A stretch of 64,000 bases of DNA, taken from Aminobacter aminovorans. GTDB taxonomy: Bacteria; Pseudomonadota; Alphaproteobacteria; Rhizobiales; Rhizobiaceae. Position 1 is the stretch's first letter, and each line of letters begins with the position of its first letter. The position numbers were made by a program, and so were the translations under genes. The notes under the pieces were generated by a model. It was not told the DNA's origin. It was given only the letters and a program-made list of their open reading frames with translations, and did not search any database. The stretch lies in assembly GCF_900445235.1 (NCBI RefSeq), contig NZ_UFSM01000001.1:1420501-1484500 (forward strand), written 5' to 3'. This document shows positions 1 to 64,000 of the stretch, in pieces.

Positions 1-145
1 TGGAATGAATATGCCAACAGGCACGGGAATGTGCCGCACCGCCTGGAGGGGCGGTGGCGTCGGAAACGGGGCGGTGAGGTGTGCCGGGCGGCTGGGGTCG
101 CTAGGGCGCAAGTTCCGCTTCAAGGCGCCCAACGGAGGAGAATTC

Positions 146-253
146 ATGCCCGTGCCATTGCATGCCAGCCATGCCGTGCCTTCGCGCCGGATCGTTCCCG
201 GTGGCGGATGTTGCGGCCATGATGGAATGTTCCCGCAAGGCGTTGCCTCGTGA
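146..253 (+). CDS. Possible 35-residue leader peptide
   Basis: A short frame begins with ATG about 6 bases after an excellent GGAGGAG ribosome-binding site. It reads 35 codons to a TGA that overlaps the GTG start of the permease in a GTGA junction. No family is recognised; the peptide has two adjacent Cys and no membrane segment. The strong ribosome-binding site here and the lack of one right before the permease GTG suggest translational coupling. Alternatively the frame is accidental and the permease starts at the in-frame ATG at 289. Confidence 0.35.
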   Translation: MPVPLHASHAVPSRRIVPGGGCCGHDGMFPQGVAS

Positions 254-2112
254 CCGGTTCATCCCAGACATCAGTCAAGGCGGTGGCGATGCGGCCGCTC
301 AAGGCATCGATCACCGCGCCGACCCGCGGGCAGCGGCTGCGCTACCGGCTGAAGGTGGCACTGCGCGAGCCGACGACGACCATCGGCTTCCTTGCCGCGG
401 CGCTGTTTACCTATCTCATCGTCGTGCCGATCATCTCGATGCTGTCGGATGCGATGCGGGTGCAGTTCGGCGACGAACGCCGCATCAAGCAGGATGTCGG
501 CGAACTGACCTGGTACTATATCGACCGCGTCTTTCTTTCGCGCATCTCGCATGATCTGTTCTGGGAGCCGCTGATCAATACGCTCAGCGTGGCTGCAGGC
601 GCGATCACGCTGTCGATGCTCGTCGGAGGCACGCTGGCCTGGCTGCTGAGCCGCACCGACATGTTCGGCCGCCGTTGGTTCGCCACGGCTTTGATCGTGC
701 CCTACATGCTGCCGGCCTGGACCTTTGCGCTCGCCTGGACGACGTTGTTCAAGAACCGCACAGTCGGCGGACAGCCCGGCTGGCTGGAATCGATCGGCTT
801 TTCGCCGCCCGACTGGCTGTCCTACGGCCAACTGCCGGTGACGATCATTCTGGCGCTGCACTACTCGCCCTTCGTCATCCTTTTGTTCGGCAATGCGCTG
901 CGCCGCTTCGACTCGCAACTTGAGGACTCGGCCCGCATTCTAGGTGCCAGCAGGCTGACGGTGGCCAGCAAGATCATCATGCCGCTGATGCGCCCGTCGC
1001 TGATGTCGGCGATGGTGCTGATCTTCGCCAAGTGCCTCGGTGAGTTCGGCGTGCCCTATGTGCTTGGCCTGCCGGTCAATTTCGACGTGCTGGCGACCTC
1101 GCTCTATCAGAACATCTCGTCGCGCCAGGTCGGCGTTGGGGCGGTGCTGGCCGGTGCGATCATGCTGATCGGCATCATCACCATCACCATCGATGCCCGG
1201 CTGATGCGCGAAGCGCGCCGCTTCGTCACTATCGGCTCCAAGGGTTCGATGAACCGGCTGAGCCCGCTCGGCATCCTGCGTATGCCGGCAACCGGATTTG
1301 CCGCGCTGATGTTCCTGCTCAGCGTCGGCCTGCCGATCGGAACGCTGTTCCTGTCGACGATCATGCGGGTGCCGGGCCAGTTCAATTTCGGCAATTTCAC
1401 GCTCGACTACTGGATTGGCACCAATCTCAATACGGTGGCGCTGCAGACCGGCATCCTGCTCAGCCCGGACCTGTGGAACGCGGCCTGGAACAGCCTGCGC
1501 ATCGTCGGTGTCGCCTCGATCACCTCTGGCATTCTCGGCCTGCTGGTCGGCTATGTCGTGGCCCGCACCCCGGTGAGGCCGCTCGGCACCTTCCTGCGCC
1601 AGGTGACATTCCTGCCCTATCTGGTGCCGGGCATCGCCTTTGCCGCAGCCTATCTGTCGCTGTTTGCCGTGCCGCGCGGGCCGATCCCCGCGCTCTACGG
1701 CACGACGCTGATCCTGATGCTGGCGCTGATCGCCGACCAGATGCCTTATGCCTCGCGCGCCGGCATCGCCGCGATGACGCAGCTCGGCAAGGAACCGGAA
1801 GAGGCAGCACAGATCGCCGGTGCCGGCTGGTTCCGCCGCATGATCTCGATCGTGATTCCGATCCAGAAGGGATCGCTGACGACGGGCATCCTGTTGCCCT
1901 TCATCTCGGGCATCAAGGGGCTCAGCCTGTTCGTGGTGCTGGCCGTGCCGTCGACCGACGTGCTGACCACCTATTCGCTGCGGCTCGTCGACTACCACTA
2001 CACGCAGGCCGCCAACGCCGTCGTGCTCATCATCGCCGGCCTCGCCTATTTCGGTGCACTGCTCGGCCAGAAACTGACCAAGACCAATCTCGCGCAAGGA
2101 CTGGGGAACTGA
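250..2112 (+). CDS. ABC transporter permease, two-domain ferric/phospho-sugar type
   Basis: This inner-membrane permease of 620 residues carries two fused BPD_transp_1 domains with about twelve hydrophobic segments. Each half has an EAA-type cytoplasmic loop, at about residues 225-250 and 515-540, the docking sites for the ATPase. The fused arrangement is that of FbpB/SfuB and AfuB permeases, which move Fe(III) or phosphorylated sugars. The stop lies one base before the ATPase start, so the two are co-translated. The GTG start overlaps the stop of a small upstream frame; an in-frame ATG at 289 is the alternative. The phosphatase-rich neighbourhood favours a phosphorylated organic substrate over iron, but this is inference. 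Confidence 0.9.
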   Translation: MTGSSQTSVKAVAMRPLKASITAPTRGQRLRYRLKVALREPTTTIGFLAAALFTYLIVVPIISMLSDAMRVQFGDERRIKQDVGELTWYYIDRVFLSRISHDLFWEPLINTLSVAAGAITLSMLVGGTLAWLLSRTDMFGRRWFATALIVPYMLPAWTFALAWTTLFKNRTVGGQPGWLESIGFSPPDWLSYGQLPVTIILALHYSPFVILLFGNALRRFDSQLEDSARILGASRLTVASKIIMPLMRPSLMSAMVLIFAKCLGEFGVPYVLGLPVNFDVLATSLYQNISSRQVGVGAVLAGAIMLIGIITITIDARLMREARRFVTIGSKGSMNRLSPLGILRMPATGFAALMFLLSVGLPIGTLFLSTIMRVPGQFNFGNFTLDYWIGTNLNTVALQTGILLSPDLWNAAWNSLRIVGVASITSGILGLLVGYVVARTPVRPLGTFLRQVTFLPYLVPGIAFAAAYLSLFAVPRGPIPALYGTTLILMLALIADQMPYASRAGIAAMTQLGKEPEEAAQIAGAGWFRRMISIVIPIQKGSLTTGILLPFISGIKGLSLFVVLAVPSTDVLTTYSLRLVDYHYTQAANAVVLIIAGLAYFGALLGQKLTKTNLAQGLGN

Positions 2113-2113
2113 C

Positions 2114-3244
2114 ATGCCGAAGATCAACCTGAGCGGCGTCGAGAAGAACTACGGCGGCAACTCGGCCAATGCGGTGGCTGACCTCGACCTCGAAATCGGC
2201 GACGGCGAATTCATGTGCCTGCTGGGGCCATCCGGCTGCGGCAAGACCACGACATTGCGCATGATCGCCGGGCTGGAGCACCTGACGGCGGGCGAGATCC
2301 GCGTCGGCCCGAAGGTGGTTGATTCCGTCGTCGAAGGCGTGTTCGTGCCGCCGGAACGGCGCGAGATGGGGCTGGTGTTCCAGAGCTATGCGCTGTGGCC
2401 GCATCTGACCATCGAGCGCAATACCGATTTCGGCCTCAGGCTGCGCAAGATGCCCAAGGCCGAGCGCGAACAGCGTGTCGACCAGGTGATGAAGACGCTC
2501 GGCATCGAGAAGTATCGCGACCGCTACCCCTCCCAGCTTTCGGGCGGCCAGCAACAGCGCGTGGCGCTGGCCCGCATGCTGGCGGTCAATCCGGAGGTGC
2601 TGCTGCTCGACGAGCCGCTGTCCAACCTCGACGCGGCACTCCGGCTCGAAATGCGCGCAGAACTCAAGCGCCTGCATGCAGAGTTCAAGACGACGATCGT
2701 CTTCGTCACCCACGACCAGTGGGAGGCGATGACGCTCGCCACCACCATCGCCGTGATGAGCGAAGGCCAGTTGCAGCAGGTCGGCACCCCCAACGACATC
2801 TATGACCGTCCGGCCAACCGCTTCGTGGCGCAGTTCGTCGGCAACCCGCCGATCAACATCGTCGAACTCGGCGACGCCAAATCCGAGCTGTCGCGGCTGG
2901 CCAATGCCTATCTTGGCTCACGCTTTGCCGAGCTGCGTGACGCCGGTTCGATCGGCATCCGTCCGGAGGCGATCCGCATTGCCGACGCCGAGCGCGGCGT
3001 CGCCGAAGGGGCGCTGTCTGATGAGGCCGAGGTGACCGGCATCCTGCCGACCGGCGGCAGCTGGATCATCGAGCTGACCGCATCGGGCGAAAAACTGTTC
3101 TTGACCACGCACCAGTCGCCGGAAATCGAGGTCGGTGATGCCGTGACCTGGTGGGCCAAATCGAAGGCGCTGCATGTCTTCGACAAGGCGGGCCAGCGCC
3201 TGGAGGCGGCGGACCGGCTGATGCGACCAACGAAGCTGCACTGA
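2114..3244 (+). CDS. ABC transporter ATP-binding protein
   Basis: This 376-residue ATPase energises the permease just upstream. Walker A (GPSGCGKT) is at residues 38-45, the Q-loop follows at about 90, the LSGGQ signature is at 142-146 and Walker B (LLLDEP) at 162-167, followed by a THD switch histidine. The remaining 130 residues form the TOBE-type regulatory domain of the FbpC/PotA/UgpC family. It begins one base after the permease stop. A GC hairpin (3252-3277) separates it from the first binding-protein gene. Substrate cannot be told from the ATPase. Confidence 0.92.
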   Translation: MPKINLSGVEKNYGGNSANAVADLDLEIGDGEFMCLLGPSGCGKTTTLRMIAGLEHLTAGEIRVGPKVVDSVVEGVFVPPERREMGLVFQSYALWPHLTIERNTDFGLRLRKMPKAEREQRVDQVMKTLGIEKYRDRYPSQLSGGQQQRVALARMLAVNPEVLLLDEPLSNLDAALRLEMRAELKRLHAEFKTTIVFVTHDQWEAMTLATTIAVMSEGQLQQVGTPNDIYDRPANRFVAQFVGNPPINIVELGDAKSELSRLANAYLGSRFAELRDAGSIGIRPEAIRIADAERGVAEGALSDEAEVTGILPTGGSWIIELTASGEKLFLTTHQSPEIEVGDAVTWWAKSKALHVFDKAGQRLEAADRLMRPTKLH

Positions 3245-3251
3245 CAGGTTC

Positions 3252-3277
3252 GGCGGGCGGTGGAGGACCGCCCGGCG
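3252..3277 (+). terminator. Intercistronic hairpin before the first binding-protein gene
   Basis: An inverted repeat with arms CGGGCGGT and ACCGCCCG around a five-base loop lies between the ATPase stop and the binding-protein ribosome-binding site. No T-run follows, so it is more likely an RNA-stabilising or processing element than a terminator. Confidence 0.5.
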
Positions 3278-3342
3278 GGAAGAAGCAGGACTATCGGGAA
3301 CGAGACGGCCGGCATGACGCCGGCCTGACAAGGGAGGAAAAG

Positions 3343-4470
3343 ATGAGCAGACATTTCGATGTAAAACGGCTCCTGGCAGCAACGGCACTTGGCGTTGCCT
3401 CGGGCCTGTTTGCCGGTGCGGCGCAGGCCGAGGAGTTCGACCTCAACGCGCTGATCGAGGCGGCAAAGAAAGAGCCGCCGATCAACGTCTATTCGAGCAC
3501 CGGCAAGATCGTGAAGCAGGCCGAGAACTTCACCAAGAAGTACGGCGTGCAGGCGACAGGCACCAAGGCCAATGCCGCGGCGCAGCTGGAAATGGTGATC
3601 CGCGAAGGCCAGGCCAAGAACGTGCAGGGCGACGTCATCCAGATCAGCGACGTGCCGGCGGGTGTGGCGCAGCTGGTGCCGCAGGGCTTCGTTGAGAGCT
3701 GGCTGCCGCCGGATCTCGCCGCCAAGATCCCGGCCCAGTACCAGAACCCGCTGACCGTCTCCAACGAGGCCAACGTCTTTGCCTACAACACCCAGCTCAA
3801 TGAAAGCTGCCCGGTCAAGAATATCTGGGAGCTGACGGAGGCCAAGTGGAAGGGCAAGCTCGCCATGCAGGACCCGCTCAACAAGGCGTCCTATGTCGAC
3901 TGGTTCAACCAGATGGCGACAAACGCCGACGACAAGGTGGCTGCCGCCTACAAGGAACATTACGGCAAGGATCTCGAAGCGGGAGAGGACGGCGCCACCG
4001 GCGCCTGGGTCAAGGCGCTCGCCGCCAACGGCCCGCTTCTCACCGACGCCGATGAGGGGGCGGCGCAGGCGGTCGGCGCTCCCGACCAGAAGGAACAGTT
4101 CATCGGCCTGATCAGCTCGGCCAAATTCCGCAACAACCAGGACGTCGGCTCCAAACTTGGCCTGTGCAAGGACCTCAAGCCTTTTGCCGGTTGGATGTAT
4201 CCGAGCCTCGGCTTCATCGCCAAGGGCACAGACAGCCCGAACGCGGCCAAGCTGTTCATCCACTATCTGATGACCGAGGAGGGCATCGCCCCGCAGGCGG
4301 CCGATGGCAAGATGTCGACCAACAGCGATGCCAAGCTGCCTGACGATGAGCCCTCTGGTATCGGCAAGGTGCTGGACCAGATCTTCCCCTACGACTCGGC
4401 GTCGGCCCAGAGCGACTGGGACGCGCGCCAGGATTGGCAGGACCTCTGGCGCATCAACTACAAGAAATGA
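3343..4470 (+). CDS. Periplasmic substrate-binding protein, copy 1
   Basis: A 375-residue extracellular binding protein of the ferric/AfuA-like class. It opens with a Sec signal peptide whose Ala-rich core ends near AQA-EE at about residue 27. ATG 3343 is chosen because AGGGAGGAAA precedes it; the longer frame from 3151 overlaps the ATPase. It captures the solute for the permease/ATPase encoded upstream. The next gene is a clear paralogue, and near the C-termini the two genes share long almost identical DNA stretches, pointing to recent tandem duplication. The family label says iron, but several members bind hexose phosphates or phosphonates. Confidence 0.9.
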   Translation: MSRHFDVKRLLAATALGVASGLFAGAAQAEEFDLNALIEAAKKEPPINVYSSTGKIVKQAENFTKKYGVQATGTKANAAAQLEMVIREGQAKNVQGDVIQISDVPAGVAQLVPQGFVESWLPPDLAAKIPAQYQNPLTVSNEANVFAYNTQLNESCPVKNIWELTEAKWKGKLAMQDPLNKASYVDWFNQMATNADDKVAAAYKEHYGKDLEAGEDGATGAWVKALAANGPLLTDADEGAAQAVGAPDQKEQFIGLISSAKFRNNQDVGSKLGLCKDLKPFAGWMYPSLGFIAKGTDSPNAAKLFIHYLMTEEGIAPQAADGKMSTNSDAKLPDDEPSGIGKVLDQIFPYDSASAQSDWDARQDWQDLWRINYKK

Positions 4471-4483
4471 CGCTTGCGACTGC

Positions 4484-4512
4484 CGCGCCCGGCAACAACG
4501 CCGGGCGCGTTT
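4484..4512 (+). terminator. Hairpin between the two binding-protein genes
   Basis: Ten-base arms CGCGCCCGGC / GCCGGGCGCG with a six-base loop are followed by only three T. This is a strong stem likely to stabilise the upstream message or attenuate read-through into copy 2. Confidence 0.6.
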
Positions 4513-4537
4513 CAGCCGGATTTTTGGGGAGGAAACG

Positions 4538-5680
4538 ATGAAACCGGCATTTGGAACGAGCAGGAAAATTGCACTGGCAACGACGGCGCTGGCCGGGCTC
4601 ATGACGGCCATGGTGATGGCGTCGGCTCCGGCGCGCGCGGAGACGTTTGACCTCAATGCGCTGGTCGAGGCGGCAAAGAAGGAAGCGCCGATCAACATCT
4701 ACGACAGCACCGGCAAGATCGTCGAAATGGCCGAGAACTTCACCGCCAAATATGGCGTGAAGGCAACCGGCATCAAGGTGTCGGCGAGCGCGCAGCTCGA
4801 GATGATCGTGCGCGAGGGCCAGGCCAAGAACGTCAAGGGCGACGTGGTGCTGATCACAGATGCGCCAGCAGGCCTGGCGCAGCTTCTGCCGCAAAAGTTC
4901 GTCGAGAGCTACCTGCCGCCTGACATGGCCGACAAGATTCCGGTCCAGTTCCAGAACCCGCTGGCGATCACCACCAATGCCGCAGTCTGGGCCTACAACA
5001 CCGAGGCCTACAGTGCCTGCCCGGTCAAGAACATCTGGGAGCTGACCGAGCCCAAGTGGAAAGGCAAGGTCGCGTTCTACGATCCGCTGTCGAAGGGCAC
5101 CTATCCCGACTGGTTCAACCAGACCGCGACGCATGACGACGACAAGATGAAGGCCGCCTACAAGGCGCATTTCGGCAAGGACATCGAGGTCGGTGAAGAC
5201 AGCGCCACGGCAGCCTGGGTCAAAGGTTTTGCGGGCAATGCGCCGTTGCTTGCCGACGCCGACGACGCGATCTCGGAAGCGGTGGGCGCACCGGGCCAGA
5301 AGGAGCCGTTCTTCGGCCTGATGAGCTCGGCCAAGTTCCGCGACAATGCCGACAAGGGCTTCAAGCTCGGGCTCTGCGAAGGGCTCGATCCCTGGCCGGG
5401 CTGGACCTATGTCAAGCTCGGACTGATCGCCACCGGCACCAAGAGCCCAAACGCGGCCAAGCTGTTCATCCACTACATCCTGACCGAAGAAGGCATCGCG
5501 CCGCAGGTGAAGGACGGCAAGTTGCCGACCAATCCTGACATCGGCCTGCCTGCAGATGAGCCCTCTGGTATCGGCAAGGTGCTCGACAGGCTGCAGCAAT
5601 ACGACGCCTCGACGGCACTCGCAGACTGGGATGCGCGCCAGGATTGGCAGGACCTCTGGCGCGTCGCCTACAAGAAATAG
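4538..5680 (+). CDS. Periplasmic substrate-binding protein, copy 2
   Basis: A 380-residue paralogue of the preceding protein, with its own signal peptide (cleavage likely after ARA near residue 34) and its own GGGGAGGAAACG ribosome-binding site. Mature N-termini align without gaps (FDLNALxEAAKKExPIN, then STGKIV, AENFT, KYGV). Both proteins end with the same WQDLWR-xxYKK pattern. Two binding proteins served by one permease/ATPase pair suggests either a widened substrate range or dosage. The gene ends at a strong terminator, so the phosphatase genes that follow may be read from another promoter or by read-through. Confidence 0.9.
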   Translation: MKPAFGTSRKIALATTALAGLMTAMVMASAPARAETFDLNALVEAAKKEAPINIYDSTGKIVEMAENFTAKYGVKATGIKVSASAQLEMIVREGQAKNVKGDVVLITDAPAGLAQLLPQKFVESYLPPDMADKIPVQFQNPLAITTNAAVWAYNTEAYSACPVKNIWELTEPKWKGKVAFYDPLSKGTYPDWFNQTATHDDDKMKAAYKAHFGKDIEVGEDSATAAWVKGFAGNAPLLADADDAISEAVGAPGQKEPFFGLMSSAKFRDNADKGFKLGLCEGLDPWPGWTYVKLGLIATGTKSPNAAKLFIHYILTEEGIAPQVKDGKLPTNPDIGLPADEPSGIGKVLDRLQQYDASTALADWDARQDWQDLWRVAYKK

Positions 5681-5695
5681 CTTTCCGGTGGACTG

Positions 5696-5733
5696 GGGCG
5701 GAGCCCTTCTCCTTCGGCTCCGCCCACTTTTTT
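5696..5733 (+). terminator. Rho-independent terminator after binding-protein copy 2
   Basis: Arms GGGCGGAGCC (5696-5705) and GGCTCCGCCC (5716-5725) with a ten-base loop are followed by AC and six T. This has the classical intrinsic terminator shape. Confidence 0.85.
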
Positions 5734-5772
5734 CCACCGGTGACTTTCCACCTGGTGACTTGGAGATCTTGA

Positions 5773-6579
5773 ATGACTGCAACCTCGGCGAGGCAACTCG
5801 CGGCTCCGAAGGCACTGCTGCTCGATTTCGGCGGCGTCATCGTGTCGACGACGCATCTGCCGGGCTGGCAGGCGCAGCTGGCCGGGTATGTGCGCGGCCT
5901 GCTCGACAGGGCCGGCGTTTCGGCGCCAGAGCTTTCGGTCGAACAGATCACCGACGATATCAAGGCTGCCGGCATCGCCGACTCGCACTGGAAGGATGCG
6001 ATGTCGCGGCCATTGGCGCCGCGCGAACTGAGGCATGAGGAGTTCTGGGGCGACTTTGCCGCCGGCGACTGGCCGCGACAGGCGCGAGACGTGGTTGTGA
6101 CCGAAGCCTATGACCTCTGTCGCAAGATGGGCAACTGGAAGAGCGAACGCGTGCTGCGCAAGGGCATGCTCGACCTGTTCGATGCCGCCGAGGCGGCAGG
6201 CGTGCCGGTCGGCATCGTCAGCAATGCCTTGTGCGGCCAGGTCCATCTCGACTTCCTCGACGCGCATGGCCTCACCGCGCGCTTCGCCGCCATCGTCCAC
6301 AGCGACGAGGTCAAGCTGCGCAAGCCCAATCCGGAGATGATCTGGCTGGCGACGCGGGCGCTCAATGTCGAAGCAGGCGAGGCCTGGTATGTCGGCGACA
6401 ATTTCGACCGCGACGTGCTGTGCGGCAAACGCGCCGGCATCGGCGGCAACATCCTGATGGAAGCCAAGGGCACCTACGACCTGCCCTATGAATTGAAGCT
6501 CAAGCCCGATGCCATCGTCGCCGACCCGGTCGGGCTGCTCGGTCTTTTCCATGAAGCCACACGCGGGATCGCGGCATGA
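5773..6579 (+). CDS. HAD-superfamily hydrolase (probable phosphatase)
   Basis: A 268-residue cytoplasmic HAD hydrolase. Motif I is LLLDFGGVI: the nucleophile Asp is present, while the usual second Asp is Gly, as in the YihX-type DxGxVI subgroup. Motif II is the Ser of GIVSN, motif III the Lys of RKPNPE and motif IV the GDNFDRD loop. A cap domain lies between motifs I and II (subfamily IA-like). Its stop overlaps the start of the following inositol-monophosphatase-like gene (ATGA), so they are co-translated. Next to an ABC importer it may dephosphorylate or process the imported compound; the substrate is unknown. Confidence 0.85.
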   Translation: MTATSARQLAAPKALLLDFGGVIVSTTHLPGWQAQLAGYVRGLLDRAGVSAPELSVEQITDDIKAAGIADSHWKDAMSRPLAPRELRHEEFWGDFAAGDWPRQARDVVVTEAYDLCRKMGNWKSERVLRKGMLDLFDAAEAAGVPVGIVSNALCGQVHLDFLDAHGLTARFAAIVHSDEVKLRKPNPEMIWLATRALNVEAGEAWYVGDNFDRDVLCGKRAGIGGNILMEAKGTYDLPYELKLKPDAIVADPVGLLGLFHEATRGIAA

Positions 6580-7430
6580 CTGGTATCGAGGAATCCAGGC
6601 GCCTGAGAACGGTTGCCGAACAGGCGGCGCAGCTGATGCGCGCCCCGCTGCTGGCGGCATTCCGCTCCAACATGGCGGTCGACTACAAAGTCGATCTGCA
6701 TGACGTGGTGACCCAATACGACAAGGAAGCGGAAGTGGCGATCCGCGCCTTCATCCTGGCCGAGGTGCCCGGTTCCGTGGTGATAGGCGAGGAGGCCGGC
6801 GAAAGCGGTGCCGGCCGGGTGCGATGGTATGTCGATCCGATCGACGGCACCTCCAACTTCGCCCGCGGCTTTGCCTTCTGGTGTGTGTCGGTCGGCGTGG
6901 CGATCGAAGGACAGGTCGTTGCCGGCGCGGTTTATGACCCCGTCGCCGACAAGCTGTTTTCAGCCGATCTGACTGGCGCCTGGCTGAATGGCGAGCCACT
7001 GCGCTCGAGCGCCATATCTGACGAGCGACATGCGACGCTGATCACGGGCTATCCCGTGGCGCGCGACTTCCGGCGCGACGGGCAAGAGCAGACGATGGCC
7101 AATTTCGCCGAACTGGTCGAGACGTTTTCGACGTTGCGGCGGCCGGGCAGCGGCGCGCTCAGCCTGTGCCACGTCGCGGCCGGCTGGGTCGATGCATCAG
7201 CCGGATTTGGCAGCAATCCGTGGGACGTGGCCGCAGCGGTCCTCATCCTGAAGCAGGCTGGCGGCAGCTATCACCCGCTGACCCTCGGCAAGGTCGATGC
7301 CAGCGTGCCCGACTTCATGTGCCCCGGCTATGTGGCGTTGGGAGAGGGCGGCGACTATCCGACGCTGATGCGGGTGGCGCGGCGCATCTCCGACGGTCGC
7401 GATGCCGCCCGGGGACGTGATGCGGCATGA
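6576..7430 (+). CDS. Inositol-monophosphatase-family protein 1
   Basis: A 284-residue Mg-dependent phosphomonoesterase of the IMPase/FIG superfamily. The metal-binding motifs are in order: IGEEAGES (about residues 69-76), WYVDPIDGTSNF (about 86-97) and the C-terminal NPWDVAA. Such enzymes hydrolyse inositol phosphates, sugar phosphates or 3'-phosphoadenosine compounds. It overlaps the HAD gene by four bases. A second, divergent member follows 140 bp downstream behind its own LacI-type operator. The exact substrate cannot be deduced. Confidence 0.88.
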   Translation: MTGIEESRRLRTVAEQAAQLMRAPLLAAFRSNMAVDYKVDLHDVVTQYDKEAEVAIRAFILAEVPGSVVIGEEAGESGAGRVRWYVDPIDGTSNFARGFAFWCVSVGVAIEGQVVAGAVYDPVADKLFSADLTGAWLNGEPLRSSAISDERHATLITGYPVARDFRRDGQEQTMANFAELVETFSTLRRPGSGALSLCHVAAGWVDASAGFGSNPWDVAAAVLILKQAGGSYHPLTLGKVDASVPDFMCPGYVALGEGGDYPTLMRVARRISDGRDAARGRDAA

Positions 7431-7518
7431 TAGAACGCCTGTGCATGGCCATAAGGACATCGGCTTCAAGTTGTTCGATGAAATACGGAAACACCATTTA
7501 ACTTAATGCGTTGACGAT

Positions 7519-7536
7519 TTTGCACAGCTGTGCAAA
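7519..7536. promoter_or_regulatory. Palindromic operator for the LacI-family regulator
   Basis: An 18-bp perfect palindrome with core TTGCACAGCTGTGCAA lies about 35 bp before the second IMPase-like gene. A possible -35 box TTGACG sits at 7511-7516. The core TTGCACA-NN-TGTGCAA is identical to the palindrome in front of the LacI-family gene (11891-11910), so one regulator probably binds both. Confidence 0.75.
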
Positions 7537-7569
7537 TTGAGGTCAACTTGTATCACAGGCGGCATTGAA

Positions 7570-8394
7570 ATGACGGTTCACGCAAAAGCCACCGAAGCAA
7601 CTGATGAAACCGGCCTCGACCGGCGCGCAGCATTCTGCCGCGACATCGCGCGTTCGGCGGGTGTCGTGGCGCTCGACGGCTTCAGCAACAGGGTGGCCGG
7701 TTTCGGCATGAAGGGGCCGCAGGATTTCCTGACTGAGACGGATGCCGCGGTGGAGCGACATCTCAAGGCGCGCATCGCCGCAGAGTTCCCCGAGGACGGC
7801 TTTCTCGGTGAGGAGGGCGGTGGGGCGATCAAGTCGGATATCTGGGTTGTCGACCCGATCGATGGCACGGCGAACTTCGCCCGCGACATTCCGCATTTCT
7901 GCATCTCGATTGCTTTCGTCAGCAATGGCGAGACCGAGATCGGCGCGATCTATAACCCTGTCCTGGACGAGCTGTATTTCGCTCGTCGCGGATATGGTGG
8001 CGACCGCGACGGCAAGGCCTTGTCGGTTGCACGCACAAGCGATTTCGACGCCGCCTGCGTGGAGTTCGGCTGGTCGAACCGCAAGACCAACAAGCGCTAT
8101 CTCGAAGTGTTGTCCAATATCCTCGAGCGTGGCGCCAATGTGCGGCGCGGCGCTTCGGGCGCGCTGGGTCTCGCTTACGTCGCCGATGGCCGCTCGGATG
8201 CCTATGCAGAGTTGCACATGCATGCCTGGGACTGCCTGGCCGGACTGCTGATGGTCAAGGAAGCGGGCGGCGTTGTTGCGCCTTTCCTTGCGCTCGGCGG
8301 GCTGACCAAGGGCGGAGCGGTACTTGCCGCAGCGCCCGGCGTGGCGCTCGGCATGAGCGAAGCGACCGGCATCGCACTCGAAGCCGGCAAGTGA
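7570..8394 (+). CDS. Inositol-monophosphatase-family protein 2
   Basis: A 274-residue protein with the IMPase metal-binding motifs LGEEGGG, WVVDPIDGTANF and HAWDCLAGL. ATG 7570 is preferred over 7537 because the longer frame runs towards the operator palindrome at 7519-7536 and encodes a non-conserved start. It is the first gene of a probable operon with the dual-specificity-type phosphatase and the metallophosphoesterase. It shares the DPIDGT-NFAR core with the upstream paralogue but differs elsewhere. The operator predicts derepression by an inducer of the LacI protein. Confidence 0.88.
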   Translation: MTVHAKATEATDETGLDRRAAFCRDIARSAGVVALDGFSNRVAGFGMKGPQDFLTETDAAVERHLKARIAAEFPEDGFLGEEGGGAIKSDIWVVDPIDGTANFARDIPHFCISIAFVSNGETEIGAIYNPVLDELYFARRGYGGDRDGKALSVARTSDFDAACVEFGWSNRKTNKRYLEVLSNILERGANVRRGASGALGLAYVADGRSDAYAELHMHAWDCLAGLLMVKEAGGVVAPFLALGGLTKGGAVLAAAPGVALGMSEATGIALEAGK

Positions 8395-8430
8395 ATTTCT
8401 TCGGACACCATCAAGCACCAAGGCCGCCAC

Positions 8431-9063
8431 ATGCAACTCAACAGCCCGCGATATGAGCGCCCGGCGCTCAGCCTGATCGAGCGCGACATCGCCGGCTACG
8501 GCATCGACATCTATGTCGGTGGCATGGACGGTGCTGGCGATCTCGATCTGCTCAGGGAAAAGAACATCACCACGGTGGTGAACTGCGCCGTCAATCTCGA
8601 CTTCAACTACGCCACCGAGCCGTTCGGCGAGGGCGAGGCGGCCGATGCGATCTACGGCGTCGGTGCCGTGCGCTACTACAAGCTCGGCCTGATCGACGGG
8701 CACGGCAATCCCGAGACGATGATGCTGTCGGGCTTTTATCTGCTGCGCGGTGCTCTCAGCCAGGTGCTGCCTGACAAGGCCACCTACAGGCGGCGCGAGA
8801 AGGGCAATGTGCTGGTCAACTGCCGTGGCGGACGCAGCCGCTCGGTGTCGCTGGTTGCGCTGTTCCTGCATGTCGAGATGCCTGAAAAATTCCCGACGCT
8901 CGACACCGCCCTCGACCATGTGCGCGTGCAGCGCGAGTTGCACCGCGACGAATGGCATGAAGCGCCCAAGCCGATGCTGGTCGAGGCCGCACGCAAGGCA
9001 GCACAGTGGATCGCCATGATCGACAAGGGCTTGCACGTGCCGTCGCTGGCTTACAAGGACTGA
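8431..9063 (+). CDS. Dual-specificity-type protein phosphatase family protein
   Basis: A 210-residue protein with a Cys-phosphatase P-loop, NCRGGRSRSVS (C-x5-R, near residues 130-139), typical of DSP/PTP-like enzymes. An upstream Asp-containing loop (LIDGHGNPE) may supply the general acid. The family acts on phosphoproteins, phosphoinositides or small phosphate esters. It sits 36 bp after IMPase-like protein 2 and 29 bp before the metallophosphoesterase gene, in one apparent operon. Its grouping with other phosphatases suggests a small-molecule substrate, but this is inference. Confidence 0.82.
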   Translation: MQLNSPRYERPALSLIERDIAGYGIDIYVGGMDGAGDLDLLREKNITTVVNCAVNLDFNYATEPFGEGEAADAIYGVGAVRYYKLGLIDGHGNPETMMLSGFYLLRGALSQVLPDKATYRRREKGNVLVNCRGGRSRSVSLVALFLHVEMPEKFPTLDTALDHVRVQRELHRDEWHEAPKPMLVEAARKAAQWIAMIDKGLHVPSLAYKD

Positions 9064-9092
9064 CGGCGAGGCCCGTCCGTAGCGAGAATGAA

Positions 9093-10817
9093 ATGAAGAT
9101 TGCCGTCATCGCCGACCCGCATTTCCACGACATCAACTACCGGCAAGGTGTGGGCGTCGGCGAAGGTGCTGCGATCCGGACACTTGCCGATACGGCGGCG
9201 TCGACCCGCGTCTTCAACGAGAGCTATCACGCGACCCGTGCCCTGCTCGACGACATCGTACGAAGGAACATCTCGCTTGTCGTCGTCGCCGGCGACCTGA
9301 CCGACGACGGCCAGCAATCGACGATGGCAGCGGCGACCGCGCTTCTCGACGACTACTCCAGGCGCTTCGGCCTGCGCTTTGTCGCCACGCCGGGCAATCA
9401 CGATCTCTATGCCATCCATGGCCGGCACCAGAGCAAGCGTTTCCTCAATGCCGACGGTTCGCACACGCTGGTGACAAGCGATCCGGCGATGGCGCAGGGC
9501 GGATCCGTCGAGCGCATCGTCTCGGACGAGATGTATTGCGGCGGCTATGGTGCGGCCATTCCGGCGCTGGGCGCCTACGGCTTTTTCAGGCGCGACGGCG
9601 ACCTGCATTGGGAGTGCCCGTTCGGGACGGATGACAGGTTGGAGGCACGGACCTTCGAGATCGTTTCCGCCGACGGGCAGACCATCAGGCGGATGATCGA
9701 TGCCTCATTCCTGGTCGAGCCCGTCGAAGGCCTTTGGCTGCTGTCGATCGATGCCAATGTTTTCGAACCGAAGGATGGCGACCTCGATCCGGCGTTGGAG
9801 AAAAGCTACCACGACAGCACCGATGCCGGCTGGAATTCGATGCTGCGCAACAAGGGTTTCGTGCTCGACTGGATGAGGGACGTGGCGACCCGAGCCAGGG
9901 CGTCGGGCAAGCGGCTGATCGCCTTTTCGCACTACCCGATCATCGATCCGCTCAACGGCACCTCGGCCGACGAGGCCAGGCTGCTCAACGACACCAGCTT
10001 CCTGCGCCGCACGCCCAATCCCGAGGTTTCCAGGGTCGCGGCGGCGACCGGCATCAAGCTGCATTTCAGCGGCCACCTGCACATCAACGACACCGCCGTC
10101 TTCCGCGACGGCGACGATTTCCTCGTCAACATCGCCGTGCCGTCGATTGTCGGCTTTCCGCCTGCCTACAAGATTGTCGAGTTTGGCGGCGAGCGCTTGG
10201 ATGTCGAGACCATCACCATCGCCGATGTGCCGGATTATGACGCGGCGTTTGCGCATTACCGCATCGAGGCGGCAAGGGACGGCGTCTCGGCTGCCGTCAC
10301 CGAAGCGGACAGCCATGCCGACTTACTCAGCCGGCACCTCACTGAAATGGTGCGCCACCGCTACCTGCCCAAGGAGTGGCCGCAGGATCTGGCTCGTCTG
10401 GTGCCGAAGCTGACACTTGGCGACCTCGATGCCTTCGCGGCGATGTCGCAGCCGCTGTCTGTCGAGGATGCCGGCGCCATCGTCGGGCGCGCGCAACATG
10501 CGTCAGGGACGATGGCCGCGCTGCCGCTGTTCGAGGTGATCGTCGACTGGTACCGGCTGCGCAAGGGCAGGGAGATCGCGCTCGACTTCATCGATCCGGC
10601 GCGCATCGCTGCCTATCGCCTGACAGCGCAGCGATACGCCGCTGGCTCATGGCCGCGGGGCAGCCTGCAGGATCGTTTCGGCTCGTTCCTGCGCATGATG
10701 ATAGACTGGCTCGACAGCCAGCCGTCGCGCGACTTTTCCGTCGACCTCGCCACCGGCGAGGTCGAGCGCAACGATCACTTGGGCCGCACGGTCCGGCGCC
10801 AGACCGGAGCTGCGTGA
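9093..10817 (+). CDS. Calcineurin-like metallophosphoesterase
   Basis: A 574-residue phosphoesterase. All dimetal motifs are visible: IADPHFHD near the N-terminus (D-x-H), VAGDLTDDG, TPGNHDLY, FSHYP and SGHLHIND. ATG 9093 is chosen because the D-x-H strand must be N-terminal; the frame from 9006 overlaps the previous gene. The C-terminal third, after the catalytic domain, is not recognised. No signal peptide is seen, so it is probably cytoplasmic. It could open phosphodiesters such as glycerophosphodiesters before the phosphatases act. Its 3' end overlaps the convergent LacI-family gene by 43 bp. Confidence 0.87.
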   Translation: MKIAVIADPHFHDINYRQGVGVGEGAAIRTLADTAASTRVFNESYHATRALLDDIVRRNISLVVVAGDLTDDGQQSTMAAATALLDDYSRRFGLRFVATPGNHDLYAIHGRHQSKRFLNADGSHTLVTSDPAMAQGGSVERIVSDEMYCGGYGAAIPALGAYGFFRRDGDLHWECPFGTDDRLEARTFEIVSADGQTIRRMIDASFLVEPVEGLWLLSIDANVFEPKDGDLDPALEKSYHDSTDAGWNSMLRNKGFVLDWMRDVATRARASGKRLIAFSHYPIIDPLNGTSADEARLLNDTSFLRRTPNPEVSRVAAATGIKLHFSGHLHINDTAVFRDGDDFLVNIAVPSIVGFPPAYKIVEFGGERLDVETITIADVPDYDAAFAHYRIEAARDGVSAAVTEADSHADLLSRHLTEMVRHRYLPKEWPQDLARLVPKLTLGDLDAFAAMSQPLSVEDAGAIVGRAQHASGTMAALPLFEVIVDWYRLRKGREIALDFIDPARIAAYRLTAQRYAAGSWPRGSLQDRFGSFLRMMIDWLDSQPSRDFSVDLATGEVERNDHLGRTVRRQTGAA

Positions 10818-11848
10818 AAGCAGACGCGGCCGCCACTCACGGCGCCATGGCCGTTGATCACGTCCGGGCCGTTGTTAACGTCCGGGCCGTTGTTAACGTC
10901 CGGATTGTCGCTGTCGAGCAAGGTCGTGATGTGCTCGGCGATCTGGGCGATCGGCTGGCGGAAGGTCGTCAGCTGATAGGATGCCCAGCTCGCCTGTTCG
11001 ATGTCGTCGAAGCCGACGACACAGAGATCGGCCGGCACGTTCATGCCGAATTCGACGCGCGCCGCATCCATGAAGCCGCAGGCCAGCAGGTCGGTGACGC
11101 AGAAAGCGGCGTCGGGCCGTTCCGAGCCGCTGAGCAGCAGCCGTCCGGCCTCGAAGCCAGCACCATAGCCCGTCGGGCCGGCGCGTGTGATGGAGACGGC
11201 GAGGCCGGCCTCGCGCGCTGCCTCTTCGAAGCCGCGCTCGCGGGCCACCAAGCTGGGTGTGCCGGCCTGCGAGGAAACGACCGCGATGCGGCGGCAGCCG
11301 GCACGGTGCAGCATGTGGAAGGCTTCGCGGGCGGCGACCGTGTTGTCGACGGTGATGCTTTCGGGACCGTCGAGATGGTCGTCGCGGTTGATCAGGATGA
11401 CGTGCTGGCCGCTGTTGATGCAGGTGTTGATCAGCGACGCCGGCGGCGTGCCCGACAAGACCACTGTGGCATTGGCGCGGTAGTTGAGCGTCTGGCGCAG
11501 TGCGGCCTCGACGCTGTCGCTGTCGCCCGACGTGTTGATGACCATGGCGACGCGGTTGATCGCCTGCAGGCGCCGCGTGATCGCGTCGAGCAGGCGCGAA
11601 TGGTAGGGCGTGTTGATGTCGGCGCCGATCAGGCAGACGATGCCGCTGTCTTCGTGGATCAGGCTGCGGGCGAGATGGTTGACGTGGTAGCCGAGCTGTT
11701 CGGCTGCTTCGAGCACCTTCTTGCGGGTCGCCTCCGAAACGCTGGCGCCGTCGGTGAAGGTGCGCGACACCGCCGAGCGCGACACGCCAGCCAGTTCAGC
11801 GACCTGCTGTGCGCTGACGAATGACCTGCCCGGCTTCATTTCGGACAT
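10775..11848 (-). CDS. LacI-family transcriptional regulator
   Basis: A 357-residue repressor with an N-terminal HTH (VSAQQVAELAGVSRSAVSRTF, hinge-region LARSL) and a periplasmic-binding-like effector domain (IVCLIGADINTPYHSRLLDAI onward). ATG 11848 follows a GGAGC ribosome-binding site; the longer frame to 11947 would cross the operator. The palindrome at 11891-11910 implies autoregulation, and the matching one at 7519-7536 implies control of the phosphatase operon. The C-terminal tail contains three copies of a six-residue repeat (PDVNNG/PDVING). It is convergent with and overlaps the metallophosphoesterase gene. Confidence 0.92.
   Translation of the reverse strand: MSEMKPGRSFVSAQQVAELAGVSRSAVSRTFTDGASVSEATRKKVLEAAEQLGYHVNHLARSLIHEDSGIVCLIGADINTPYHSRLLDAITRRLQAINRVAMVINTSGDSDSVEAALRQTLNYRANATVVLSGTPPASLINTCINSGQHVILINRDDHLDGPESITVDNTVAAREAFHMLHRAGCRRIAVVSSQAGTPSLVARERGFEEAAREAGLAVSITRAGPTGYGAGFEAGRLLLSGSERPDAAFCVTDLLACGFMDAARVEFGMNVPADLCVVGFDDIEQASWASYQLTTFRQPIAQIAEHITTLLDSDNPDVNNGPDVNNGPDVINGHGAVSGGRVCFHAAPVWRRTVRPK
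10851..10904. repeat. 18-bp in-frame tandem repeat in the LacI-family gene
   Basis: Three head-to-tail copies of an 18-bp unit (CCGTTGTTAACGTCCGGG; the first and last have small changes) encode a six-residue repeat near the C-terminus of the regulator. The multiple-of-three unit keeps the frame open. Confidence 0.9.
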
Positions 11849-11890
11849 TGCACAGCTCCAGTTTGGCCACGCGGTGAACCGCTTCGCAAG

Positions 11891-11910
11891 CGTTGCACAA
11901 ATGTGCAACG
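11891..11910. promoter_or_regulatory. Palindromic operator of the LacI-family gene
   Basis: A 20-bp palindrome, CGTTGCACAAATGTGCAACG, perfect except for the two central bases, lies 43 bp upstream of the regulator start. It has the same TTGCACA-NN-TGTGCAA core as the site at 7519-7536. Confidence 0.78.
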
Positions 11911-11942
11911 TACTGTCCCTGATACAATCGGATTGTCGCGCC

Positions 11943-11969
11943 TGCAATCCTGCAGCTGCAATCTTGCAG
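11943..11969. repeat. Tandem 13-bp imperfect repeat
   Basis: TGCAATCCTGCAG and TGCAATCTTGCAG occur with a 14-bp period between the Nudix stop and the LacI operator. Read on the minus strand each forms a small hairpin (CTGCAA-GA-TTGCAG). The role is unknown; possibly a further protein-binding site or the 3' hairpin of the Nudix message. Confidence 0.55.
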
Positions 11970-11983
11970 TGTCCGGCCGTGGC

Positions 11984-12475
11984 CTAGGATGCGGCGTCAG
12001 CCATGGCCTCGACAGCCGGCATGAGGTCGGCAGAAGACAGGCTGCGCATCAGGGTGGCAAGCTCGGGTTCGTCGATCAGCACGGCGGCATCGGCGGGCGA
12101 GAGCCAGGCACGCTGGCGGGCGCCGGCTTCCTGCCAGGCATCGAGTTCCTCGCTGACCTCGACGAGATAGGCAGTGACCACGACATGGACGAAGCTTGTC
12201 GACAGCCGCTTCCAGTAGCAATAGCTGCCGGCCGGCTTTTTCAGCGCCTTGCCGCGCACGCCGGCCTCTTCACGGGCCTCGATCAGTGCTGCCTGCCGGC
12301 CGCTCTTTCCCTTCATCGGCCAGCCCTTGGGAACGATGAAACGACGGGTGCCGCGCGAGGTGACAAGCATGACCTCGAGTTCGCCCCGCTCATTCAGACG
12401 GAACGGAATGGCGGCAACCTGGGCGATGATCTCGCCGTTGCTCGCCTTGCGGATGGTCTTCTTGTCCTTTGGCAT
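11984..12475 (-). CDS. Nudix hydrolase
   Basis: A 163-residue protein with a Nudix fold of the diphosphoinositol-polyphosphate-hydrolase-like type. The FIVPKGWPMKGK lead-in and the AALIEAREEAGV helix match, and the catalytic Glu pair of the EExG segment is present. The canonical Arg of REUxEE is Ile here, so the box is degenerate. These enzymes cleave nucleoside or inositol diphosphate linkages. It is transcribed towards the LacI-family gene with a 135-bp gap. Its place beside inositol-phosphatase-like genes is suggestive but not proof of shared substrate. Confidence 0.8.
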   Translation of the reverse strand: MPKDKKTIRKASNGEIIAQVAAIPFRLNERGELEVMLVTSRGTRRFIVPKGWPMKGKSGRQAALIEAREEAGVRGKALKKPAGSYCYWKRLSTSFVHVVVTAYLVEVSEELDAWQEAGARQRAWLSPADAAVLIDEPELATLMRSLSSADLMPAVEAMADAAS

Positions 12476-12672
12476 TTTCGCCCGGTCGTTTCCTCTGCCT
12501 GCGCCGAAGCGCTGTCGAATTCGATTGTATCACCTCGACCCGCTTGGGTTCATGACGGCTAAGATAGTGCAATGAACACGATTGCAAAATGCGTAAAAAG
12601 CACTCACTCTGCAAGAGACTAAAACGACATCAGATCGTTAGACGGCGAATAATTGTGTGGAGGAATCGAAGT

Positions 12673-13710
12673 ATGAAAACTGCCCTTTTGCGTTCGGCCG
12701 CGCTGGCCGCATTGACGATGGCCGGGATGACGGCCGGCGGCGCGTCAGCCCAGGCAGAAAGCCTGACGCTCTATTGCAGCGCCGACGAGGCGTGGTGCCA
12801 GCAGATCAAGACCGGATTCGAGGAAAAGACCGGCATCACCGTCGACATGACCCGCAAGAGTTCGGGCGAGACCTATGCCCAGGTGCGCGCCGAAGCGAGC
12901 AACCCCAAGGGCGACGTCTGGTGGGGCGGCACCGGCGATCCGCATCTGCAGGCAGCCGAGGAGAACCTGACCGAGGAATATGTCTCGCCGATGCGCGGCG
13001 AGCTGCACGACTGGGCGATCAAGCAGGCCGAGGCCGCCGGCAACAAGACCATCGGCGTCTATTCGGGCGCGCTCGGCTTCGGCTACAACAAGGACCTGCT
13101 GGCCAAGAACGGCCTGCCCGAGCCGAAATGCTGGGCCGATCTGGCCAAGCCCGAATATAAGGGCCAGATCCAGATCGCCAACCCGAACTCGTCAGGTACC
13201 GCCTACACGACGCTGGCAACGATGGTGCAGCTGATGGGCGAGGACAAGGGCTTCGAATACATGAAGGCCCTGCACAAGAACATCAACCAGTACACCAAGT
13301 CGGGCTCGGCGCCGATCAAGGCTGCGGGCCTCGGTGAAACCACCATCGGCATCGTGTTCATGCACGACGCGGTGGCGCAGACGGCGGCGGGCTTCCCGAT
13401 CGTCACTGTCGCGCCGTGCGAAGGCACCGGTTACGAGATCGGCTCGATGTCGCTGATCAAGGGCGCCCGCAATGCCGAGGCGGCCAAGAAGTTCTACGAC
13501 TGGGCGCTGTCGGCGGAGATGCAGGGCAAGGCCAAGGACGTCAAGTCGTTCCAGCTGCCGTCGAACAAGGCGGCGACCGTGTCCGAGCTGACGCCCGACC
13601 TGTCGACGATCAAGCTGATCGACTACGACTTCAAGAAGTACGGCTCTAGCGAGGAGCGCAAGCGGCTGCTTGGCAAATGGGACACGGAGGTCTCCTCGCT
13701 GCCGCAATAA
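12673..13710 (+). CDS. Substrate-binding protein, AfuA-like
   Basis: A 345-residue extracellular solute-binding protein with a Sec signal peptide (hydrophobic AALAALTMAGMTAGG, cleavage after SAQA). The mature start LTLYCSADEAWCQQIKTGFEEKTGI is characteristic of the ferric/AfuA class. ATG 12673 has a GGAGGAATC site. The gene is followed at 3 bp by a long two-domain permease and then an ATPase, a complete importer. AfuABC of Actinobacillus was reassigned from iron to hexose phosphates, and the long permease here resembles that lineage, so a phosphorylated sugar is a reasonable guess; iron remains possible. Confidence 0.87.
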   Translation: MKTALLRSAALAALTMAGMTAGGASAQAESLTLYCSADEAWCQQIKTGFEEKTGITVDMTRKSSGETYAQVRAEASNPKGDVWWGGTGDPHLQAAEENLTEEYVSPMRGELHDWAIKQAEAAGNKTIGVYSGALGFGYNKDLLAKNGLPEPKCWADLAKPEYKGQIQIANPNSSGTAYTTLATMVQLMGEDKGFEYMKALHKNINQYTKSGSAPIKAAGLGETTIGIVFMHDAVAQTAAGFPIVTVAPCEGTGYEIGSMSLIKGARNAEAAKKFYDWALSAEMQGKAKDVKSFQLPSNKAATVSELTPDLSTIKLIDYDFKKYGSSEERKRLLGKWDTEVSSLPQ

Positions 13711-13713
13711 TCC

Positions 13714-15969
13714 ATGCGCTCCCGCGACTTAAGCGGCCGCCTGCATCCGACCGTCGTCCTGTGGATGGTGGTCGGATTGCTCGGCTTTGCCGTGCTGCCC
13801 TGGTATGGCGTCGAAGACGGCTTCTTCGGCTTGTCCTGGCTGTTTGAGGGTTATCCGCTCGACAGCGAGTTCGCACCAGCCCTGGTGCTCAATCTCAAGG
13901 GCGAAAAGCTTTGGCTCGCGCCGCTCGGCATGTTGTTGGCCGCGCCGTTGCTGCTGTGGGAGCGGAGAAAGTCCGACCCGCTGTTTGGCAAGCTGCTCGT
14001 TGCGATCGGTGCGGCGGGCTTTGCCTGGCTGCTGTTCCAGGGCTTCGCCATCGGCCTGCGCGGCTGGCAGTTCGGCTGGCTGCAAGGCCTGTTTGGCGAG
14101 CTCGGCGACCGCCAGTTCGGCATGGGCTATGGCGCGCTTCTGGTCGGCCTCGCCTTCCTGTTCCTGTTTTCCCAAGGTCTTGCCGCACGCGGGGCTGTCG
14201 GCGGCGACGTCTTCGTTGTCTCGACCATCGCGTTCGTGGTGGCGTCGGTCGGCCTGTTCATCTTCATGCCGATCCTGCAGATGCTGGCCAATGCGCTGAT
14301 CACCGAAGATGGCAGCTATTCGCTGACGACCTTCCTCGGCAAGCTGTTCAGCGCCAGGCTGTGGAGCCTCGATTGCCTTGCCGGCGGCAGCCGCTGCGGC
14401 GTCGCCTGGAACTCGCTGTTTCTTGCCGTGCTCGTCGGCATTTTGACGACGGTCCTTGGGCTGGTCTTCGCGCTGATGGTCACCCGCACCGGCTTCCGTT
14501 ATGGCACCCTGCTCAGGGCGCTGACGGTGCTGCCGATCATCACGCCGCCCTTCGTCATCGGCCTCGCCATCATCTTGCTGTTTGGCCTGTCGGGCGCGGT
14601 GACGCAGACATTTTCGGAGCTGTTCGGCATCCAGCCGACGCGCTGGATCTACGGCCTGCCCGGCCTGCTGATCGCCCAGTTGCTCGCCTTCACCCCGATC
14701 GCCTTCCTAGTGCTGATCGGCGTCGTCGAGGGTGTCAGCCCGTCGATGGAAGAGGCGGCGCAGACCTTGCGCGCCAACCGCTGGCAGACCTTCTGGACGG
14801 TGTCACTGCCCTTGATGCGGCCCGGTCTCGCCAACGCCTTCCTGCTCGGCTTCATCGAAAGCATGGCCGACTTCGGCAACCCGCTGGTGCTGGGCGGCAA
14901 TTTCGACGTGCTGTCGACGGAGATCTTCTTCGCCATCGTCGGCGCCCAGAACGACGAGGCGCAGGCGGCGATCCTGGCACTGGTGCTGCTCGCCTTCACG
15001 CTCCTTGCCTTCTACGCCCAGCGTTTCTGGCTCGGCAAGAAGTCCTATACGACAATGTCGGGCAAGGGCGATGCCGGCGTGCATCCGCAATTGCCGACGG
15101 CGCTCAAGCGCGCCGTCTACGGCGTGGCCGGCTTCTGGGTCGCCTTCACCATCTTCGTCTACGCGACCATCTTCTACGGCAGTTTCGTCAAGCTGTGGGG
15201 CGTCGATCACAGCCTGACTTTCGCCCATTATGTGAAGGCCTTTGCCATCGGCTGGAACGATTTCGGTATCCACTGGAAGGGCTCGGCCTGGAGTTCGTTC
15301 TGGACGACCTTGCAGATCGCGTTGATCTCGTCGCCGCTGACGGCGGCCATCGGCCTGCTCACCGCCTATCTGCTGGTGCGGCAGAACTTTGCCGGCAAGA
15401 ATGCCTTCGAGTTCGGCACCATGCTGTCTTTTGCCATCCCCGGCACGGTGATCGGCGTGAGTTACGTGATTGCCTTCAACGTGCCGCCGATCGAGCTGAC
15501 CGGCACCGGCATCATCCTCGTCTTGTCCTTCATCTTCCGCAACATGCCGGTGGGCGTGCGGGCAGGCGTGGCGTCGATGTCGCAGATCGACAAGAGCCTG
15601 GACGAGTCGTCACTGACGCTCGGCGCCAATTCCTGGCAGACCTTCCGCCGGGTGGTGCTGCCGTTGCTCAGGCCGGCGATCGTTGCCGCGCTGGTCTATT
15701 CCTTCGTCCGCGCCATGACGGCGATCAGCGCCATCATCTTTTTGGTCAGCGCCCGCTACGACATGTCGACCAGTTACATCGTCGGCCGCGTCGAAAACAA
15801 CGAATACGGCATCGCCATCGCCTATTCGGCGGTGCTGATCGGCGTCATGCTGGCGGTTGTCGGACTGATGCAGCTTGTGGTCGGCCGGCGCAACATCGGC
15901 CGGCGCGGGCATGAACTGTCGCAGTCGCGCACCAATGTGAGCCAGCCGGCATTTTCGGGAGGTAGCTGA
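13714..15969 (+). CDS. ABC transporter permease, long AfuB-like
   Basis: A 751-residue inner-membrane permease. An N-terminal block of about 200 residues adds several hydrophobic segments ahead of the two canonical BPD_transp_1 domains. EAA loops are visible as EEAAQTLRANRWQTF and DESSLTLGANSWQTF, each followed by the conserved LPL(M/L)RP. It is roughly 130 residues longer than the permease at 250-2112. The start lies 3 bp after the binding-protein stop, and its stop overlaps the ATPase ATG, so the three genes form a tight operon. Confidence 0.9.
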   Translation: MRSRDLSGRLHPTVVLWMVVGLLGFAVLPWYGVEDGFFGLSWLFEGYPLDSEFAPALVLNLKGEKLWLAPLGMLLAAPLLLWERRKSDPLFGKLLVAIGAAGFAWLLFQGFAIGLRGWQFGWLQGLFGELGDRQFGMGYGALLVGLAFLFLFSQGLAARGAVGGDVFVVSTIAFVVASVGLFIFMPILQMLANALITEDGSYSLTTFLGKLFSARLWSLDCLAGGSRCGVAWNSLFLAVLVGILTTVLGLVFALMVTRTGFRYGTLLRALTVLPIITPPFVIGLAIILLFGLSGAVTQTFSELFGIQPTRWIYGLPGLLIAQLLAFTPIAFLVLIGVVEGVSPSMEEAAQTLRANRWQTFWTVSLPLMRPGLANAFLLGFIESMADFGNPLVLGGNFDVLSTEIFFAIVGAQNDEAQAAILALVLLAFTLLAFYAQRFWLGKKSYTTMSGKGDAGVHPQLPTALKRAVYGVAGFWVAFTIFVYATIFYGSFVKLWGVDHSLTFAHYVKAFAIGWNDFGIHWKGSAWSSFWTTLQIALISSPLTAAIGLLTAYLLVRQNFAGKNAFEFGTMLSFAIPGTVIGVSYVIAFNVPPIELTGTGIILVLSFIFRNMPVGVRAGVASMSQIDKSLDESSLTLGANSWQTFRRVVLPLLRPAIVAALVYSFVRAMTAISAIIFLVSARYDMSTSYIVGRVENNEYGIAIAYSAVLIGVMLAVVGLMQLVVGRRNIGRRGHELSQSRTNVSQPAFSGGS

Positions 15970-17039
15970 TGATCAAGAGCAACGCCGCTTCGGTGGAGTT
16001 CCGCGCGGTCACCAAGGTCTACGGAAAGAGCCCGGTGCCGGCGGTCAACAACGTGTCGCTATCAGTCGAGGCGGGCAAGCTGGTGACGCTGCTCGGACCC
16101 TCCGGCTGCGGCAAGACGACGACGCTGCGCATGATCGCTGGGCTGGAGATGGCGACGCGTGGGCGGATCCTGATCGGCGGGGCCGATGTCACGCATCTGC
16201 CGGCGACCGACCGCGACGTGTCGATGGTGTTCCAGTCCTATGCGCTGTTTCCGCACATGACGGTCAATGAGAACGTCCAATACGGGCTCAAGTTCTCCGG
16301 TTTCGCCAAGAAGGAGATCGGCGACCGGGCGCGTGCCGGGCTCGAACTTGTCGGACTTGGCGGCTACGGTAGCCGCCTGCCGAGCGAATTGTCGGGTGGC
16401 CAGCAGCAGCGCGTTGCCGTGGCGCGCGCGCTGGTGCTCGAGCCGCAAGTGCTGCTGTTCGACGAGCCGCTGTCCAATCTCGACGCCAAGCTCAGGCGCC
16501 GCGTGCGCGAGGAAATCCGCGACATCCAGACCAAGCTCGGGCTGACGGTGGTCTATGTCACCCACGACCAGGAAGAGGCGCTGGCCGTCTCCGACCGCAT
16601 AATCGTCATGAACAACGCGGTCATTGCCCAGGATGGCACGCCGCGCGAACTCTACGATGCGCCGGCCGACGCCTTCGTCGCCGACTTCATCGGCGAGGCC
16701 AACATCTTCGACTGCGAGATCGCCTCGGTCGAGGGCGGACTGGCCAATGTGCTTCTGGGCGGGCTCGAAACGAAGCTCGATGCGCGCGGCATGACGCCGG
16801 GGCCGGCCAAGCTCGCGGTAAGGCCTAGCCGCATCGAGATCAAGCCGGCCGGCAGCCCACGCACCATACCGGGCCGGCTCGACAAGGTGACCTATGTCGG
16901 CTCCGACCTGGAATTCATGGTCGGCACCGAGTTTGGCGAGGTCTTTGCAGTGTCGTCCGACGTCGATGCACCCTTCGTGCCGGGGCAGGATGTCGGGCTG
17001 GGATTTGCCGCGCGCGGTCCGGTGCTGATCAGGGCTTAG
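15969..17039 (+). CDS. ABC transporter ATP-binding protein, AfuC-like
   Basis: A 356-residue ATPase with Walker A GPSGCGKT near residue 43, the [12 protein letters not shown]-loop, LSGGQQQRVAVARAL signature, Walker [12 protein letters not shown] and the THDQEEA switch. A C-terminal TOBE-like domain follows. The start overlaps the permease stop by one base. It completes the importer of 12673-17039. No regulator gene belongs to this unit; the LacI gene upstream is on the other strand. Confidence 0.92.
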   Translation: MIKSNAASVEFRAVTKVYGKSPVPAVNNVSLSVEAGKLVTLLGPSGCGKTTTLRMIAGLEMATRGRILIGGADVTHLPATDRDVSMVFQSYALFPHMTVNENVQYGLKFSGFAKKEIGDRARAGLELVGLGGYGSRLPSELSGGQQQRVAVARALVLEPQVLLFDEPLSNLDAKLRRRVREEIRDIQTKLGLTVVYVTHDQEEALAVSDRIIVMNNAVIAQDGTPRELYDAPADAFVADFIGEANIFDCEIASVEGGLANVLLGGLETKLDARGMTPGPAKLAVRPSRIEIKPAGSPRTIPGRLDKVTYVGSDLEFMVGTEFGEVFAVSSDVDAPFVPGQDVGLGFAARGPVLIRA

Positions 17040-17344
17040 TTCTCGCTCCCGCCCGGGCTACCGCTACCTCCTCTGCGCTCGCGGTCCTGGAGTTTGCCGA
17101 AGCACGCAGGTGCCAGATGCGGAGGTACGTACCGTGTTCTGGACCGTTGTGGTTTCGGCCACGTCGCGGCATGGATTGCCGACACTCTCCGCTCATTTCA
17201 CTCGCTCACGAGGCCGGGAATCCATGCCGTGACAGTTGTGACATGATGGGGGGAGGTTCAGTTCTTTCTCGTGGGCCGCGGTCGATCTGTGGAACACCAG
17301 AGAAAGCCTGAACGCCGCGACGGAAACACCTCTGCGCTTCCGCG
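17040..17344. other. Intergenic region with a long inverted repeat
   Basis: About 300 bp between the ATPase and the convergent yqaA-like gene contain no gene that can be supported. An 11-bp perfect inverted repeat, CGGCATGGATT (17167-17177) and AATCCATGCCG (17219-17229), encloses a 41-bp loop. It may be an interspersed repeat remnant or part of a bidirectional terminator. Confidence 0.5.
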
Positions 17345-17785
17345 CTAGGAGACAAACCCCTGCGCGGCCGCCGCGACAGCGATGTAGCGGATGAGCTTGG
17401 CGATGCTGACCAACCCCACAAAACTCCACAGCGGTTCCTTCAGCGTGCCGGCGATCAGCGTCAGCGGGTCGCCGATAACAGGCACCCAGGAGAGCAGCAG
17501 CGACCAGCGGCCATAGCGCCGGTACCAGTTTTCGGCGCGCTGCAGTGCTGGAGGGCCGACCGGAAACCAGCGGCGGTGCTTGAAGCGTTCGACCTGGCCG
17601 CCGATCAGCCAGTTCACGAGGGAGCCAAGCACGTTGCCAAAAGTAGCTACGGCAACGAGCAGGGCAAGCGAATAGCCGCCATTGATGGTCAGCCCCGCAA
17701 GCAGGGCTTCGGACTGCGCCGGCAAAAGCGTCGCGGCGGCGAAGGCCGCGACGAAGAGACCGCCATAGGCGGCGAGGCTGGTCAC
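17345..17785 (-). CDS. YqaA/DedA-like membrane protein
   Basis: A 146-residue inner-membrane protein of the VTT (SNARE-associated) superfamily with four hydrophobic segments and the family landmarks PAQSEALLAGL, GNVLGSLVNWLIG and SWVPVIGDPLTLIAG. GTG 17785 is preferred since the upstream frame codes for cueR's C-terminus. It starts 16 bp after the cueR stop and is probably transcribed with it. YqaA-type proteins have no settled function; membrane stress or undecaprenyl/lipid scrambling roles are known for relatives. Placement in the copper block may be incidental. Confidence 0.75.
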   Translation of the reverse strand: MTSLAAYGGLFVAAFAAATLLPAQSEALLAGLTINGGYSLALLVAVATFGNVLGSLVNWLIGGQVERFKHRRWFPVGPPALQRAENWYRRYGRWSLLLSWVPVIGDPLTLIAGTLKEPLWSFVGLVSIAKLIRYIAVAAAAQGFVS

Positions 17786-17801
17786 CGGAATTTCACGCCG
17801 G

Positions 17802-18200
17802 TTATTGCGTCTGCATGCGGCCGGACAGGCCGTCGATGATCGGGCAATCGGGCCTGGCGTCACCGTGGCAGTTATGGACGAGGTGGCGCAGCGTGTTGCG
17901 CAGTTCGGTCAACTCGGCCAGCTTGCGGTCGATCTCGACGAGCTTGGTCTCGGCGATCGCCTTGACGTCGGCGCTTTCGCGCTCCTTGTCGCCATAGAGC
18001 GACAGAAGCTGGCGGCATTCCTCGACGGAGAAACCAAGGCTGCGTGAGCGCTGCAGGAAGCGCAGGCGGTGCACGTCGGACATCGAATAATCGCGATAGC
18101 CGTTGTCGGCGCGGTCGGGGCGCAACAGGCCGATGTCTTCGTAATAACGGATGGTCTTGGCCGGCAGGCCCGACTTTTCCGAAGCGGTACCAATGTTCAT
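17802..18200 (-). CDS. cueR: CueR/HmrR-type copper-sensing MerR regulator
   Basis: A 132-residue MerR-family activator. The winged helix starts with NIGTASEKSGLPAKTIRYYEDIGLL, followed by the dimerisation helix and a C-terminal metal loop CHGDARPDCPI. The two Cys at this spacing are the Cu(I)/Ag(I)/Au(I) ligands of CueR. ATG 18200 follows AAGGAG. Its own promoter (18275-18305) has the 19-bp spacer that MerR proteins underwind. Similar promoters precede copA and copZ, so it should activate the entire block on copper excess. Confidence 0.93.
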   Translation of the reverse strand: MNIGTASEKSGLPAKTIRYYEDIGLLRPDRADNGYRDYSMSDVHRLRFLQRSRSLGFSVEECRQLLSLYGDKERESADVKAIAETKLVEIDRKLAELTELRNTLRHLVHNCHGDARPDCPIIDGLSGRMQTQ

Positions 18201-18274
18201 GGTCACTCCTTGCGCATCCTGGAGCGGCCTTGTGCGTCCATCCGGATGCACGGCGCTCGAGAGCGAGTTGTTGT

Positions 18275-18305
18275 CATATAAAGCTTCCAGTAACTGGAAG
18301 TTCAA
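18275..18305 (-). promoter_or_regulatory. CueR-type promoter of cueR
   Basis: On the minus strand -35 TTGAAC (18300-18305) and -10 TATATG (18275-18280) are separated by a 19-bp spacer holding the dyad TTCCAGTTACTGGAA. The over-long spacer and TTCC-GGAA dyad are diagnostic of CueR-class operators. Confidence 0.85.
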
Positions 18306-18365
18306 GGGGCTGGCGAAATCGTGATGGGCCGGGGCAGCTGATGCCGCCCCGACCCACTTTCAGGC

Positions 18366-19916
18366 TCAGTCGGCGTAGGCCATCGAGGTCATCATGCCGC
18401 CGGCCATGTGGTAAAGATGGTGGCAGTGCAGCGCCCAGTTGCCGGCATTGTCGGCATCGAAGGCGATGGTCACCATGCCCATATTGGCCGGCACCAGCAC
18501 CGTGTCGCGCATGGCCCCGGCAATACGCCTGCCGTTGACCGCGACGACCTGGAAGTGGTGGCCGTGCAGGTGCATCGGATGCGACATGGTGGTGTGGTTC
18601 ATGAAGGTGAGCTCGAAGCGGTCGCCGCTCGCCACCGCCAGCGGCTTGTCCTGGCCGTGCATGGCGCCATCGAGCGTCCAGACATAGCCAGCGCCTTCGC
18701 CGAGCATCATGGTGTGCTGGCGCGTGGCGGTCTTGTTGCCGAGTGGCCTGGTCGCCCTGAGCTTCTGCTCGAGCTCGACGCCGACGGCGGGGAAGTCCTC
18801 GTCGGCCATGTCAGCGAGCTTGCCAACGGCCGCGCCCTTTGCCGCAAGCACGACACCGGTGCGCATGCGGCCGCCTTCCTGCACGGCAAGGATGGGCCAG
18901 GCCGCGGCCTGCTTCGGCAGTTCGAGCATGATGTCGAGGCGCTGGGCCACGGCGAACTCGAAGCGCTGGCCTTCGACCGGTTCGACCGGCATGCCGTCGA
19001 CCGCGATCAGTTTGCCCTGGAGCTGGCCGAGGTCGAGCCACATGTTGGTCGAGGCGGCACCGTTGATCAGGCGCAGGCGAACGCGTCCGCCCGGCTCGAC
19101 AGTGAAGACCTCGGGGTCGTCAAGGGTGCGGTCATTGGCGAGCAGGGCGTCGTACTGCACGTCCTGCAGGTGGGACATTGCCCCCGCCGGGCCAGCCATC
19201 TGGCCGCCGCCCATCTGCATGCCGCCCATCGCGCCATGGTCCATGGTGCCGTGGCTCGTCTGGCCGCTGCCCATCGCCATGCTTGGCATGTTGTGGCCCT
19301 CATGCCCCGAAGCTGCCGGAGCGGGCGCCGGCGCCATGGCGCTCATGTCGTGGCCGCCGGCCTTGAGCTCGGCGAGGATCTCTTGCGGATCGCGGAAGGT
19401 GAAGTCGTGGAACAACACCACCACCTCCTGCACGTCCTGGCCTGCTTCGTCAGGGTCACGCACGATCAGCGGCGCCGCCAGCATCAGTTGCTCCTGCAGG
19501 CCGAAATGCGAATGCATCCAGAAGGTGCCGGGACGGGCGACGGGGAAATCATAGTCGTGGCTGCCGTCATCGGGGATCGGCTCCTGCGAAATGCCGGCGA
19601 CGCCGTCCTGCTGCCATGGCGGGGTGAGACCGTGCCAGTGGATGGCCGTCGGTTCGCCGATCAGATTCTTCAGCCTGACGCGGAAGTTCTCGCCGGCATT
19701 CATGACGAGGCCCGACGTGCCATCGGCCTGATGAAGGCCGAAGACGTTGGCGGTCTTGCCCTTGACCTCGATGACCCGCTTGCCGGCCGTGATGACCTTG
19801 TGGCCGTCGGCACGGGCAGGGCGCACCGGCAGGAGCAGGGACGGAACTGCGGCAGCCGAAAGCGTTGCCGCTGATGCCGCGATGAAGCCGCGGCGCGAAA
19901 GGGTATTCATTTTCAT
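18366..19916 (-). CDS. Multicopper oxidase, CopA/PcoA-like
   Basis: A 516-residue periplasmic cuproxidase, probably oxidising Cu(I) to Cu(II). A Tat signal (SRRGFIAAS) precedes three cupredoxin domains. The type 2/3 and type 1 copper ligands are clear: IHWHG, WMHSH, HPMHLHGHHF and HCHHLYHMAGGM. A Met/His-rich insertion at about residues 190-255 (repeated HGxM, GGMQMGGGQM) likely binds extra copper. ATG 19916 follows GGAG. It lies between a small Cys/His/Met-rich gene and cueR on the same strand. Confidence 0.92.
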   Translation of the reverse strand: MKMNTLSRRGFIAASAATLSAAAVPSLLLPVRPARADGHKVITAGKRVIEVKGKTANVFGLHQADGTSGLVMNAGENFRVRLKNLIGEPTAIHWHGLTPPWQQDGVAGISQEPIPDDGSHDYDFPVARPGTFWMHSHFGLQEQLMLAAPLIVRDPDEAGQDVQEVVVLFHDFTFRDPQEILAELKAGGHDMSAMAPAPAPAASGHEGHNMPSMAMGSGQTSHGTMDHGAMGGMQMGGGQMAGPAGAMSHLQDVQYDALLANDRTLDDPEVFTVEPGGRVRLRLINGAASTNMWLDLGQLQGKLIAVDGMPVEPVEGQRFEFAVAQRLDIMLELPKQAAAWPILAVQEGGRMRTGVVLAAKGAAVGKLADMADEDFPAVGVELEQKLRATRPLGNKTATRQHTMMLGEGAGYVWTLDGAMHGQDKPLAVASGDRFELTFMNHTTMSHPMHLHGHHFQVVAVNGRRIAGAMRDTVLVPANMGMVTIAFDADNAGNWALHCHHLYHMAGGMMTSMAYAD

Positions 19917-19982
19917 GGTCTCCAAAACTGATGTCTCCCGGCGCTGACAAAGGCCGGAGCGTGCGCGTCGAAACACGTCAGT

Positions 19983-20339
19983 TCAGGAGAGTGATGGTGG
20001 TCGCAGGTGAGGTGCTGCTATCGATCCGTGCAGCGGTTCGGTCCTGGCGGGAAGGGGCGAGACGCCAGCAAGTTCGGGGAAGACAGTCGGCAGCGGCAGC
20101 GGTGCGCAATAGCTGCATGAGGCGAGACATTGCGCCAGGCAGGCGCGGGCGTCCTTATCCTGGTCGCAGCAACCGGCGTCGGCCTTGGCGTGATGCGACA
20201 TCATCTGGGTGGCGTGCGGCTGGTGCTGGCCGTCGGCGGGGTGAGCGGAGGCCGCCTGGCCGAGCGCCAGGAAGAACAGCAACACGAGCGGCAGCATCAG
20301 CCGCAGGAGCCCCAGCATCCTGGCCCTGCCGTCGTCCAT
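19983..20339 (-). CDS. Small secreted Cys/His/Met-rich protein, probable copper-related
   Basis: A 118-residue protein not assigned to a family here. It starts with a signal peptide or membrane anchor (MLGLLRLMLPLVLLFFLALGQAASA). The mature part is rich in potential copper ligands: HPADGQHQPHATQMMSHH, then CC, and a C-x3-C-x3-C-x2-C cluster. ATG 20339 is chosen to give this signal; the frame also opens at 20423, which would be almost leaderless to the candidate promoter just upstream. It precedes the multicopper oxidase gene by 66 bp on the same strand. A periplasmic copper sponge or chaperone is a plausible guess. Confidence 0.65.
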   Translation of the reverse strand: MDDGRARMLGLLRLMLPLVLLFFLALGQAASAHPADGQHQPHATQMMSHHAKADAGCCDQDKDARACLAQCLASCSYCAPLPLPTVFPELAGVSPLPARTEPLHGSIAAPHLRPPSLS

Positions 20340-20427
20340 CACGGCAATACGCGCACGGGCCTGCCCGCGCTGGTGAGCGCGGAGCGGATGGGTCGGCGCC
20401 GGGATGTGTTGCATCGAATGCATGCCC

Positions 20428-20459
20428 TATAAATGGGGATTGCGACCCCTGAAGGTCAA
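20428..20459 (-). promoter_or_regulatory. Candidate promoter of the small protein and multicopper oxidase
   Basis: On the minus strand TTGACC (20454-20459) is followed 19-20 bp later by an AT-rich ATTTATA. An internal GGGG/CCCC dyad lies in the spacer. The MerR-like spacing fits, but the TTCC-GGAA dyad of the other CueR sites is absent, so CueR binding is uncertain. Confidence 0.4.
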
Positions 20460-21475
20460 GCGGCGTTGTTGTCGCTTGCCTCTGGCGTGAAGAAGACATC
20501 GGCGTGAATGTCGCTGGCCGGCACCCCGCGCGCCGCAAGAACAGAAATGGCAGCGTCGACCATGGCGGGAGGGCCGGCGACATAGGCCTTGGCACCGCTG
20601 AAGTCGCGATGGTCCTCAGTGAGTGCGTCGGAAACGAAGCCGCTGCGCCAGCCCTTCGCGGCAGTCTGCGACAGCACCGGGACGAAGCGCAGGTTGGGAA
20701 ATCTGCGTTCCAGCGCGCGAAAGTGCGCGACCAGATAGAGGTCGCGTTCGGCGCGGACGCCGAAATAGACATGGATCGGCTGGGCCAAGCCTGAAAGCAG
20801 CGCCGTCTCGACGATCGACTTGACCGGGGCGAGGCCGCTGCCGCCGGCAAGCGCTATGATCGGGCCGCCATGGGCCTCACGCAGATAGGTCGAGCCGCTG
20901 GGGCCTTGGATCAGGACCGTGTCGCCCGGCTCCAGCGAGGCATGGATCAGCCCGCTGGTGCGGCCGCCGGGCACCGCCCTGACGTGAAGCTCGACAAGCT
21001 CCTCGTCGGGTCGGCTGGCCATCGAATAATTGCGTGGCGGCGCGCCCGGCATGATCAGCGACAGATATTGCCCGGCGGCGAAGCGGAAATTTTGGCGATC
21101 GGCAAGTTGAAGACGGAGCGCGACGATGTCGTGTGTCATGGCCTCGATGGCAACGACCTCGGCGTCCTGCATGACAGGCTGTGCTGTGGCGAAGCTGTCG
21201 TCGAGCCATTCGACGACGACGTCATCGGCAGGCACGGCGCGGCAGGCGAGGATGAGCCCGTCTTCGCGCTCCCGTTCGCTCAGCGCGAAAGGTGAGTGTT
21301 TGCCGAGCTCGACATGGCCGGAGACGAGGCGCGACTTGCAGGCGCCGCAGCGGCCGGAACGGCAACTGTGCGGATAGGCGATACCGGCGTCGAGGGCAGC
21401 CTCAAGGATCGTCCTGGTGTCGCCGACCGCGATGCGGCGGCCGGGCTGGGGCAGGGTCAGGCAGCTCATGGTCAT
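20456..21475 (-). CDS. 2Fe-2S ferredoxin / FAD-NAD(P)H reductase fusion
   Basis: A 339-residue electron-transfer protein. An N-terminal plant-type ferredoxin domain has CRSGRCGAC (C-x4-C-x2-C) and a fourth Cys in LACRAVP. A flavin domain (RNYSMAS) and a NAD(P)H domain (AGGSGLAPVKS, VAGPPAM) follow. This is the layout of oxygenase reductases such as the CDP-6-deoxyhexose or toluene/phenol monooxygenase reductases. The ATG overlaps the glutaredoxin-like gene's stop (ATGA). No oxygenase is adjacent; being downstream of copA suggests a redox role under copper stress, for example reducing Cu(II) or repairing thiols. Confidence 0.85.
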   Translation of the reverse strand: MTMSCLTLPQPGRRIAVGDTRTILEAALDAGIAYPHSCRSGRCGACKSRLVSGHVELGKHSPFALSEREREDGLILACRAVPADDVVVEWLDDSFATAQPVMQDAEVVAIEAMTHDIVALRLQLADRQNFRFAAGQYLSLIMPGAPPRNYSMASRPDEELVELHVRAVPGGRTSGLIHASLEPGDTVLIQGPSGSTYLREAHGGPIIALAGGSGLAPVKSIVETALLSGLAQPIHVYFGVRAERDLYLVAHFRALERRFPNLRFVPVLSQTAAKGWRSGFVSDALTEDHRDFSGAKAYVAGPPAMVDAAISVLAARGVPASDIHADVFFTPEASDNNAA

Positions 21476-21735
21476 GCTGCCCGGGTCAGGTCGAGCAGCG
21501 CTTCGATCTCGGGGCGCTGAGTGGCGAAGGTGCCGTAAAAGACGTGCTTGTCGTCGATGATGGTGATCGGAGCGACGCGTACGCCGGTGCGGCGCCTGGC
21601 TTCGTCTGAGATGGCAGGGTCGCGCAGGTCGCGCTCGACGAAGGGCAGGCTCTCCGCGTTGAGCCAGCGCTTCAACGCCAGGCAGTCGGGGCAGGTGGGC
21701 GTGGTGAAGATCTCGATCCAGGGAGCGTTGGGCAT
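21472..21735 (-). CDS. Glutaredoxin-like thiol-disulfide protein
   Basis: An 87-residue protein with a thioredoxin fold and a CPDC active site (FTTPTCPDCLALKRWL) near the N-terminus, then the cis-Pro region RVAPITIID. The length fits a monodomain glutaredoxin. It starts 116 bp after copA and overlaps the reductase gene by four bases, so glutaredoxin and reductase are co-translated. Copper attacks thiols and may occupy this motif, which would explain the location. It could also act as a copper carrier. Confidence 0.82.
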   Translation of the reverse strand: MPNAPWIEIFTTPTCPDCLALKRWLNAESLPFVERDLRDPAISDEARRRTGVRVAPITIIDDKHVFYGTFATQRPEIEALLDLTRAA

Positions 21736-21851
21736 GGCGGCCTCGCGTGATGAGGAGAGGGGAGGAGCGGCCTGCCTGCACGAGCGCGATATGTCCGAAA
21801 CCGGATGTCCGCTTTCGGGATCTTGCTCCTGGGGCAGGCCGCGAGGGCTGG

Positions 21852-24383
21852 CTAGGCTGCCGGGACCAGCGCTAGCGCGGTCGATGCCGCCGTTGCGCGG
21901 GCCGGGGCCTTGAAGCGCTTCAGCCGCATCGCATTTCCGAGCACGAAGACGCTCGACATCGCCATCGCGCCCGCGGCCAGCATCGGCGACAGCAAAGTGC
22001 CGCTGACCGGGTAGAGCACACCAGCCGCGACCGGAATGAGGGCGGCGTTGTAGGCAAAGGCCCAGAACAGATTCTGCCTGATGTTGGCGATCGTCGCCTT
22101 GGACAGCGCGATCGCGTTGGTCACACCGAGCAGGTCGCCTGACATCAGCACCACGTCTGCACTTTCGATGGCGACGTCGGTGCCAGTGCCGATGGCAATG
22201 CCGACATCGGCCTCGGCGAGTGCCGGCGCGTCGTTGATGCCGTCGCCGACGAAGGTCACCGCACGGCCACCTGAACGCAGGCGCTTGATGGCGTCGACCT
22301 TGCCGTCGGGCAGCACTTCGGCGACGACCTCGTCGATGCCGAGCTGGGCGGCGATGGCTTCTGCGGTGCGACGGTTGTCGCCTGTGATCATCGCCACCTT
22401 CAGGCCGAGATCGTGCAGCGCGCGGATCGCCTGCGGCGTCGTCGGCTTGATCGGGTCGGAAACCGCGATGACAGCCGCGAGCTTGCCGTCGACCGCCGCA
22501 TAGAGCGGGGTCTTGGCCTTGTAGCCCATGCGGATGGCGGTCTCGGCGAAATCCTGCACCGAAATGCCGAGCCTGGCCATGTAGCGGTCGGCACCGACGT
22601 CGACGCGATGCGCACCGACGCTGGCGCTGACGCCGAAGCCGGGCACTGCCTCGAACGAACCGGTCTCGGCCAGAGCGAGACCTTCTTCCCTGGCTGCTGC
22701 GACGATGGCAGCGGCAACCGGATGTTCGGACTGCGCTTCCACGGCTGCGACCAGCGCCAGCACCTTGGCACGGTCAAAGCCGCTGGCGACGTCGAGGTCG
22801 GTCATCACGGGATTGCCGGCGGTCAGCGTACCGGTCTTGTCGAGCGCCACGACCGAGGTCGACTTCAGCGATTGCAGTGCTTCACCGTTACGGAACAGCA
22901 CGCCGAGCTCGGCGGCACGGCCGGTGCCGACCATGATCGAGGTCGGGGTGGCGAGGCCCATGGCACAGGGGCAAGCGATGATCAGCACGGCAACCGCATT
23001 GACCAGCGCGAAGGTTGCCGCAGGCTCGGGGCCAAAGACCAGCCAGACGACGAAGGTCAATGCGGCCGCGGCCATGACGGCGGGCACGAACCAGGCCGTG
23101 ACCTTGTCGACCAGTGCCTGGATCGGCAGCTTCGAGCCCTGGGCTGTCTCGACCATGCGGATGATCTGGGCCAGCAGCGTGTCGGCGCCGACCTTGGTGG
23201 CGCTGTAGGTGAAGGAGCCGGTCTTGTTGATGGTGCCGCCGACGACCTCGGCACCTTCGCCCTTGCTGACCGGGATCGGTTCGCCCGAGATCATGGATTC
23301 GTCGACGAAGGACGAGCCTGTCAGCACGATACCGTCGACGGGCACCTTGTCGCCAGGGCGGACCTGCACGACATCGCCGGCAACGACCTCTTCGAGCGGA
23401 ATGTCTGTGAACGCGCCGTTGCGTTCGACACGCGCCGACTTGGCCTGCAGGCCCATCAGCCGCTTGATCGCTTCCGAGGTACGGCCCTTGGCCTTGGCTT
23501 CGAGCACACGGCCAAGCAGGATCAGCGTGACGATGACCGCCGACGCCTCGAAATAGACATTGGCGGTGCCGGCGGGCAGTGCGCCGGGTGCAAAGGTGGC
23601 GACGACCGAATAGGCCCAGGCAGCACTCGAGCCGAGCACGACCAGCGAGTTCATGTCAGGGGCGAGACGCAGCAGGGCCGGCACACCCTTCTGGTAGAAG
23701 CGCAGGCCGGGGCCGAACTGGACGATGGTCGCCAGCACGAAGAAGGCGATGTAGAGCTTCTGCTGGCTGACATTCATCATCAGCCAGTGATGCAGGGCGG
23801 GGATGGCGTGCGAGCCCATCTCCAGCGCGAAGATTGGCAAGGTGAGCACGGCGGCGATGGCGAAGTCGCGCTTGAGGTGGGAGAACTCGCGGTAACGCGC
23901 GTCCTCGCGGCTGTCGCCTTCGGCACCTGCCTGCTCGATGCGGCGCGGCTCGTAGCCGGCCTTGCGGATGGCGGCATCGATCGCTGTGCGCGTGGTGCCG
24001 GCCAGCGTCTCGATGGTGGCGCGTTCCGTGGCGAGATTGACCGAAGCCGTCTTCACGCCGGATACCGCGGCTATCGCCTTTTCGACCCGGCGCACGCAGG
24101 AGGCGCAGGTCATGCCCTCGATCTCGACTTCGATGGTCTCGACCGGCACGTCGTAGCCGGCATTGCGGATGGCGGCGATGACGCCGTCGGTGTCGATGCT
24201 GCCGCCGAAGGTGACGTCAGCGCTTTCAGTGGCAAGGTTGACGGTGGCGGTGGCCACACCAGGCACCTTGGCGATGGCCAACTCGACGCGGCGCACGCAG
24301 GAGGCGCAGGTCATGCCCTCGATCGGGAAGCTTTGCCTACCCGCTTGGCTTGGGGGCGGATTGAATGGAGCGTTCATGGTCAT
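21852..24383 (-). CDS. copA: Cu(I)-exporting P1B-type ATPase
   Basis: An 843-residue inner-membrane copper exporter. Two N-terminal heavy-metal-associated domains each carry MTCASC (Cys at residues 26/29 and 93/96). Eight membrane helices include the transport motif [11 protein letters not shown]. Phosphorylation loop [11 protein letters not shown], the SEHPVA histidine-proline and [10 protein letters not shown] hinge are all present. The CueR-type promoter at 24413-24443 is 30 bp upstream. ATG 24383 or 24377 are both possible. It is called ActP in some rhizobia. The glutaredoxin-like and reductase genes follow on the same strand. Confidence 0.95.
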
Positions 24384-24412
24384 GGACCTCTATGTCATCA
24401 ATTTCGAACAGA

Positions 24413-24443
24413 GGTCTAAGGCTTCCAGTGTTGGGAAGGTCAA
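24413..24443 (-). promoter_or_regulatory. CueR-type promoter of copA
   Basis: On the minus strand -35 TTGACC (24438-24443) and -10 TAGACC (24413-24418) flank a 19-bp spacer, TTCCCAACACTGGAAGCCT. This is close to the E. coli copA promoter pattern. Confidence 0.88.
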
Positions 24444-24573
24444 CAGCTCCAGCGCATGTTTTTAGGCGTCGCTGTAACTGGCTGAAAGTATTGGCATATA
24501 CCCTTGCATTGTGGGTCCTGGGGCTTTGCCGGTCACGAAAAGTCGTGGTAACAAATCCGTGATCGAAAAATGT

Positions 24574-24604
24574 TTGACCTTCCTGTAGCTGGAAACACCA
24601 GATT
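24574..24604 (+). promoter_or_regulatory. CueR-type promoter of copZ
   Basis: The plus strand has -35 TTGACC (24574-24579), a 19-bp spacer TTCCTGTAGCTGGAAACAC and a weak -10 CAGATT (24599-24604). The CCTTCC-like/TGGAA dyad is kept. Confidence 0.78.
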
Positions 24605-24644
24605 GCAGAAACGGCGCGATGCCGGCCCAACCAAGGATCTTGAA

Positions 24645-24842
24645 ATGCTGAAGATGAATGTTCCCGACATGACCTGCGGCCATTGCGCCGGCATGGTCAC
24701 CAAGGCCGTGCAGAGCGTCGACGCGGCCGCGCGCATCGACATCGACCTGAAGGCACAGACCGTCTCGATCGAGACCGCGGCTGATGCCGCCAAGGTTGCC
24801 CAGGCGCTCGACGCCGCCGGTTATCCGGCCCAGGCTGTCTGA
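24645..24842 (+). CDS. copZ: Copper chaperone, HMA-domain protein
   Basis: A 65-residue heavy-metal-associated domain with MTCGHC near residues 10-15 and the usual beta-alpha-beta-beta-alpha-beta pattern. It carries Cu(I) in the cytoplasm, delivering it to CopA and probably to CueR. ATG 24645 is favoured because it lies about 40 bp beyond the CueR-type -10 box; ATG 24654 is an alternative. It is divergent from copA with separate CueR-type promoters in the shared 260-bp region. Confidence 0.9.
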   Translation: MLKMNVPDMTCGHCAGMVTKAVQSVDAAARIDIDLKAQTVSIETAADAAKVAQALDAAGYPAQAV

Positions 24843-25080
24843 AGCCTGCTTTCCGGAGGGGGCGGCGCGACCGGGGGCGGTGCGCCGTCCGCTTCCTTTA
24901 ACTTCGCTTCGACAGCATAAACCCTGCGGCGCAAGAGTTTCCGCAGCCACAAGTGGCCGCGCGAACTTGACGCAACCTTCAACCGCCCTCCTCCTCTAGT
25001 ATTTCCGCGCCAAATCAAGCTATGATGCGGCTGGCCTTCCTCAGGGGACAGCGTCCCCCGGAATGCCGGGAGGACAGAGG

Positions 25081-25926
25081 ATGGCCATAGCGCTCGTACT
25101 CGTTCTTGTTGTCATAGGCTCGGTGCTGTTCCATGTGCTGAGCCCTTGGTGGTGGACGCCGATAGCCTCCAACTGGGGCTACATCGACAGCACTCTCGTT
25201 GCGACTTTCTGGATCACCGGTGCCGTCTTCTCGGCCGTCGTCCTGTTCATGGCCTATTGCGTCTACCGCTTCCGTCACAAGGAAGGGCAGAAGGCCGCCT
25301 ATGAACCCGAAAGCAAGAAGCTCGAATCCTGGCTGACGCTGATCACAGCGGTCGGCGTCGCGGCGATGCTGGCGCCGGGGCTCTATGTCTGGGGCCAGTT
25401 CGTCACAGTGCCCAAGGATGCGACCGAGGTGGAGGTCGTCGCCCAGCAATGGCAGTGGAGCTACAGGCTGCCGGGCGCCGACGGCAAGCTGGGCACCTCG
25501 AACGCCCGGCTGATCAATTCCGACAATCCGCTCGGCATCAATCCCGAAGATCCCAACGGCCAGGACGATGTCGTGGTCGAGGCCGCCGACCTGCATCTGC
25601 CGATCGACAAGCCGGTCAAGATGCTGCTGCGCTCGATCGACGTGCTGCATGATTTCTACGTGCCCGAGTTCCGCGCCAAGATGGACATGGTGCCTGGCAT
25701 GGTCACCTATTTCTGGTTCACCCCGATACGGACGGGCACCTTCGAAGTGCTGTGCGCGGAGCTCTGCGGCACGGGACATGGCTTCATGCGCGGCATCGTC
25801 ATGGTCGACACCGAGCAGGACTACACGAGCTGGCTGCAGCAGCAGTCGACATTCGCCCAGCTGACCGGTCCCGCCAAGGTGGGCGCCCTGGTCGACCAGG
25901 CGAGAGCCACCGCGAAGATGGAATAG
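25081..25926 (+). CDS. coxM: Cytochrome c oxidase subunit II
   Basis: A 281-residue membrane-anchored subunit with two N-terminal helices and a periplasmic cupredoxin domain. The CuA site is visible: the His of DVLHDFYVPEFR, then CAELCGTGHGFM with both Cys, His and Met. The aromatic QQWQWSY electron-entry loop precedes it. There is no C-terminal cytochrome c domain, so this is an aa3-type enzyme. ATG 25081 follows AGGACAGAGG. The order II-I-III-III matches coxMNOP of Bradyrhizobium, on which the symbol is based. Confidence 0.9.
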   Translation: MAIALVLVLVVIGSVLFHVLSPWWWTPIASNWGYIDSTLVATFWITGAVFSAVVLFMAYCVYRFRHKEGQKAAYEPESKKLESWLTLITAVGVAAMLAPGLYVWGQFVTVPKDATEVEVVAQQWQWSYRLPGADGKLGTSNARLINSDNPLGINPEDPNGQDDVVVEAADLHLPIDKPVKMLLRSIDVLHDFYVPEFRAKMDMVPGMVTYFWFTPIRTGTFEVLCAELCGTGHGFMRGIVMVDTEQDYTSWLQQQSTFAQLTGPAKVGALVDQARATAKME

Positions 25927-25997
25927 GAGACACGGCGCGACCGCTCGAAGGCGGCCTCACCGCGACAGGCAGAGGCAAAGAGCAACAGGGTGCACGC

Positions 25998-27770
25998 ATG
26001 GTCGATGTCACGCCTCACGGAGCAGACCTCATCCCGCCAGCGGAAGTGGGCGAGATGGAGCTCTACCATCCGCACAGCTGGTGGACGAAATACGTTTTCT
26101 CGCAGGACGCCAAGGTCATCGCCATCCAGTATTCGGGCACCGCACTTGCCATCGGGCTCGTCGCGCTGGTGCTGTCGTGGCTGATGCGGCTGCAGCTCGG
26201 CTTTCCCGGCACCTTCGATTTCATCACGCCCGAGGCCTATTACCAGTTCATGACCATGCATGGCATGATCATGGTCATCTACCTGTTGACGGCCCTGTTC
26301 CTCGGCGGCTTCGGCAACTACCTGATCCCGCTGATGGTCGGCGCGCGCGACATGGTGTTTCCCTATGTCAACATGCTGAGCTACTGGATCTACCTGCTCG
26401 CCGTGCTGGTGCTGGTGGCAAGCTTCTTCGCGCCCGGCGGGCCGACGGGTGCCGGCTGGACGCTCTATCCGCCGCAGGCGATCCTTTCGGGCACGCCAGG
26501 CGGCACGGGACCGGGCATCATCCTGATGCTGGTGTCGCTGATCCTGTTCATCATCGGCTTCACCATGGGCGGTCTCAACTATGTCGTGACCGTGCTGCAG
26601 GGGCGCACGCGCGGCATGACGCTGATGCGGCTGCCGCTGACGGTGTGGGGCATCTTTACCGCCACCGTCATGGCGCTGCTGGCCTTCCCGGCCCTGTTCG
26701 TCGCCTGCGTGATGATGCTGTTCGACCGCGCCATCGGCTCGAGCTTCTTCATGCCGGCGATCGTCGAGATGGGCGAGCAGTCGCCTCATAATGGCGGCAG
26801 CCCGATCATGTTCCAGCACCTGTTCTGGTTCTTCGGCCATCCAGAGGTCTACATCGTGGCGCTGCCGGCCTTCGGCATCGTCTCCGACCTGATCAGCACC
26901 CATGCGCGCAAGAACATCTTCGGCTACCGCATGATGGTGTGGGCGATCGTCGGCATCGGCGCGCTGTCCTTCGTGGTCTGGGCGCACCACATGTATGTCT
27001 CGGGCATGCATCCCTATTTCGGCTTCTTCTTTGCCACCACCACCCTGATCATCGCCGTACCGACGGCGATCAAGGTCTATAACTGGGTGCTGACCCTGTG
27101 GCGCGGCGACATCCATTTGACCATCCCGATGCTGTTTGCGCTCGCCTTCATCGTCACCTTCGTCAATGGCGGGCTTACCGGGCTGTTCCTGGGCAACGTC
27201 GTCGTCGACGTGCCATTGTCGGACACCATGTTCGTCGTTGCCCATTTCCACATGGTGATGGGCGTGGCGCCGATCATGGTCGTCTTCGGCGCGGTCTATC
27301 ACTGGTATCCCAAGATATCAGGCCGGATGCTCAACGAGTGGATGGGCCGGTTCCACTTCTGGGTCACCTTCATCGGCGCCTATCTGATCTTCTTCCCGAT
27401 GCATTATGTCGGGCTGGTCGGCGTTCCCAGGCGGTATCCGGAGCTTGGCGATACCGCCTTCATCCCGCCGTCGGTGCATACGCTGAACGAGTTCATCACC
27501 GTCGCAGCACTGACCGTCGGCTTCGCCCAGCTGGTGTTCCTGTTCAACCTGTTCTGGAGCATCCGCCACGGCAAGGAAGCGGGCGACAATCCATGGCGGG
27601 CAACGACACTGGAATGGCAGACGGCGGGAACACCACCGCCGCATGGCAATTTCGGCAAGGAACTGCCCGTCGTCTACCGCTGGGCCTATGACTACTCGGT
27701 ACCAGGCGCAGCTGAGGATTTCATCGCCCAGAACGATCCGGGTCCGGCAACGCAAGGCGGGCCGGCATGA
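25998..27770 (+). CDS. coxN: Cytochrome c oxidase subunit I
   Basis: A 590-residue haem-copper oxidase core with twelve helices. The haem a ligand His lies in MTMHGMIMV. GHPEVYIVALP supplies CuB His, the cross-linked Tyr and the D-channel Glu, placing it in the A1 family. WAHHMYVSG gives the other two CuB His, and VVAHFHMVMG the haem a3 and second haem a His. It is the catalytic subunit reducing O2 with proton pumping. ATG 25998 is chosen since the longer frame overlaps subunit II; its stop overlaps the next gene (ATGA). Confidence 0.94.
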   Translation: MVDVTPHGADLIPPAEVGEMELYHPHSWWTKYVFSQDAKVIAIQYSGTALAIGLVALVLSWLMRLQLGFPGTFDFITPEAYYQFMTMHGMIMVIYLLTALFLGGFGNYLIPLMVGARDMVFPYVNMLSYWIYLLAVLVLVASFFAPGGPTGAGWTLYPPQAILSGTPGGTGPGIILMLVSLILFIIGFTMGGLNYVVTVLQGRTRGMTLMRLPLTVWGIFTATVMALLAFPALFVACVMMLFDRAIGSSFFMPAIVEMGEQSPHNGGSPIMFQHLFWFFGHPEVYIVALPAFGIVSDLISTHARKNIFGYRMMVWAIVGIGALSFVVWAHHMYVSGMHPYFGFFFATTTLIIAVPTAIKVYNWVLTLWRGDIHLTIPMLFALAFIVTFVNGGLTGLFLGNVVVDVPLSDTMFVVAHFHMVMGVAPIMVVFGAVYHWYPKISGRMLNEWMGRFHFWVTFIGAYLIFFPMHYVGLVGVPRRYPELGDTAFIPPSVHTLNEFITVAALTVGFAQLVFLFNLFWSIRHGKEAGDNPWRATTLEWQTAGTPPPHGNFGKELPVVYRWAYDYSVPGAAEDFIAQNDPGPATQGGPA

Positions 27771-28471
27771 GCGCTATCCTGATCTTCCTCGCTTTGGTCA
27801 CCGCGGTCGCCGGCTGGTGGCTGGCGCGCCAGCGGCTGATGTCCAAGCCGTGGCTGGAAGCAGGGCCGGTCAATGCCTTTCCCGAGACGGAAGCGTCACT
27901 GCTGCATCCGGCAAAGCTCGGCCTCGGAGTGTTTCTCGCTGTCGTCGGCGCGCTGTTTGCGCTGTTCATCAGCGCCTATTTCATGCGCATGGTCTACGCC
28001 GACTGGCAGGCGGCGCCGATGCCGCGGCTGCTGTGGCTCAACACCGGCATGCTGCTGCTGGCGAGCGTGGCGCTGCAATGTGCAGTGGTCGCCGCGCATA
28101 AGGGGCAGGTCGACAATCTGCGCCTTGCCTTGCTTGTGGGCGCGCTGACGTCGGTGGCGTTCCTCGGTGGACAGTTGCTGGCCTGGCGCGACCTTGCCGC
28201 CGGCGGCTACTTCGCCGCCGAGAACCCGGCCGTCAGCTTCTTCTACCTGATCACTGCGATGCACGGCCTGCACATCATAGGCGGGCTGTTGGTGCTTGGC
28301 CGAACCAATGTCAGGGCGTGGCGCGGCGAAAGGCCGGCAAAGCTCACACTGACGACAGAACTGTGCGCCATGTACTGGCACGTGCTGCTCCTCGTGTGGC
28401 TGGTGCTGTTTGCCGTGCTGGCCGGCTGGGCCGCCGACTTCGTCGACATCTGCCGCCAATTGCTGAGCTGA
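27767..28471 (+). CDS. coxO: Haem-copper oxidase subunit III-like protein 1
   Basis: A 234-residue membrane protein with about seven helices. The HGLHIIGGLLVLG and AMYWHVLLLVWLVLF blocks are those of cytochrome oxidase subunit III. It overlaps the subunit I stop by four bases and is followed 11 bp later by a second subunit-III homologue. Two distinct subunit-III-like genes in one operon are the hallmark of coxMNOP. It probably stabilises proton uptake by subunit I. Confidence 0.82.
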   Translation: MSAILIFLALVTAVAGWWLARQRLMSKPWLEAGPVNAFPETEASLLHPAKLGLGVFLAVVGALFALFISAYFMRMVYADWQAAPMPRLLWLNTGMLLLASVALQCAVVAAHKGQVDNLRLALLVGALTSVAFLGGQLLAWRDLAAGGYFAAENPAVSFFYLITAMHGLHIIGGLLVLGRTNVRAWRGERPAKLTLTTELCAMYWHVLLLVWLVLFAVLAGWAADFVDICRQLLS

Positions 28472-28482
28472 GGAGAACGCGG

Positions 28483-29205
28483 ATGGCCGAAACCACACTG
28501 GGACATGTCGACCACACCGCGCCGCGGCCGCCGGGCCTGCGCGGCTTCATCGCAGACTGGTCGTCGGACCAGCGTGCGTTCAAGGGTGTCTCCTGGGGGA
28601 AGGCCATGATGTGGATCTTCCTGCTCAGCGACACATTCATCTTCGGCTGCTTCCTGCTGTCTTACATGACCGCGCGCATGTCGACTGTCGTGCCGTGGCC
28701 GAACCCGAGCGAGGTCTTCGCCCTGCATCTGTTCGGCCAGAACATCCCGCTGATCCTGATCGCGATCATGACCTTCGTGCTGATCTCGTCGTCCGGCACG
28801 ATGGCGATGGCGGTCAATTTCGGCTACCGCCGCGACCGCAGGAAGACGGCGATCCTGATGTTGTTGACTGCAGCCCTTGGCGCCACCTTCGTCGGCATGC
28901 AGGCCTTCGAGTGGACCAAGCTGATCAGCGAGGGCGTGCGGCCATGGGAGAACCCGTGGGGTGCAGCACAGTTCGGCTCGACCTTCTTCATGATCACCGG
29001 CTTCCACGGCACCCATGTGACGATCGGCGTGATCTTCCTGTTGATCGTCGCGCGTAAGGTGTGGCGCGGCGATTACGAGACCGGCGAGCGGGGGTTCTTC
29101 ACCAGCCGGCGGGGCCAGTATGAGAGCGTCGAGATCATGGGGCTCTACTGGCACTTCGTCGATCTGGTGTGGGTGTTCATTTTCGCGTTCTTCTATCTTT
29201 GGTGA
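28483..29205 (+). CDS. coxP: Haem-copper oxidase subunit III-like protein 2
   Basis: A 240-residue subunit-III family protein: WIFLLSDTFIFGCFLLSYMTAR, GFHGTHVTIGVIFLL and EIMGLYWHFVDLVWVFIFAFFYLW are conserved helices. ATG 28483 follows AGGAGAACGCGG; the longer frame overlaps coxO. Sequence differs strongly from the upstream paralogue, so the pair is old rather than a recent duplication. Confidence 0.88.
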   Translation: MAETTLGHVDHTAPRPPGLRGFIADWSSDQRAFKGVSWGKAMMWIFLLSDTFIFGCFLLSYMTARMSTVVPWPNPSEVFALHLFGQNIPLILIAIMTFVLISSSGTMAMAVNFGYRRDRRKTAILMLLTAALGATFVGMQAFEWTKLISEGVRPWENPWGAAQFGSTFFMITGFHGTHVTIGVIFLLIVARKVWRGDYETGERGFFTSRRGQYESVEIMGLYWHFVDLVWVFIFAFFYLW

Positions 29206-29214
29206 GGTGAAGCG

Positions 29215-29598
29215 ATGGCACAGGTAGAGGCGCAGGATCACGGGCTGCACGGACATGCCGCTCCCCCTCCGGCAATGGCGCATGCCGAAGGGCAGCAGCA
29301 CCCGATCAAGCTCTATCTGGTCGTCTGGGGCTGGCTGTTCATCCTCAGCGCCTGCTCTTACGCGGTCGATTATTTCGCCCTTCAGGGCATGCTGAGATGG
29401 AGCCTGATCCTGATCTTCATGATGCTGAAGGCGGGACTGATCGTTGCCGTGTTCATGCACATGGCCTGGGAGCGGCTGGCGCTGAGCTACGCCATCATCG
29501 TGCCGCCGCTGGTGATCCTGGTGTTCGTCGCGATCATGGTGGTCGAGGCCCGCTATACCGAAATCACCCGGGTGCTGTCGTTCGGCACCGGGCAATAG
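29215..29598 (+). CDS. Cytochrome c oxidase subunit IV
   Basis: A 127-residue protein with a His-rich soluble N-terminus and three helices (VWGWLFILSACSYAVDYF, LILIFMMLKAGLIVAVFMHMAWE, AIIVPPLVILVFVAIM). The LKAGLIVAVFMHM segment is typical of prokaryotic cytochrome c oxidase subunit IV (CyoD/COX4 pro). It is the last gene of the oxidase operon, nine bases after coxP. Confidence 0.85.
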   Translation: MAQVEAQDHGLHGHAAPPPAMAHAEGQQHPIKLYLVVWGWLFILSACSYAVDYFALQGMLRWSLILIFMMLKAGLIVAVFMHMAWERLALSYAIIVPPLVILVFVAIMVVEARYTEITRVLSFGTGQ

Positions 29599-29645
29599 GC
29601 AGGGGCATTTTGGCCGGCCGACGGGCTCGGTCAGCCGCTCGCGTT

Positions 29646-29685
29646 CAGGGAAAACCGCTTCACACTTTTCTTGGAATTGCTCTAA
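29646..29685 (+). repeat. Interspersed repeat, partial copy A
   Basis: A 40-bp match (CAGGGAAAACCGCTTC, ACTTTTC, TTGGAATTGCTCTAA) to the 3' part of the two ~100-bp elements at 31601-31702 and 56731-56832. It is immediately followed by a GCCCGCCC/GGGCGGGC hairpin. Confidence 0.75.
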
Positions 29686-29686
29686 C

Positions 29687-29709
29687 GCCCGCCCCTTGGC
29701 AGGGCGGGC
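29687..29709. terminator. Hairpin between convergent genes
   Basis: Eight-base arms GCCCGCCC and GGGCGGGC with a seven-base loop separate the oxidase operon from the convergent DUF2189 gene. No T-run is present on either side. Confidence 0.5.
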
Positions 29710-29767
29710 GAAAGTCTTAAATCGATGGGGCTGAGCCGACGGCTGAACGCCGCCGGCGAGGAACGGT

Positions 29768-30610
29768 TCAGGCGGCGCGCTTGCGTGTCTTCTTGACCGG
29801 CACAGGTGCCGGCGCCGGTTCGATCAGCTTGCGGTAGAGGTGCCAGGTCGAATGGCCGAGCACCGGCAGCACGATCGCCAGGCCGACGAGCAGCGGTATC
29901 GATCCCAAGACAAGGCCGGCGGCGACGATCAGGCCCCAAAGCAGCATCGGTATCGGGTTAGCCATGATCGCCCGTGCCGAGGTCTCGACGGCGGCATAGG
30001 CGCCGATGTCGCGATCAAGCAGCAGCGGGAAGGCAACGACAGTGGTGCTCAACGCCACAAGGGCGAACAGCAGGCCGACGAGGTTGCCGACGACCATCAA
30101 TGTCCAGCCGCGCTGGGTGGTCAGCACGTCGGTGATGAAGGCGGTGTAGCTCGCCGGTGCGCTGTCGCCATAGAGCCATGCGAACAGCGCCTGCGCGGTG
30201 AACAGCCAGGCGACGAACAGCGCCATCAGCATGATGCCGAGGACGGCGATGGCCGGCATGGCGGGCGATTGCCTGACTTCGAAGGCATGTTTCCATGAGG
30301 TGTCGAGATGTTGTTCGCGTCGGCGGCTGATCTCATAGAGGCCGAGTGCCGCGAACGGTCCAAGTAAGGCGAAGCCGGTGACAAGCGGATAGATCAACTG
30401 GAGCGCGTTGCCGCCGGAGGTCCAAGTGACCAGGAACACGCCGACAACCGGATATATCAGGCACAAAAAGACATAGTGTGAGGGTTTGTCCCAAAAATCT
30501 TCAAATCCAAGGCGAAGCGCGTCGAAGACATCCGCAACCCCTATCCGACGTATGGCGGGATGTTCGACGTTGCTGCCAGTGCCTGCTGCGTAGACATGGA
30601 AATTTGCCAT
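29768..30610 (-). CDS. DUF2189 family membrane protein
   Basis: A 280-residue integral membrane protein with about six hydrophobic segments. The N-terminal block IRRIGVADVFDALRLGFEDFWDKPSHYVFLCLIYPVVG and the LLGPFAALGLYEISRRRE segment identify the DUF2189 family, whose function is unknown and which often lies near oxidases or c-type cytochromes. ATG 30610 follows GGAGGAATGG. The C-terminus is basic and Pro-rich (PAPAPVPVKKTRKRAA). Confidence 0.82.
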   Translation of the reverse strand: MANFHVYAAGTGSNVEHPAIRRIGVADVFDALRLGFEDFWDKPSHYVFLCLIYPVVGVFLVTWTSGGNALQLIYPLVTGFALLGPFAALGLYEISRRREQHLDTSWKHAFEVRQSPAMPAIAVLGIMLMALFVAWLFTAQALFAWLYGDSAPASYTAFITDVLTTQRGWTLMVVGNLVGLLFALVALSTTVVAFPLLLDRDIGAYAAVETSARAIMANPIPMLLWGLIVAAGLVLGSIPLLVGLAIVLPVLGHSTWHLYRKLIEPAPAPVPVKKTRKRAA

Positions 30611-30854
30611 GAACCATTCCTCCGGGATCGGGTCCGGTTCGGGTCGCGGCTCGCGGTGCTGCCGTCCAGCGTGTCTGGTCACGCAAAACCGCGACCTGCA
30701 CCGGCACCGATGATAGCAACCATCCTGGGCCTTGTCGCCCCTGCTGCGCGCTGGCTCCAGAAGCTGCAACGGAATGGCGCATGGCGCGTTGGATTGCGCG
30801 GCGCTAGTATCGCGCCAGTCGGCGCAGCGCGCCGGCCAGAGTGAGGAGATAGCC

Positions 30855-31250
30855 ATGAGACTGACGGCATGGGGCGCTCAAGCCCTTCTTGCAGCTTCGG
30901 TTCTAGCCACCAATCCGGTTCATGCGGCGGGCGATGCGGCCGCCGGCAAAAAGGTCTTCACCAAATGCATGGCCTGCCACGACATGGCGGTCGACAAGAA
31001 CAAGGTCGGCCCATCGCTGCATGGTGTCATCGGCCGCACGGCCGGCACGCTGCCGAGTTTTGAAGCCAAATACTCCGACGCCATGAAGCAGGCGGGTGCT
31101 GGCGGCCTGGTCTGGGACGAGGCCAACATCGCCGCCTACATGAAGATGCCGAAAGAAAAGGTCCCAGGCAACAAGATGGCTTTTGCCGGTCTCAAGGACG
31201 ATACCGACATCGCCAATGTGATTGCATATATCGAAGAGATGTCGAAGTAG
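30855..31250 (+). CDS. Class I cytochrome c (c2/c552-like)
   Basis: A 131-residue periplasmic monohaem cytochrome. The signal peptide ends near HAA at residue 25; the haem site CMACH is at residues 38-42 and the axial Met is M108 in PGNKMAF. The layout is that of mitochondrial-type cytochrome c2 electron carriers. ATG 30855 follows GAGGAGATAG. It is divergent from the DUF2189 gene and could donate electrons to the nearby CuA oxidase. Confidence 0.9.
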   Translation: MRLTAWGAQALLAASVLATNPVHAAGDAAAGKKVFTKCMACHDMAVDKNKVGPSLHGVIGRTAGTLPSFEAKYSDAMKQAGAGGLVWDEANIAAYMKMPKEKVPGNKMAFAGLKDDTDIANVIAYIEEMSK

Positions 31251-31600
31251 CCGCAAGATGGCAGCCGGATGCTCGCAGGCGGATCATGCCTCGCGGGCAG
31301 TTTCCGCAGAAATGCATATTTATTGTGCGACTTCCTCCAAACGGGGGATGCCGCCGCTGCCCAAATGGTGTTCATGACTGGGCAGGCGCCCTAGCGCCCG
31401 GCGGATGCAAATGCATTTTCCGGGCGGCATTGCGAATGGTGGCGCTGCGATTGTAGACCCAGTCTGTATTGCAGGTTTGCGTTTTAAATATCTAGCTATT
31501 GGTGCCTCTTTGTGGGGGGAAACTGCGGCATTCGTTGGGAGACCTCGGAAGCCGCACCATTTCCTTAGGCACGGCCTGTTCAGACCAGTCGCGAGCGTCC
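31251..31600. other. Intergenic region without a supported gene
   Basis: About 350 bp of lower coding character lie between the cytochrome c gene and the repeat element. A GGCGCC-TAG-GCGCC type small hairpin near 31387-31401 and an AT-rich stretch near 31483-31500 are the only notable points. No convincing gene or promoter was found. Confidence 0.4.
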
Positions 31601-31702
31601 AGAGCGTTTCCTCTTTCTTCTATTCGCGGAAACTCTCTATCTTCTTGTTTTTGCGCAATTCCGGACGGAAAACCGCCGCACACATTTGCTGGAATTGCGC
31701 TA
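31601..31702. repeat. Interspersed ~100-bp repeat, copy B
   Basis: Aligned over its length with copy C (56731-56832), including the identical string CTCTCTATCTTCTTG and the following TTTTTGCGCAATT. Two inverted repeats are present: GTTTCC/GGAAAC, and GCGCAATTCC/GGAATTGCGC. Its last three bases supply the stop codon of the adjacent histidine-phosphatase gene. Confidence 0.82.
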
Positions 31703-32305
31703 GTCCGGTGCGTCGAAATCGGGCGCCACAGCCGCGATATTGTAGGCTTCGAGCCGTGCCGTCGGGGCGTCGGCCGTATCGAAGCTCAGGATCGTTGCGG
31801 TACCAGGCGTCACCGGCACGACGCGTGACGGCGGCAGTCCCAGGAAGGCGTGGCAGGCAGCGCGGATGACACCGCCATGGACGATGGCGAGCGTGTCGCC
31901 GTTGCACTTCTTCAGGCAGTCCCGCAACCCTTCCACGATGCGGGCGCAGAAATCCGGCCATGGCTCGCCTCTGTCGGGGGTGAAGGTGCCGGCGCGCCAG
32001 GCGAGATATTCGTGCGGTCGCTCGGCCTCGAGCTCGTGTTTGATGCGGCCGGTCCAGTTGCCCATGTCGATCTCGCGCAGGCGCGGGTCGAGCGGCGCGT
32101 CGCCATAACCGAGCAGGCCGGCGGTCTGGCGCGTCCGGCCAAGGTCGGAGACCACGACGTGATCAGGCGCCATCGCCTTGGCGAAGGAGGCGAAGCTCTG
32201 GACCTGCTTGATGCCACGCGGCGACAGCGGCGCATTGTCATGGCCCTGGAGCCTGTGCTCGGCATTCCAGGTGGTCTCGCCATGGCGCACCATTACCAGT
32301 CTCAT
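31700..32305 (-). CDS. Histidine phosphatase (phosphoglycerate-mutase-like) protein
   Basis: A 201-residue phosphatase with the RHG motif MVRHGETTWN at the N-terminus and the second catalytic His in AIVHGG. A substrate-side Arg occurs in SDLGRTRQTA. Family members remove phosphate from sugar phosphates, phosphoglycerate or alpha-ribazole phosphate. Its ATG overlaps the upstream ABC ATPase stop, making it the last gene of an importer operon. The stop codon falls inside the interspersed repeat at 31601-31702, so the C-terminus may have been altered by repeat insertion. Confidence 0.88.
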   Translation of the reverse strand: MRLVMVRHGETTWNAEHRLQGHDNAPLSPRGIKQVQSFASFAKAMAPDHVVVSDLGRTRQTAGLLGYGDAPLDPRLREIDMGNWTGRIKHELEAERPHEYLAWRAGTFTPDRGEPWPDFCARIVEGLRDCLKKCNGDTLAIVHGGVIRAACHAFLGLPPSRVVPVTPGTATILSFDTADAPTARLEAYNIAAVAPDFDAPD

Positions 32306-33399
32306 CAGCTAATCCTTTCACCACTCATTGCAAAAACTGCGCTCGGCCCGTTGACGAAGCTGAGGCTTATCTGGTCGCCGATCGCGGCACGGAAGTAGCC
32401 GTCGGCCATCGCCGTCAGCCGCTGCCCGCCCGAAAACGCCGTCACCATGGTGCGCCCGGCGATCGGGGCGGCTTCCTCGAAACGGGCGCTGATCGTCGGC
32501 CGCCCCTCGACGTCGCCGACCATCAGATCGTGGGCGCGGTAAAGAAGCTGCACGCCATCGCGCGCTTCGGCGCGGCTGGCATCGGCCAGGCGCAGGCCGT
32601 CATAGACAAGGCCGTCGCCGCTCCTGCTGACCTCGATCAGATTGGCCGGCGGCGTGCCAAGGAAGGTGGCGACGAAGGTGGTGCGCGGGTTTTCCAGCAA
32701 CTCCAGCGGCGCGCCGAACTGTTCGACCTTGCCATTGTTGAGCACGGCGACGTGGCTTGCCATGGTCATCGCCTCGACCTGGTCGTGGGTGACGTAGACA
32801 GACGTAGCACCGGTGGCGCGGTGGATGCGCATCAGCTCGCTGCGCATCTCGATGCGCAGCTTGGCGTCGAGGTTGGACAAAGGCTCGTCGAACAACAGGA
32901 TGTTCGGCTTGGGGCCGATGGTGCGGGCGATGGCGACGCGCTGCTGCTGGCCGCCCGAAATCTCGGCGGGGTAACGCTCCTTGAGCGCTGCGATGCCGAG
33001 CAGTCCGAGCACCTCGTCGATACGGGCGGCGCGGTCGGCCTTGCTCCATTTCGCCACCTTGAGCGGCCATTCGATGTTGCCGGCGACAGTCATGTGCGGC
33101 CACAGCGCGTAGCTCTGGAACACCAGGCCAGCGTCGCGGGCGCCGGCATCGGCAACCAGGCCGCGGGCGCCGTCGGAGACAATGCGGCCCATGAAGGCCA
33201 TTTCGCCCTCGCTCGGGGTTTCCAGGCCGGCGAGCATTCTGAGCAAGGTCGACTTGCCGCAGCCGGACGGGCCGACAAGCACCAGGAAGGCGCCCTGCGG
33301 CACCGAGATGTCGACATTGTCGACGGCGGTGAAGCTGCCGAAACGCTTGGAGACGTTGCGGATCGCGATCGCGGCCGGATTGCCGTTGGCGGGGCTCAT
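32305..33399 (-). CDS. ABC transporter ATP-binding protein
   Basis: A 364-residue ATPase: Walker [10 protein letters not shown] near residue 43, FQSYALWPHMT Q-loop, ISGGQQQRVAIART signature, Walker [12 protein letters not shown] and THDQVEA switch, then a TOBE-type tail. It overlaps the permease stop (ATGA) and the phosphatase start (TGATG), so permease, ATPase and phosphatase are translationally coupled. This is the third ferric/Afu-type ATPase of the window. Confidence 0.92.
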   Translation of the reverse strand: MSPANGNPAAIAIRNVSKRFGSFTAVDNVDISVPQGAFLVLVGPSGCGKSTLLRMLAGLETPSEGEMAFMGRIVSDGARGLVADAGARDAGLVFQSYALWPHMTVAGNIEWPLKVAKWSKADRAARIDEVLGLLGIAALKERYPAEISGGQQQRVAIARTIGPKPNILLFDEPLSNLDAKLRIEMRSELMRIHRATGATSVYVTHDQVEAMTMASHVAVLNNGKVEQFGAPLELLENPRTTFVATFLGTPPANLIEVSRSGDGLVYDGLRLADASRAEARDGVQLLYRAHDLMVGDVEGRPTISARFEEAAPIAGRTMVTAFSGGQRLTAMADGYFRAAIGDQISLSFVNGPSAVFAMSGERIS

Positions 33400-35156
33400 G
33401 CGGATTTCCACTTCTGGACGCGGTTCTGCAGGCGGTGCGCCAGGAGCGTGGCGACGACGCAAAGGACGAGGATGACCATGGTGATGGCGTTGGCGAACTG
33501 CATGAAGCCTTCGGCGGCATAGCGGTAGGCAAGCATGCTGAGCACCGGCGAGGTCGAGGTGAACAGCAACACCACCAGCGACAGGTCGCGCACGATCTTG
33601 ACGAAGACCAGCAGCGCGCCGGCGAGCAGACCGCGGATGGCCAGCGGCATGATGATGGCGCCCATGCGGCGGAAGAATCCGGCGCCGGTCAGTCGCGCGC
33701 TTTCTTCGATGTCGGCCGAGATCTGGCCGAGCACCGAGCGGCCGGACTGGACCGCATAAGGCAAGAGGTGAGCGGAAGCCGCCAGCACCAGCAGCAGGAA
33801 GGTGCCGTAAAGCGACGGCAACGGCCCGATCGGGGCGCCGAACAGCGCGATATAGGCGGCGGCGAAGGCGATGGAGGGGATCAGGATCGGCATGAACGAC
33901 ACCTGGCCGAGCACCGTTGCCAGGACGGTGCCCTTGTTGCGGGCAATGGTGTGGGCGAGCGCCAGGCCGAGCGCCATGGTGGTGATTGCCACTGTCACGG
34001 CGAGCTTCAGCGTCATCCACAGAGCCTCGATCAGCACCGGATTGCGGAAGATGCCGGCCTGGCCCTGGGCCATGTCGGTGCCGCCTTCGCCGATCCAGAA
34101 ATGCGTCGTCCAGTTGGAAAACAGCGAGCCGTTCTGCAAGGCGAAGCTCGACGCGGTGAGGATCAGCGCCGGCAGGAAGGTGGTGAGCAGGCAAAGCAGC
34201 ACGGCAACGGCAAACAGTGGCCAGCGCCACTTGCCGAGCGGGAAGCGCTTGGTGCGGCCGCCCTTGCCGGTGACGGTGACGAAGTTCTTGCGCCCGGCGA
34301 CGAGGCGTTCGCCGAGCCAGAGGAAGGAGGCGGAGACGACGATCAAAAGCAAAGCGATGACGAAGCCGCGCTCGGTCTGGCCGGTCTCGATCATGCCGAA
34401 CAGGCGCGTCGACAGTGTCTGCATCCTGACCGGCAGGCCAAGCAGGGCAGGGGCGGCGAAGTTGGAGACGGCACCGGCGAAGGTCAGCGATGCCGCAGCG
34501 ATCAGTGCCGGGGTGACGACCGGCAGGATGATGCCGAAGAAGATGCGCGAGCGCCTGGCGCCGGCGACCTGGGCGGCCTCGACAAGATCGGCGCCGATCG
34601 AACTCAAGGCGGCCGAGATGACGGTGAAGGCGAGCGAGTAGTAATGCGCAATCAGCACGATCAGCGTCGGCACTAGGCCCCAGGCGAGCCAGTCGGGAAC
34701 GATATAGCCATTGGCCTCGAAGAAGCCGACCGAGCCGCCAAGCCGGCTGTTGCGGAACAGCGCGCCCCAGGCAAGGGCCGCGGCAAAGCTTGGGATCATG
34801 AACGGCATGGTGGCGAGCAGGCCGATGGTTTTGGGCGCCGGCACGTCGGTGAGCATCACCAGCCAGGCAAGAAAGCCACCCATCAGGATGCAGCCGGCGG
34901 CAACGCCGACACCGAGCAGCACTGTGTTCCACAGCGGCCGCCACCACAGGTTTTCGGACATTTTGGAAGCAAGCACCGCCTGCCAGGCATCACGGCCTTC
35001 GACGGTCAGGGTGGCAAACACGATCTTGACCAGCGGCGCGACGACGAGGACCGAAACGATCAGGATCAGGATGATGGGCACGAGTGTCTCGGAGCGCAAA
35101 AAGCCTCTCCTCGACAACACGGATGTTGCGACGGCGGACATGACAATCTTTCTCAT
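33396..35156 (-). CDS. ABC transporter permease, two-domain ferric/Afu type
   Basis: A 586-residue fused permease with about twelve helices and two EAA loops (VEAAQVAGARRSRIFFGIILP and EESARLTGAGFFRRMGAIIMP). It is the same class as the permeases at 250-2112 and 13714-15969 but without the long N-terminal extension. ATG 35156 or 35141 may be used. It is separated from the binding-protein gene by a GC-rich repeated segment. Confidence 0.9.
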   Translation of the reverse strand: MRKIVMSAVATSVLSRRGFLRSETLVPIILILIVSVLVVAPLVKIVFATLTVEGRDAWQAVLASKMSENLWWRPLWNTVLLGVGVAAGCILMGGFLAWLVMLTDVPAPKTIGLLATMPFMIPSFAAALAWGALFRNSRLGGSVGFFEANGYIVPDWLAWGLVPTLIVLIAHYYSLAFTVISAALSSIGADLVEAAQVAGARRSRIFFGIILPVVTPALIAAASLTFAGAVSNFAAPALLGLPVRMQTLSTRLFGMIETGQTERGFVIALLLIVVSASFLWLGERLVAGRKNFVTVTGKGGRTKRFPLGKWRWPLFAVAVLLCLLTTFLPALILTASSFALQNGSLFSNWTTHFWIGEGGTDMAQGQAGIFRNPVLIEALWMTLKLAVTVAITTMALGLALAHTIARNKGTVLATVLGQVSFMPILIPSIAFAAAYIALFGAPIGPLPSLYGTFLLLVLAASAHLLPYAVQSGRSVLGQISADIEESARLTGAGFFRRMGAIIMPLAIRGLLAGALLVFVKIVRDLSLVVLLFTSTSPVLSMLAYRYAAEGFMQFANAITMVILVLCVVATLLAHRLQNRVQKWKSA

Positions 35157-35225
35157 TGGAGAGACCGGGGGGAGAGACCGGTGGGGGAGACCGGGGGCAA
35201 CCAGGCCTCGGCGAGGCGGCTGGGC

Positions 35226-35309
35226 GGGCTGAGAGTGCGGACCAGCACCTCCCCTGAGGCGCCGGGTGGGCTGAGAGTGCGGACCGGCGCCTCCCCCGAG
35301 GGGCCGGTC
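35226..35309. repeat. Imperfect 42-bp tandem duplication
   Basis: Two consecutive 42-bp copies both begin GGGCTGAGAGTGCGGACC and differ at a few positions (first at 35226, second at 35268). They lie between the binding-protein and permease genes, where strong binding-protein expression is often separated by RNA structure. Upstream GGGGAGACCGG motifs repeat as well. Confidence 0.8.
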
Positions 35310-35318
35310 CGGCCGCAG

Positions 35319-36440
35319 TCATTGCAGCGTCAGCACCAGGTCGGCGATCCGCTTGCGGGCAGCGGCTGTCTTCACCGGATCGATGCGCCAGGCCTTGAGC
35401 TCCTTGAGCGGCACGGAATCGGGGCTGTCCTTGACAGTCGGTCGCACGGCGTAGTCGCCTGGCACGTTGAAGGGCTCGAAGGCGGGTCCGCCGGTGGCAG
35501 AATCGTCGCCCATCATGAAGTCGATCAGCAACCGTGCCGCAGCCGGGCTCGGCGCCTTGTCGACAAGTGCAAGGACTGCAGGAAACAGGATGCCATTGGA
35601 AGGCTCAACGTCGTTGGCGACCTGCAGCGCCCAGCCTTCCTTGTCGTTGTCGCGGCGGTCGGAATAGGTGGCGAAGCCGACTGGTGGATTGGCCGAGGTC
35701 TTGTCGCCGATGGCCTTGTTGATGACGTCGGAGTTGGGAACCAGCACGAGGTCGTTGGCGAAGAGGTCGCGGACGAACTGTTCCCCGGCACCTTGCAGGT
35801 CGCTGTCGACAGCGATCGGCTTGCCGAACTGCGCCTCATAGGCCTTGGCCATCTCGTCGGGGCGCAGCGAGAATTCGACCAGCAGGTCGAGCAATTCGCC
35901 GCGCTGCAACGGGTCGACCATCAGGACACGGCCTTTCCAGTCCGGCGTCGTCAGCTGCCACAGGTTCTTGATCGGCGCGCCGTTGGGATTGGCAGCTTCA
36001 TTGTACATCAGCACCTTGGTCGACAGGCGCTGGGTCAGAAGTGGAGTCTTGTGCTCGTCGGCAAGTTCGCCCGCCACGCGTGGCGGGATGTAGGGCACGA
36101 CGCGGTTGGTCTTGACCAGGTCTTCATAGACCACCGGCGTGTCGGCGATGTAGAGCACGTCGACGGCGTTGACGCCGGCGGTCTGCTCGGCGACGACACG
36201 GGCGATCTGCTTGACCGAACTCATGTCGATGCCGACGAAGTCGATGCCGGGATAGGCCTCCTCGAAAGCCTTTTCCACCTTGGCGATGCGGCTCGACAGC
36301 GAGAAGACGGTGACCTTGCCTTCTTTCTGCGCCAGCGGCAGCAGCTCCTTGACGCTCATCGCATCGAGTTCGGCAGCGCCGGCTGCCAGGGGCAGCAAGG
36401 CGACTGCTGCGAAAAGTGTCCATTTCATCGACTTGAGCAT
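35319..36440 (-). CDS. Periplasmic substrate-binding protein, ferric/Afu class
   Basis: A 373-residue binding protein with a short signal peptide (MKWTLFAAVALLPLAAGAA) and the mature start ELDAMSVKELLPLAQKEGKVTVFSLSSRIAKVEKAFE. ATG 36440 follows GGGAGGGAAAA. It is the first structural gene of a binding protein-permease-ATPase-phosphatase operon and lies 22 bp after the RpiR/SIS gene. The real solute is unknown; association with a phosphatase and a sugar-phosphate-sensing regulator points to a phosphorylated sugar. Confidence 0.88.
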   Translation of the reverse strand: MLKSMKWTLFAAVALLPLAAGAAELDAMSVKELLPLAQKEGKVTVFSLSSRIAKVEKAFEEAYPGIDFVGIDMSSVKQIARVVAEQTAGVNAVDVLYIADTPVVYEDLVKTNRVVPYIPPRVAGELADEHKTPLLTQRLSTKVLMYNEAANPNGAPIKNLWQLTTPDWKGRVLMVDPLQRGELLDLLVEFSLRPDEMAKAYEAQFGKPIAVDSDLQGAGEQFVRDLFANDLVLVPNSDVINKAIGDKTSANPPVGFATYSDRRDNDKEGWALQVANDVEPSNGILFPAVLALVDKAPSPAAARLLIDFMMGDDSATGGPAFEPFNVPGDYAVRPTVKDSPDSVPLKELKAWRIDPVKTAAARKRIADLVLTLQ

Positions 36441-36462
36441 ATTTTTCCCTCCCAGGTTTTTC

Positions 36463-37302
36463 TCAATCGAATTCGTCGAACAGGCCCGACAGGCGTTCGA
36501 GCGCGCCCATGACGCGGCTCTGGTGCCGGCCGGCAATGGTCAGCAAAATGGCGTTGACGATGGCGAACGGCACCGTCGGCGTCTGGAACTCGCTGCCCGA
36601 GCGGCCGCGCGGTGCGGCCAGCACAAGGTCGGCTTCGGGCTGCATCATGGTGCCGGCGAGGTCGGTGACCAGCATCGCGCTCGCGCCCTGCGCATGGCAG
36701 TGCTCGACAAGCGGGGCATAGCTTGTCGGCTGCTTGCGGAAGGCCAGCGCCAGCACGAGGTCGCCCTTGTCCATGCCGACGACACGCTCGGCAATGTCGC
36801 GGCCACGGCCTTCGAGCACGATGGTGGTCATGCCGAAGCGGTCGAGCCGGCGGCGCAGGAACTGGGTGATCGACTGGGCATGGCCCTGGCCGAACAGGAA
36901 GATGCGCCTGGCATCGACGATCATGTCGGCGGCGCGGTTGATGCTGTCCTGCGAAACGGCAAGGCGCAGATGTTCGAGTGCGGCGATCTCGCTGCCGATC
37001 AGGTCGAGCAGGAAATCGCCGTGCTCGACCTTGGCGACGGAGCGGCGCATGCGTTCGGCGGCGTCCTGGCTTTCGACCAGTTCGCGCTGCAGCTGCGAAC
37101 GCAGCTCGGGGTAGCCCTTGAAGCCAAGCTTCTGGGCCAGCCGGGTGGTTGCCGCCTCATGCACGCTGGCACGTTCGGCAAGCCTAGCGCTCGATAGGAA
37201 AGCGGCTTCGGCGGCGTTTTCGAGCAGGGCGGAGACGAGTCGCTGGTCGGCCTCGGTGAGGCGGGTCGAATGGCTCTTGATGCGATCCAGCAGCGTCATC
37301 AT
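36463..37302 (-). CDS. RpiR/MurR-family regulator with SIS domain
   Basis: A 279-residue regulator: an N-terminal HTH_6 domain (RLTEADQRLVSALLENAAEAAFLSSARLAERASVHEAATTRLAQKLGF) and a C-terminal SIS sugar-isomerase domain that senses phosphosugars. It starts at ATGATG (37302/37299). The 16-bp palindrome at 37334-37349 lies just upstream, so autoregulation is likely. It heads the ABC/phosphatase operon of 31700-36440, which supports a phosphosugar inducer. Confidence 0.88.
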   Translation of the reverse strand: MMTLLDRIKSHSTRLTEADQRLVSALLENAAEAAFLSSARLAERASVHEAATTRLAQKLGFKGYPELRSQLQRELVESQDAAERMRRSVAKVEHGDFLLDLIGSEIAALEHLRLAVSQDSINRAADMIVDARRIFLFGQGHAQSITQFLRRRLDRFGMTTIVLEGRGRDIAERVVGMDKGDLVLALAFRKQPTSYAPLVEHCHAQGASAMLVTDLAGTMMQPEADLVLAAPRGRSGSEFQTPTVPFAIVNAILLTIAGRHQSRVMGALERLSGLFDEFD

Positions 37303-37333
37303 CTTGCATCCATTTTGCACTCGACTCTTATGA

Positions 37334-37349
37334 TGCAAGATATCTTGCA
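37334..37349. promoter_or_regulatory. 16-bp palindrome upstream of the RpiR/SIS gene
   Basis: TGCAAGATATCTTGCA is a perfect palindrome. It is flanked by a wider inverted pair, TTGCACT (37315-37321) and AGTGCAA (37354-37360). This is the likely operator of the RpiR/SIS regulator. Confidence 0.7.
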
Positions 37350-37415
37350 GTCAAGTGCAAACGTGTGCAAGATTGGCTTTTCTGTCTTGCAGCGGCCGAG
37401 TGGGACATGAAAAAG

Positions 37416-37469
37416 GGCGCTCCTGGGAGCGCCTGGGTGAGATATGAAAAAGGCGCTCCGGGGAGCGCC
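37416..37469 (-). terminator. Two tandem near-identical terminators
   Basis: Hairpins GGCGCTCC-TG-GGAGCGCC (37416-37433) and GGCGCTCC-GG-GGAGCGCC (37452-37469) are each followed, on the minus strand, by TTTTTCAT. They end the unit that closes with the SnoaL-like gene and look like a local duplication. Confidence 0.88.
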
Positions 37470-37511
37470 GGGGTGTCGGTCAGGGCAGGGGCGCGGCCGT
37501 GGCCGCAAACC

Positions 37512-37985
37512 TCAGATGTATTTCATGTAGCCGACAAAACCGGTGATCTTCCAGCGCCCGTCCGTCTTGCGGCAGAAGTACAGCGTCTGCCAGTTGAGGA
37601 CGTCGTCGCTGCCGTCGCCGCGTTTGATGGTGCCGTCGAACTTCTTGCGCGCCACAGCGACATCGCCTGTGATGTCGATCTCGGTCAGCCGTGTCGCGCG
37701 GTGGATTCCTTCGGCAAGCGGCTCGGCATAACAGGTGGCGGCCGTCTCGGCTGCCTGGCGCAGCCACTCGTTGCGATAGACCTCGAGCGTCGGGAAGGCG
37801 GCGTCCCACGCGTCGGGGTTGGCCGAATTGTGGGCATGGATGCCGAGGAAGCGCTGCTCGTCGAAGTCGCCTGACACCATGGCCCAGTCCTGGCCGACGA
37901 AGGCAGCGATGTCGCGGCGCACCAGCATCTCCCAGATGGCGGCGCGGTCGGCATCTCCGGGGAACGGGTTTTCGGCAATCGTCAT
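37512..37985 (-). CDS. SnoaL/NTF2-like protein
   Basis: A 157-residue cytoplasmic protein with the cone-like NTF2 pattern: N-terminal helices (DRAAIWEMLVRRDIAAFVGQDWAMVSGDF), then a curved sheet ending LYFCRKTDGRWKITGFVGYMKYI. Such proteins bind small hydrophobic or polyketide-like ligands; no catalytic call is possible. ATG 37985 follows AGGTGA and starts one base after the RpiR stop; GTG 37994 is an alternative. It is the last gene of the SDR-ATPase-RpiR unit. Confidence 0.7.
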   Translation of the reverse strand: MTIAENPFPGDADRAAIWEMLVRRDIAAFVGQDWAMVSGDFDEQRFLGIHAHNSANPDAWDAAFPTLEVYRNEWLRQAAETAATCYAEPLAEGIHRATRLTEIDITGDVAVARKKFDGTIKRGDGSDDVLNWQTLYFCRKTDGRWKITGFVGYMKYI

Positions 37986-37986
37986 G

Positions 37987-38868
37987 TCAGTCACCTAGAG
38001 GTAGTCTGGGGTCGTCGATCTTGAGCATGTTCAGGCTCTGCTTGATGCGTCGCAGGCCTTCGAGCACGTTGGTGCCGCGGGTCTCGGCGGTCGCGGTGGC
38101 GATCATGTCGAGGATGGCAAGCAGCGCGAAACGCGACGAGGTCGGTTTGTAGATGTTGCCGTCTTCGATCGGCTGGAACGGGATGACGATGTCGGCGACC
38201 TTGGCCAAAGCCGATCCGGGCGCTGTCACGGCAACCGTGCGGGCGCCATATTGCCGGGCGACCTGGACCGCATCGACAACCGACTTGGCGTGGCCGGAAA
38301 CGGAGAAGGCAACGACAGTCGTCTCAGGCCTGGCGACCGCCGCATACATGCGCTGCAGCTGGCCGTCGACCTGGGCGACGACCGACAGGCCGAGCCGGAA
38401 CAGCCGGTTCTGCAGCTCCGTCGCCATCATCGAGGAGATGCCGCCGGAGCCGAAGCACAATATGTGCTGCGAGGCCGACAGCAGCTCGGCCACCGAGACC
38501 AAAGTCGCCATGTCGAGATTGTCCGAGGCGCGCTGGATCGCCACGATCGCCGCTTCGGTGACGGCGGAGGCGATGCGCTGCTCGCGCGCGTCGCGGCTGA
38601 GCGGTTCGGGCTTGAGATACTGGCCGCCGATGGCGATGGCCTGGGCCAGGAAGAACTTGAAGTCGCGCACGCCGTCGCAGCCGAGATTGCGGCAGAAGCG
38701 GGTGACTGTCGGTTCGCTGACGCCGACGCGCGCGGCGATCTCCGAGATGGCGGCCTTGGAGGCAAAGTCGAGATCCGACAGCACCAGGCTCGCCAGGCGC
38801 TTGTCGGACTTCGAGCCGTCCTGCGCCATGACCTGAAGCCGGGTGATGATGTCGGCGATGTTGCTCAT
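37987..38868 (-). CDS. RpiR/HexR-like regulator with SIS domain
   Basis: A 293-residue regulator with an N-terminal HTH (ISEIAARVGVSEPTVTRFCRNLGCDGVRDFKFFLAQ) and a C-terminal SIS domain (ILCFGSGGISSMMATELQNRLFRLG, VVAFSVSGHAKSVVDAV). It closely follows the HexR pattern, whose effector is KDPG or a related sugar phosphate. The start overlaps the ATPase stop (ATGA). A HexR-like half-site TGTAATTAA occurs in the divergent region at 40768-40776, a plausible target. Confidence 0.9.
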   Translation of the reverse strand: MSNIADIITRLQVMAQDGSKSDKRLASLVLSDLDFASKAAISEIAARVGVSEPTVTRFCRNLGCDGVRDFKFFLAQAIAIGGQYLKPEPLSRDAREQRIASAVTEAAIVAIQRASDNLDMATLVSVAELLSASQHILCFGSGGISSMMATELQNRLFRLGLSVVAQVDGQLQRMYAAVARPETTVVAFSVSGHAKSVVDAVQVARQYGARTVAVTAPGSALAKVADIVIPFQPIEDGNIYKPTSSRFALLAILDMIATATAETRGTNVLEGLRRIKQSLNMLKIDDPRLPLGD

Positions 38869-39935
38869 ACGGGCAGGCCGGTCGCCTTGTCGAACAGGTG
38901 GATGTTTTTCGGATCGGCGCTGACCGGCAGTGTCTCGCCCGGCCGCACCGAAACGCGGTCGCGGAACACGGCGCGCACCTGCTCGTTGCCGATGGCGCCG
39001 TAGATATGCGTCTCCGAGCCCGTCGGCTCGATGACGTCGACCTTGAACGGCAGCGCGCCCTCGCTGGCGCTGATGATGAAATGCTCCGGCCGGATGCCGG
39101 CTTCGACAGCGCCTGCGAAGGCCGAGGCACGGCCGCCGTTGAGCGACAGCTTCTCTCCGGTCGCCGTCTCGAAATGCGCGCCCGAAGCCGACGAGGCGAG
39201 GCTGCCCGAGACAAAGCTCATCGACGGCGAGCCGATGAAGCTCGCGACGAACTTGTTGGCCGGCTTGTCGTAGAGTTCGAGCGGTGCACCCACCTGCAGG
39301 ATCTTTCCCTGGTTCATGACGACGATGCGGTCGGCCATGGTCATGGCCTCGATCTGGTCGTGTGTCACGTAAACCACCGTCGATTTCAAGCGCTGATGCA
39401 GCGCCTTGATCTCGGTGCGCATCTGCACGCGCAATTGCGCGTCGAGATTGGACAGCGGTTCGTCGAACAGGAACACCGAGGGTTCGCGCACGATGGCGCG
39501 CCCCATGGCGACACGCTGGCGCTGGCCGCCGGAGAGCTGGCGCGGATAGCGGTCGAGATAGGCGTGGAGGTTGAGGATTGCCGCGGCGTTGTTGATCTTG
39601 TTGTCGATCGCCTCGGGCGCCTCGCCCCTGATCTTCGGGCCGAAGCCGATGTTTTCGGCCGCGGTGAGATGCGGAAACAGCGCGTAGGACTGGAACACCA
39701 TGGCGATGTTGCGCTTCTGCGGCGGCAGGTCGTTGGCGCGCATGCCGCCGATCACAAGGTCGCCGTGACTGATCGGCTCGAGCCCGGCCAGCATGCGCAG
39801 CAAGGTCGACTTGCCGCAGCCAGAGGGACCGACCAGCACGACGAACTCGCCGCTTGGAATGTCGAGGTTGATGTCGTCGAGCACCTTGTGCTGGCCAAAC
39901 GACTTGGAGAGGTTGCGGAAGGTTACGCCGGTCAT
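38865..39935 (-). CDS. ABC transporter ATP-binding protein, UgpC/MsmK type
   Basis: A 356-residue sugar-type ATPase with Walker [29 protein letters not shown] signature, [19 protein letters not shown]alker B and the C-terminal MalK-like TOBE domain. The divergent unit (40902-43909) encodes a binding protein and two permeases but no ATPase, so this gene almost certainly completes it. It starts 4 bp after the SDR stop. Confidence 0.92.
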
Positions 39936-39939
39936 GTCT

Positions 39940-40710
39940 TCACGCTCCCAATATGTCGTCGATGAATGGCAGGCAGCCGGCGGTCAGCCCGGCGTCGACC
40001 GGCAGCACAGTGCCGGTGATACCGGAGGCGCGTGACGAGGCGAGGAAGGCGACGGCCTCGGCCACTTCGCGCGCGTTGACGATGCGGCCAAGCGGATAAA
40101 GCCGCTGCAGCTTGCCCAGAATGGCGGGATCCTTGGCCAGGCGATGGTCCCAGGCCGGGGTGCGGATCGAGCCCGGGCAGACGACGTTGGCGCGGATGCC
40201 CTGGCGGCCATGCTCGACAGCAATGGCGCGCGACAAGGCGTTGATGCCGGCCTTGGCCGCGGCATAGGCCGGGTTGCCGAAATGCGACAGCGCATTGACC
40301 GAGGAGATGAAGACGAAGCAGCCCGCGCCGCGCGTCACCATCGGCTTGAGCAGCGCGTTGGTCAGGCTGGCGACGCCGGTCAGGTTGAGGTCGATCTCGT
40401 TTTCGACCCGCTCCTGGGTCAGAGCAGGCACGGTTTCGGCGCGGGTCCAGCCGGCATTGTTGATGACGATGTCGGGCACGCCGTCGGCTTCGACCAGCTT
40501 GCGCGCCGCTGTTGCAAGGCCGGGGCGATCGGTCAGGTCGAAGCTGTGGCGCCCGGCGAGATCGAGACCGTCCATCGCCTCGATATACTGGTCGCAACCG
40601 ACGACGCGGGCGCCGCCTTCATTGAAGATCGCCACCAGCGCCCGGCCGAGGCCGCCGCCGGCGCCGGTGATCAGGACGGACTTTCCGCTGAATTCGCTGT
40701 CACTGCTCAA
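39940..40710 (-). CDS. Short-chain dehydrogenase/reductase
   Basis: A 256-residue classical SDR: Rossmann motif TGAGGGLG, the NNAG motif, the catalytic Ser in FISSVNA and Y-x3-K in PAYAAAKAG. The active-site Tyr and Lys are therefore present. It probably oxidises a sugar or polyol brought in by the adjoining sugar-type importer. It is the first gene of the minus-strand unit SDR-ATPase-RpiR-SnoaL. Confidence 0.9.
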
Positions 40711-40767
40711 CGATGTGCTCCCATAGCGATCTTGGCCGCTTTCTGTGTTCAGGACTATGGCTGAAAA

Positions 40768-40835
40768 TGTAATTAAGCAACAAAGAAAATCGCTTGATAT
40801 GGTGAAATTGCCGGATAATGTAAGAAAGTCACTTA
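40768..40835. promoter_or_regulatory. AT-rich divergent control region with HexR-like half-sites
   Basis: The region between the SDR and the binding-protein gene is markedly AT-rich. It has TGTAATTAA at 40768-40776 and a related TGTAA...CTTAA pattern at 40819-40835. The first equals one half of the HexR consensus. Binding by the local RpiR/SIS protein is inferred. Confidence 0.45.
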
Positions 40836-40901
40836 ATCAAAGAGGCGCGTTAAAGCGCCGGAGGACCGGGCCTTGGCCCGTGGGAGCAAGGGAACACCGA
40901 C

Positions 40902-42137
40902 ATGGCGATTTCGAAGTTGAAGACTGGCCTTCTGGCCGGGTTGAGCGTGCTGGCACTGGCCGCCCAGGCGAATGCCGGCGAAGTCAGGGTCACGGTTGCG
41001 GAATACAGCGCAAAGACCGGCCCCTATTTCCAGGAAGTGGAAAAGGCATTCGAGGCGGCCAATCCAGGTGTCGACGTCAAGTTCGAGGTCGTGCCGTGGG
41101 ACGTGCTGCTGCAGAAGCTGACTACCGACATCACCGCCGGCACCAATGCCGACCTGTCGATCATCGGCACGCGCTGGCTGATCGATTTCGTCCAGCAGGG
41201 CGTCGCCGAGCCACTCGACGGCTACATCAATGACGAGTTCAAGGGCCGCTTCATCGACACCTTCATGTCGCCTTCTGTGATGGACGGAAAGACCTACGGC
41301 CTGCCGATCGCTGCTTCGGCGCGGGCGATGTATTACAACAAGGAACTGCTCGAAAAGGCCGGCGTCGCCAACCCGCCGGCGACCTGGGCCGAGCTCAAGG
41401 ACGCCGCCGCCAAGATCAAGGCGCTGGGCGGCGAGAATTACGGCTTCGGCCTGCAGGGCAAGGAGATCGAGACCGACGTCTATTATTACTACGCGATGTG
41501 GTCGCAAGGCTCCGAGATCCTCGACAAGGACGGCACCTCGGGTCTCGACAGCCCCGGCGCCATCGAGGCGGCCAAGCTCTACAAGTCGCTGATCGACGAG
41601 GGACTGACCCAGCCGGGCGTCACTTCCTATGCGCGTGAGGACGTGCAGAACCTGTTCAAGCAGGGCAAGGTCGGCATGATGATCACCGCGCCCTTCCTGT
41701 CCAACCAGATCAAGGAAGAAGCGCCGAACCTGAAATATGGCGTCGCCGCCATCCCCGCCGGCCCGACGGGTGCGCGCGGCACCTATGGCGTCACCGACTC
41801 CATCGTCATGTTCTCCAATTCGAAGAACAAGGACGAGGCCTGGAAGCTGCTCGACTTCCTGTTTCAGACCGACTGGCGCGCCAAGTTCACCCAGGGCGAA
41901 GGCTTCCTGCCGGTGAACAAGGAAGAGGCCAAGATGGACTACTACGTCAATAATGCCGACCTGGCCGCCTTCACCGCCCTTCTGCCCGACGCCCGTTTCG
42001 CGCCGATCATTCCGGGCTGGGAAGAGGTCGCGCAGATCACCTCTGACGCCATCCAGAAGGTCTATCTCGGCGAAGGCGACCCCGAGGCCCTGCTCAAGGA
42101 AGCCGCTGCCAAGGCCGACGGCATCCTGAAGAAGTAG
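40902..42137 (+). CDS. Sugar-type ABC substrate-binding protein
   Basis: A 411-residue family-1 extracellular binding protein. The signal peptide (LLAGLSVLALAAQANA) is followed by EVRVTVAEYSAKTGPYFQEVEKAFEAANPGVDVKFEVVPWDVLLQKLTTDITAG, a typical MalE-like start. The family transports mono- or oligosaccharides and related polyols. ATG 40902 has GGGAGCAAGGGAACACCGAC upstream. A GC hairpin follows before the permease gene. Confidence 0.9.
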   Translation: MAISKLKTGLLAGLSVLALAAQANAGEVRVTVAEYSAKTGPYFQEVEKAFEAANPGVDVKFEVVPWDVLLQKLTTDITAGTNADLSIIGTRWLIDFVQQGVAEPLDGYINDEFKGRFIDTFMSPSVMDGKTYGLPIAASARAMYYNKELLEKAGVANPPATWAELKDAAAKIKALGGENYGFGLQGKEIETDVYYYYAMWSQGSEILDKDGTSGLDSPGAIEAAKLYKSLIDEGLTQPGVTSYAREDVQNLFKQGKVGMMITAPFLSNQIKEEAPNLKYGVAAIPAGPTGARGTYGVTDSIVMFSNSKNKDEAWKLLDFLFQTDWRAKFTQGEGFLPVNKEEAKMDYYVNNADLAAFTALLPDARFAPIIPGWEEVAQITSDAIQKVYLGEGDPEALLKEAAAKADGILKK

Positions 42138-42148
42138 CTTTTTTTCAG

Positions 42149-42180
42149 GCGGCGGCGCATCCAAAGCTGCGCTGCCGCCC
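42149..42180 (+). terminator. Hairpin after the binding-protein gene
   Basis: A stem formed by GGCGGC-GGCGCA and TGCGC-TGCCGCC lies 12 bases after the stop. No T-run follows. It probably protects the binding-protein message and reduces read-through into the permeases. Confidence 0.55.
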
Positions 42181-42215
42181 CTTCACCTTGCCCCGCGCTC
42201 CAGGCCACGGCTCCC

Positions 42216-43085
42216 ATGCACAATCGCGCCCTGCCATATCTGCTGACGCTGCCGAGCCTGATCCTGGCGGCGGTGGTGATCTTCTGGCCGGTGCTCGACC
42301 TGATCCAGATCTCGACGCATGAGGTCAGCCGTTTCGGCCAGCTGCGCGATTTCAGCGGCCTCGACAATTTTGCAGCACTGGCTGCCGATCCCGATTTCAT
42401 CAAGGCGCTTGTGCGTACCGGCGTCTGGACGGCAGCCGTCGTCGGCGGCGCGCTGTTGGTGTCGATCCCGGTGGCGGTGATCCTCAACACCGATTTCTAC
42501 GGTCGCTCGCTCGCCCGTGTCATCGTCATGCTGCCCTGGGCGGTGTCGCTGACCATGACGGCCATCGTCTGGCGCTGGGCGCTGAACGGCGAAAGCGGCA
42601 TGCTCAACTCGGCCTTGCGCGGGCTTGGCCTTGCCGACCAGAACATCCAGTGGCTGGCGAGCGCGGCGACCGCATTTCCGATGCAGATCATGATCGGCAT
42701 ACTGGTGACGGTGCCGTTCACCACCACCATCTTCTTGGGCGGGTTGTCGTCGATCCCCGACGACCTTTATGAGGCGGCGGCACTGGAAGGGGCGGGACCG
42801 GTGCAGCAATTCCGGCGCATCACCTTTCCGCTGCTCAAGCCCTTCGTCAACATCGCCATCGTGCTCAACACGATCTATGTCTTCAACTCGTTCCCGATCA
42901 TCTGGGTGATGACGCAGGGCGGTCCGGCCAACTCGACCGACATCCTCGTCACCCATCTCTACAAGCTGGCCTTCCGCATCGGCAAACTCGGCGAGGCGTC
43001 GGCGGTGTCGTTGGTCATGCTGGCGATCCTTTTGGTCTTCACCGCCATCTACATCAGGCTCGCCATGCGGGGAGAACGCGCATGA
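42216..43085 (+). CDS. Sugar ABC transporter permease, MalF-like
   Basis: A 289-residue inner-membrane permease with six helices and the EAA loop [26 protein letters not shown]. It overlaps the next permease by four bases (ATGA). It forms the first half of the translocation pore for the importer fed by the protein at 40902-42137. Confidence 0.92.
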
Positions 43086-43909
43086 TCGCGCCCAAACTCA
43101 AGCGCACCATCATCGCCTGGGGGCTGCTGGCGCCGCTTGTCGTCGTCACGCTGTTTCCCTTCGCGGTGATGTTTTTGACCGCGGTCAAACCGGCGCAGGA
43201 AGTGCTGACGCCGAGCTGGTGGCCGAGCGAGTTTCGCTGGCGCAATTTCTACGACATGTGGGTGCAGGCCGGCTTCGGCCGGGCGCTGTTCAATTCGCTT
43301 TACGTGTCGGTGATCGCCACAGTCGGCGCGATCGTCATCTCGATCCCGGCTGCCTATGCCATGTCGCGCTTCCGTTTTGCCGGTCATGGCGCCTTCCGGC
43401 AGTTCCTGCTGGTCTCGCAGATGATCTCGCCGATCGTGCTGGTGCTCGGCCTGTTCCGCCTGCTCGCCTCCTTCGGCCTTGTCGAAAGCCTCAATGCCGT
43501 CGGCGGTGTCTACATGGCCTTCAACATCGCCTTCACCGTGTGGATGCTGCAGAGCTATTTCGACACCATCCCGCGCGACCTCGAGGAAGCCTCGTGGATG
43601 GAAGGCGGCAGCCGCTGGCTGACCTTGCGCAAGGTGTTCTTGCCGCTGTGCGTGCCGGCCATCGCCGTCACCGCCATCTTCACCTTCATCAATGCCTGGA
43701 ACGAGTTCGTCGTCGCACTGACCATGCTGCGCAGCCAGGAAAGCTACACGCTGCCGATCCAGGTTTTTTCGCTTGTTGCCGGGCGCTACACTGTCGAATG
43801 GCACTACGTCATGGCTGCAACGCTCGTCGCCACCGTGCCGGTCGCCATCCTGTTTGTCTGGCTGCAGCGCTACCTCGTCCGCGGGCTGGCGCTCGGCGCC
43901 GTCAAGTGA
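43082..43909 (+). CDS. Sugar ABC transporter permease, MalG-like
   Basis: A 275-residue permease with six helices and the EAA loop [25 protein letters not shown], the MalG counterpart. It contains the [15 protein letters not shown] segment conserved in this family. The M81 gene follows after 40 bp on the same strand. Confidence 0.92.
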
Positions 43910-43949
43910 CCGCAACTCCCGATTTCAACGATAAAGAAACGAACCCGAC

Positions 43950-45422
43950 ATGCGCATCTTCACCGCTTCGCTGGCGACCGAGACCAACACCTTCTCGCCG
44001 GTGCCGACCGACCGCGCCTCGTTCGAGATGGCATTCTACGCCGGGCCGGGCCAGCATCCAGAGACACCGACCTTGTGCTCGTCGCCGATGGTGGCGCTAC
44101 GCCGCCGCGCCGCTGCCGACGCACTGACCGTCATCGAAGGCACCGCCACCTGGGCCGAGCCGGGCGGGCTGGTGCAACGCCAGACCTTCGAGGCGCTGCG
44201 CGACGAAATTCTCGACCAGCTCAAGACGGCGCTGCCGGTCGACGCAGTCGTGCTTGGCCTTCACGGCGCGATGGTGGCGCAAGGCTATGACGATTGCGAG
44301 GGCGACCTCTTGGCGCGGGTGCGCGAGATCGTCGGGCCCGATGTCGTGATTGCTGCGGAATTCGACCCGCACAGCCATTTGACGCCGAAGCGTGTAGCTG
44401 CCTGCAACGTGCTGGCGGCCTTCCTCGAATTTCCGCACACCGATTTCTACGAGCGCGGCGAGCATGTCGTCGCGCTTGGCCTGGCGGCAGCGCGCGGCGA
44501 GATCAAGCCTGTCATCTCGACCTTCGACTGCCGCATGATCACCGTGCTGCCGACCAGCCGCGAACCGATGCGGAGCTTCGTCGACCGTATCAAGGCACTG
44601 CAAGGCAAGGACGGCATCCTGTCGGTGTCGGTGATCCATGGCTTCATGGCCTCGGATGTTCCGGAGATGGGCTCGCGCATCGTCGTCGTCAGCGACAACG
44701 ACAAGGCCAAGGGCGATGCGCTCGCCGAAAAGCTTGGCCGCGAGCTCTATGCCATGCGCGAAAAGACGGCGATGACCATGGTCGACACCGACGCCGGCAT
44801 CGACCAGGCGCTCGCCGCGCGCAAGGCCAATCCGGCAAAGCCCGCTGTTGTCGCCGACGTCTGGGACAATCCCGGCGGCGGCGTGGCCGGCGACGGCACC
44901 TTCATGCTGCGGCGGATGCTGGAGCGTGGCGTCGACAAGGTCGGGGTGGCGACGATCTGGGACCCGATCGCGGTGACCTTCTGCCATGCGGCGGGTGAGG
45001 GCGCGGTGATCGACCTGCGTTTCGGCGGCAAGGCCGGACCGCAGGCCGGCGAGCCGATCGATGCCAAAGTGCAGGTGCTGAAGGCGGTCGAGGAAGGCTG
45101 GCAGAGTTTCGGGCCTAGCCGCGTCACGCTCGGGCTGACGGCGCTGGTGCGCATCCTTGGCACCGAGGTCGACGTCATCCTCAATACCAACCGGACCCAG
45201 ACCTTCGAGCCCGACATCTTCTCCAATCTCGGCATCGAGCTGGCCAGCAAGGACATTTTGCTGGTCAAGTCGACCAACCATTTTTATGCCGGTTTCGCGC
45301 CGGTGGCGGCCGAGATCATCTATGTCGACGCGCCGAGCTCGTACCCAAGCAATCCGCGCGTCACCAACTACACCAAGCTTGTCCGTCCGGTGTGGCCGCG
45401 GGTCAGCGATCCCTGGGCATGA
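43950..45422 (+). CDS. M81-family metallopeptidase (MlrC-like)
   Basis: A 490-residue protein of the MlrC family, first known from microcystin degradation. The N-terminal RIFTASLATETNTFSPVPT and metal-site segments AAEFDPHSHLTPKRV and FPHTDFYERGEH are clear, and the C-terminal domain contains VADVWDNPGGGVAGDGTF. Natural substrates of rhizobial members are mostly unknown; many sit with ABC importers and may be small-amide hydrolases rather than proteases. It ends at a strong bidirectional terminator. Confidence 0.85.
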   Translation: MRIFTASLATETNTFSPVPTDRASFEMAFYAGPGQHPETPTLCSSPMVALRRRAAADALTVIEGTATWAEPGGLVQRQTFEALRDEILDQLKTALPVDAVVLGLHGAMVAQGYDDCEGDLLARVREIVGPDVVIAAEFDPHSHLTPKRVAACNVLAAFLEFPHTDFYERGEHVVALGLAAARGEIKPVISTFDCRMITVLPTSREPMRSFVDRIKALQGKDGILSVSVIHGFMASDVPEMGSRIVVVSDNDKAKGDALAEKLGRELYAMREKTAMTMVDTDAGIDQALAARKANPAKPAVVADVWDNPGGGVAGDGTFMLRRMLERGVDKVGVATIWDPIAVTFCHAAGEGAVIDLRFGGKAGPQAGEPIDAKVQVLKAVEEGWQSFGPSRVTLGLTALVRILGTEVDVILNTNRTQTFEPDIFSNLGIELASKDILLVKSTNHFYAGFAPVAAEIIYVDAPSSYPSNPRVTNYTKLVRPVWPRVSDPWA

Positions 45423-45450
45423 AAGGCGAGGCCGCAAGGCCTCGCCTTTT
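45422..45450. terminator. Bidirectional intrinsic terminator
   Basis: A perfect 12-bp stem AAAGGCGAGGCC / GGCCTCGCCTTT with a GCAA loop (45434-45437) gives a T-run in either direction. It separates the M81 gene from the convergent BMP-type importer operon. Confidence 0.93.
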
Positions 45451-45455
45451 GCCGG

Positions 45456-46376
45456 TCAGGTCGCGGGCCGGAACGGCTTGGCCAACGACGCCGGGAAATG
45501 CAGCGCCAGCATCTGGCGGTTCTGCGAGATGATGACCAGCACGATGATGGTGGCGAGGTAAGGCAGGGCGGAAAGCAGTTCCGAGGGAACCGCGATGCCG
45601 AGTGCCTGGCCCTGCAGCTGCAGGATGGTCATGCCGCCGAACAGCCAGGCGCCGAGCAGCACGCGCAGCGGCCGCCATGTCGCAAACACCACCAGCGCCA
45701 GCGAAATCCAGCCCTTGCCGGCGGTCATGTTCTCGACCCATAGCGGGGTGTAGGCGACCGACAGATAGGCGCCGGCAAGACCAGCCATCAGCCCGCCGAA
45801 CAGCACCGCGAGATAGCGGATGCGGATCACCGGATAGCCGATGGCGTGTGCCGTCTCCGGCGACTCGCCGATGGTGCGCAGCACCAGCCCGCCCTTGGTA
45901 CGGTAGAGGAACCAGCTGATGACGAAGAACATGACGATGGCGAAATAAACCATCGGATCGAAGCGGAACAGCATCGGCCCGATGACCGGAATGTCGGAGA
46001 GATAGGGGATGTAGATCTTCTTCAGCGCATCGATCGGTGCCGAGCCGAAGTTGCGGCCGAGGAAAGCCGAAACGCCGGAACCGAAGATGGCGAGCGCCAG
46101 GCCAGCGGCATACTGGTTGGTCAAGAAGGTCAGCGCCAGCACGCCGAACAATAGCGAGGCGGCTGCCCCGCCCAACGCGCCGGCGAGGATGGCGACCGGC
46201 ATCGGCAGTCCGGCGATGACCGCCCAGAAGGCGAAGGCCGCACCCATCAGCATCATGCCTTCGATGCCAAGGTTGAGAACGCCTGATTTTTCGACGACGA
46301 GTTCGCCAAGGGCAGCGAAGATCAGGGGTGTCGCGGCAATGATGGTGCCGGTGAAAATGGCGATGAACAGGTCCAT
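45456..46376 (-). CDS. ABC transporter permease, nucleoside/BMP type (second)
   Basis: A 306-residue permease of the branched-chain/ribose-like superfamily used by BMP-family importers. The N-terminal FAALGELVVEKSGVLNLGIEGMMLMGA is characteristic of nucleoside transporter permeases (NupQ/YufQ-like). It overlaps the upstream permease stop (TGATG). It is the last gene of the operon 51005-45456 and runs into the shared terminator. Confidence 0.92.
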   Translation of the reverse strand: MDLFIAIFTGTIIAATPLIFAALGELVVEKSGVLNLGIEGMMLMGAAFAFWAVIAGLPMPVAILAGALGGAAASLLFGVLALTFLTNQYAAGLALAIFGSGVSAFLGRNFGSAPIDALKKIYIPYLSDIPVIGPMLFRFDPMVYFAIVMFFVISWFLYRTKGGLVLRTIGESPETAHAIGYPVIRIRYLAVLFGGLMAGLAGAYLSVAYTPLWVENMTAGKGWISLALVVFATWRPLRVLLGAWLFGGMTILQLQGQALGIAVPSELLSALPYLATIIVLVIISQNRQMLALHFPASLAKPFRPAT

Positions 46377-47458
46377 CAAGCATGCTCCGGAATGCGGCGA
46401 AGCCGGTAGAAGATGAAGAAATCGGCGGCAAGCAAAAAGAACAACAAGATGCCCTGGAAGATGCGGGTCAGCGCAGCCGACAGGCCAAGATTCATTTGCA
46501 CTGCTTCGCCGCCGAGGAAAAGTAGCGACATCAGCAATCCACCGAGGACGATGCCGAAGGCGTTGAGGCGGCCGATGAAGGCGACGATGATCGCAGCGAA
46601 GCCGTAGCCGGGCGAGATCTGCGGCGACAATTGTCCGAGCGGACCCGAGACCTCGGCCATGCCGGCGATGCCGGCGGCAGCGCCACCGGCAAGCAGGCCG
46701 GTCCACACAGCAGCGGATTCGCGGAAGCCGGCGTAACGCGCCGCCAGAGGTGCGGCACCGCTGACCGACATCTTGTAGCCAAGGAAGCTGCGGTCGGTGA
46801 ACAGCCACATTACAAACACGGCGACGACGGTGATGAACACCGAGGCGTTGAGCCGATAGGCATAGTCGAACGGCTCGAACATCGCCGCCGCCGACAAAAG
46901 TGCGGTCTGCGGATAGTTGAAGCCGGCCGGGTCACGCCACGGACCGTGCACCAGCCACGACAGCAGCAGCGTGGCGATATAGGTCAGCATCAGCGTGACC
47001 AGGATCTCGTTGGTGTTCATCCGCGCCCTAAGGAAGGCGGGGATGGCGGCCCAGGCCATGCCGGCGATGGCGCCGGCAAAAAACATCAGCGGCAAAAGCA
47101 GCATACTGTCGGGGTCGGGGTAAAACAGGCCGACGCCGCAGGCGGCGATGGCGCCGATGATCAGCTGGCCCTCGGCGCCGATGTTCCAGACGTTGGCGCG
47201 GAAGCCGACGGCCAGGCCGCAGGCGATGAGGATCAGCGGCGAGGCCTTGAGCAGCCACTCCGACAGGCCGTTCATCGAGTTGAGCGGAGCGATGAAGAAG
47301 GCTTGCAGCGTCGCCAGCGGGTCATAGCCGAGCACGGCAAACAGCAGCGAGCCGACGAGAAGCGTTAACCCGGTCGCGATGACCGGTGCCGCCACCCGCA
47401 TCCTGGCGGATGGTTCCGGTCTTTGTTCAATCCTGAATCGCAACTTCGGCTCTCCCAT
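46376..47458 (-). CDS. ABC transporter permease, nucleoside/BMP type (first)
   Basis: A 360-residue permease (NupP/YufP-like): GLAVGFRANVWNIGAEGQLIIGAIAACG and LRARMNTNEILVTLMLTYIA are the conserved segments. The start overlaps the ATPase 3' end by 32 bp. Together with its partner it makes the pore for the BMP-type binding protein. Confidence 0.92.
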   Translation of the reverse strand: MGEPKLRFRIEQRPEPSARMRVAAPVIATGLTLLVGSLLFAVLGYDPLATLQAFFIAPLNSMNGLSEWLLKASPLILIACGLAVGFRANVWNIGAEGQLIIGAIAACGVGLFYPDPDSMLLLPLMFFAGAIAGMAWAAIPAFLRARMNTNEILVTLMLTYIATLLLSWLVHGPWRDPAGFNYPQTALLSAAAMFEPFDYAYRLNASVFITVVAVFVMWLFTDRSFLGYKMSVSGAAPLAARYAGFRESAAVWTGLLAGGAAAGIAGMAEVSGPLGQLSPQISPGYGFAAIIVAFIGRLNAFGIVLGGLLMSLLFLGGEAVQMNLGLSAALTRIFQGILLFFLLAADFFIFYRLRRIPEHA

Positions 47459-48968
47459 TGGTACCGTTGCCGCGGTCGACCCTTGTCATCAGCAGGCCGA
47501 TTTCTTCGCGGTTGGTTTTTGTCCTGATCAGTGGCGGCGACACCTGGCCCTGGCAGATGACGAGCAGGCGGTCGCAGATCTCGAACAACTCGTCGAGCTC
47601 CTCCGAAATCACCAGCACCGCGGCACCCGAGCGGCTCAGGTCGACAATTGTCTGGCGGATGAAGGCGGCCGCACCGACATCGACGCCCCAGGTGGGTTGG
47701 GCGACGAGGAACAGCCTGGGCTCGAGCGCGATCTCGCGACCGACGATGAACTTCTGCAGATTGCCGCCGGAAAGGCTTTGCGCGCTCGATTGCGGGCCGT
47801 TGGCCTTGACCTTGAAGCGCTCGATGATCCCGGCGGCGAAACTGCTCGCCTGCTTGCGGTCGACGAGGCCGTTGCGCACCAGGCCTGCGCGGTGAGCGGT
47901 CAAAACGGCATTCTGCCACAATGCATGCGGCGGCACGGCCCCGCGGCCAAGCCGCTCTTCCGGCACGAAGGCCATGCCGAGCTTGCGCCTTTCGCTGGCA
48001 TTGAGATGGGCGGCAGCCTTGCCGTCGATCTGGATCGCCAGCGCATTGCCATGGGTGCGCTCGCCGCTGAGCAGCGAGATCAGCTCGGCCTGGCCATTGC
48101 CGGAAACACCGGCAAGCCCGACGATCTCGCCGCCGCGCACCGCAAACGAGACGTTCTTGAGCTCGACGCCATATTTGTCGCGGGCAGCGGCGGTCAGCCC
48201 GCGCACCTCGAGCACCGGCTTGTCGCTCGGCACGGAGGGGCTGACATGCATTTCGGGCAGTTCGGCGCCGACCATCATGCGGGCGAGTTGGGCCGAGGTG
48301 CTTTCCTTGGGCCTTGCGGTGCCTGTCACCTTGCCGTTGCGCAGCACTGTCGCTGTGTCGCAAAGCTCCTGCACCTCGTCGAGCTTGTGGCTGATGTAGA
48401 CGATCGAGCAGCCTTCGCTCGCCAGCTGGCGCAAGGTCTCGAACAGCTTGACGACGGCCTGCGGTGTCAGCACCGAGGTCGGCTCGTCGAGGATCAAAAG
48501 CTTGGGCGCCTGCAACAGGCAGCGCACGATCTCGACGCGCTGGCGTTCGCCGACCGACAGGTCGTGGACGCGGCGATGCGGGTCGATCGGCATGCCATAG
48601 CGGTTCGACAGCTCGGTGATCTGGCGCGCCAGCGCATCGAGGTCGAAGGTGCTCGAAACGGCGAGCGCGATGTTTTCGACCACGGTGACGGATTCAAACA
48701 GCGCGAAATGCTGGTAGACCATCTCGATGCCAAGGGCCCGCGATGTCGCTGGCGTGTGGGCGGCGACGGGCTTGCCATCGCAGAAGATCTCGCCGGAATC
48801 GGCCTGGGCCGCGCCATAGATGATCTTCATCAATGTCGATTTGCCGGCGCCGTTTTCGCCGAGCACGGCGTGGATTTCGCCTGGCATGATCGACATCGAG
48901 ATGTCGTCATTGGCGATGATGCCTGGATAACTTTTGGTGATGTTGCGCAATTCGAGGCGTGGGGGCAT
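47427..48968 (-). CDS. ABC transporter double ATP-binding protein, nucleoside/BMP type
   Basis: A 513-residue ATPase with two fused nucleotide-binding domains, as in ribose and nucleoside importers. Half one has GENGAGKST, a DLSVGERQRVEIVRCLL signature and LLILDEPTSVLTP. Half two has the GVSGNGQ P-loop-like segment and the LSGGNLQKFIVGREI signature. The second P-loop is degenerate, as usual in this family. It shares 32 bp with the next permease gene. Confidence 0.93.
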   Translation of the reverse strand: MPPRLELRNITKSYPGIIANDDISMSIMPGEIHAVLGENGAGKSTLMKIIYGAAQADSGEIFCDGKPVAAHTPATSRALGIEMVYQHFALFESVTVVENIALAVSSTFDLDALARQITELSNRYGMPIDPHRRVHDLSVGERQRVEIVRCLLQAPKLLILDEPTSVLTPQAVVKLFETLRQLASEGCSIVYISHKLDEVQELCDTATVLRNGKVTGTARPKESTSAQLARMMVGAELPEMHVSPSVPSDKPVLEVRGLTAAARDKYGVELKNVSFAVRGGEIVGLAGVSGNGQAELISLLSGERTHGNALAIQIDGKAAAHLNASERRKLGMAFVPEERLGRGAVPPHALWQNAVLTAHRAGLVRNGLVDRKQASSFAAGIIERFKVKANGPQSSAQSLSGGNLQKFIVGREIALEPRLFLVAQPTWGVDVGAAAFIRQTIVDLSRSGAAVLVISEELDELFEICDRLLVICQGQVSPPLIRTKTNREEIGLLMTRVDRGNGTNGRAEVAIQD

Positions 48969-49093
48969 AGCCGGGTCCTGCCGTGAGGGTTGGACGGTGC
49001 GCAGCCATAGTCCACCGGGGCAAGCCGCATGATCCCGAGATCGGAATCGCTGCGCTGTCGTGCCCCGGTGGCCTTGCTAGCGGTAAGAAAGGA

Positions 49094-50188
49094 TCAGCCG
49101 AGCTTGCCGATCATTCCCTTGACGAACCAGTTCATGCCGCGGATGTCGGCATCGGCCAGCACGCTGCCTGCCGCAACCTTGACGTTGCCGTCCTGGTCCT
49201 TGAGTTCGCCGGCATAGGGGTGGATCTTGCCGGAGCCGATGTCGGCCTCGAGCTGCTTGAGCTTGGCGATGACGTCGGCCGGAATGGCTTCGTTGTACGG
49301 CGCCATCTTGACAACGCCGCCGGCCAGGCCGTCCCAGCGCGCCTCGGGCTTCCAGGTGCCTGCGGCCACGCCCTTGGCGGCGCCGACATAATCGCTCGAC
49401 CAGTCGAGCGTGAAGGCGGTGAGCTGCTTGCCCGAGCCGAACTTGGCCATGTCGCTGGCATAACCGATCGACCACGCGCCGCCTTCGCCGGCGACCTGCA
49501 CACCGGTCGCGGTGTCGGTCATCGAGCAGATGACATCGCAGCCCTGCGACAAAAGCGTGTTGGCGGCTTCTTTTTCCTTGCCCGGATCGAACCAGGAATT
49601 GAGGAAGATGGCGTTGCAGGTGGCGTCGGGATTGACGCTTTGCGCGCCGAGCAGCAGCGCATTGGCCGGGCCGACGATATCGGGGATCGGGAAGCCGCCG
49701 ATGAAGCCGATCTTGCCGGCCTTGCTCATATGCGCGCCGGCAGCGCCGGCAACGAAAGTGCCTTCGTAATATTTGGCTTCGAAGGTGCCGAGATTGGCGA
49801 GATGGACGATGCCGGAGCAATGCTCGAAGGCGACCTTTGGGAAGCGCGGCGCCACCTTCTGCATTGGCGTGCCATGCGAGAACGAGGTGCCGAAGATGAG
49901 CTGGTTGCCGGAGGCGGCGAGTTCGCGGAACACGCGTTCGGCATCCTGCGGCATGAAGATGTTGTCGATGACGGTCAGCGCGACCTTGTCGCCGAATTCC
50001 GCCTTGATGGCGTCGACGCCGAGGCTGTGCTGCTTGGTCCAGCCGATATCGGCGATCGGCGAGACATAGACGACACCGATCTTTAGCGGCTCCTGGGCGC
50101 TGGCGATGCCGGCAAGGCCCGTGGTGCCGAGAGCGGCGCCCGCGGCGCCGGAATATTGCAGAAATTGCCGTCTGGTCAGATTGAACAT
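49094..50188 (-). CDS. BMP-family substrate-binding protein (purine-nucleoside type)
   Basis: A 364-residue binding protein with a Tat signal (TRRQFLQYSGAAGAALG, cleavage near ASAQ) and a BMP/PnrA domain (LKIGVVYVSPIADIGWTKQHSLGVDAIKAEFG). PnrA/BmpA relatives bind purine nucleosides; rhizobial members also serve allantoin-like or other N-heterocycles. ATG 50188 is set by the signal. It is 46 bp after the GntR gene. Divergence from an NdmCDE-like demethylase operon suggests a methylated purine as solute (inference). Confidence 0.9.
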   Translation of the reverse strand: MFNLTRRQFLQYSGAAGAALGTTGLAGIASAQEPLKIGVVYVSPIADIGWTKQHSLGVDAIKAEFGDKVALTVIDNIFMPQDAERVFRELAASGNQLIFGTSFSHGTPMQKVAPRFPKVAFEHCSGIVHLANLGTFEAKYYEGTFVAGAAGAHMSKAGKIGFIGGFPIPDIVGPANALLLGAQSVNPDATCNAIFLNSWFDPGKEKEAANTLLSQGCDVICSMTDTATGVQVAGEGGAWSIGYASDMAKFGSGKQLTAFTLDWSSDYVGAAKGVAAGTWKPEARWDGLAGGVVKMAPYNEAIPADVIAKLKQLEADIGSGKIHPYAGELKDQDGNVKVAAGSVLADADIRGMNWFVKGMIGKLG

Positions 50189-50234
50189 GGTGGTAACCCT
50201 CTGTTGGTTGGATGCGCCCGGATTGTTGCCGGGT

Positions 50235-51005
50235 CTATTTTGAGGCGTGGACATGGGCATGTGCCCGTGCCGCGCCGTTTTCTCCTGCCTTCTTTCGTGG
50301 TGCCGGTTTCGGCGGCTCGCCTGGCTTGCCGTCGAGATAGGGTTCGAGCGCTTCGCGCGGCGTCAGCTCGGGAAACACCTGCCGGTCCATGATGTAGCCA
50401 CGCACCACAGAGCGGTGGTGCGCGTCGATCAGCTCCATCGCCGGCTTGAGCCGGCCCTTTTCGAGCAGGTCGATCACCCGGGCATGGTCGTCGAGCAGGT
50501 TGCAGTAGTCGAAATCGGCGGTGATCAGCGAGCGCAGCAAGGTCGTGCGGCGCACCAGCTGGGCATGGATCTCCTGCATCACCTTGTTGCGGCTGAGCCG
50601 CACGAACACTGTGTGGAACTCCTGCCCGAGCACGTCGGCGAGCGCGTCGTTGCCCGAAGCCACGGCTTGGCGCTGGCGCTCGACATGCTGGCGCAATTCG
50701 GCCCAGCCGGCAGGGCCGAGGCGGTCGCTCAATTGAGCGGCGACGCCCTGTTCGACGAGCGTGAGCGCGTCGTAGATTTCCATTGCGTCCTGCATGCTGG
50801 GACGGGCGACAAAGGCGCCGCGGTTGCGCTCGATCTGGGCAAGACCATCATCGGCTAGGCGGATCAGTGCTTGGCGGATGACGATGCGGCTGACGTCGAA
50901 TACCTCTGACAGTTCGCGCTCACCGAGCTTGCAGCCGGGGACGAGGCGGTGATCGAGGATCGCCCGCGTCAGCATATCGGCAATGGCCTGCGAGCGGTTG
51001 CTCAT
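50235..51005 (-). CDS. GntR-family regulator, FCD (FadR) subgroup
   Basis: A 256-residue repressor with an N-terminal winged helix (LGERELSEVFDVSRIVIRQALIRLADDGLAQIERNRGAFVA) and an all-helical FCD ligand domain with metal-binding His residues (EFHTVF, HHRSV). The C-terminus ends in a His-rich AHAHVHASK tail. It is first in the importer operon and divergent from the oxygenase operon across 240 bp. Three TCAATCAA half-sites lie in that gap, so it probably controls both sides. Confidence 0.9.
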   Translation of the reverse strand: MSNRSQAIADMLTRAILDHRLVPGCKLGERELSEVFDVSRIVIRQALIRLADDGLAQIERNRGAFVARPSMQDAMEIYDALTLVEQGVAAQLSDRLGPAGWAELRQHVERQRQAVASGNDALADVLGQEFHTVFVRLSRNKVMQEIHAQLVRRTTLLRSLITADFDYCNLLDDHARVIDLLEKGRLKPAMELIDAHHRSVVRGYIMDRQVFPELTPREALEPYLDGKPGEPPKPAPRKKAGENGAARAHAHVHASK

Positions 51006-51110
51006 GGCATTCTCCTCCCCGCCAGCGCCTTTGGCTTGCTTGGCGGCCAGCCCGGTTATCGCTGCGCCGGCGACGCCGCATATCCCGAGTTGCGTTTCTC
51101 ATATCGGTAG

Positions 51111-51171
51111 TCAATCAAATCAAGCTGTCAATCAAAATTCTTTCTTTGGCATGCAAATTGTCATTGATTGA
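51111..51171. promoter_or_regulatory. GntR half-site cluster in the divergent promoter region
   Basis: TCAATCAA occurs at 51111-51118 and 51128-51135 as direct repeats, and inverted as TTGATTGA at 51164-51171. A possible plus-strand promoter, TTGATA at 51168-51173 with AATATG 17 bp later, overlaps the last site. These are the best candidates for the GntR operator. Confidence 0.6.
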
Positions 51172-51245
51172 TATCCAATCCTGTGGTTCCAATATGGGCA
51201 TAACAGAGCTAGGTTCACGGGGAAGTGCTAGCCAGGGAGGGTGCG

Positions 51246-52112
51246 ATGAGCATAGCTGCCCTTTGTAGCGACAGAGTCCTTCTTAACGATTGGCATGTGA
51301 TCGCCGACCTGACCAACCTGTCGGCGCACGAGCCGTTCCAGACCCGCCTGCTTGGCGTCGACCTGACCGTCTATTGCCGTGGCCGCTACAACAAGGAAGT
51401 GGTGCGAAACGACACCGGGGCGCTGGTCAATGCGACCAAGCGTTATGGCTTCCTGTGGGCCTGCCTCGGCAAGCCGGAGCGCGACATCGTGTTCGTGCCG
51501 GAGGCCGAGGAGGAAGACCGCTACCTGCTCACCGGCGGGTCGATCGCGGTCAAGGTTTCCGGCCTGCGCACGGTCGAGAATTTCCTCGACATGGGCCATT
51601 TCCCGTTCGTCCACACCGGCTGGCTCGGCGAGGAGCCGCATACCGAAGTCGCGCCTTACAAGGTCGAGCTGACGGCTGCCGACGAACTGGTCGCGACCGA
51701 ATGCAAATTCTACCAGCCGGTGGCGTCGCCGACGGCCAAGGAAGGCTTTGTCGTCGACTATATCTACAAGGTGATCCGCCCCTACACGGTGGCGCTCTAC
51801 AAGAGCAATCCGGTGCAGAAGGAGCGGCTCGACGTCATCACCTTGTTCGTCCAGCCCGTCGACGAGGAGAATTGCGTCGCCCATCCCTTCCTTTGCTATC
51901 TCAAGGACGGCAGCGACGAGGCCGGAATCCGCAACTTCATGCAGCTGATTTTCGCCCAGGACAAACCGATCCTGGAAAACCAGCTGCCGCGACGCCTGCC
52001 GCTCGACCCGCGTGCTGAAACGCCGATCCGCGCCGATGCGGTTGCTGTCTTGTACCGGCGCTGGCTGCGCGACAAATCAGTCACTTACGGCGCGATACCG
52101 GCGCGGATGTGA
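51246..52112 (+). CDS. Rieske-less oxygenase catalytic subunit 1, NdmC-like
   Basis: A 288-residue protein corresponding to the catalytic domain of Rieske mononuclear-iron oxygenases. NFLDMGHFPFVH (residues 112-123) gives the bridging Asp115 and iron ligands His118 and His123; the third ligand is probably Asp239 in FAQDKPILENQ. The first ~90 residues look like a collapsed Rieske domain (NDWHVIA..., RYGFLWACLGKP) but lack C-x-H and C-x2-H, so no Rieske cluster can form. Electrons must come from the Rieske domain of the 588-residue reductase two genes on. NdmC, the N7-demethylase component of P. putida CBB5, has the same peculiarity. ATG 51246 follows AGGGAGGG. Confidence 0.88.
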   Translation: MSIAALCSDRVLLNDWHVIADLTNLSAHEPFQTRLLGVDLTVYCRGRYNKEVVRNDTGALVNATKRYGFLWACLGKPERDIVFVPEAEEEDRYLLTGGSIAVKVSGLRTVENFLDMGHFPFVHTGWLGEEPHTEVAPYKVELTAADELVATECKFYQPVASPTAKEGFVVDYIYKVIRPYTVALYKSNPVQKERLDVITLFVQPVDEENCVAHPFLCYLKDGSDEAGIRNFMQLIFAQDKPILENQLPRRLPLDPRAETPIRADAVAVLYRRWLRDKSVTYGAIPARM

Positions 52113-52138
52113 ACCCGCGCCCTCAGGAGGAACCTTAG

Positions 52139-53044
52139 ATGACCGAGACGAGATGCAAGGATCAGGTGATCCTCGACCTTTGGCACCCGCTTGCCGCACT
52201 TTCCGAAGTGCCGGCTGGCGTGGTGGTCGGCACCATCCTGCTCGAAGAGCGCCTCAGCCTGGCCTCCGACGGCACCGGCAAGGTTGCCGTCTGGCGTTCG
52301 CGACGCGATCTGCCTGTCGACGGGCCGGTCGACATTTCAGTGGTCGAAGGCACGCTGCCGGTCAAGCTTGCCTATGGCTATGTCTGGACGTCGCTCGGCA
52401 ATCCGCCGGCCGACATCTTCCCGATCCCCGAATATGCCGAAGCTGACCGACGCAAGCTCAACGCCGCCACGTTCGGGGTCAATGTCTCGGCGCCGCGGGC
52501 GATCGAGAACTTCCTCGACATGGGCCACTTCCCTTATGTCCACACCGATATCCTCGGTGTGGAACCGCATACAGAAGTGAAGGAATACGACGTCGAGATC
52601 TCGGTCGACCGCGACGAGATCCTGGCCACACGCTGCCGCTTTTTCCAGCCGATGGCATCGACCACTTCGGATGGCGGCGCCGATGTCGACTACATCTACC
52701 GGGTGCCGCATCCCTATTGCTCGGTGCTCTACAAATCGAGCCCGATGGACGAGACGCGGCTCGACGTCATTGCCGTGTTCCTGCAGCCGGTCGACCAAGA
52801 ACATGTCCGGGCGCACATGTTGCTGTGCGTGCTCGACGAGGACAATGAAGACAAGGTGATCAAGCGTTTCCAGCAGACGATCTTCGGCCAGGACAAGCCG
52901 ATCCTGGAAAACCAGTTCCCCAAGCGCCTGCCGCTCGATCCGCGCGCCGAGACCCCCATCAGAGCCGACAAGTCGGCGATCGCCTACCGCCGGTGGCTGA
53001 GCCAGAAGGGCGTGACCTACGGGGTCATCCCGGCCGCCACCTGA
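52139..53044 (+). CDS. Rieske-less oxygenase catalytic subunit 2, NdmC-like
   Basis: A 301-residue paralogue of the preceding gene. NFLDMGHFPYVH (residues 124-135) supplies Asp127, His130 and His135; FGQDKPILENQ supplies Asp252. The N-terminus again keeps a Rieske-domain outline (DLWHPLAALSEVPAG..., YGYVWTSLGNP) without any cluster ligand. The two proteins share motifs but differ over much of their length, so they could make a mixed hexamer or act on two methyl positions. It starts 26 bp after subunit 1 and is followed at 41 bp by the reductase. Confidence 0.88.
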   Translation: MTETRCKDQVILDLWHPLAALSEVPAGVVVGTILLEERLSLASDGTGKVAVWRSRRDLPVDGPVDISVVEGTLPVKLAYGYVWTSLGNPPADIFPIPEYAEADRRKLNAATFGVNVSAPRAIENFLDMGHFPYVHTDILGVEPHTEVKEYDVEISVDRDEILATRCRFFQPMASTTSDGGADVDYIYRVPHPYCSVLYKSSPMDETRLDVIAVFLQPVDQEHVRAHMLLCVLDEDNEDKVIKRFQQTIFGQDKPILENQFPKRLPLDPRAETPIRADKSAIAYRRWLSQKGVTYGVIPAAT

Positions 53045-53085
53045 GCGCCTGAAGGCGCCAACGACAAGATATCAGCGAGGAACCT

Positions 53086-54852
53086 ATGCTCGACCTAGCC
53101 AAATCCAGATGGCATCCCATCGCCGCGGCGCACGACCTTCCATTGCGTCACGTCTTTCATGGCCAGCTGCTCGGCCGCGAATTCGCCGTCTGGCGCGCCG
53201 ACGACGGCTACGTCAACATCTGGGAAAACCGCTGCCTGCATCGCGGCGTGCGCCTGTCGATCGGTATCAATGACGGCCGCGAGCTGAAGTGCCAGTATCA
53301 TGGCTGGCGCTATTCGAACCGAACCGCCGGCTGCACCTATATCCCGGCACACCCGGCCGATGCGCCGGCCCGCACCATCACCAACCGCACCTTTGCCGCC
53401 GTCGAACGCTACGGCCTGGTGTGGTCGGCAGAAGAGCCGCAAGGCGAGGTGCCCGAGGTAACAGGGTTTGCCGAGGGCGAGCTTCTGGCGCTGCGCGCCA
53501 TTCCGGTCAACGCGCCCGCCGACGTGGTGGCGGCCAGGCTTACGGGCTACCGCTTCCAGCCAAGCGGCGACATCGCCGGCTCCGCAGCCAAGGTCACGGT
53601 CGAAGCCTCCAACGCCTTTTCGGTGGCGCTGCGTTCGAGCGAGGCTGATGCCAGCACACTCGCCGTGTTCTTCGTCCAGCCGGTCGATTCCAACCGCTCG
53701 GTGATCCGCGGCGTGCTCGACAGCGAGGTCGAAGGCGCTGCCCGTCTCGTCGTGCTGCGCCACCACAACGAGCTTCTGTCGCGCCTGCGTGTCGCCGTGG
53801 AAGCCGAGGCCGCGCGGGAACCTGCACCGGCCCCGCTGGAGCCGATCATCGAACGGGTCTCGCCAGAACTGGCCGAGATGCCGGAAGAGACGACACATGG
53901 CCGCAAGGCGACGATCCGCGTCCAGGTTAAGAGGAAGTGGCCGGCGGCCGATGGTATTGCCGGCTTCGAGCTCAGGCCGCTCAAGGGCCTGTTGCCGACC
54001 TTCCAGCCCGGCGCCCATATTGACGTGCATCTGCCCAACGGGTTGATCCGGCAGTATTCGATCACCAACGGCCCCGGCGAAAGCGACAGCTACGTCATCG
54101 GCGTCAAGCTCGAGCGCGACTCCAAGGGCGGCTCGACCTGCCTGCACGAGACGGTGCGCGAAGGCGACGTGCTGGCGATCTCCGAGCCGCGCAACAACTT
54201 CCCGCTGCGCCGCGACGCGGTCCAGACATTGTTCATCGCCGGCGGCATCGGCATCACGCCGCTGCTCGCCATGGCCCAGGCGCTCAACAACCAGAGCCTC
54301 AGCCACGAGCTGCACTACTTCGCCCAGAACGAAGCCCAGCTCGCCTTCCCCGAGAAGACAAAGACGCTTGGCGCCTCGCTCAAGCCGCATCTTGGGCTCT
54401 CGCCAGACCAGACCGGCGCGAAGCTGCGCGAGATCCTGTCAGGCTATGGCCCCGATAAGCATGTCTATCTCTGCGGACCCGGCCCGATGCTGGAAGCGGC
54501 GCGCAGCATCGCCGCAGAAATGGGCTGGCCGGAAACGGCGGTGCATTTCGAATATTTCAAGAACACCAATGTCATCGACGACTCCACCAGCTTCGAAGTG
54601 GCGCTGGCGCGCTCCTGCATGACGCTGACCGTGCCGGCCGGCAAGACGATCCTCGAAGTGATGCGCGACGCCGGCATCGACATGCCGTCGTCCTGCGAGC
54701 AGGGCGCCTGCGGCACCTGCCTTGCCACCGTCATCGAAGGCGAGCCCGATCATCAGGACGTCTATCTCAACGATGCCGAGCGCAAATCCGGCACCAAGAT
54801 CATGACCTGCGTGTCGCGTGCCAAGTCGGCGCGGCTTGTGCTCGACCTCTAG
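53086..54852 (+). CDS. Rieske-FMN-NAD-ferredoxin fusion reductase, NdmD-like
   Basis: A 588-residue electron-transfer protein. An N-terminal Rieske domain has C50-x-H52 and C69-x2-H72 (CLHRG, CQYHGW). Residues ~110-235 are weakly similar to the oxygenase catalytic domain (AVFFVQPVD at 193-201 against TLFVQPVD in subunit 1) but lack the His-His-Asp iron site. Then come the flavin (RQYSITN, 322-328) and NAD (GGIGITPLL, 386-394; CGPGPM, 463-468) domains and a plant-type 2Fe-2S domain with C537, C542, C545 and C575. This order and length match NdmD, which donates electrons from NADH through its own Rieske cluster. Confidence 0.9.
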   Translation: MLDLAKSRWHPIAAAHDLPLRHVFHGQLLGREFAVWRADDGYVNIWENRCLHRGVRLSIGINDGRELKCQYHGWRYSNRTAGCTYIPAHPADAPARTITNRTFAAVERYGLVWSAEEPQGEVPEVTGFAEGELLALRAIPVNAPADVVAARLTGYRFQPSGDIAGSAAKVTVEASNAFSVALRSSEADASTLAVFFVQPVDSNRSVIRGVLDSEVEGAARLVVLRHHNELLSRLRVAVEAEAAREPAPAPLEPIIERVSPELAEMPEETTHGRKATIRVQVKRKWPAADGIAGFELRPLKGLLPTFQPGAHIDVHLPNGLIRQYSITNGPGESDSYVIGVKLERDSKGGSTCLHETVREGDVLAISEPRNNFPLRRDAVQTLFIAGGIGITPLLAMAQALNNQSLSHELHYFAQNEAQLAFPEKTKTLGASLKPHLGLSPDQTGAKLREILSGYGPDKHVYLCGPGPMLEAARSIAAEMGWPETAVHFEYFKNTNVIDDSTSFEVALARSCMTLTVPAGKTILEVMRDAGIDMPSSCEQGACGTCLATVIEGEPDHQDVYLNDAERKSGTKIMTCVSRAKSARLVLDL

Positions 54853-54861
54853 GAGTTACCG

Positions 54862-55509
54862 ATGATTACGCTTTACGACTACGAACTGTCGGGCAACTGC
54901 TACAAGCTGCGCCTGCTGATGGGCATGCTCGGTGTCGAGTGGAAGACTGTTCCTGTCGACTTCTATCCCGGCCGCGAGCACAAGTCGGACTGGTTCCTCA
55001 AGATCAATCCGCTCGGCCAGCTTCCCGTCATCGACGACGACGGGCTTGTCCTGCGCGATGCCCAGGCGATCCTTGTCTATCTCGCTTCGAAGTACGATGC
55101 GTCCGGCACGTGGTACCCGCGCGACAATCCGGCACTGCTCGGCGAGATCAGCCAGTGGCTGGCCTTCGCCGACGGCATCACCGGCACGGCTTCGGCGGCG
55201 CGGCTGCATGATGCGCTATTTTACGACTTCGACGTCGAGGCGGCGCGCGCCGGTGCGCACCGGCTGTTTCGCATCCTCGACGAGCATCTGTGGTTCGGCG
55301 AACAGGAAGGGCGCAGCTGGATCTGTTCGGCGGCCCAGCCGACGATCGCCGACATCGCCTGCTTCCCCTACATCATGCTGTCGGAAGAGGGCGGCATTTC
55401 AAGACAGGACTATCCGGCGATCCGTCGCTGGTGTGACCGTGTCAAGCGCATCAAGGGCTTTGCCGTGATGTCGGGCGTGTTCCCGGCAGGCCCAGCCAAG
55501 GCAGCCTGA
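54862..55509 (+). CDS. Glutathione S-transferase-like protein, NdmE-like
   Basis: A 215-residue GST with an N-terminal thioredoxin-fold domain (LYDYELSGNCYKLRLLMGMLGVEW, NPLGQLPVIDDDGLVLRDAQAILVYLA) and an alpha-helical C-domain. Ser10 and Cys12 are in the active-site region. In caffeine degraders the GST homologue NdmE is an obligate structural partner of NdmC; position 9 bp after the NdmD-like gene supports the same role. An ordinary glutathione function linked to formaldehyde trapping is the alternative. Confidence 0.85.
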   Translation: MITLYDYELSGNCYKLRLLMGMLGVEWKTVPVDFYPGREHKSDWFLKINPLGQLPVIDDDGLVLRDAQAILVYLASKYDASGTWYPRDNPALLGEISQWLAFADGITGTASAARLHDALFYDFDVEAARAGAHRLFRILDEHLWFGEQEGRSWICSAAQPTIADIACFPYIMLSEEGGISRQDYPAIRRWCDRVKRIKGFAVMSGVFPAGPAKAA

Positions 55510-55564
55510 ATTCGATAGTTCGCCGGGCGAGCGCCCGACATTTACCTGATACTGGGAGAAAAAA

Positions 55565-56692
55565 ATGAAAACCCGCGCCGCCGTAGCTGTTGGAGCCGGA
55601 AAGCCGCTCGAGATCATGGAGGTCGACCTCGAAGGGCCACGCGAGGGCGAGGTGCTTGTCGAGATCAAGGCGACCGGCATCTGCCACACCGACGAGTTCA
55701 CTTTGTCGGGTGCCGATCCCGAAGGCATCTTCCCGGCCATTCTCGGCCATGAAGGTGCAGGCGTCGTCGTCGATGTCGGCAAGGGCGTGACCTCGCTGAA
55801 GAAGGGCGACCACGTCATTCCGCTCTACACGCCGGAATGCCGCTCATGCCCGTCGTGCCTCAGCCGCAAGACCAACCTGTGCACCGCGATCCGCGCGACG
55901 CAGGGCCAAGGCCTGATGCCTGATGGTTCGAGCCGCTTCTCGATCGGCAAGGACAAGATTTTCCATTACATGGGCTGCTCGACCTTCTCGAACTTCACCG
56001 TGCTGCCCGAGATCGCGCTGGCCAAGGTCAATTCGGACGCTCCGTTCGACAAGATCTGCTACATCGGCTGCGGCGTGACGACAGGCATCGGTGCGGTCAT
56101 CAACACCGCCAAAGTCGAGATCGGTTCGACGGCCATCGTCTTTGGCCTCGGCGGCATCGGCCTCAATGTGCTGCAGGGTCTGCGCCTGGCCGGTGCCGAC
56201 ATGATCATCGGTGTCGACATCAACAATGACCGCAAGGCCTGGGGCGAAAAGTTCGGCATGACGCATTTCGTCAATCCGAAGGAGGTCGAGGGCGACATCG
56301 TGCCTTACCTCGTCAACATGACCAAGCGTGGCGCCGACCAGATCGGCGGTGCCGACTACACCTTCGATTGCACCGGCAACGTCAAGGTGATGCGCCAGGC
56401 GCTCGAAGCATCGCATCGCGGCTGGGGCGAATCGATCGTCATCGGTGTTGCCGGTGCCGGCCAGGAGATCTCGACGCGGCCGTTCCAGCTGGTCACCGGG
56501 CGGAGCTGGAAGGGCACCGCCTTTGGCGGGGCGCGCGGCCGCACCGATGTGCCGAAGATCGTCGACTGGTACATGGAGGGCAAGATCCTGATCGACCCGA
56601 TGATCACGCACACGCTCAAGCTCGAAGACATCAACAAGGGTTTTGACCTGATGCATGCCGGCGAAAGCATCCGCAGCGTGGTCGTCTACTGA
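55565..56692 (+). CDS. frmA: S-(hydroxymethyl)glutathione dehydrogenase (class III alcohol dehydrogenase)
   Basis: A 375-residue zinc alcohol dehydrogenase. The catalytic-zinc segment GICHTDEFTLSG and GHEGAGVV, and the structural-zinc cluster ECRSCPSCLSRKTNLC, are intact. The FGLGGIGLNVLQG Rossmann motif and the MGCSTFSNFTVLPEIALAK signature identify class III. It oxidises the spontaneous formaldehyde-glutathione adduct to S-formylglutathione with NAD. Its place in the operon shows that formaldehyde is expected from the oxygenase. Confidence 0.95.
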   Translation: MKTRAAVAVGAGKPLEIMEVDLEGPREGEVLVEIKATGICHTDEFTLSGADPEGIFPAILGHEGAGVVVDVGKGVTSLKKGDHVIPLYTPECRSCPSCLSRKTNLCTAIRATQGQGLMPDGSSRFSIGKDKIFHYMGCSTFSNFTVLPEIALAKVNSDAPFDKICYIGCGVTTGIGAVINTAKVEIGSTAIVFGLGGIGLNVLQGLRLAGADMIIGVDINNDRKAWGEKFGMTHFVNPKEVEGDIVPYLVNMTKRGADQIGGADYTFDCTGNVKVMRQALEASHRGWGESIVIGVAGAGQEISTRPFQLVTGRSWKGTAFGGARGRTDVPKIVDWYMEGKILIDPMITHTLKLEDINKGFDLMHAGESIRSVVVY

Positions 56693-56700
56693 GCTCCCAA

Positions 56701-56726
56701 GACCGGCCAGGCTCCCATGGCCGGTC
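56701..56726 (+). terminator. Hairpin after frmA
   Basis: Nine-base arms GACCGGCCA and TGGCCGGTC with an eight-base loop lie nine bases after the frmA stop and just before the interspersed repeat. No T-run follows; partial termination or RNA stabilisation is possible. Confidence 0.55.
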
Positions 56727-56730
56727 CTCT

Positions 56731-56832
56731 AGAGAATTTCCGCTTTTCTTCGAATCGCGGAATCTCTCTATCTTCTTGTTTTTGCGCAATTTCTAGGGAA
56801 AACCGCTACGCACTTTTCCTGGAATTGCTCTA
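56731..56832. repeat. Interspersed ~100-bp repeat, copy C
   Basis: Homologous to copy B (31601-31702) over its full length and to copy A (29646-29685) in its second half. It splits the frmA-frmB interval. The remaining stretch to 57028 holds only a CG-rich segment and the frmB ribosome-binding site. Confidence 0.82.
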
Positions 56833-57028
56833 AGCGCTGTGGCTTTTCGCCGGCCCTCAAGCCTCCCAGCTTGGCCCGCGTGTTCCCAAAGCCATGGCGT
56901 CGACCGGCGGTGCGTCCGAGGTGTCTGCAACCCTCGTCCGCACCGCCGGCATCTCTTTTTGAACGGTTGCAGGTCCTGCGCCCCGACGTTATGCCGGGTC
57001 GGGATTGTTTGACGAGAAGGCTAAGCAG

Positions 57029-57862
57029 ATGAAGACCATTTCCACGTCGAAGTCGCATGGTGGCGTCCAGGGCGTCTATGCGCACGCCTCCGAGGCCTGC
57101 GCCTGCGACATGACCTTTGCCGTCTTCGTGCCGCCGCAGGCCAAGGATGGTCCGGTGCCGGTGCTGTGGTATCTCTCTGGCCTGACCTGCACGCATGCCA
57201 ATGTCATGGACAAGGGCGAATACCGCCGCCTCGCCGCCGAACTTGGCCTGATGATCGTCTGCCCCGATACCAGCCCGCGCGGCGAAGGTGTCGCCGACGA
57301 GAAGGACAACTGGCAGTTCGGTTCGGGCGCGGGCTTTTATGTCGATGCGACCGAGGCGCCATTCGCGAAAAACTATCGCATGTATTCCTATGTCACCGCG
57401 GAATTGCCGGCGCTGATCGCGGCAAACTTCCCAGCCGACATGTCGCGCCAGGCGATTACAGGCCATTCGATGGGCGGGCACGGCGCGCTGACCATCGCGC
57501 TGAAGAACCCCGAGCGCTTCAAGAGCTGCTCGGCCTTCGCGCCCATCGCCCAGCCTTCGACGGCAGGCTGGTCGAAGCCGGCGCTGGAGAAATATCTCGG
57601 TTCCGACGAGGCTGCCTGGCGCGCCTATGACACGACGTTGCTGATCGAAGACGGCAAGCGTTTCCCAGAATTCCTCGTCGACCAGGGTTCATCAGACAGC
57701 TTCCTCAACGAGGGCCTGCGCCCCTGGCTGCTCGAAGAGGCCTGCACGAAATCAGGCATCGGCCTGACCTTGCGCATGCAGGATGGCTATGATCATTCCT
57801 ACAACTTCATCTCGACCTTCATGGACGATCATCTGAGGTGGCACGCCGCCCGGCTTGGCTGA
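57029..57862 (+). CDS. frmB: S-formylglutathione hydrolase
   Basis: A 277-residue alpha/beta-hydrolase of the esterase D family. The nucleophile elbow is GHSMGGHGAL; the oxyanion region is WYLSGLTCTHANVMDKGEYRR; the catalytic His is in DHSYNFISTF. It cleaves S-formylglutathione to formate and glutathione, completing formaldehyde oxidation with FrmA. ATG 57029 is preferred to the upstream TTG. The gap of 336 bp to frmA, carrying a repeat, suggests a separate promoter or reduced co-expression. It ends 16 bp from the convergent thiD. Confidence 0.94.
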   Translation: MKTISTSKSHGGVQGVYAHASEACACDMTFAVFVPPQAKDGPVPVLWYLSGLTCTHANVMDKGEYRRLAAELGLMIVCPDTSPRGEGVADEKDNWQFGSGAGFYVDATEAPFAKNYRMYSYVTAELPALIAANFPADMSRQAITGHSMGGHGALTIALKNPERFKSCSAFAPIAQPSTAGWSKPALEKYLGSDEAAWRAYDTTLLIEDGKRFPEFLVDQGSSDSFLNEGLRPWLLEEACTKSGIGLTLRMQDGYDHSYNFISTFMDDHLRWHAARLG

Positions 57863-57878
57863 GCGGCGCAAGTCGCCG

Positions 57879-58649
57879 TCACGGCCTTACCGCCAGCAGC
57901 TTGGCGAAGACATGGCGCTTCGCCTTGCCGATGCTGATCTCCAGCGTTTCATATTGTGCCAGATGTGCCGCGATCGCGCTGGCCAGCATGCAGCCGGTGC
58001 CGCGCATGGCGACAGCGATGCGCGATGCGTCGAAGCGGACGGGTTCGCGCCTCGGCTGGATCAGCAGGTCCGTCGCGGTGGCGCCGGTTGCGTGGCCGCC
58101 TTTGACCAGGATGGCGGATGCGCCGGTGTCGAACAGTTTTTCGGCTTGTTCGACGATCTCTGTTTCGCCGGTGGCGAGCGGCAGGCCGCTCAGCAGCGCC
58201 AGTTCGGGCAGGTTGGGCGTGACAAGCGCGCACAGCGGAAACAGCTTGCGCTTCAGCGTGTCGATGGCCTCGTCGTCGAGCAGTTGCCGCCCCGAGGTCG
58301 AGGCGAGCACCGGGTCGAGCACGACAGGCACCGGCAGGCTGCTCGCCAGCACCGAAGCGACGGTGTCGATGGCAGTTGCCGTTCCCAACATGCCGATCTT
58401 GACCGCAGCGACCGGGTCGGCGGCGAAGGCGGCGCGCATCTGGTCGGCGACGAGGTCGGGTGGCATCTGTTCGATACGCTCGACGCGCTGATGCGTCTGC
58501 ACCGTCACCGCCGTGATGGCGAGGCTGCAGCGCAGGCCGAAGGCCGACACCGCCTCGACATCGCGGACGATGCCGGCGCCGCCGCTCGAATCCGAGCCGG
58601 CGACAATGAGCACATGGGGGAGCACATGCGGGAGCACATGCGGGCTCAT
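57879..58649 (-). CDS. thiD: Hydroxymethylpyrimidine (phosphate) kinase
   Basis: A 256-residue ribokinase-fold enzyme that phosphorylates HMP and HMP-P for thiamine synthesis. Conserved blocks are AGSDSSGGAGIVRDVEAVSAFG, VVLDPVLASTSG and RGTGCMLASAIAAHLA. The start overlaps the thiE stop (ATGA). The N-terminus is odd: three tandem PHVL units encoded by a 12-bp repeat precede the first beta-strand. It is the last gene of the thiC operon. Confidence 0.92.
   Translation of the reverse strand: MSPHVLPHVLPHVLIVAGSDSSGGAGIVRDVEAVSAFGLRCSLAITAVTVQTHQRVERIEQMPPDLVADQMRAAFAADPVAAVKIGMLGTATAIDTVASVLASSLPVPVVLDPVLASTSGRQLLDDEAIDTLKRKLFPLCALVTPNLPELALLSGLPLATGETEIVEQAEKLFDTGASAILVKGGHATGATATDLLIQPRREPVRFDASRIAVAMRGTGCMLASAIAAHLAQYETLEISIGKAKRHVFAKLLAVRP
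58609..58644. repeat. 12-bp tandem repeat at the thiD start
   Basis: Three copies of AGCACATGCGGG (the first with one change) encode PHVL-PHVL-PHVL directly after the start of ThiD. Confidence 0.9.
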
Positions 58650-59251
58650 CGCCACTGAGCCGTCGCTGCCAGCCACTGGCGCGTGCGCGCCTCGGGATCG
58701 GCGTTGAGCGTGATGTCGGTGACGACGGCAGCAATGTCGGCGCCGTAGGCAAAGACGCCTGATATACGCTCGACATTGAGCCCGCCAATGGCAACCAGCG
58801 GTGTGGTGCCAACACGCTTTTTCCATTCGGCGATGCGGTCGAGCCCTTGCGGCGCCCATTTCATCGCCTTGAGGATGGTCGGATAGACAGGGCCAAGCGC
58901 GACATAGTCGGGTGCGGCGGCAAGTGCGGTGTCGAGTTCGGCATCGTCATGGGTGCTGAGGCCGAGTTTCAGGCCGGCATGGCGGATCGCTGCCACATCA
59001 GCTTCGGCCAGATCCTCCTGGCCGAGATGGACGTAGTCGCAGCCCGCGTCGATGGCGAGGCGCCAGTAATCGTTGACGACGAGCTGGCAGCCATGGCGCG
59101 CGCAGATGGTTTTCGCCACGCGGATTTCGCGGCGCAGGCCGGCCTCGTCCATGTCCTTGATGCGCAGCTGCACCAGCTTGACGCCCAACGGCACCAGCCG
59201 CTCGATCCAGGCGGCGGAATCGACAATCAGGTAGAACGGGTCGAGCTTCAT
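58646..59251 (-). CDS. thiE: Thiamine phosphate synthase
   Basis: A 201-residue TIM-barrel enzyme joining HMP-PP and thiazole phosphate. [36 protein letters not shown] and the [11 protein letters not shown] loop are the expected segments, and [11 protein letters not shown] is the C-terminal phosphate loop. It overlaps both neighbours by four bases. Confidence 0.93.
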
Positions 59252-60021
59252 GAAAATGCTGCCATGCCGATGACGGGGGTGGAGGGGACGGCCATGTCGC
59301 GCGGTTCAAGCGGGCCGGCGCGGAACGCCTGCCGTCCGGCTTCAACCGCCTTGCCGAAGGCGGACGCCATGGCGACGGGGTCGCTGGCCTTGGCAACAGC
59401 CGTGTTGAGCAGCACGGCGTCGTAGCCGAGCTCCATGACGGTTGCGGCATGCGACGGGCGGCCGATGCCGGCGTCGACGATCAGCGGCACGTCGGGGAAA
59501 TGGCCGCGCAGGCTGCGCAAGGCATCGAGGTTCTGCGGGCCGCGGGCGGAGCCGATCGGCGCGCACCACGGCATCAGCACCTTGCAGCCGGCATCGAGCA
59601 GCCGCCCGGCGACAACCAGATCGTCGGTCGTGTAGGGGAAGACCTCGAAGCCGTCGGCAGCGAGAATCCCAGCTGCTTCGACCAGGCCGAACACGTCGGG
59701 CTGCAGCGTGTCGTGATTGCCGATGACCTCGAGCTTGATCCAGTTGGTGGCAAAGACCTCGCGCGCCATTTTCGCCGTCGTCACTGCTTCCTTGACCGAG
59801 TGACAGCCGGCGGTGTTGGGCAAGACGCGCACACCGAGCGACTGGATCAGCGACCAGAACTGGCCACCTGACTTGCCGCCCGAGGTCTCGCGGCGCAGCG
59901 ACACCGTGACGATGTCGGCCCCCGATGCCTCGATTGCCTCGGCCATGATGGCGGGCGAGGGGTAAAGTGCGGTGCCGAGCAGCAGGCGGGACGAGATTTC
60001 TTGTCCGTAGAGTTCGAGCAT
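59248..60021 (-). CDS. thiG: Thiazole synthase
   Basis: A 257-residue TIM barrel that builds the thiazole ring from deoxyxylulose phosphate, dehydroglycine and ThiS thiocarboxylate. [22 protein letters not shown] with the Schiff-base Lys, [14 protein letters not shown] and [11 protein letters not shown] are diagnostic. It starts 3 bp after thiS. Confidence 0.95.
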
Positions 60022-60024
60022 GGC

Positions 60025-60205
60025 CTACCCTCCCTTCATCGGTGCGAGGATTTCGATGCGGTCGCCATCGGTGAGGGCGCAGCCGTCGCGTTCCCGTGCC
60101 GGCACGACTTCGCCATTCAGCGCGGTGGCGAGCCAGCCCCCTTCGTAGTCAAGCTCGGCAAGCAACGCTGCCAGCGTGTCGGCCGCGACCTCTTGGTTTT
60201 CGCCA

Positions 60206-60222
<17 letters not shown>
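60025..60222 (-). CDS. thiS: Sulfur carrier protein ThiS
   Basis: A 65-residue ubiquitin-like carrier starting MKLTVNGENQEV and ending in the obligatory Gly-Gly (APMKGG), where the thiocarboxylate forms. It overlaps the 3' end of thiO by 17 bp and precedes thiG. Confidence 0.95.
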
Positions 60223-63137
<2,915 letters not shown>

Positions 63138-63250
63138 CGCAATGGAGACCCAGTTCGTGCGATGAGGAGGAGGTGAGGTTTGCCTGGTGGTCTTCGGGCA
63201 TGAGCCCGAATGCCAAAGCCGGAATGCCCGACCCGCAACGCCTCGCACCG

Positions 63251-63342
63251 TCCCTACGCCAGTGTGAACTGGATCAGGTTCAACGGGTCACTGCGCTGCG
63301 TTAGCGAGCAGTATCTCAGCCCCTTGTCGGGACCCCCCTGGT
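63251..63342 (-). promoter_or_regulatory. TPP riboswitch (THI element)
   Basis: The minus strand contains the conserved blocks in order: GGGG-rich P2 start, GGGGCTGAGATACT, then TGACCCGTTGAACCTGATCC and GGCGTAGGGA. This is the canonical TPP aptamer ahead of thiC. Thiamine pyrophosphate binding should repress the thiCOSGED operon. Confidence 0.96.
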
Positions 63343-63394
63343 GAGGCCGGCAACATGAGGGAGGAAGGCCGGTGCTGTCAACCGGGCTTTCGAT

Positions 63395-63408
63395 ATTGTC
63401 GCGACAAT
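63395..63408. promoter_or_regulatory. 14-bp palindrome in the thi-bkd divergent region
   Basis: ATTGTCGCGACAAT is a perfect palindrome between the TPP riboswitch and the E1-alpha gene. It may be an operator for either unit; the binding protein is unknown. Confidence 0.45.
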
Positions 63409-63533
63409 GCCAAACTCGCCTCAGCAGCCATTGCGGTTTCGAAAGCGTTGGGATAATAGGTCAGCGTTGCTGACATAAATTGTCTGCCGCGCAGGGAGGA
63501 CCAATTGGCCTGCGCGAGACAGGAGGAACATCC

Positions 63534-64000
63534 GTGACGGACAATCCCTCGCCACTCAAGTTTCACGTGCCCGAACCCGAGGTTCGGCCGGGCGGGACGC
63601 CCGACTTCTCCAATGTGCCTATTCCCAAGGCCGGATCGGTGGCGCGACCCGAGGTCGATGTCGACCCGCGCAACATCCGCGATCTCGCTTATTCGATCAT
63701 CCGCGTGCTCAACCGCGAGGGCGATGCCGTCGGCCCCTGGGCCGGCACGCTGAGCGACGAGGAGCAGCTCGAGGGCCTGCGTCACATGATGACGCTGCGC
63801 ACCTTCGATGCACGCATGCAGATGGCGCAGCGCCAGGGCAAGACCTCGTTTTACATGCAGCATATGGGCGAGGAGGCGGTGAGCTGCGCCTTCCGCAAGG
63901 CGCTGATCCCAGGCGACATGAATTTCCCGACCTATCGCCAGGCCGGCCTGCTGATCGCCGGCGGCTATCCGATGGTCGAGATGATGAACCAGATCTACTC
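63534..64000 (+). CDS. bkdA1: 2-oxoisovalerate dehydrogenase E1 alpha subunit (partial)
   Basis: The first 155 codons of a branched-chain 2-oxoacid dehydrogenase E1 alpha gene, cut by the window end. The N-terminus FHVPEPEVRPGGTPDFS and the block MMTLRTFDARMQMAQRQGKTSFYMQHMGEEAVSCAFRKAL are typical. GTG 63534 is preceded by AGGAGGAACATCC. The enzyme needs thiamine pyrophosphate and feeds branched-chain acyl-CoA formation; E1 beta, E2 and E3 probably follow outside the window. Confidence 0.88.
   Translation, partial: MTDNPSPLKFHVPEPEVRPGGTPDFSNVPIPKAGSVARPEVDVDPRNIRDLAYSIIRVLNREGDAVGPWAGTLSDEEQLEGLRHMMTLRTFDARMQMAQRQGKTSFYMQHMGEEAVSCAFRKALIPGDMNFPTYRQAGLLIAGGYPMVEMMNQIY

Follow-up and report, generated by a model that had tools for sequence, protein, structure and literature searches.

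The operon described here, found in Aminobacter aminovorans, probably encodes a split Rieske oxygenase that N-demethylates methylated purines; a single Rieske donor and a single glutathione S-transferase (GST) homologue would serve several position-specific catalytic subunits. It lies in a 64-kb stretch of the Aminobacter genome (the window) and consists of six genes on one strand (51246–57862), encoding the subunits C1 and C2, a reductase, the GST homologue, FrmA, and FrmB, with intergenic gaps of 26, 41, 9, 55, and 336 bp in that order (Table 1). Gene coordinates and domain models confirm what a sequence-only reading had described, namely two catalytic-only oxygenase proteins, a Rieske-bearing reductase, a GST homologue, and frmA/frmB, all co-directional. 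By these predicted domains, the architecture is of the NdmCDE-type split kind, with Rieske-less subunits beside a Rieske–FNR–ferredoxin reductase. A scan for promoters and terminators returned matches not above chance. Neighbours of the operon in the window include an M81/MlrC peptidase and thiamine-type genes.

Table 1. Features of the operon and of the divergent regulator and importer genes (positions within the window)
Feature	Position	Strand	Remarks
ABC transporter permease 2	45456–46376	-	S. meliloti same-place permease annotation; conserved in relatives
ABC transporter permease 1	46376–47458	-	S. meliloti same-place permease annotation; conserved in relatives
ABC transporter ATPase	47427–48968	-	PF00005, two stretches
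BMP-family (PnrA-like) substrate-binding protein	49094–50260	-	PF02608; TAT signal
GntR/FCD regulator, divergent	50235–51005	-	Pfam GntR and FCD
Candidate operator, palindrome GATTGATATCCAATC	51166–51180		Between regulator and C1; conserved
C1	51246–52112	+	288 aa; Rieske-less oxygenase subunit (non-haem iron) of the NdmC superfamily, subfamily C1
C2	52139–53044	+	301 aa; second Rieske-less oxygenase subunit; separate old subfamily
NdmD-like reductase	53086–54852	+	588 aa; Rieske, PDR-type FNR, plant-type ferredoxin
NdmE-like glutathione S-transferase homologue	54862–55509	+	215 aa; GST_N/GST_C
frmA, S-(hydroxymethyl)glutathione dehydrogenase	55565–56692	+	375 aa; TIGR02818
frmB, S-formylglutathione hydrolase	57029–57862 (ATG; TTG start at 57005 possible)	+	TIGR02821

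VanA_C is the sole Pfam match of C1, and C2 matches VanA_C and KshA_C, both catalytic-domain models; neither a Rieske model nor a CxH...CxxH motif was found in either protein, and these chains, without a Rieske domain beside the catalytic domain, are not complete Rieske oxygenase alpha subunits. The 2-His-1-Asp iron site is intact (H118, H123, and D239 in C1, with equivalents kept in C2), and in an alignment of 73 sequences these residues of C1 and D115 are invariant. The absence of the Rieske domain is not due to a local frameshift because the frames are open and the arrangement of two catalytic subunits followed by an NdmD-like reductase (C-C-D) is seen again in 49 of the 80 loci fetched, spread over 16 named genera; these 80 are the best of 255 confirmed matches and are biased to close relatives. 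Within this sample, the GST gene adjoins the NdmD gene in 48 of the 49 C-C-D loci. The Aminobacter GST is 66% identical to that of a Herminiimonas locus (L080).

The likeness to NdmC-NdmD-NdmE proposed by the sequence-only reading is borne out by the kept gene order C-D-E and by full-length alignments with authentic NdmC of Pseudomonas putida CBB5 (P0140), to which C1 is 45% (128/282) and C2 46% identical, versus 26% between C1 and the genome's own full-length NdmA-like oxygenase; C1 and C2 share 49% identity. A phylogenetic comparison with NdmC was run and places both proteins in the same superfamily, but, together with C3 (a third subunit of this superfamily, encoded at another place in the Aminobacter genome), outside the group that NdmC forms with its Pseudomonas, Klebsiella, and Burkholderiales kin (quick tree, SH-aLRT 98); the C1 group itself has an SH-aLRT of 99. 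On this tree, C1, C2, C3, and NdmC are old, separate branches, by which both orthology of C1 and C2 with NdmC and their origin in a recent tandem duplication of NdmC are ruled out. Since they are not NdmC orthologues, the 7-methylxanthine specificity of NdmC is not transferable to them. Among 396 order-level genomes, a match to C3 at E ≤ 1e-110 occurs in its own genome only.

The adjacency of C1 and C2 in those 49 loci would also be expected were they obligate halves of one hetero-oligomeric, single-reaction enzyme rather than two demethylases sharing a donor, and an alpha3alpha'3 assembly is listed for NdmA and NdmB (PMC12445004). We regard this arrangement as very unlikely: the iron site is complete in both proteins, C2-group subunits occur with NdmD and NdmE but without C1 (L076 and L082), as do C2-like subunits, so assigned by best seed match only, in five further genomes (L094, L095, L096, L100, and L101), and C1-group subunits stand alone with a Rieske protein and a GST (L061, L062, and L081). 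Pair-less loci are not proven absences because gene calling in the relatives, with a codon score trained on the GC-rich window, missed genes in some of them (e.g. L054, L059, L064, L077, and L084). Two of the sampled loci (L063 and L099) belong to the same genome, and two others (L030 and L102) probably do.

The reductase has the Pfam domains Rieske, NAD-binding, and Fer2, and matches PDR (225 bits) and the NdmD ferredoxin domain (6icm_D, 75.5 bits). Its Rieske ligands (C50-x-H52...C69-xx-H72) are invariant across 37 aligned reductases, and the best PDB matches of the Rieske domain, among Rieske oxygenases, are SxtT and SxtDIOX. The N-terminal half of the NdmD-like protein is co-linear with NdmC-type subunits, and the alignment gaps fall over the two metal sites; by sequence, this half resembles an oxygenase subunit whose iron site has been deleted, which would make it the mirror image of NdmC, with residues ~118–225 possibly being the remnant of an oxygenase catalytic domain. 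The literature searched, partly as titles and abstract openings, yielded no report of NdmD as an iron-site-deleted oxygenase subunit. We tentatively suggest that one complete alpha subunit was duplicated and the two copies then reciprocally gutted, the NdmC-type copy losing the cluster-binding part of its Rieske domain and the N-terminal half of NdmD keeping the cluster and losing the iron-binding part of a catalytic domain whose traces can still be recognised. A mixed ring might result, with one Rieske donor feeding interchangeable C1, C2, and C3 in trans, as a modular, position-by-position methylpurine N-demethylase. If NdmD is such a gutted subunit, its Rieske cluster would dock on NdmC in the place usually taken by a neighbouring alpha subunit. 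For complete oxygenases, a distance of about 12 Å from Rieske cluster to iron is given (PMC12445004).

Both formaldehyde genes score over their NCBIfam cut-offs (frmA, TIGR02818, 589.8 versus 543.95 bits; frmB, TIGR02821, 456.7 versus 281.7 bits). A single frmB copy was found in the genome, along with three frmA copies over the cut-off, pairs of which are identical at 370–372 of 375 residues; the second follows a DdmC-like Rieske oxygenase and a PDR-type reductase in a demethylase-type operon. Among the relatives, the 2.5 kb downstream contain frmA in 19 of the 39 two-subunit loci that leave 1.5 kb or more of room, in 25 of all 52 two-subunit loci (a count that leaves out the window and includes L005, which is on the S. 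meliloti plasmid, L057, in which no NdmD was called, and L080, in which the subunits are non-adjacent), and in 0 of 16 one-subunit loci, to which no room filter was applied. Two loci with frmA near fragments and no GST called, L042 and L053, were counted in neither group. The claim that frmA/frmB indicate formaldehyde release thus gains from the gene order of roughly half the checkable loci and from the second frmA copy, and loses from the other 20 of 39, S. meliloti included, which have no adjacent frmA.

Those 20 loci count against methylpurine demethylation and fit an unlikely alternative, a purine ring hydroxylase in which C1 and C2 would act on purine C–H positions, with frmA/frmB as passengers. 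The same holds for the highest-scoring solved relatives of the catalytic halves of both C1 and C2, SxtT and SxtDIOX (105 and 99 bits with C1, ahead of NdmA at 55), which the literature searched describes, with their kin, as C–H hydroxylases, and for the single-subunit relatives, whose neighbours (HpxO, 2-oxoglutarate oxygenases, and 8-oxoguanine-deaminase-type amidohydrolases) also suit purine hydroxylation. However, the closest characterised relative found is NdmC, an N7-demethylase; frmA accompanies two-subunit loci and none of the one-subunit loci; and a Mo-free hydroxylase is unneeded because the genome already has xanthine dehydrogenase.

The purine part of the preferred reading draws on gene neighbourhoods. 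In three divergent relatives, the operon sits among xanthine-to-glyoxylate genes: in Rhizobium setariae (L035), the order C3, importer, C1, C2, NdmD, NdmE, frmA is followed by genes for ureidoglycolate lyase, PuuE-UraD, hydroxyisourate hydrolase, and XdhA, each scoring above its NCBIfam cut-off; L097 encodes three enzymes above their cut-offs, namely 8-oxoguanine deaminase, PuuE, and guanine deaminase; and Methylopila (L063 and L099) has UraD over the cut-off, an XDH-family enzyme below it, and a HIUase and an 8-oxoguanine deaminase assigned from their similarity to the L035 and L097 proteins. Guanine deaminase additionally adjoins L017 and L073 (over the cut-off) and L042 and L085 (54–55% identity to the L017 protein), and in the Aminobacter genome itself, at ~1.71 Mb, XdhA lies beside PuuE-UraD and ureidoglycine aminohydrolase. 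No recognisable purine enzyme was seen among the window's own neighbours, which counts against methylpurine demethylation, and a seed search revealed none near most two-subunit loci. The substrate range given earlier (methylxanthine, other N-methyl heterocycle, or methoxy compound) was too broad, context in relatives narrowing it towards purines.

A homologue of the GntR regulator is encoded directly upstream of C1 in 36 of the 49 two-subunit loci. The palindrome GATTG-N5-CAATC, a candidate operator, is present in 36 of 41 regulator–C1 intergenic regions (the window being one of the 41), versus 0.015 loci by chance (mean of 200 base shuffles), and matches once in the window. A BMP binding protein is encoded at most six genes upstream in 47 of the 49 loci. 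Membership of the BMP family does not by itself make an importer purine-specific. For the binding protein and the ATPase alike, the best NCBIfam matches are to models of a putative vitamin B6 transporter, neither match reaching its cut-off. These matches, also counted against methylpurine demethylation, would suit demethylation of an N-methyl (or O-methyl) compound other than a purine, for instance an N-methyl heterocycle, a vitamin B6-like compound, or a plant betaine, as would the absence of any purine hint from the peptidase and thiamine-type neighbours and, in Labrys, a cytosine-deaminase-family amidohydrolase beside the importer. We nonetheless consider such a substrate improbable, given that XDH, HIUase, UraD, PuuE, AllA, and guanine/8-oxoguanine deaminases adjoin the operon in distant relatives.

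Methylpurine demethylation is thus supported by NdmC homology, the kept metal ligands, the conserved operon, purine neighbours in some relatives, and the frmA linkage. By analogy with NdmCDE, the divergent importer would take up methylated purines, and electrons from NADH would pass through flavin, plant-type ferredoxin, and Rieske cluster, all within the NdmD-like protein, and reach the mononuclear iron in either C1 or C2, with the GST presumably holding the parts together. Each catalytic subunit may oxidise a different N-methyl position (or substrate), and the unstable N-hydroxymethyl product would release formaldehyde, which FrmA and FrmB would oxidise to formate, while the demethylated purine would enter the genome's xanthine dehydrogenase/allantoin pathway.

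The gene combination had been thought uncharacterised, which was overstated: a 2015 review citing Summers 2013 (PMC4408171) had already reported ndmCDE homologues of unknown function, chiefly from Sinorhizobium and Mesorhizobium. The present results point to purine catabolism as a use of these rhizobial homologues. In the literature searched, partly as titles and abstract openings, NdmCDE alone was found as a characterised split Rieske oxygenase, no enzyme of methylguanine or purine-catabolic Rieske demethylation appeared outside a caffeine review, and no tie emerged between the published Sinorhizobium locus SMa1507 and this operon. The structure of the NdmCDE complex is described as still unsolved (PMC13237722), and the operon family could supply homologous complexes for structural work.

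The operon resembles NdmC-NdmD-NdmE, the 7-methylxanthine N7-demethylase of P. putida CBB5, in its Rieske-less catalytic subunit, its reductase with an extra Rieske cluster, and its GST-like partner. An NdmCDE-type system is expected to have an adjacent GST-like subunit needed for solubility and activity, of which the adjacency of the gene is seen here. HpxDE-type enzymes are Mo-independent xanthine hydroxylases, Rieske enzymes of purine catabolism for which C–H hydroxylation is proposed; hpxD-annotated genes weakly match a Herminiimonas relative of C1 (28–32%, catalytic part only). C1 and C2 share their oxygenase superfamily with the methylxanthine N1/N3-demethylases NdmA and NdmB, which, unlike them, retain their own Rieske cluster; SxtT and SxtDIOX, also unlike them, are complete single-chain oxygenase subunits and hydroxylases. 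The earlier statement that no complete NdmA/NdmB oxygenase is present holds within the window but not for the genome, in which a complete NdmA-like oxygenase (best PDB match NdmA, 138.5 bits) lies ~2.3 Mb away with its own PDR-type reductase; an organism without an NdmA-like enzyme is ruled out. As here, frmA/frmB lie within the CBB5 gene region (PMC4408171). Unlike NdmCDE, the Aminobacter operon comes with a BMP ABC importer and a GntR regulator, with no NdmA/NdmB adjoining in the window. The organism's catalytic subunits number two, or three with C3; they belong to different old subfamilies, and none is an NdmC orthologue. That a single Rieske donor and a single GST accompany two or three such long-separated subunits suggests a modular split.

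All six genes that the sequence-only reading had placed in the operon, namely those for the Rieske-less oxygenase subunits C1 and C2, the Rieske-FNR-ferredoxin reductase NdmD, the glutathione S-transferase homologue NdmE (GST), FrmA, and FrmB, were recovered by gene reading and family models. They are tightly spaced through frmA, after which a 336-bp gap precedes frmB. In the divergent direction lie a GntR/FCD regulator gene and the four genes of a BMP-type ABC importer. The C1 protein is 100% identical to one encoded by A. anthyllidis LMG 26462.

The likeness of both subunits to NdmC, proposed in the same reading, also holds. C1 and C2 are 45% (282 positions) and 46% (290 positions) identical to P0140 (UniRef ‘Methylxanthine N7-demethylase’, M1EY73), which was retrieved by protein search with a Pseudomonas relative and which we read, by name and species, as the authentic CBB5 NdmC. 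C3, a third Rieske-less subunit encoded elsewhere in the genome, shares 44% identity with this protein, and C1 and C2 share 49% with each other. C1, C2, and NdmC all have a complete iron site (E-N-F-x-D-x(2)-H-x(4)-H plus a later Asp), which is invariant across an alignment of 73 sequences. As aligned, these proteins appear to retain the first Rieske-domain strands without the cluster-ligand stretch.

In a quick maximum-likelihood tree of 114 of the 156 collected rows (support given as SH-aLRT alone, without bootstrap), a fully supported, very long branch splits Rieske-less subunits from full-length oxygenases, which makes the root unsure. C1 falls in a group of 36 rows (SH-aLRT 99) that includes the single subunits of loci L061, L062, and L081, and clusters with the NdmC-containing group (62 rows, SH-aLRT 98), whereas C2 and C3 stay outside. 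Most C2 proteins form a main group of 26 rows (SH-aLRT 99), outside which lie the C2-position proteins of L044, L048, L049, L051, L052, L055, and L063; C3 belongs to a group of six rows (SH-aLRT 100). The separate, supported placement of C1 and C2 rules out recent duplication as their origin and argues that the pair is an old combination.

Among the best 80 of 255 confirmed C1 matches, 49 loci have two Rieske-less subunits and NdmD consecutively, spanning 16 named genera that include Mesorhizobium (15 loci), Aminobacter, Ensifer, Labrys, Nitratireductor, Ruegeria, and Methylopila. GST comes next in 48 of these 49, a BMP binding protein lies at most six genes upstream in 47, and a GntR gene is directly upstream of C1 in 36. 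The motif GATTGrTATCCAATC occurs in 36 of 41 regulator-C1 intergenic regions (r being A in 25 and G in 10, with one further variant) against a mean of 0.015 loci in 200 shuffles, a conservation that partly reflects kinship, because these regions are related by descent. An NdmD homologue (E<=1e-140) is present in 28 of 396 order-level genomes, 17 of them from one genus (g103). Ten of these loci (L094-L103) were read: C1 and C2 precede NdmD in L099, L102, and L103, with importer genes in the stretch, and in L097, with a lone binding protein; the other six (L094-L096, L098, L100, L101) have a single subunit whose best seed hit is C2. Three of the latter, from genus g103 (L094, L095, L101), combine it with NdmD and NdmE, without importer or frm genes.

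Coordinates of the features discussed (L, fetched locus; G000:C1, contig of the own genome, a 5.89-Mb assembly of five contigs)
Feature	Position	Remarks
Window	G000:C1:1420501-1484500	
GATTGrTATCCAATC	51166-51180	regulator-C1 intergenic; once in window
thiD, thiE, thiG, thiO, thiC-like genes	57879-63093 (minus)	presumably a thiamine biosynthesis operon; oriented towards frmB
C3	L086:9621-10499 (G000:C1, ~1.07 Mb)	own BMP importer and AraC regulator; GcvT-family protein nearby
Second frmA copy	L104:3868-8152 (G000:C1, ~4.15 Mb)	stretch shared with DdmC-like Rieske oxygenase, PDR-type reductase, and presumably a LysR-type regulator
Complete NdmA-like Rieske oxygenase and PDR-type reductase	L087:331-10449 (G000:C1, ~3.79 Mb)	candidate separate purine-oxidation operon; stretch also holds adenosine deaminase family protein, BMP importer, two AraC-type regulators
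Free-standing Rieske proteins (213-220 aa)	L090:11351-13493; L091:11192-13340; L092:11307-14462	beside Rieske-less subunit and GST; L092 also has a separate PDR/VanB-type reductase downstream
Rhizobium setariae stretch (20 kb)	L035:1-20837	three Rieske-less subunits, importer, NdmD, NdmE, frmA, xanthine-to-glyoxylate genes, serine hydroxymethyltransferase

No Rieske partner, reductase, or GST was recognised in the 20-kb stretch around C3. In five relatives (L035, L039, L040, L041, L050), C1-C2-NdmD-NdmE is immediately preceded by C3 and its importer, an order that suggests a single NdmD/NdmE pair shared among three catalytic subunits; the Aminobacter C3 would then depend on NdmD in trans. C3 relatives (E<=1e-40) occur in 25 of 121 own-family genomes; two are adjacent in eight genomes, and in six (G013, G018, G077, G085, G106, G110) two lie ~14-16 kb apart on opposite strands. 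The GcvT-family neighbour best matches the NCBIfam trimethylamine N-oxide demethylase (220 bits, cut-off 1100). Another neighbour, 274 aa long and without an NCBIfam match at 1e-20, is presumably an MTHFR relative.

On the same strand and at most 2.5 kb past GST, frmA is found in 19 of the 39 two-subunit loci that have 1.5 kb or more of sequence remaining (25 of 52 when all are counted) and in none of 16 one-subunit loci, counts that are no test of independent events because the loci are related. L015 has frmB without frmA. Any two of the three frmA copies in the own genome differ at 3-5 of 375 residues, and the operon's frmB is the sole copy found there. The L104 copy lies behind a PDR-type reductase and a Rieske oxygenase for which dicamba O-demethylase is the best match among solved structures (229 bits); with the present operon, this makes two cases in the genome of frmA next to a demethylase-type Rieske operon.

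Neighbouring genes in relatives agree on purines as the substrate class, without fixing the particular purine. The L035 operon runs on into ureidoglycolate lyase, PuuE-UraD, hydroxyisourate hydrolase, and XdhA and has a serine hydroxymethyltransferase gene upstream; each of these scores above its NCBIfam cut-off. The L097 operon is followed by 8-oxoguanine deaminase, PuuE, and guanine deaminase. In Methylopila, UraD scores above cut-off and an XDH-family enzyme under the XDH cut-offs, and HIUase and 8-oxoguanine deaminase are recognised by similarity. Single-subunit relatives adjoin HpxO, a nucleobase symporter, or 8-oxoguanine-deaminase-type amidohydrolases. In most two-subunit loci, that of the window included, seed searches turned up no purine enzyme next to the operon; elsewhere in the own genome, XdhA adjoins PuuE-UraD and ureidoglycine aminohydrolase. 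The importer's closest NCBIfam models, below cut-off, are for vitamin B6.

NdmD residues 118-265 have no family assignment. The Rieske-less-subunit profile matches this middle region weakly (best homologue 12.6 bits, E 1.4e-4; the window's own NdmD 5.9 bits, E 0.016; residue shuffles <=0.8 bits), and profile-profile comparison scores 36.0 (E 8e-5, probability 61%); 17 other families drawn from these loci score 19.1 at most. Whole-protein profiles align co-linearly over NdmD 5-223 (E 6e-13, probability 97.9%), with the initial Rieske-fold strands contributing; the Rieske-less subunits lack the equivalent of NdmD 49-97, where the Rieske ligands sit, and NdmD lacks the columns bearing both histidine iron ligands, the alignment stopping ahead of the third ligand. 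Against this, the NdmD middle scores just 13.2 with a six-sequence full-length oxygenase profile, with which whole NdmD aligns in the Rieske domain alone (6-134). Among solved Rieske oxygenases, SxtT and SxtDIOX rank above NdmA for both catalytic subunits and for NdmD, as expected if the halves had a common ancestor. A similar middle stretch occurs in a Rieske-ferredoxin protein of Paraburkholderia (E 6.9e-15); weak matches are the free-standing Rieske protein of Paracoccus (E 3.5e-4) and the NdmD-like proteins of Pseudomonas and Klebsiella (E 0.015-0.018). It was not found in R. leguminosarum and Shinella Rieske proteins (E 0.34 and 0.5). On this evidence, all of it from sequence, NdmC-type subunits and the NdmD N-terminal half may be complementary remnants of one oxygenase subunit; the wider reading, which joins this to a modular purine demethylase, we offer tentatively, as somewhat short of an even chance.

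In the portions of the open-licence PMC literature available to us, we found no description of paired catalytic subunits or of a purine-cluster setting for the operon, nor any mention of a catalytic-domain remnant within NdmD. According to PMC13237722, the structure of the NdmCDE complex is unsolved, and PMC8055839 cautions that caffeine is not necessarily the substrate of ndm homologues.
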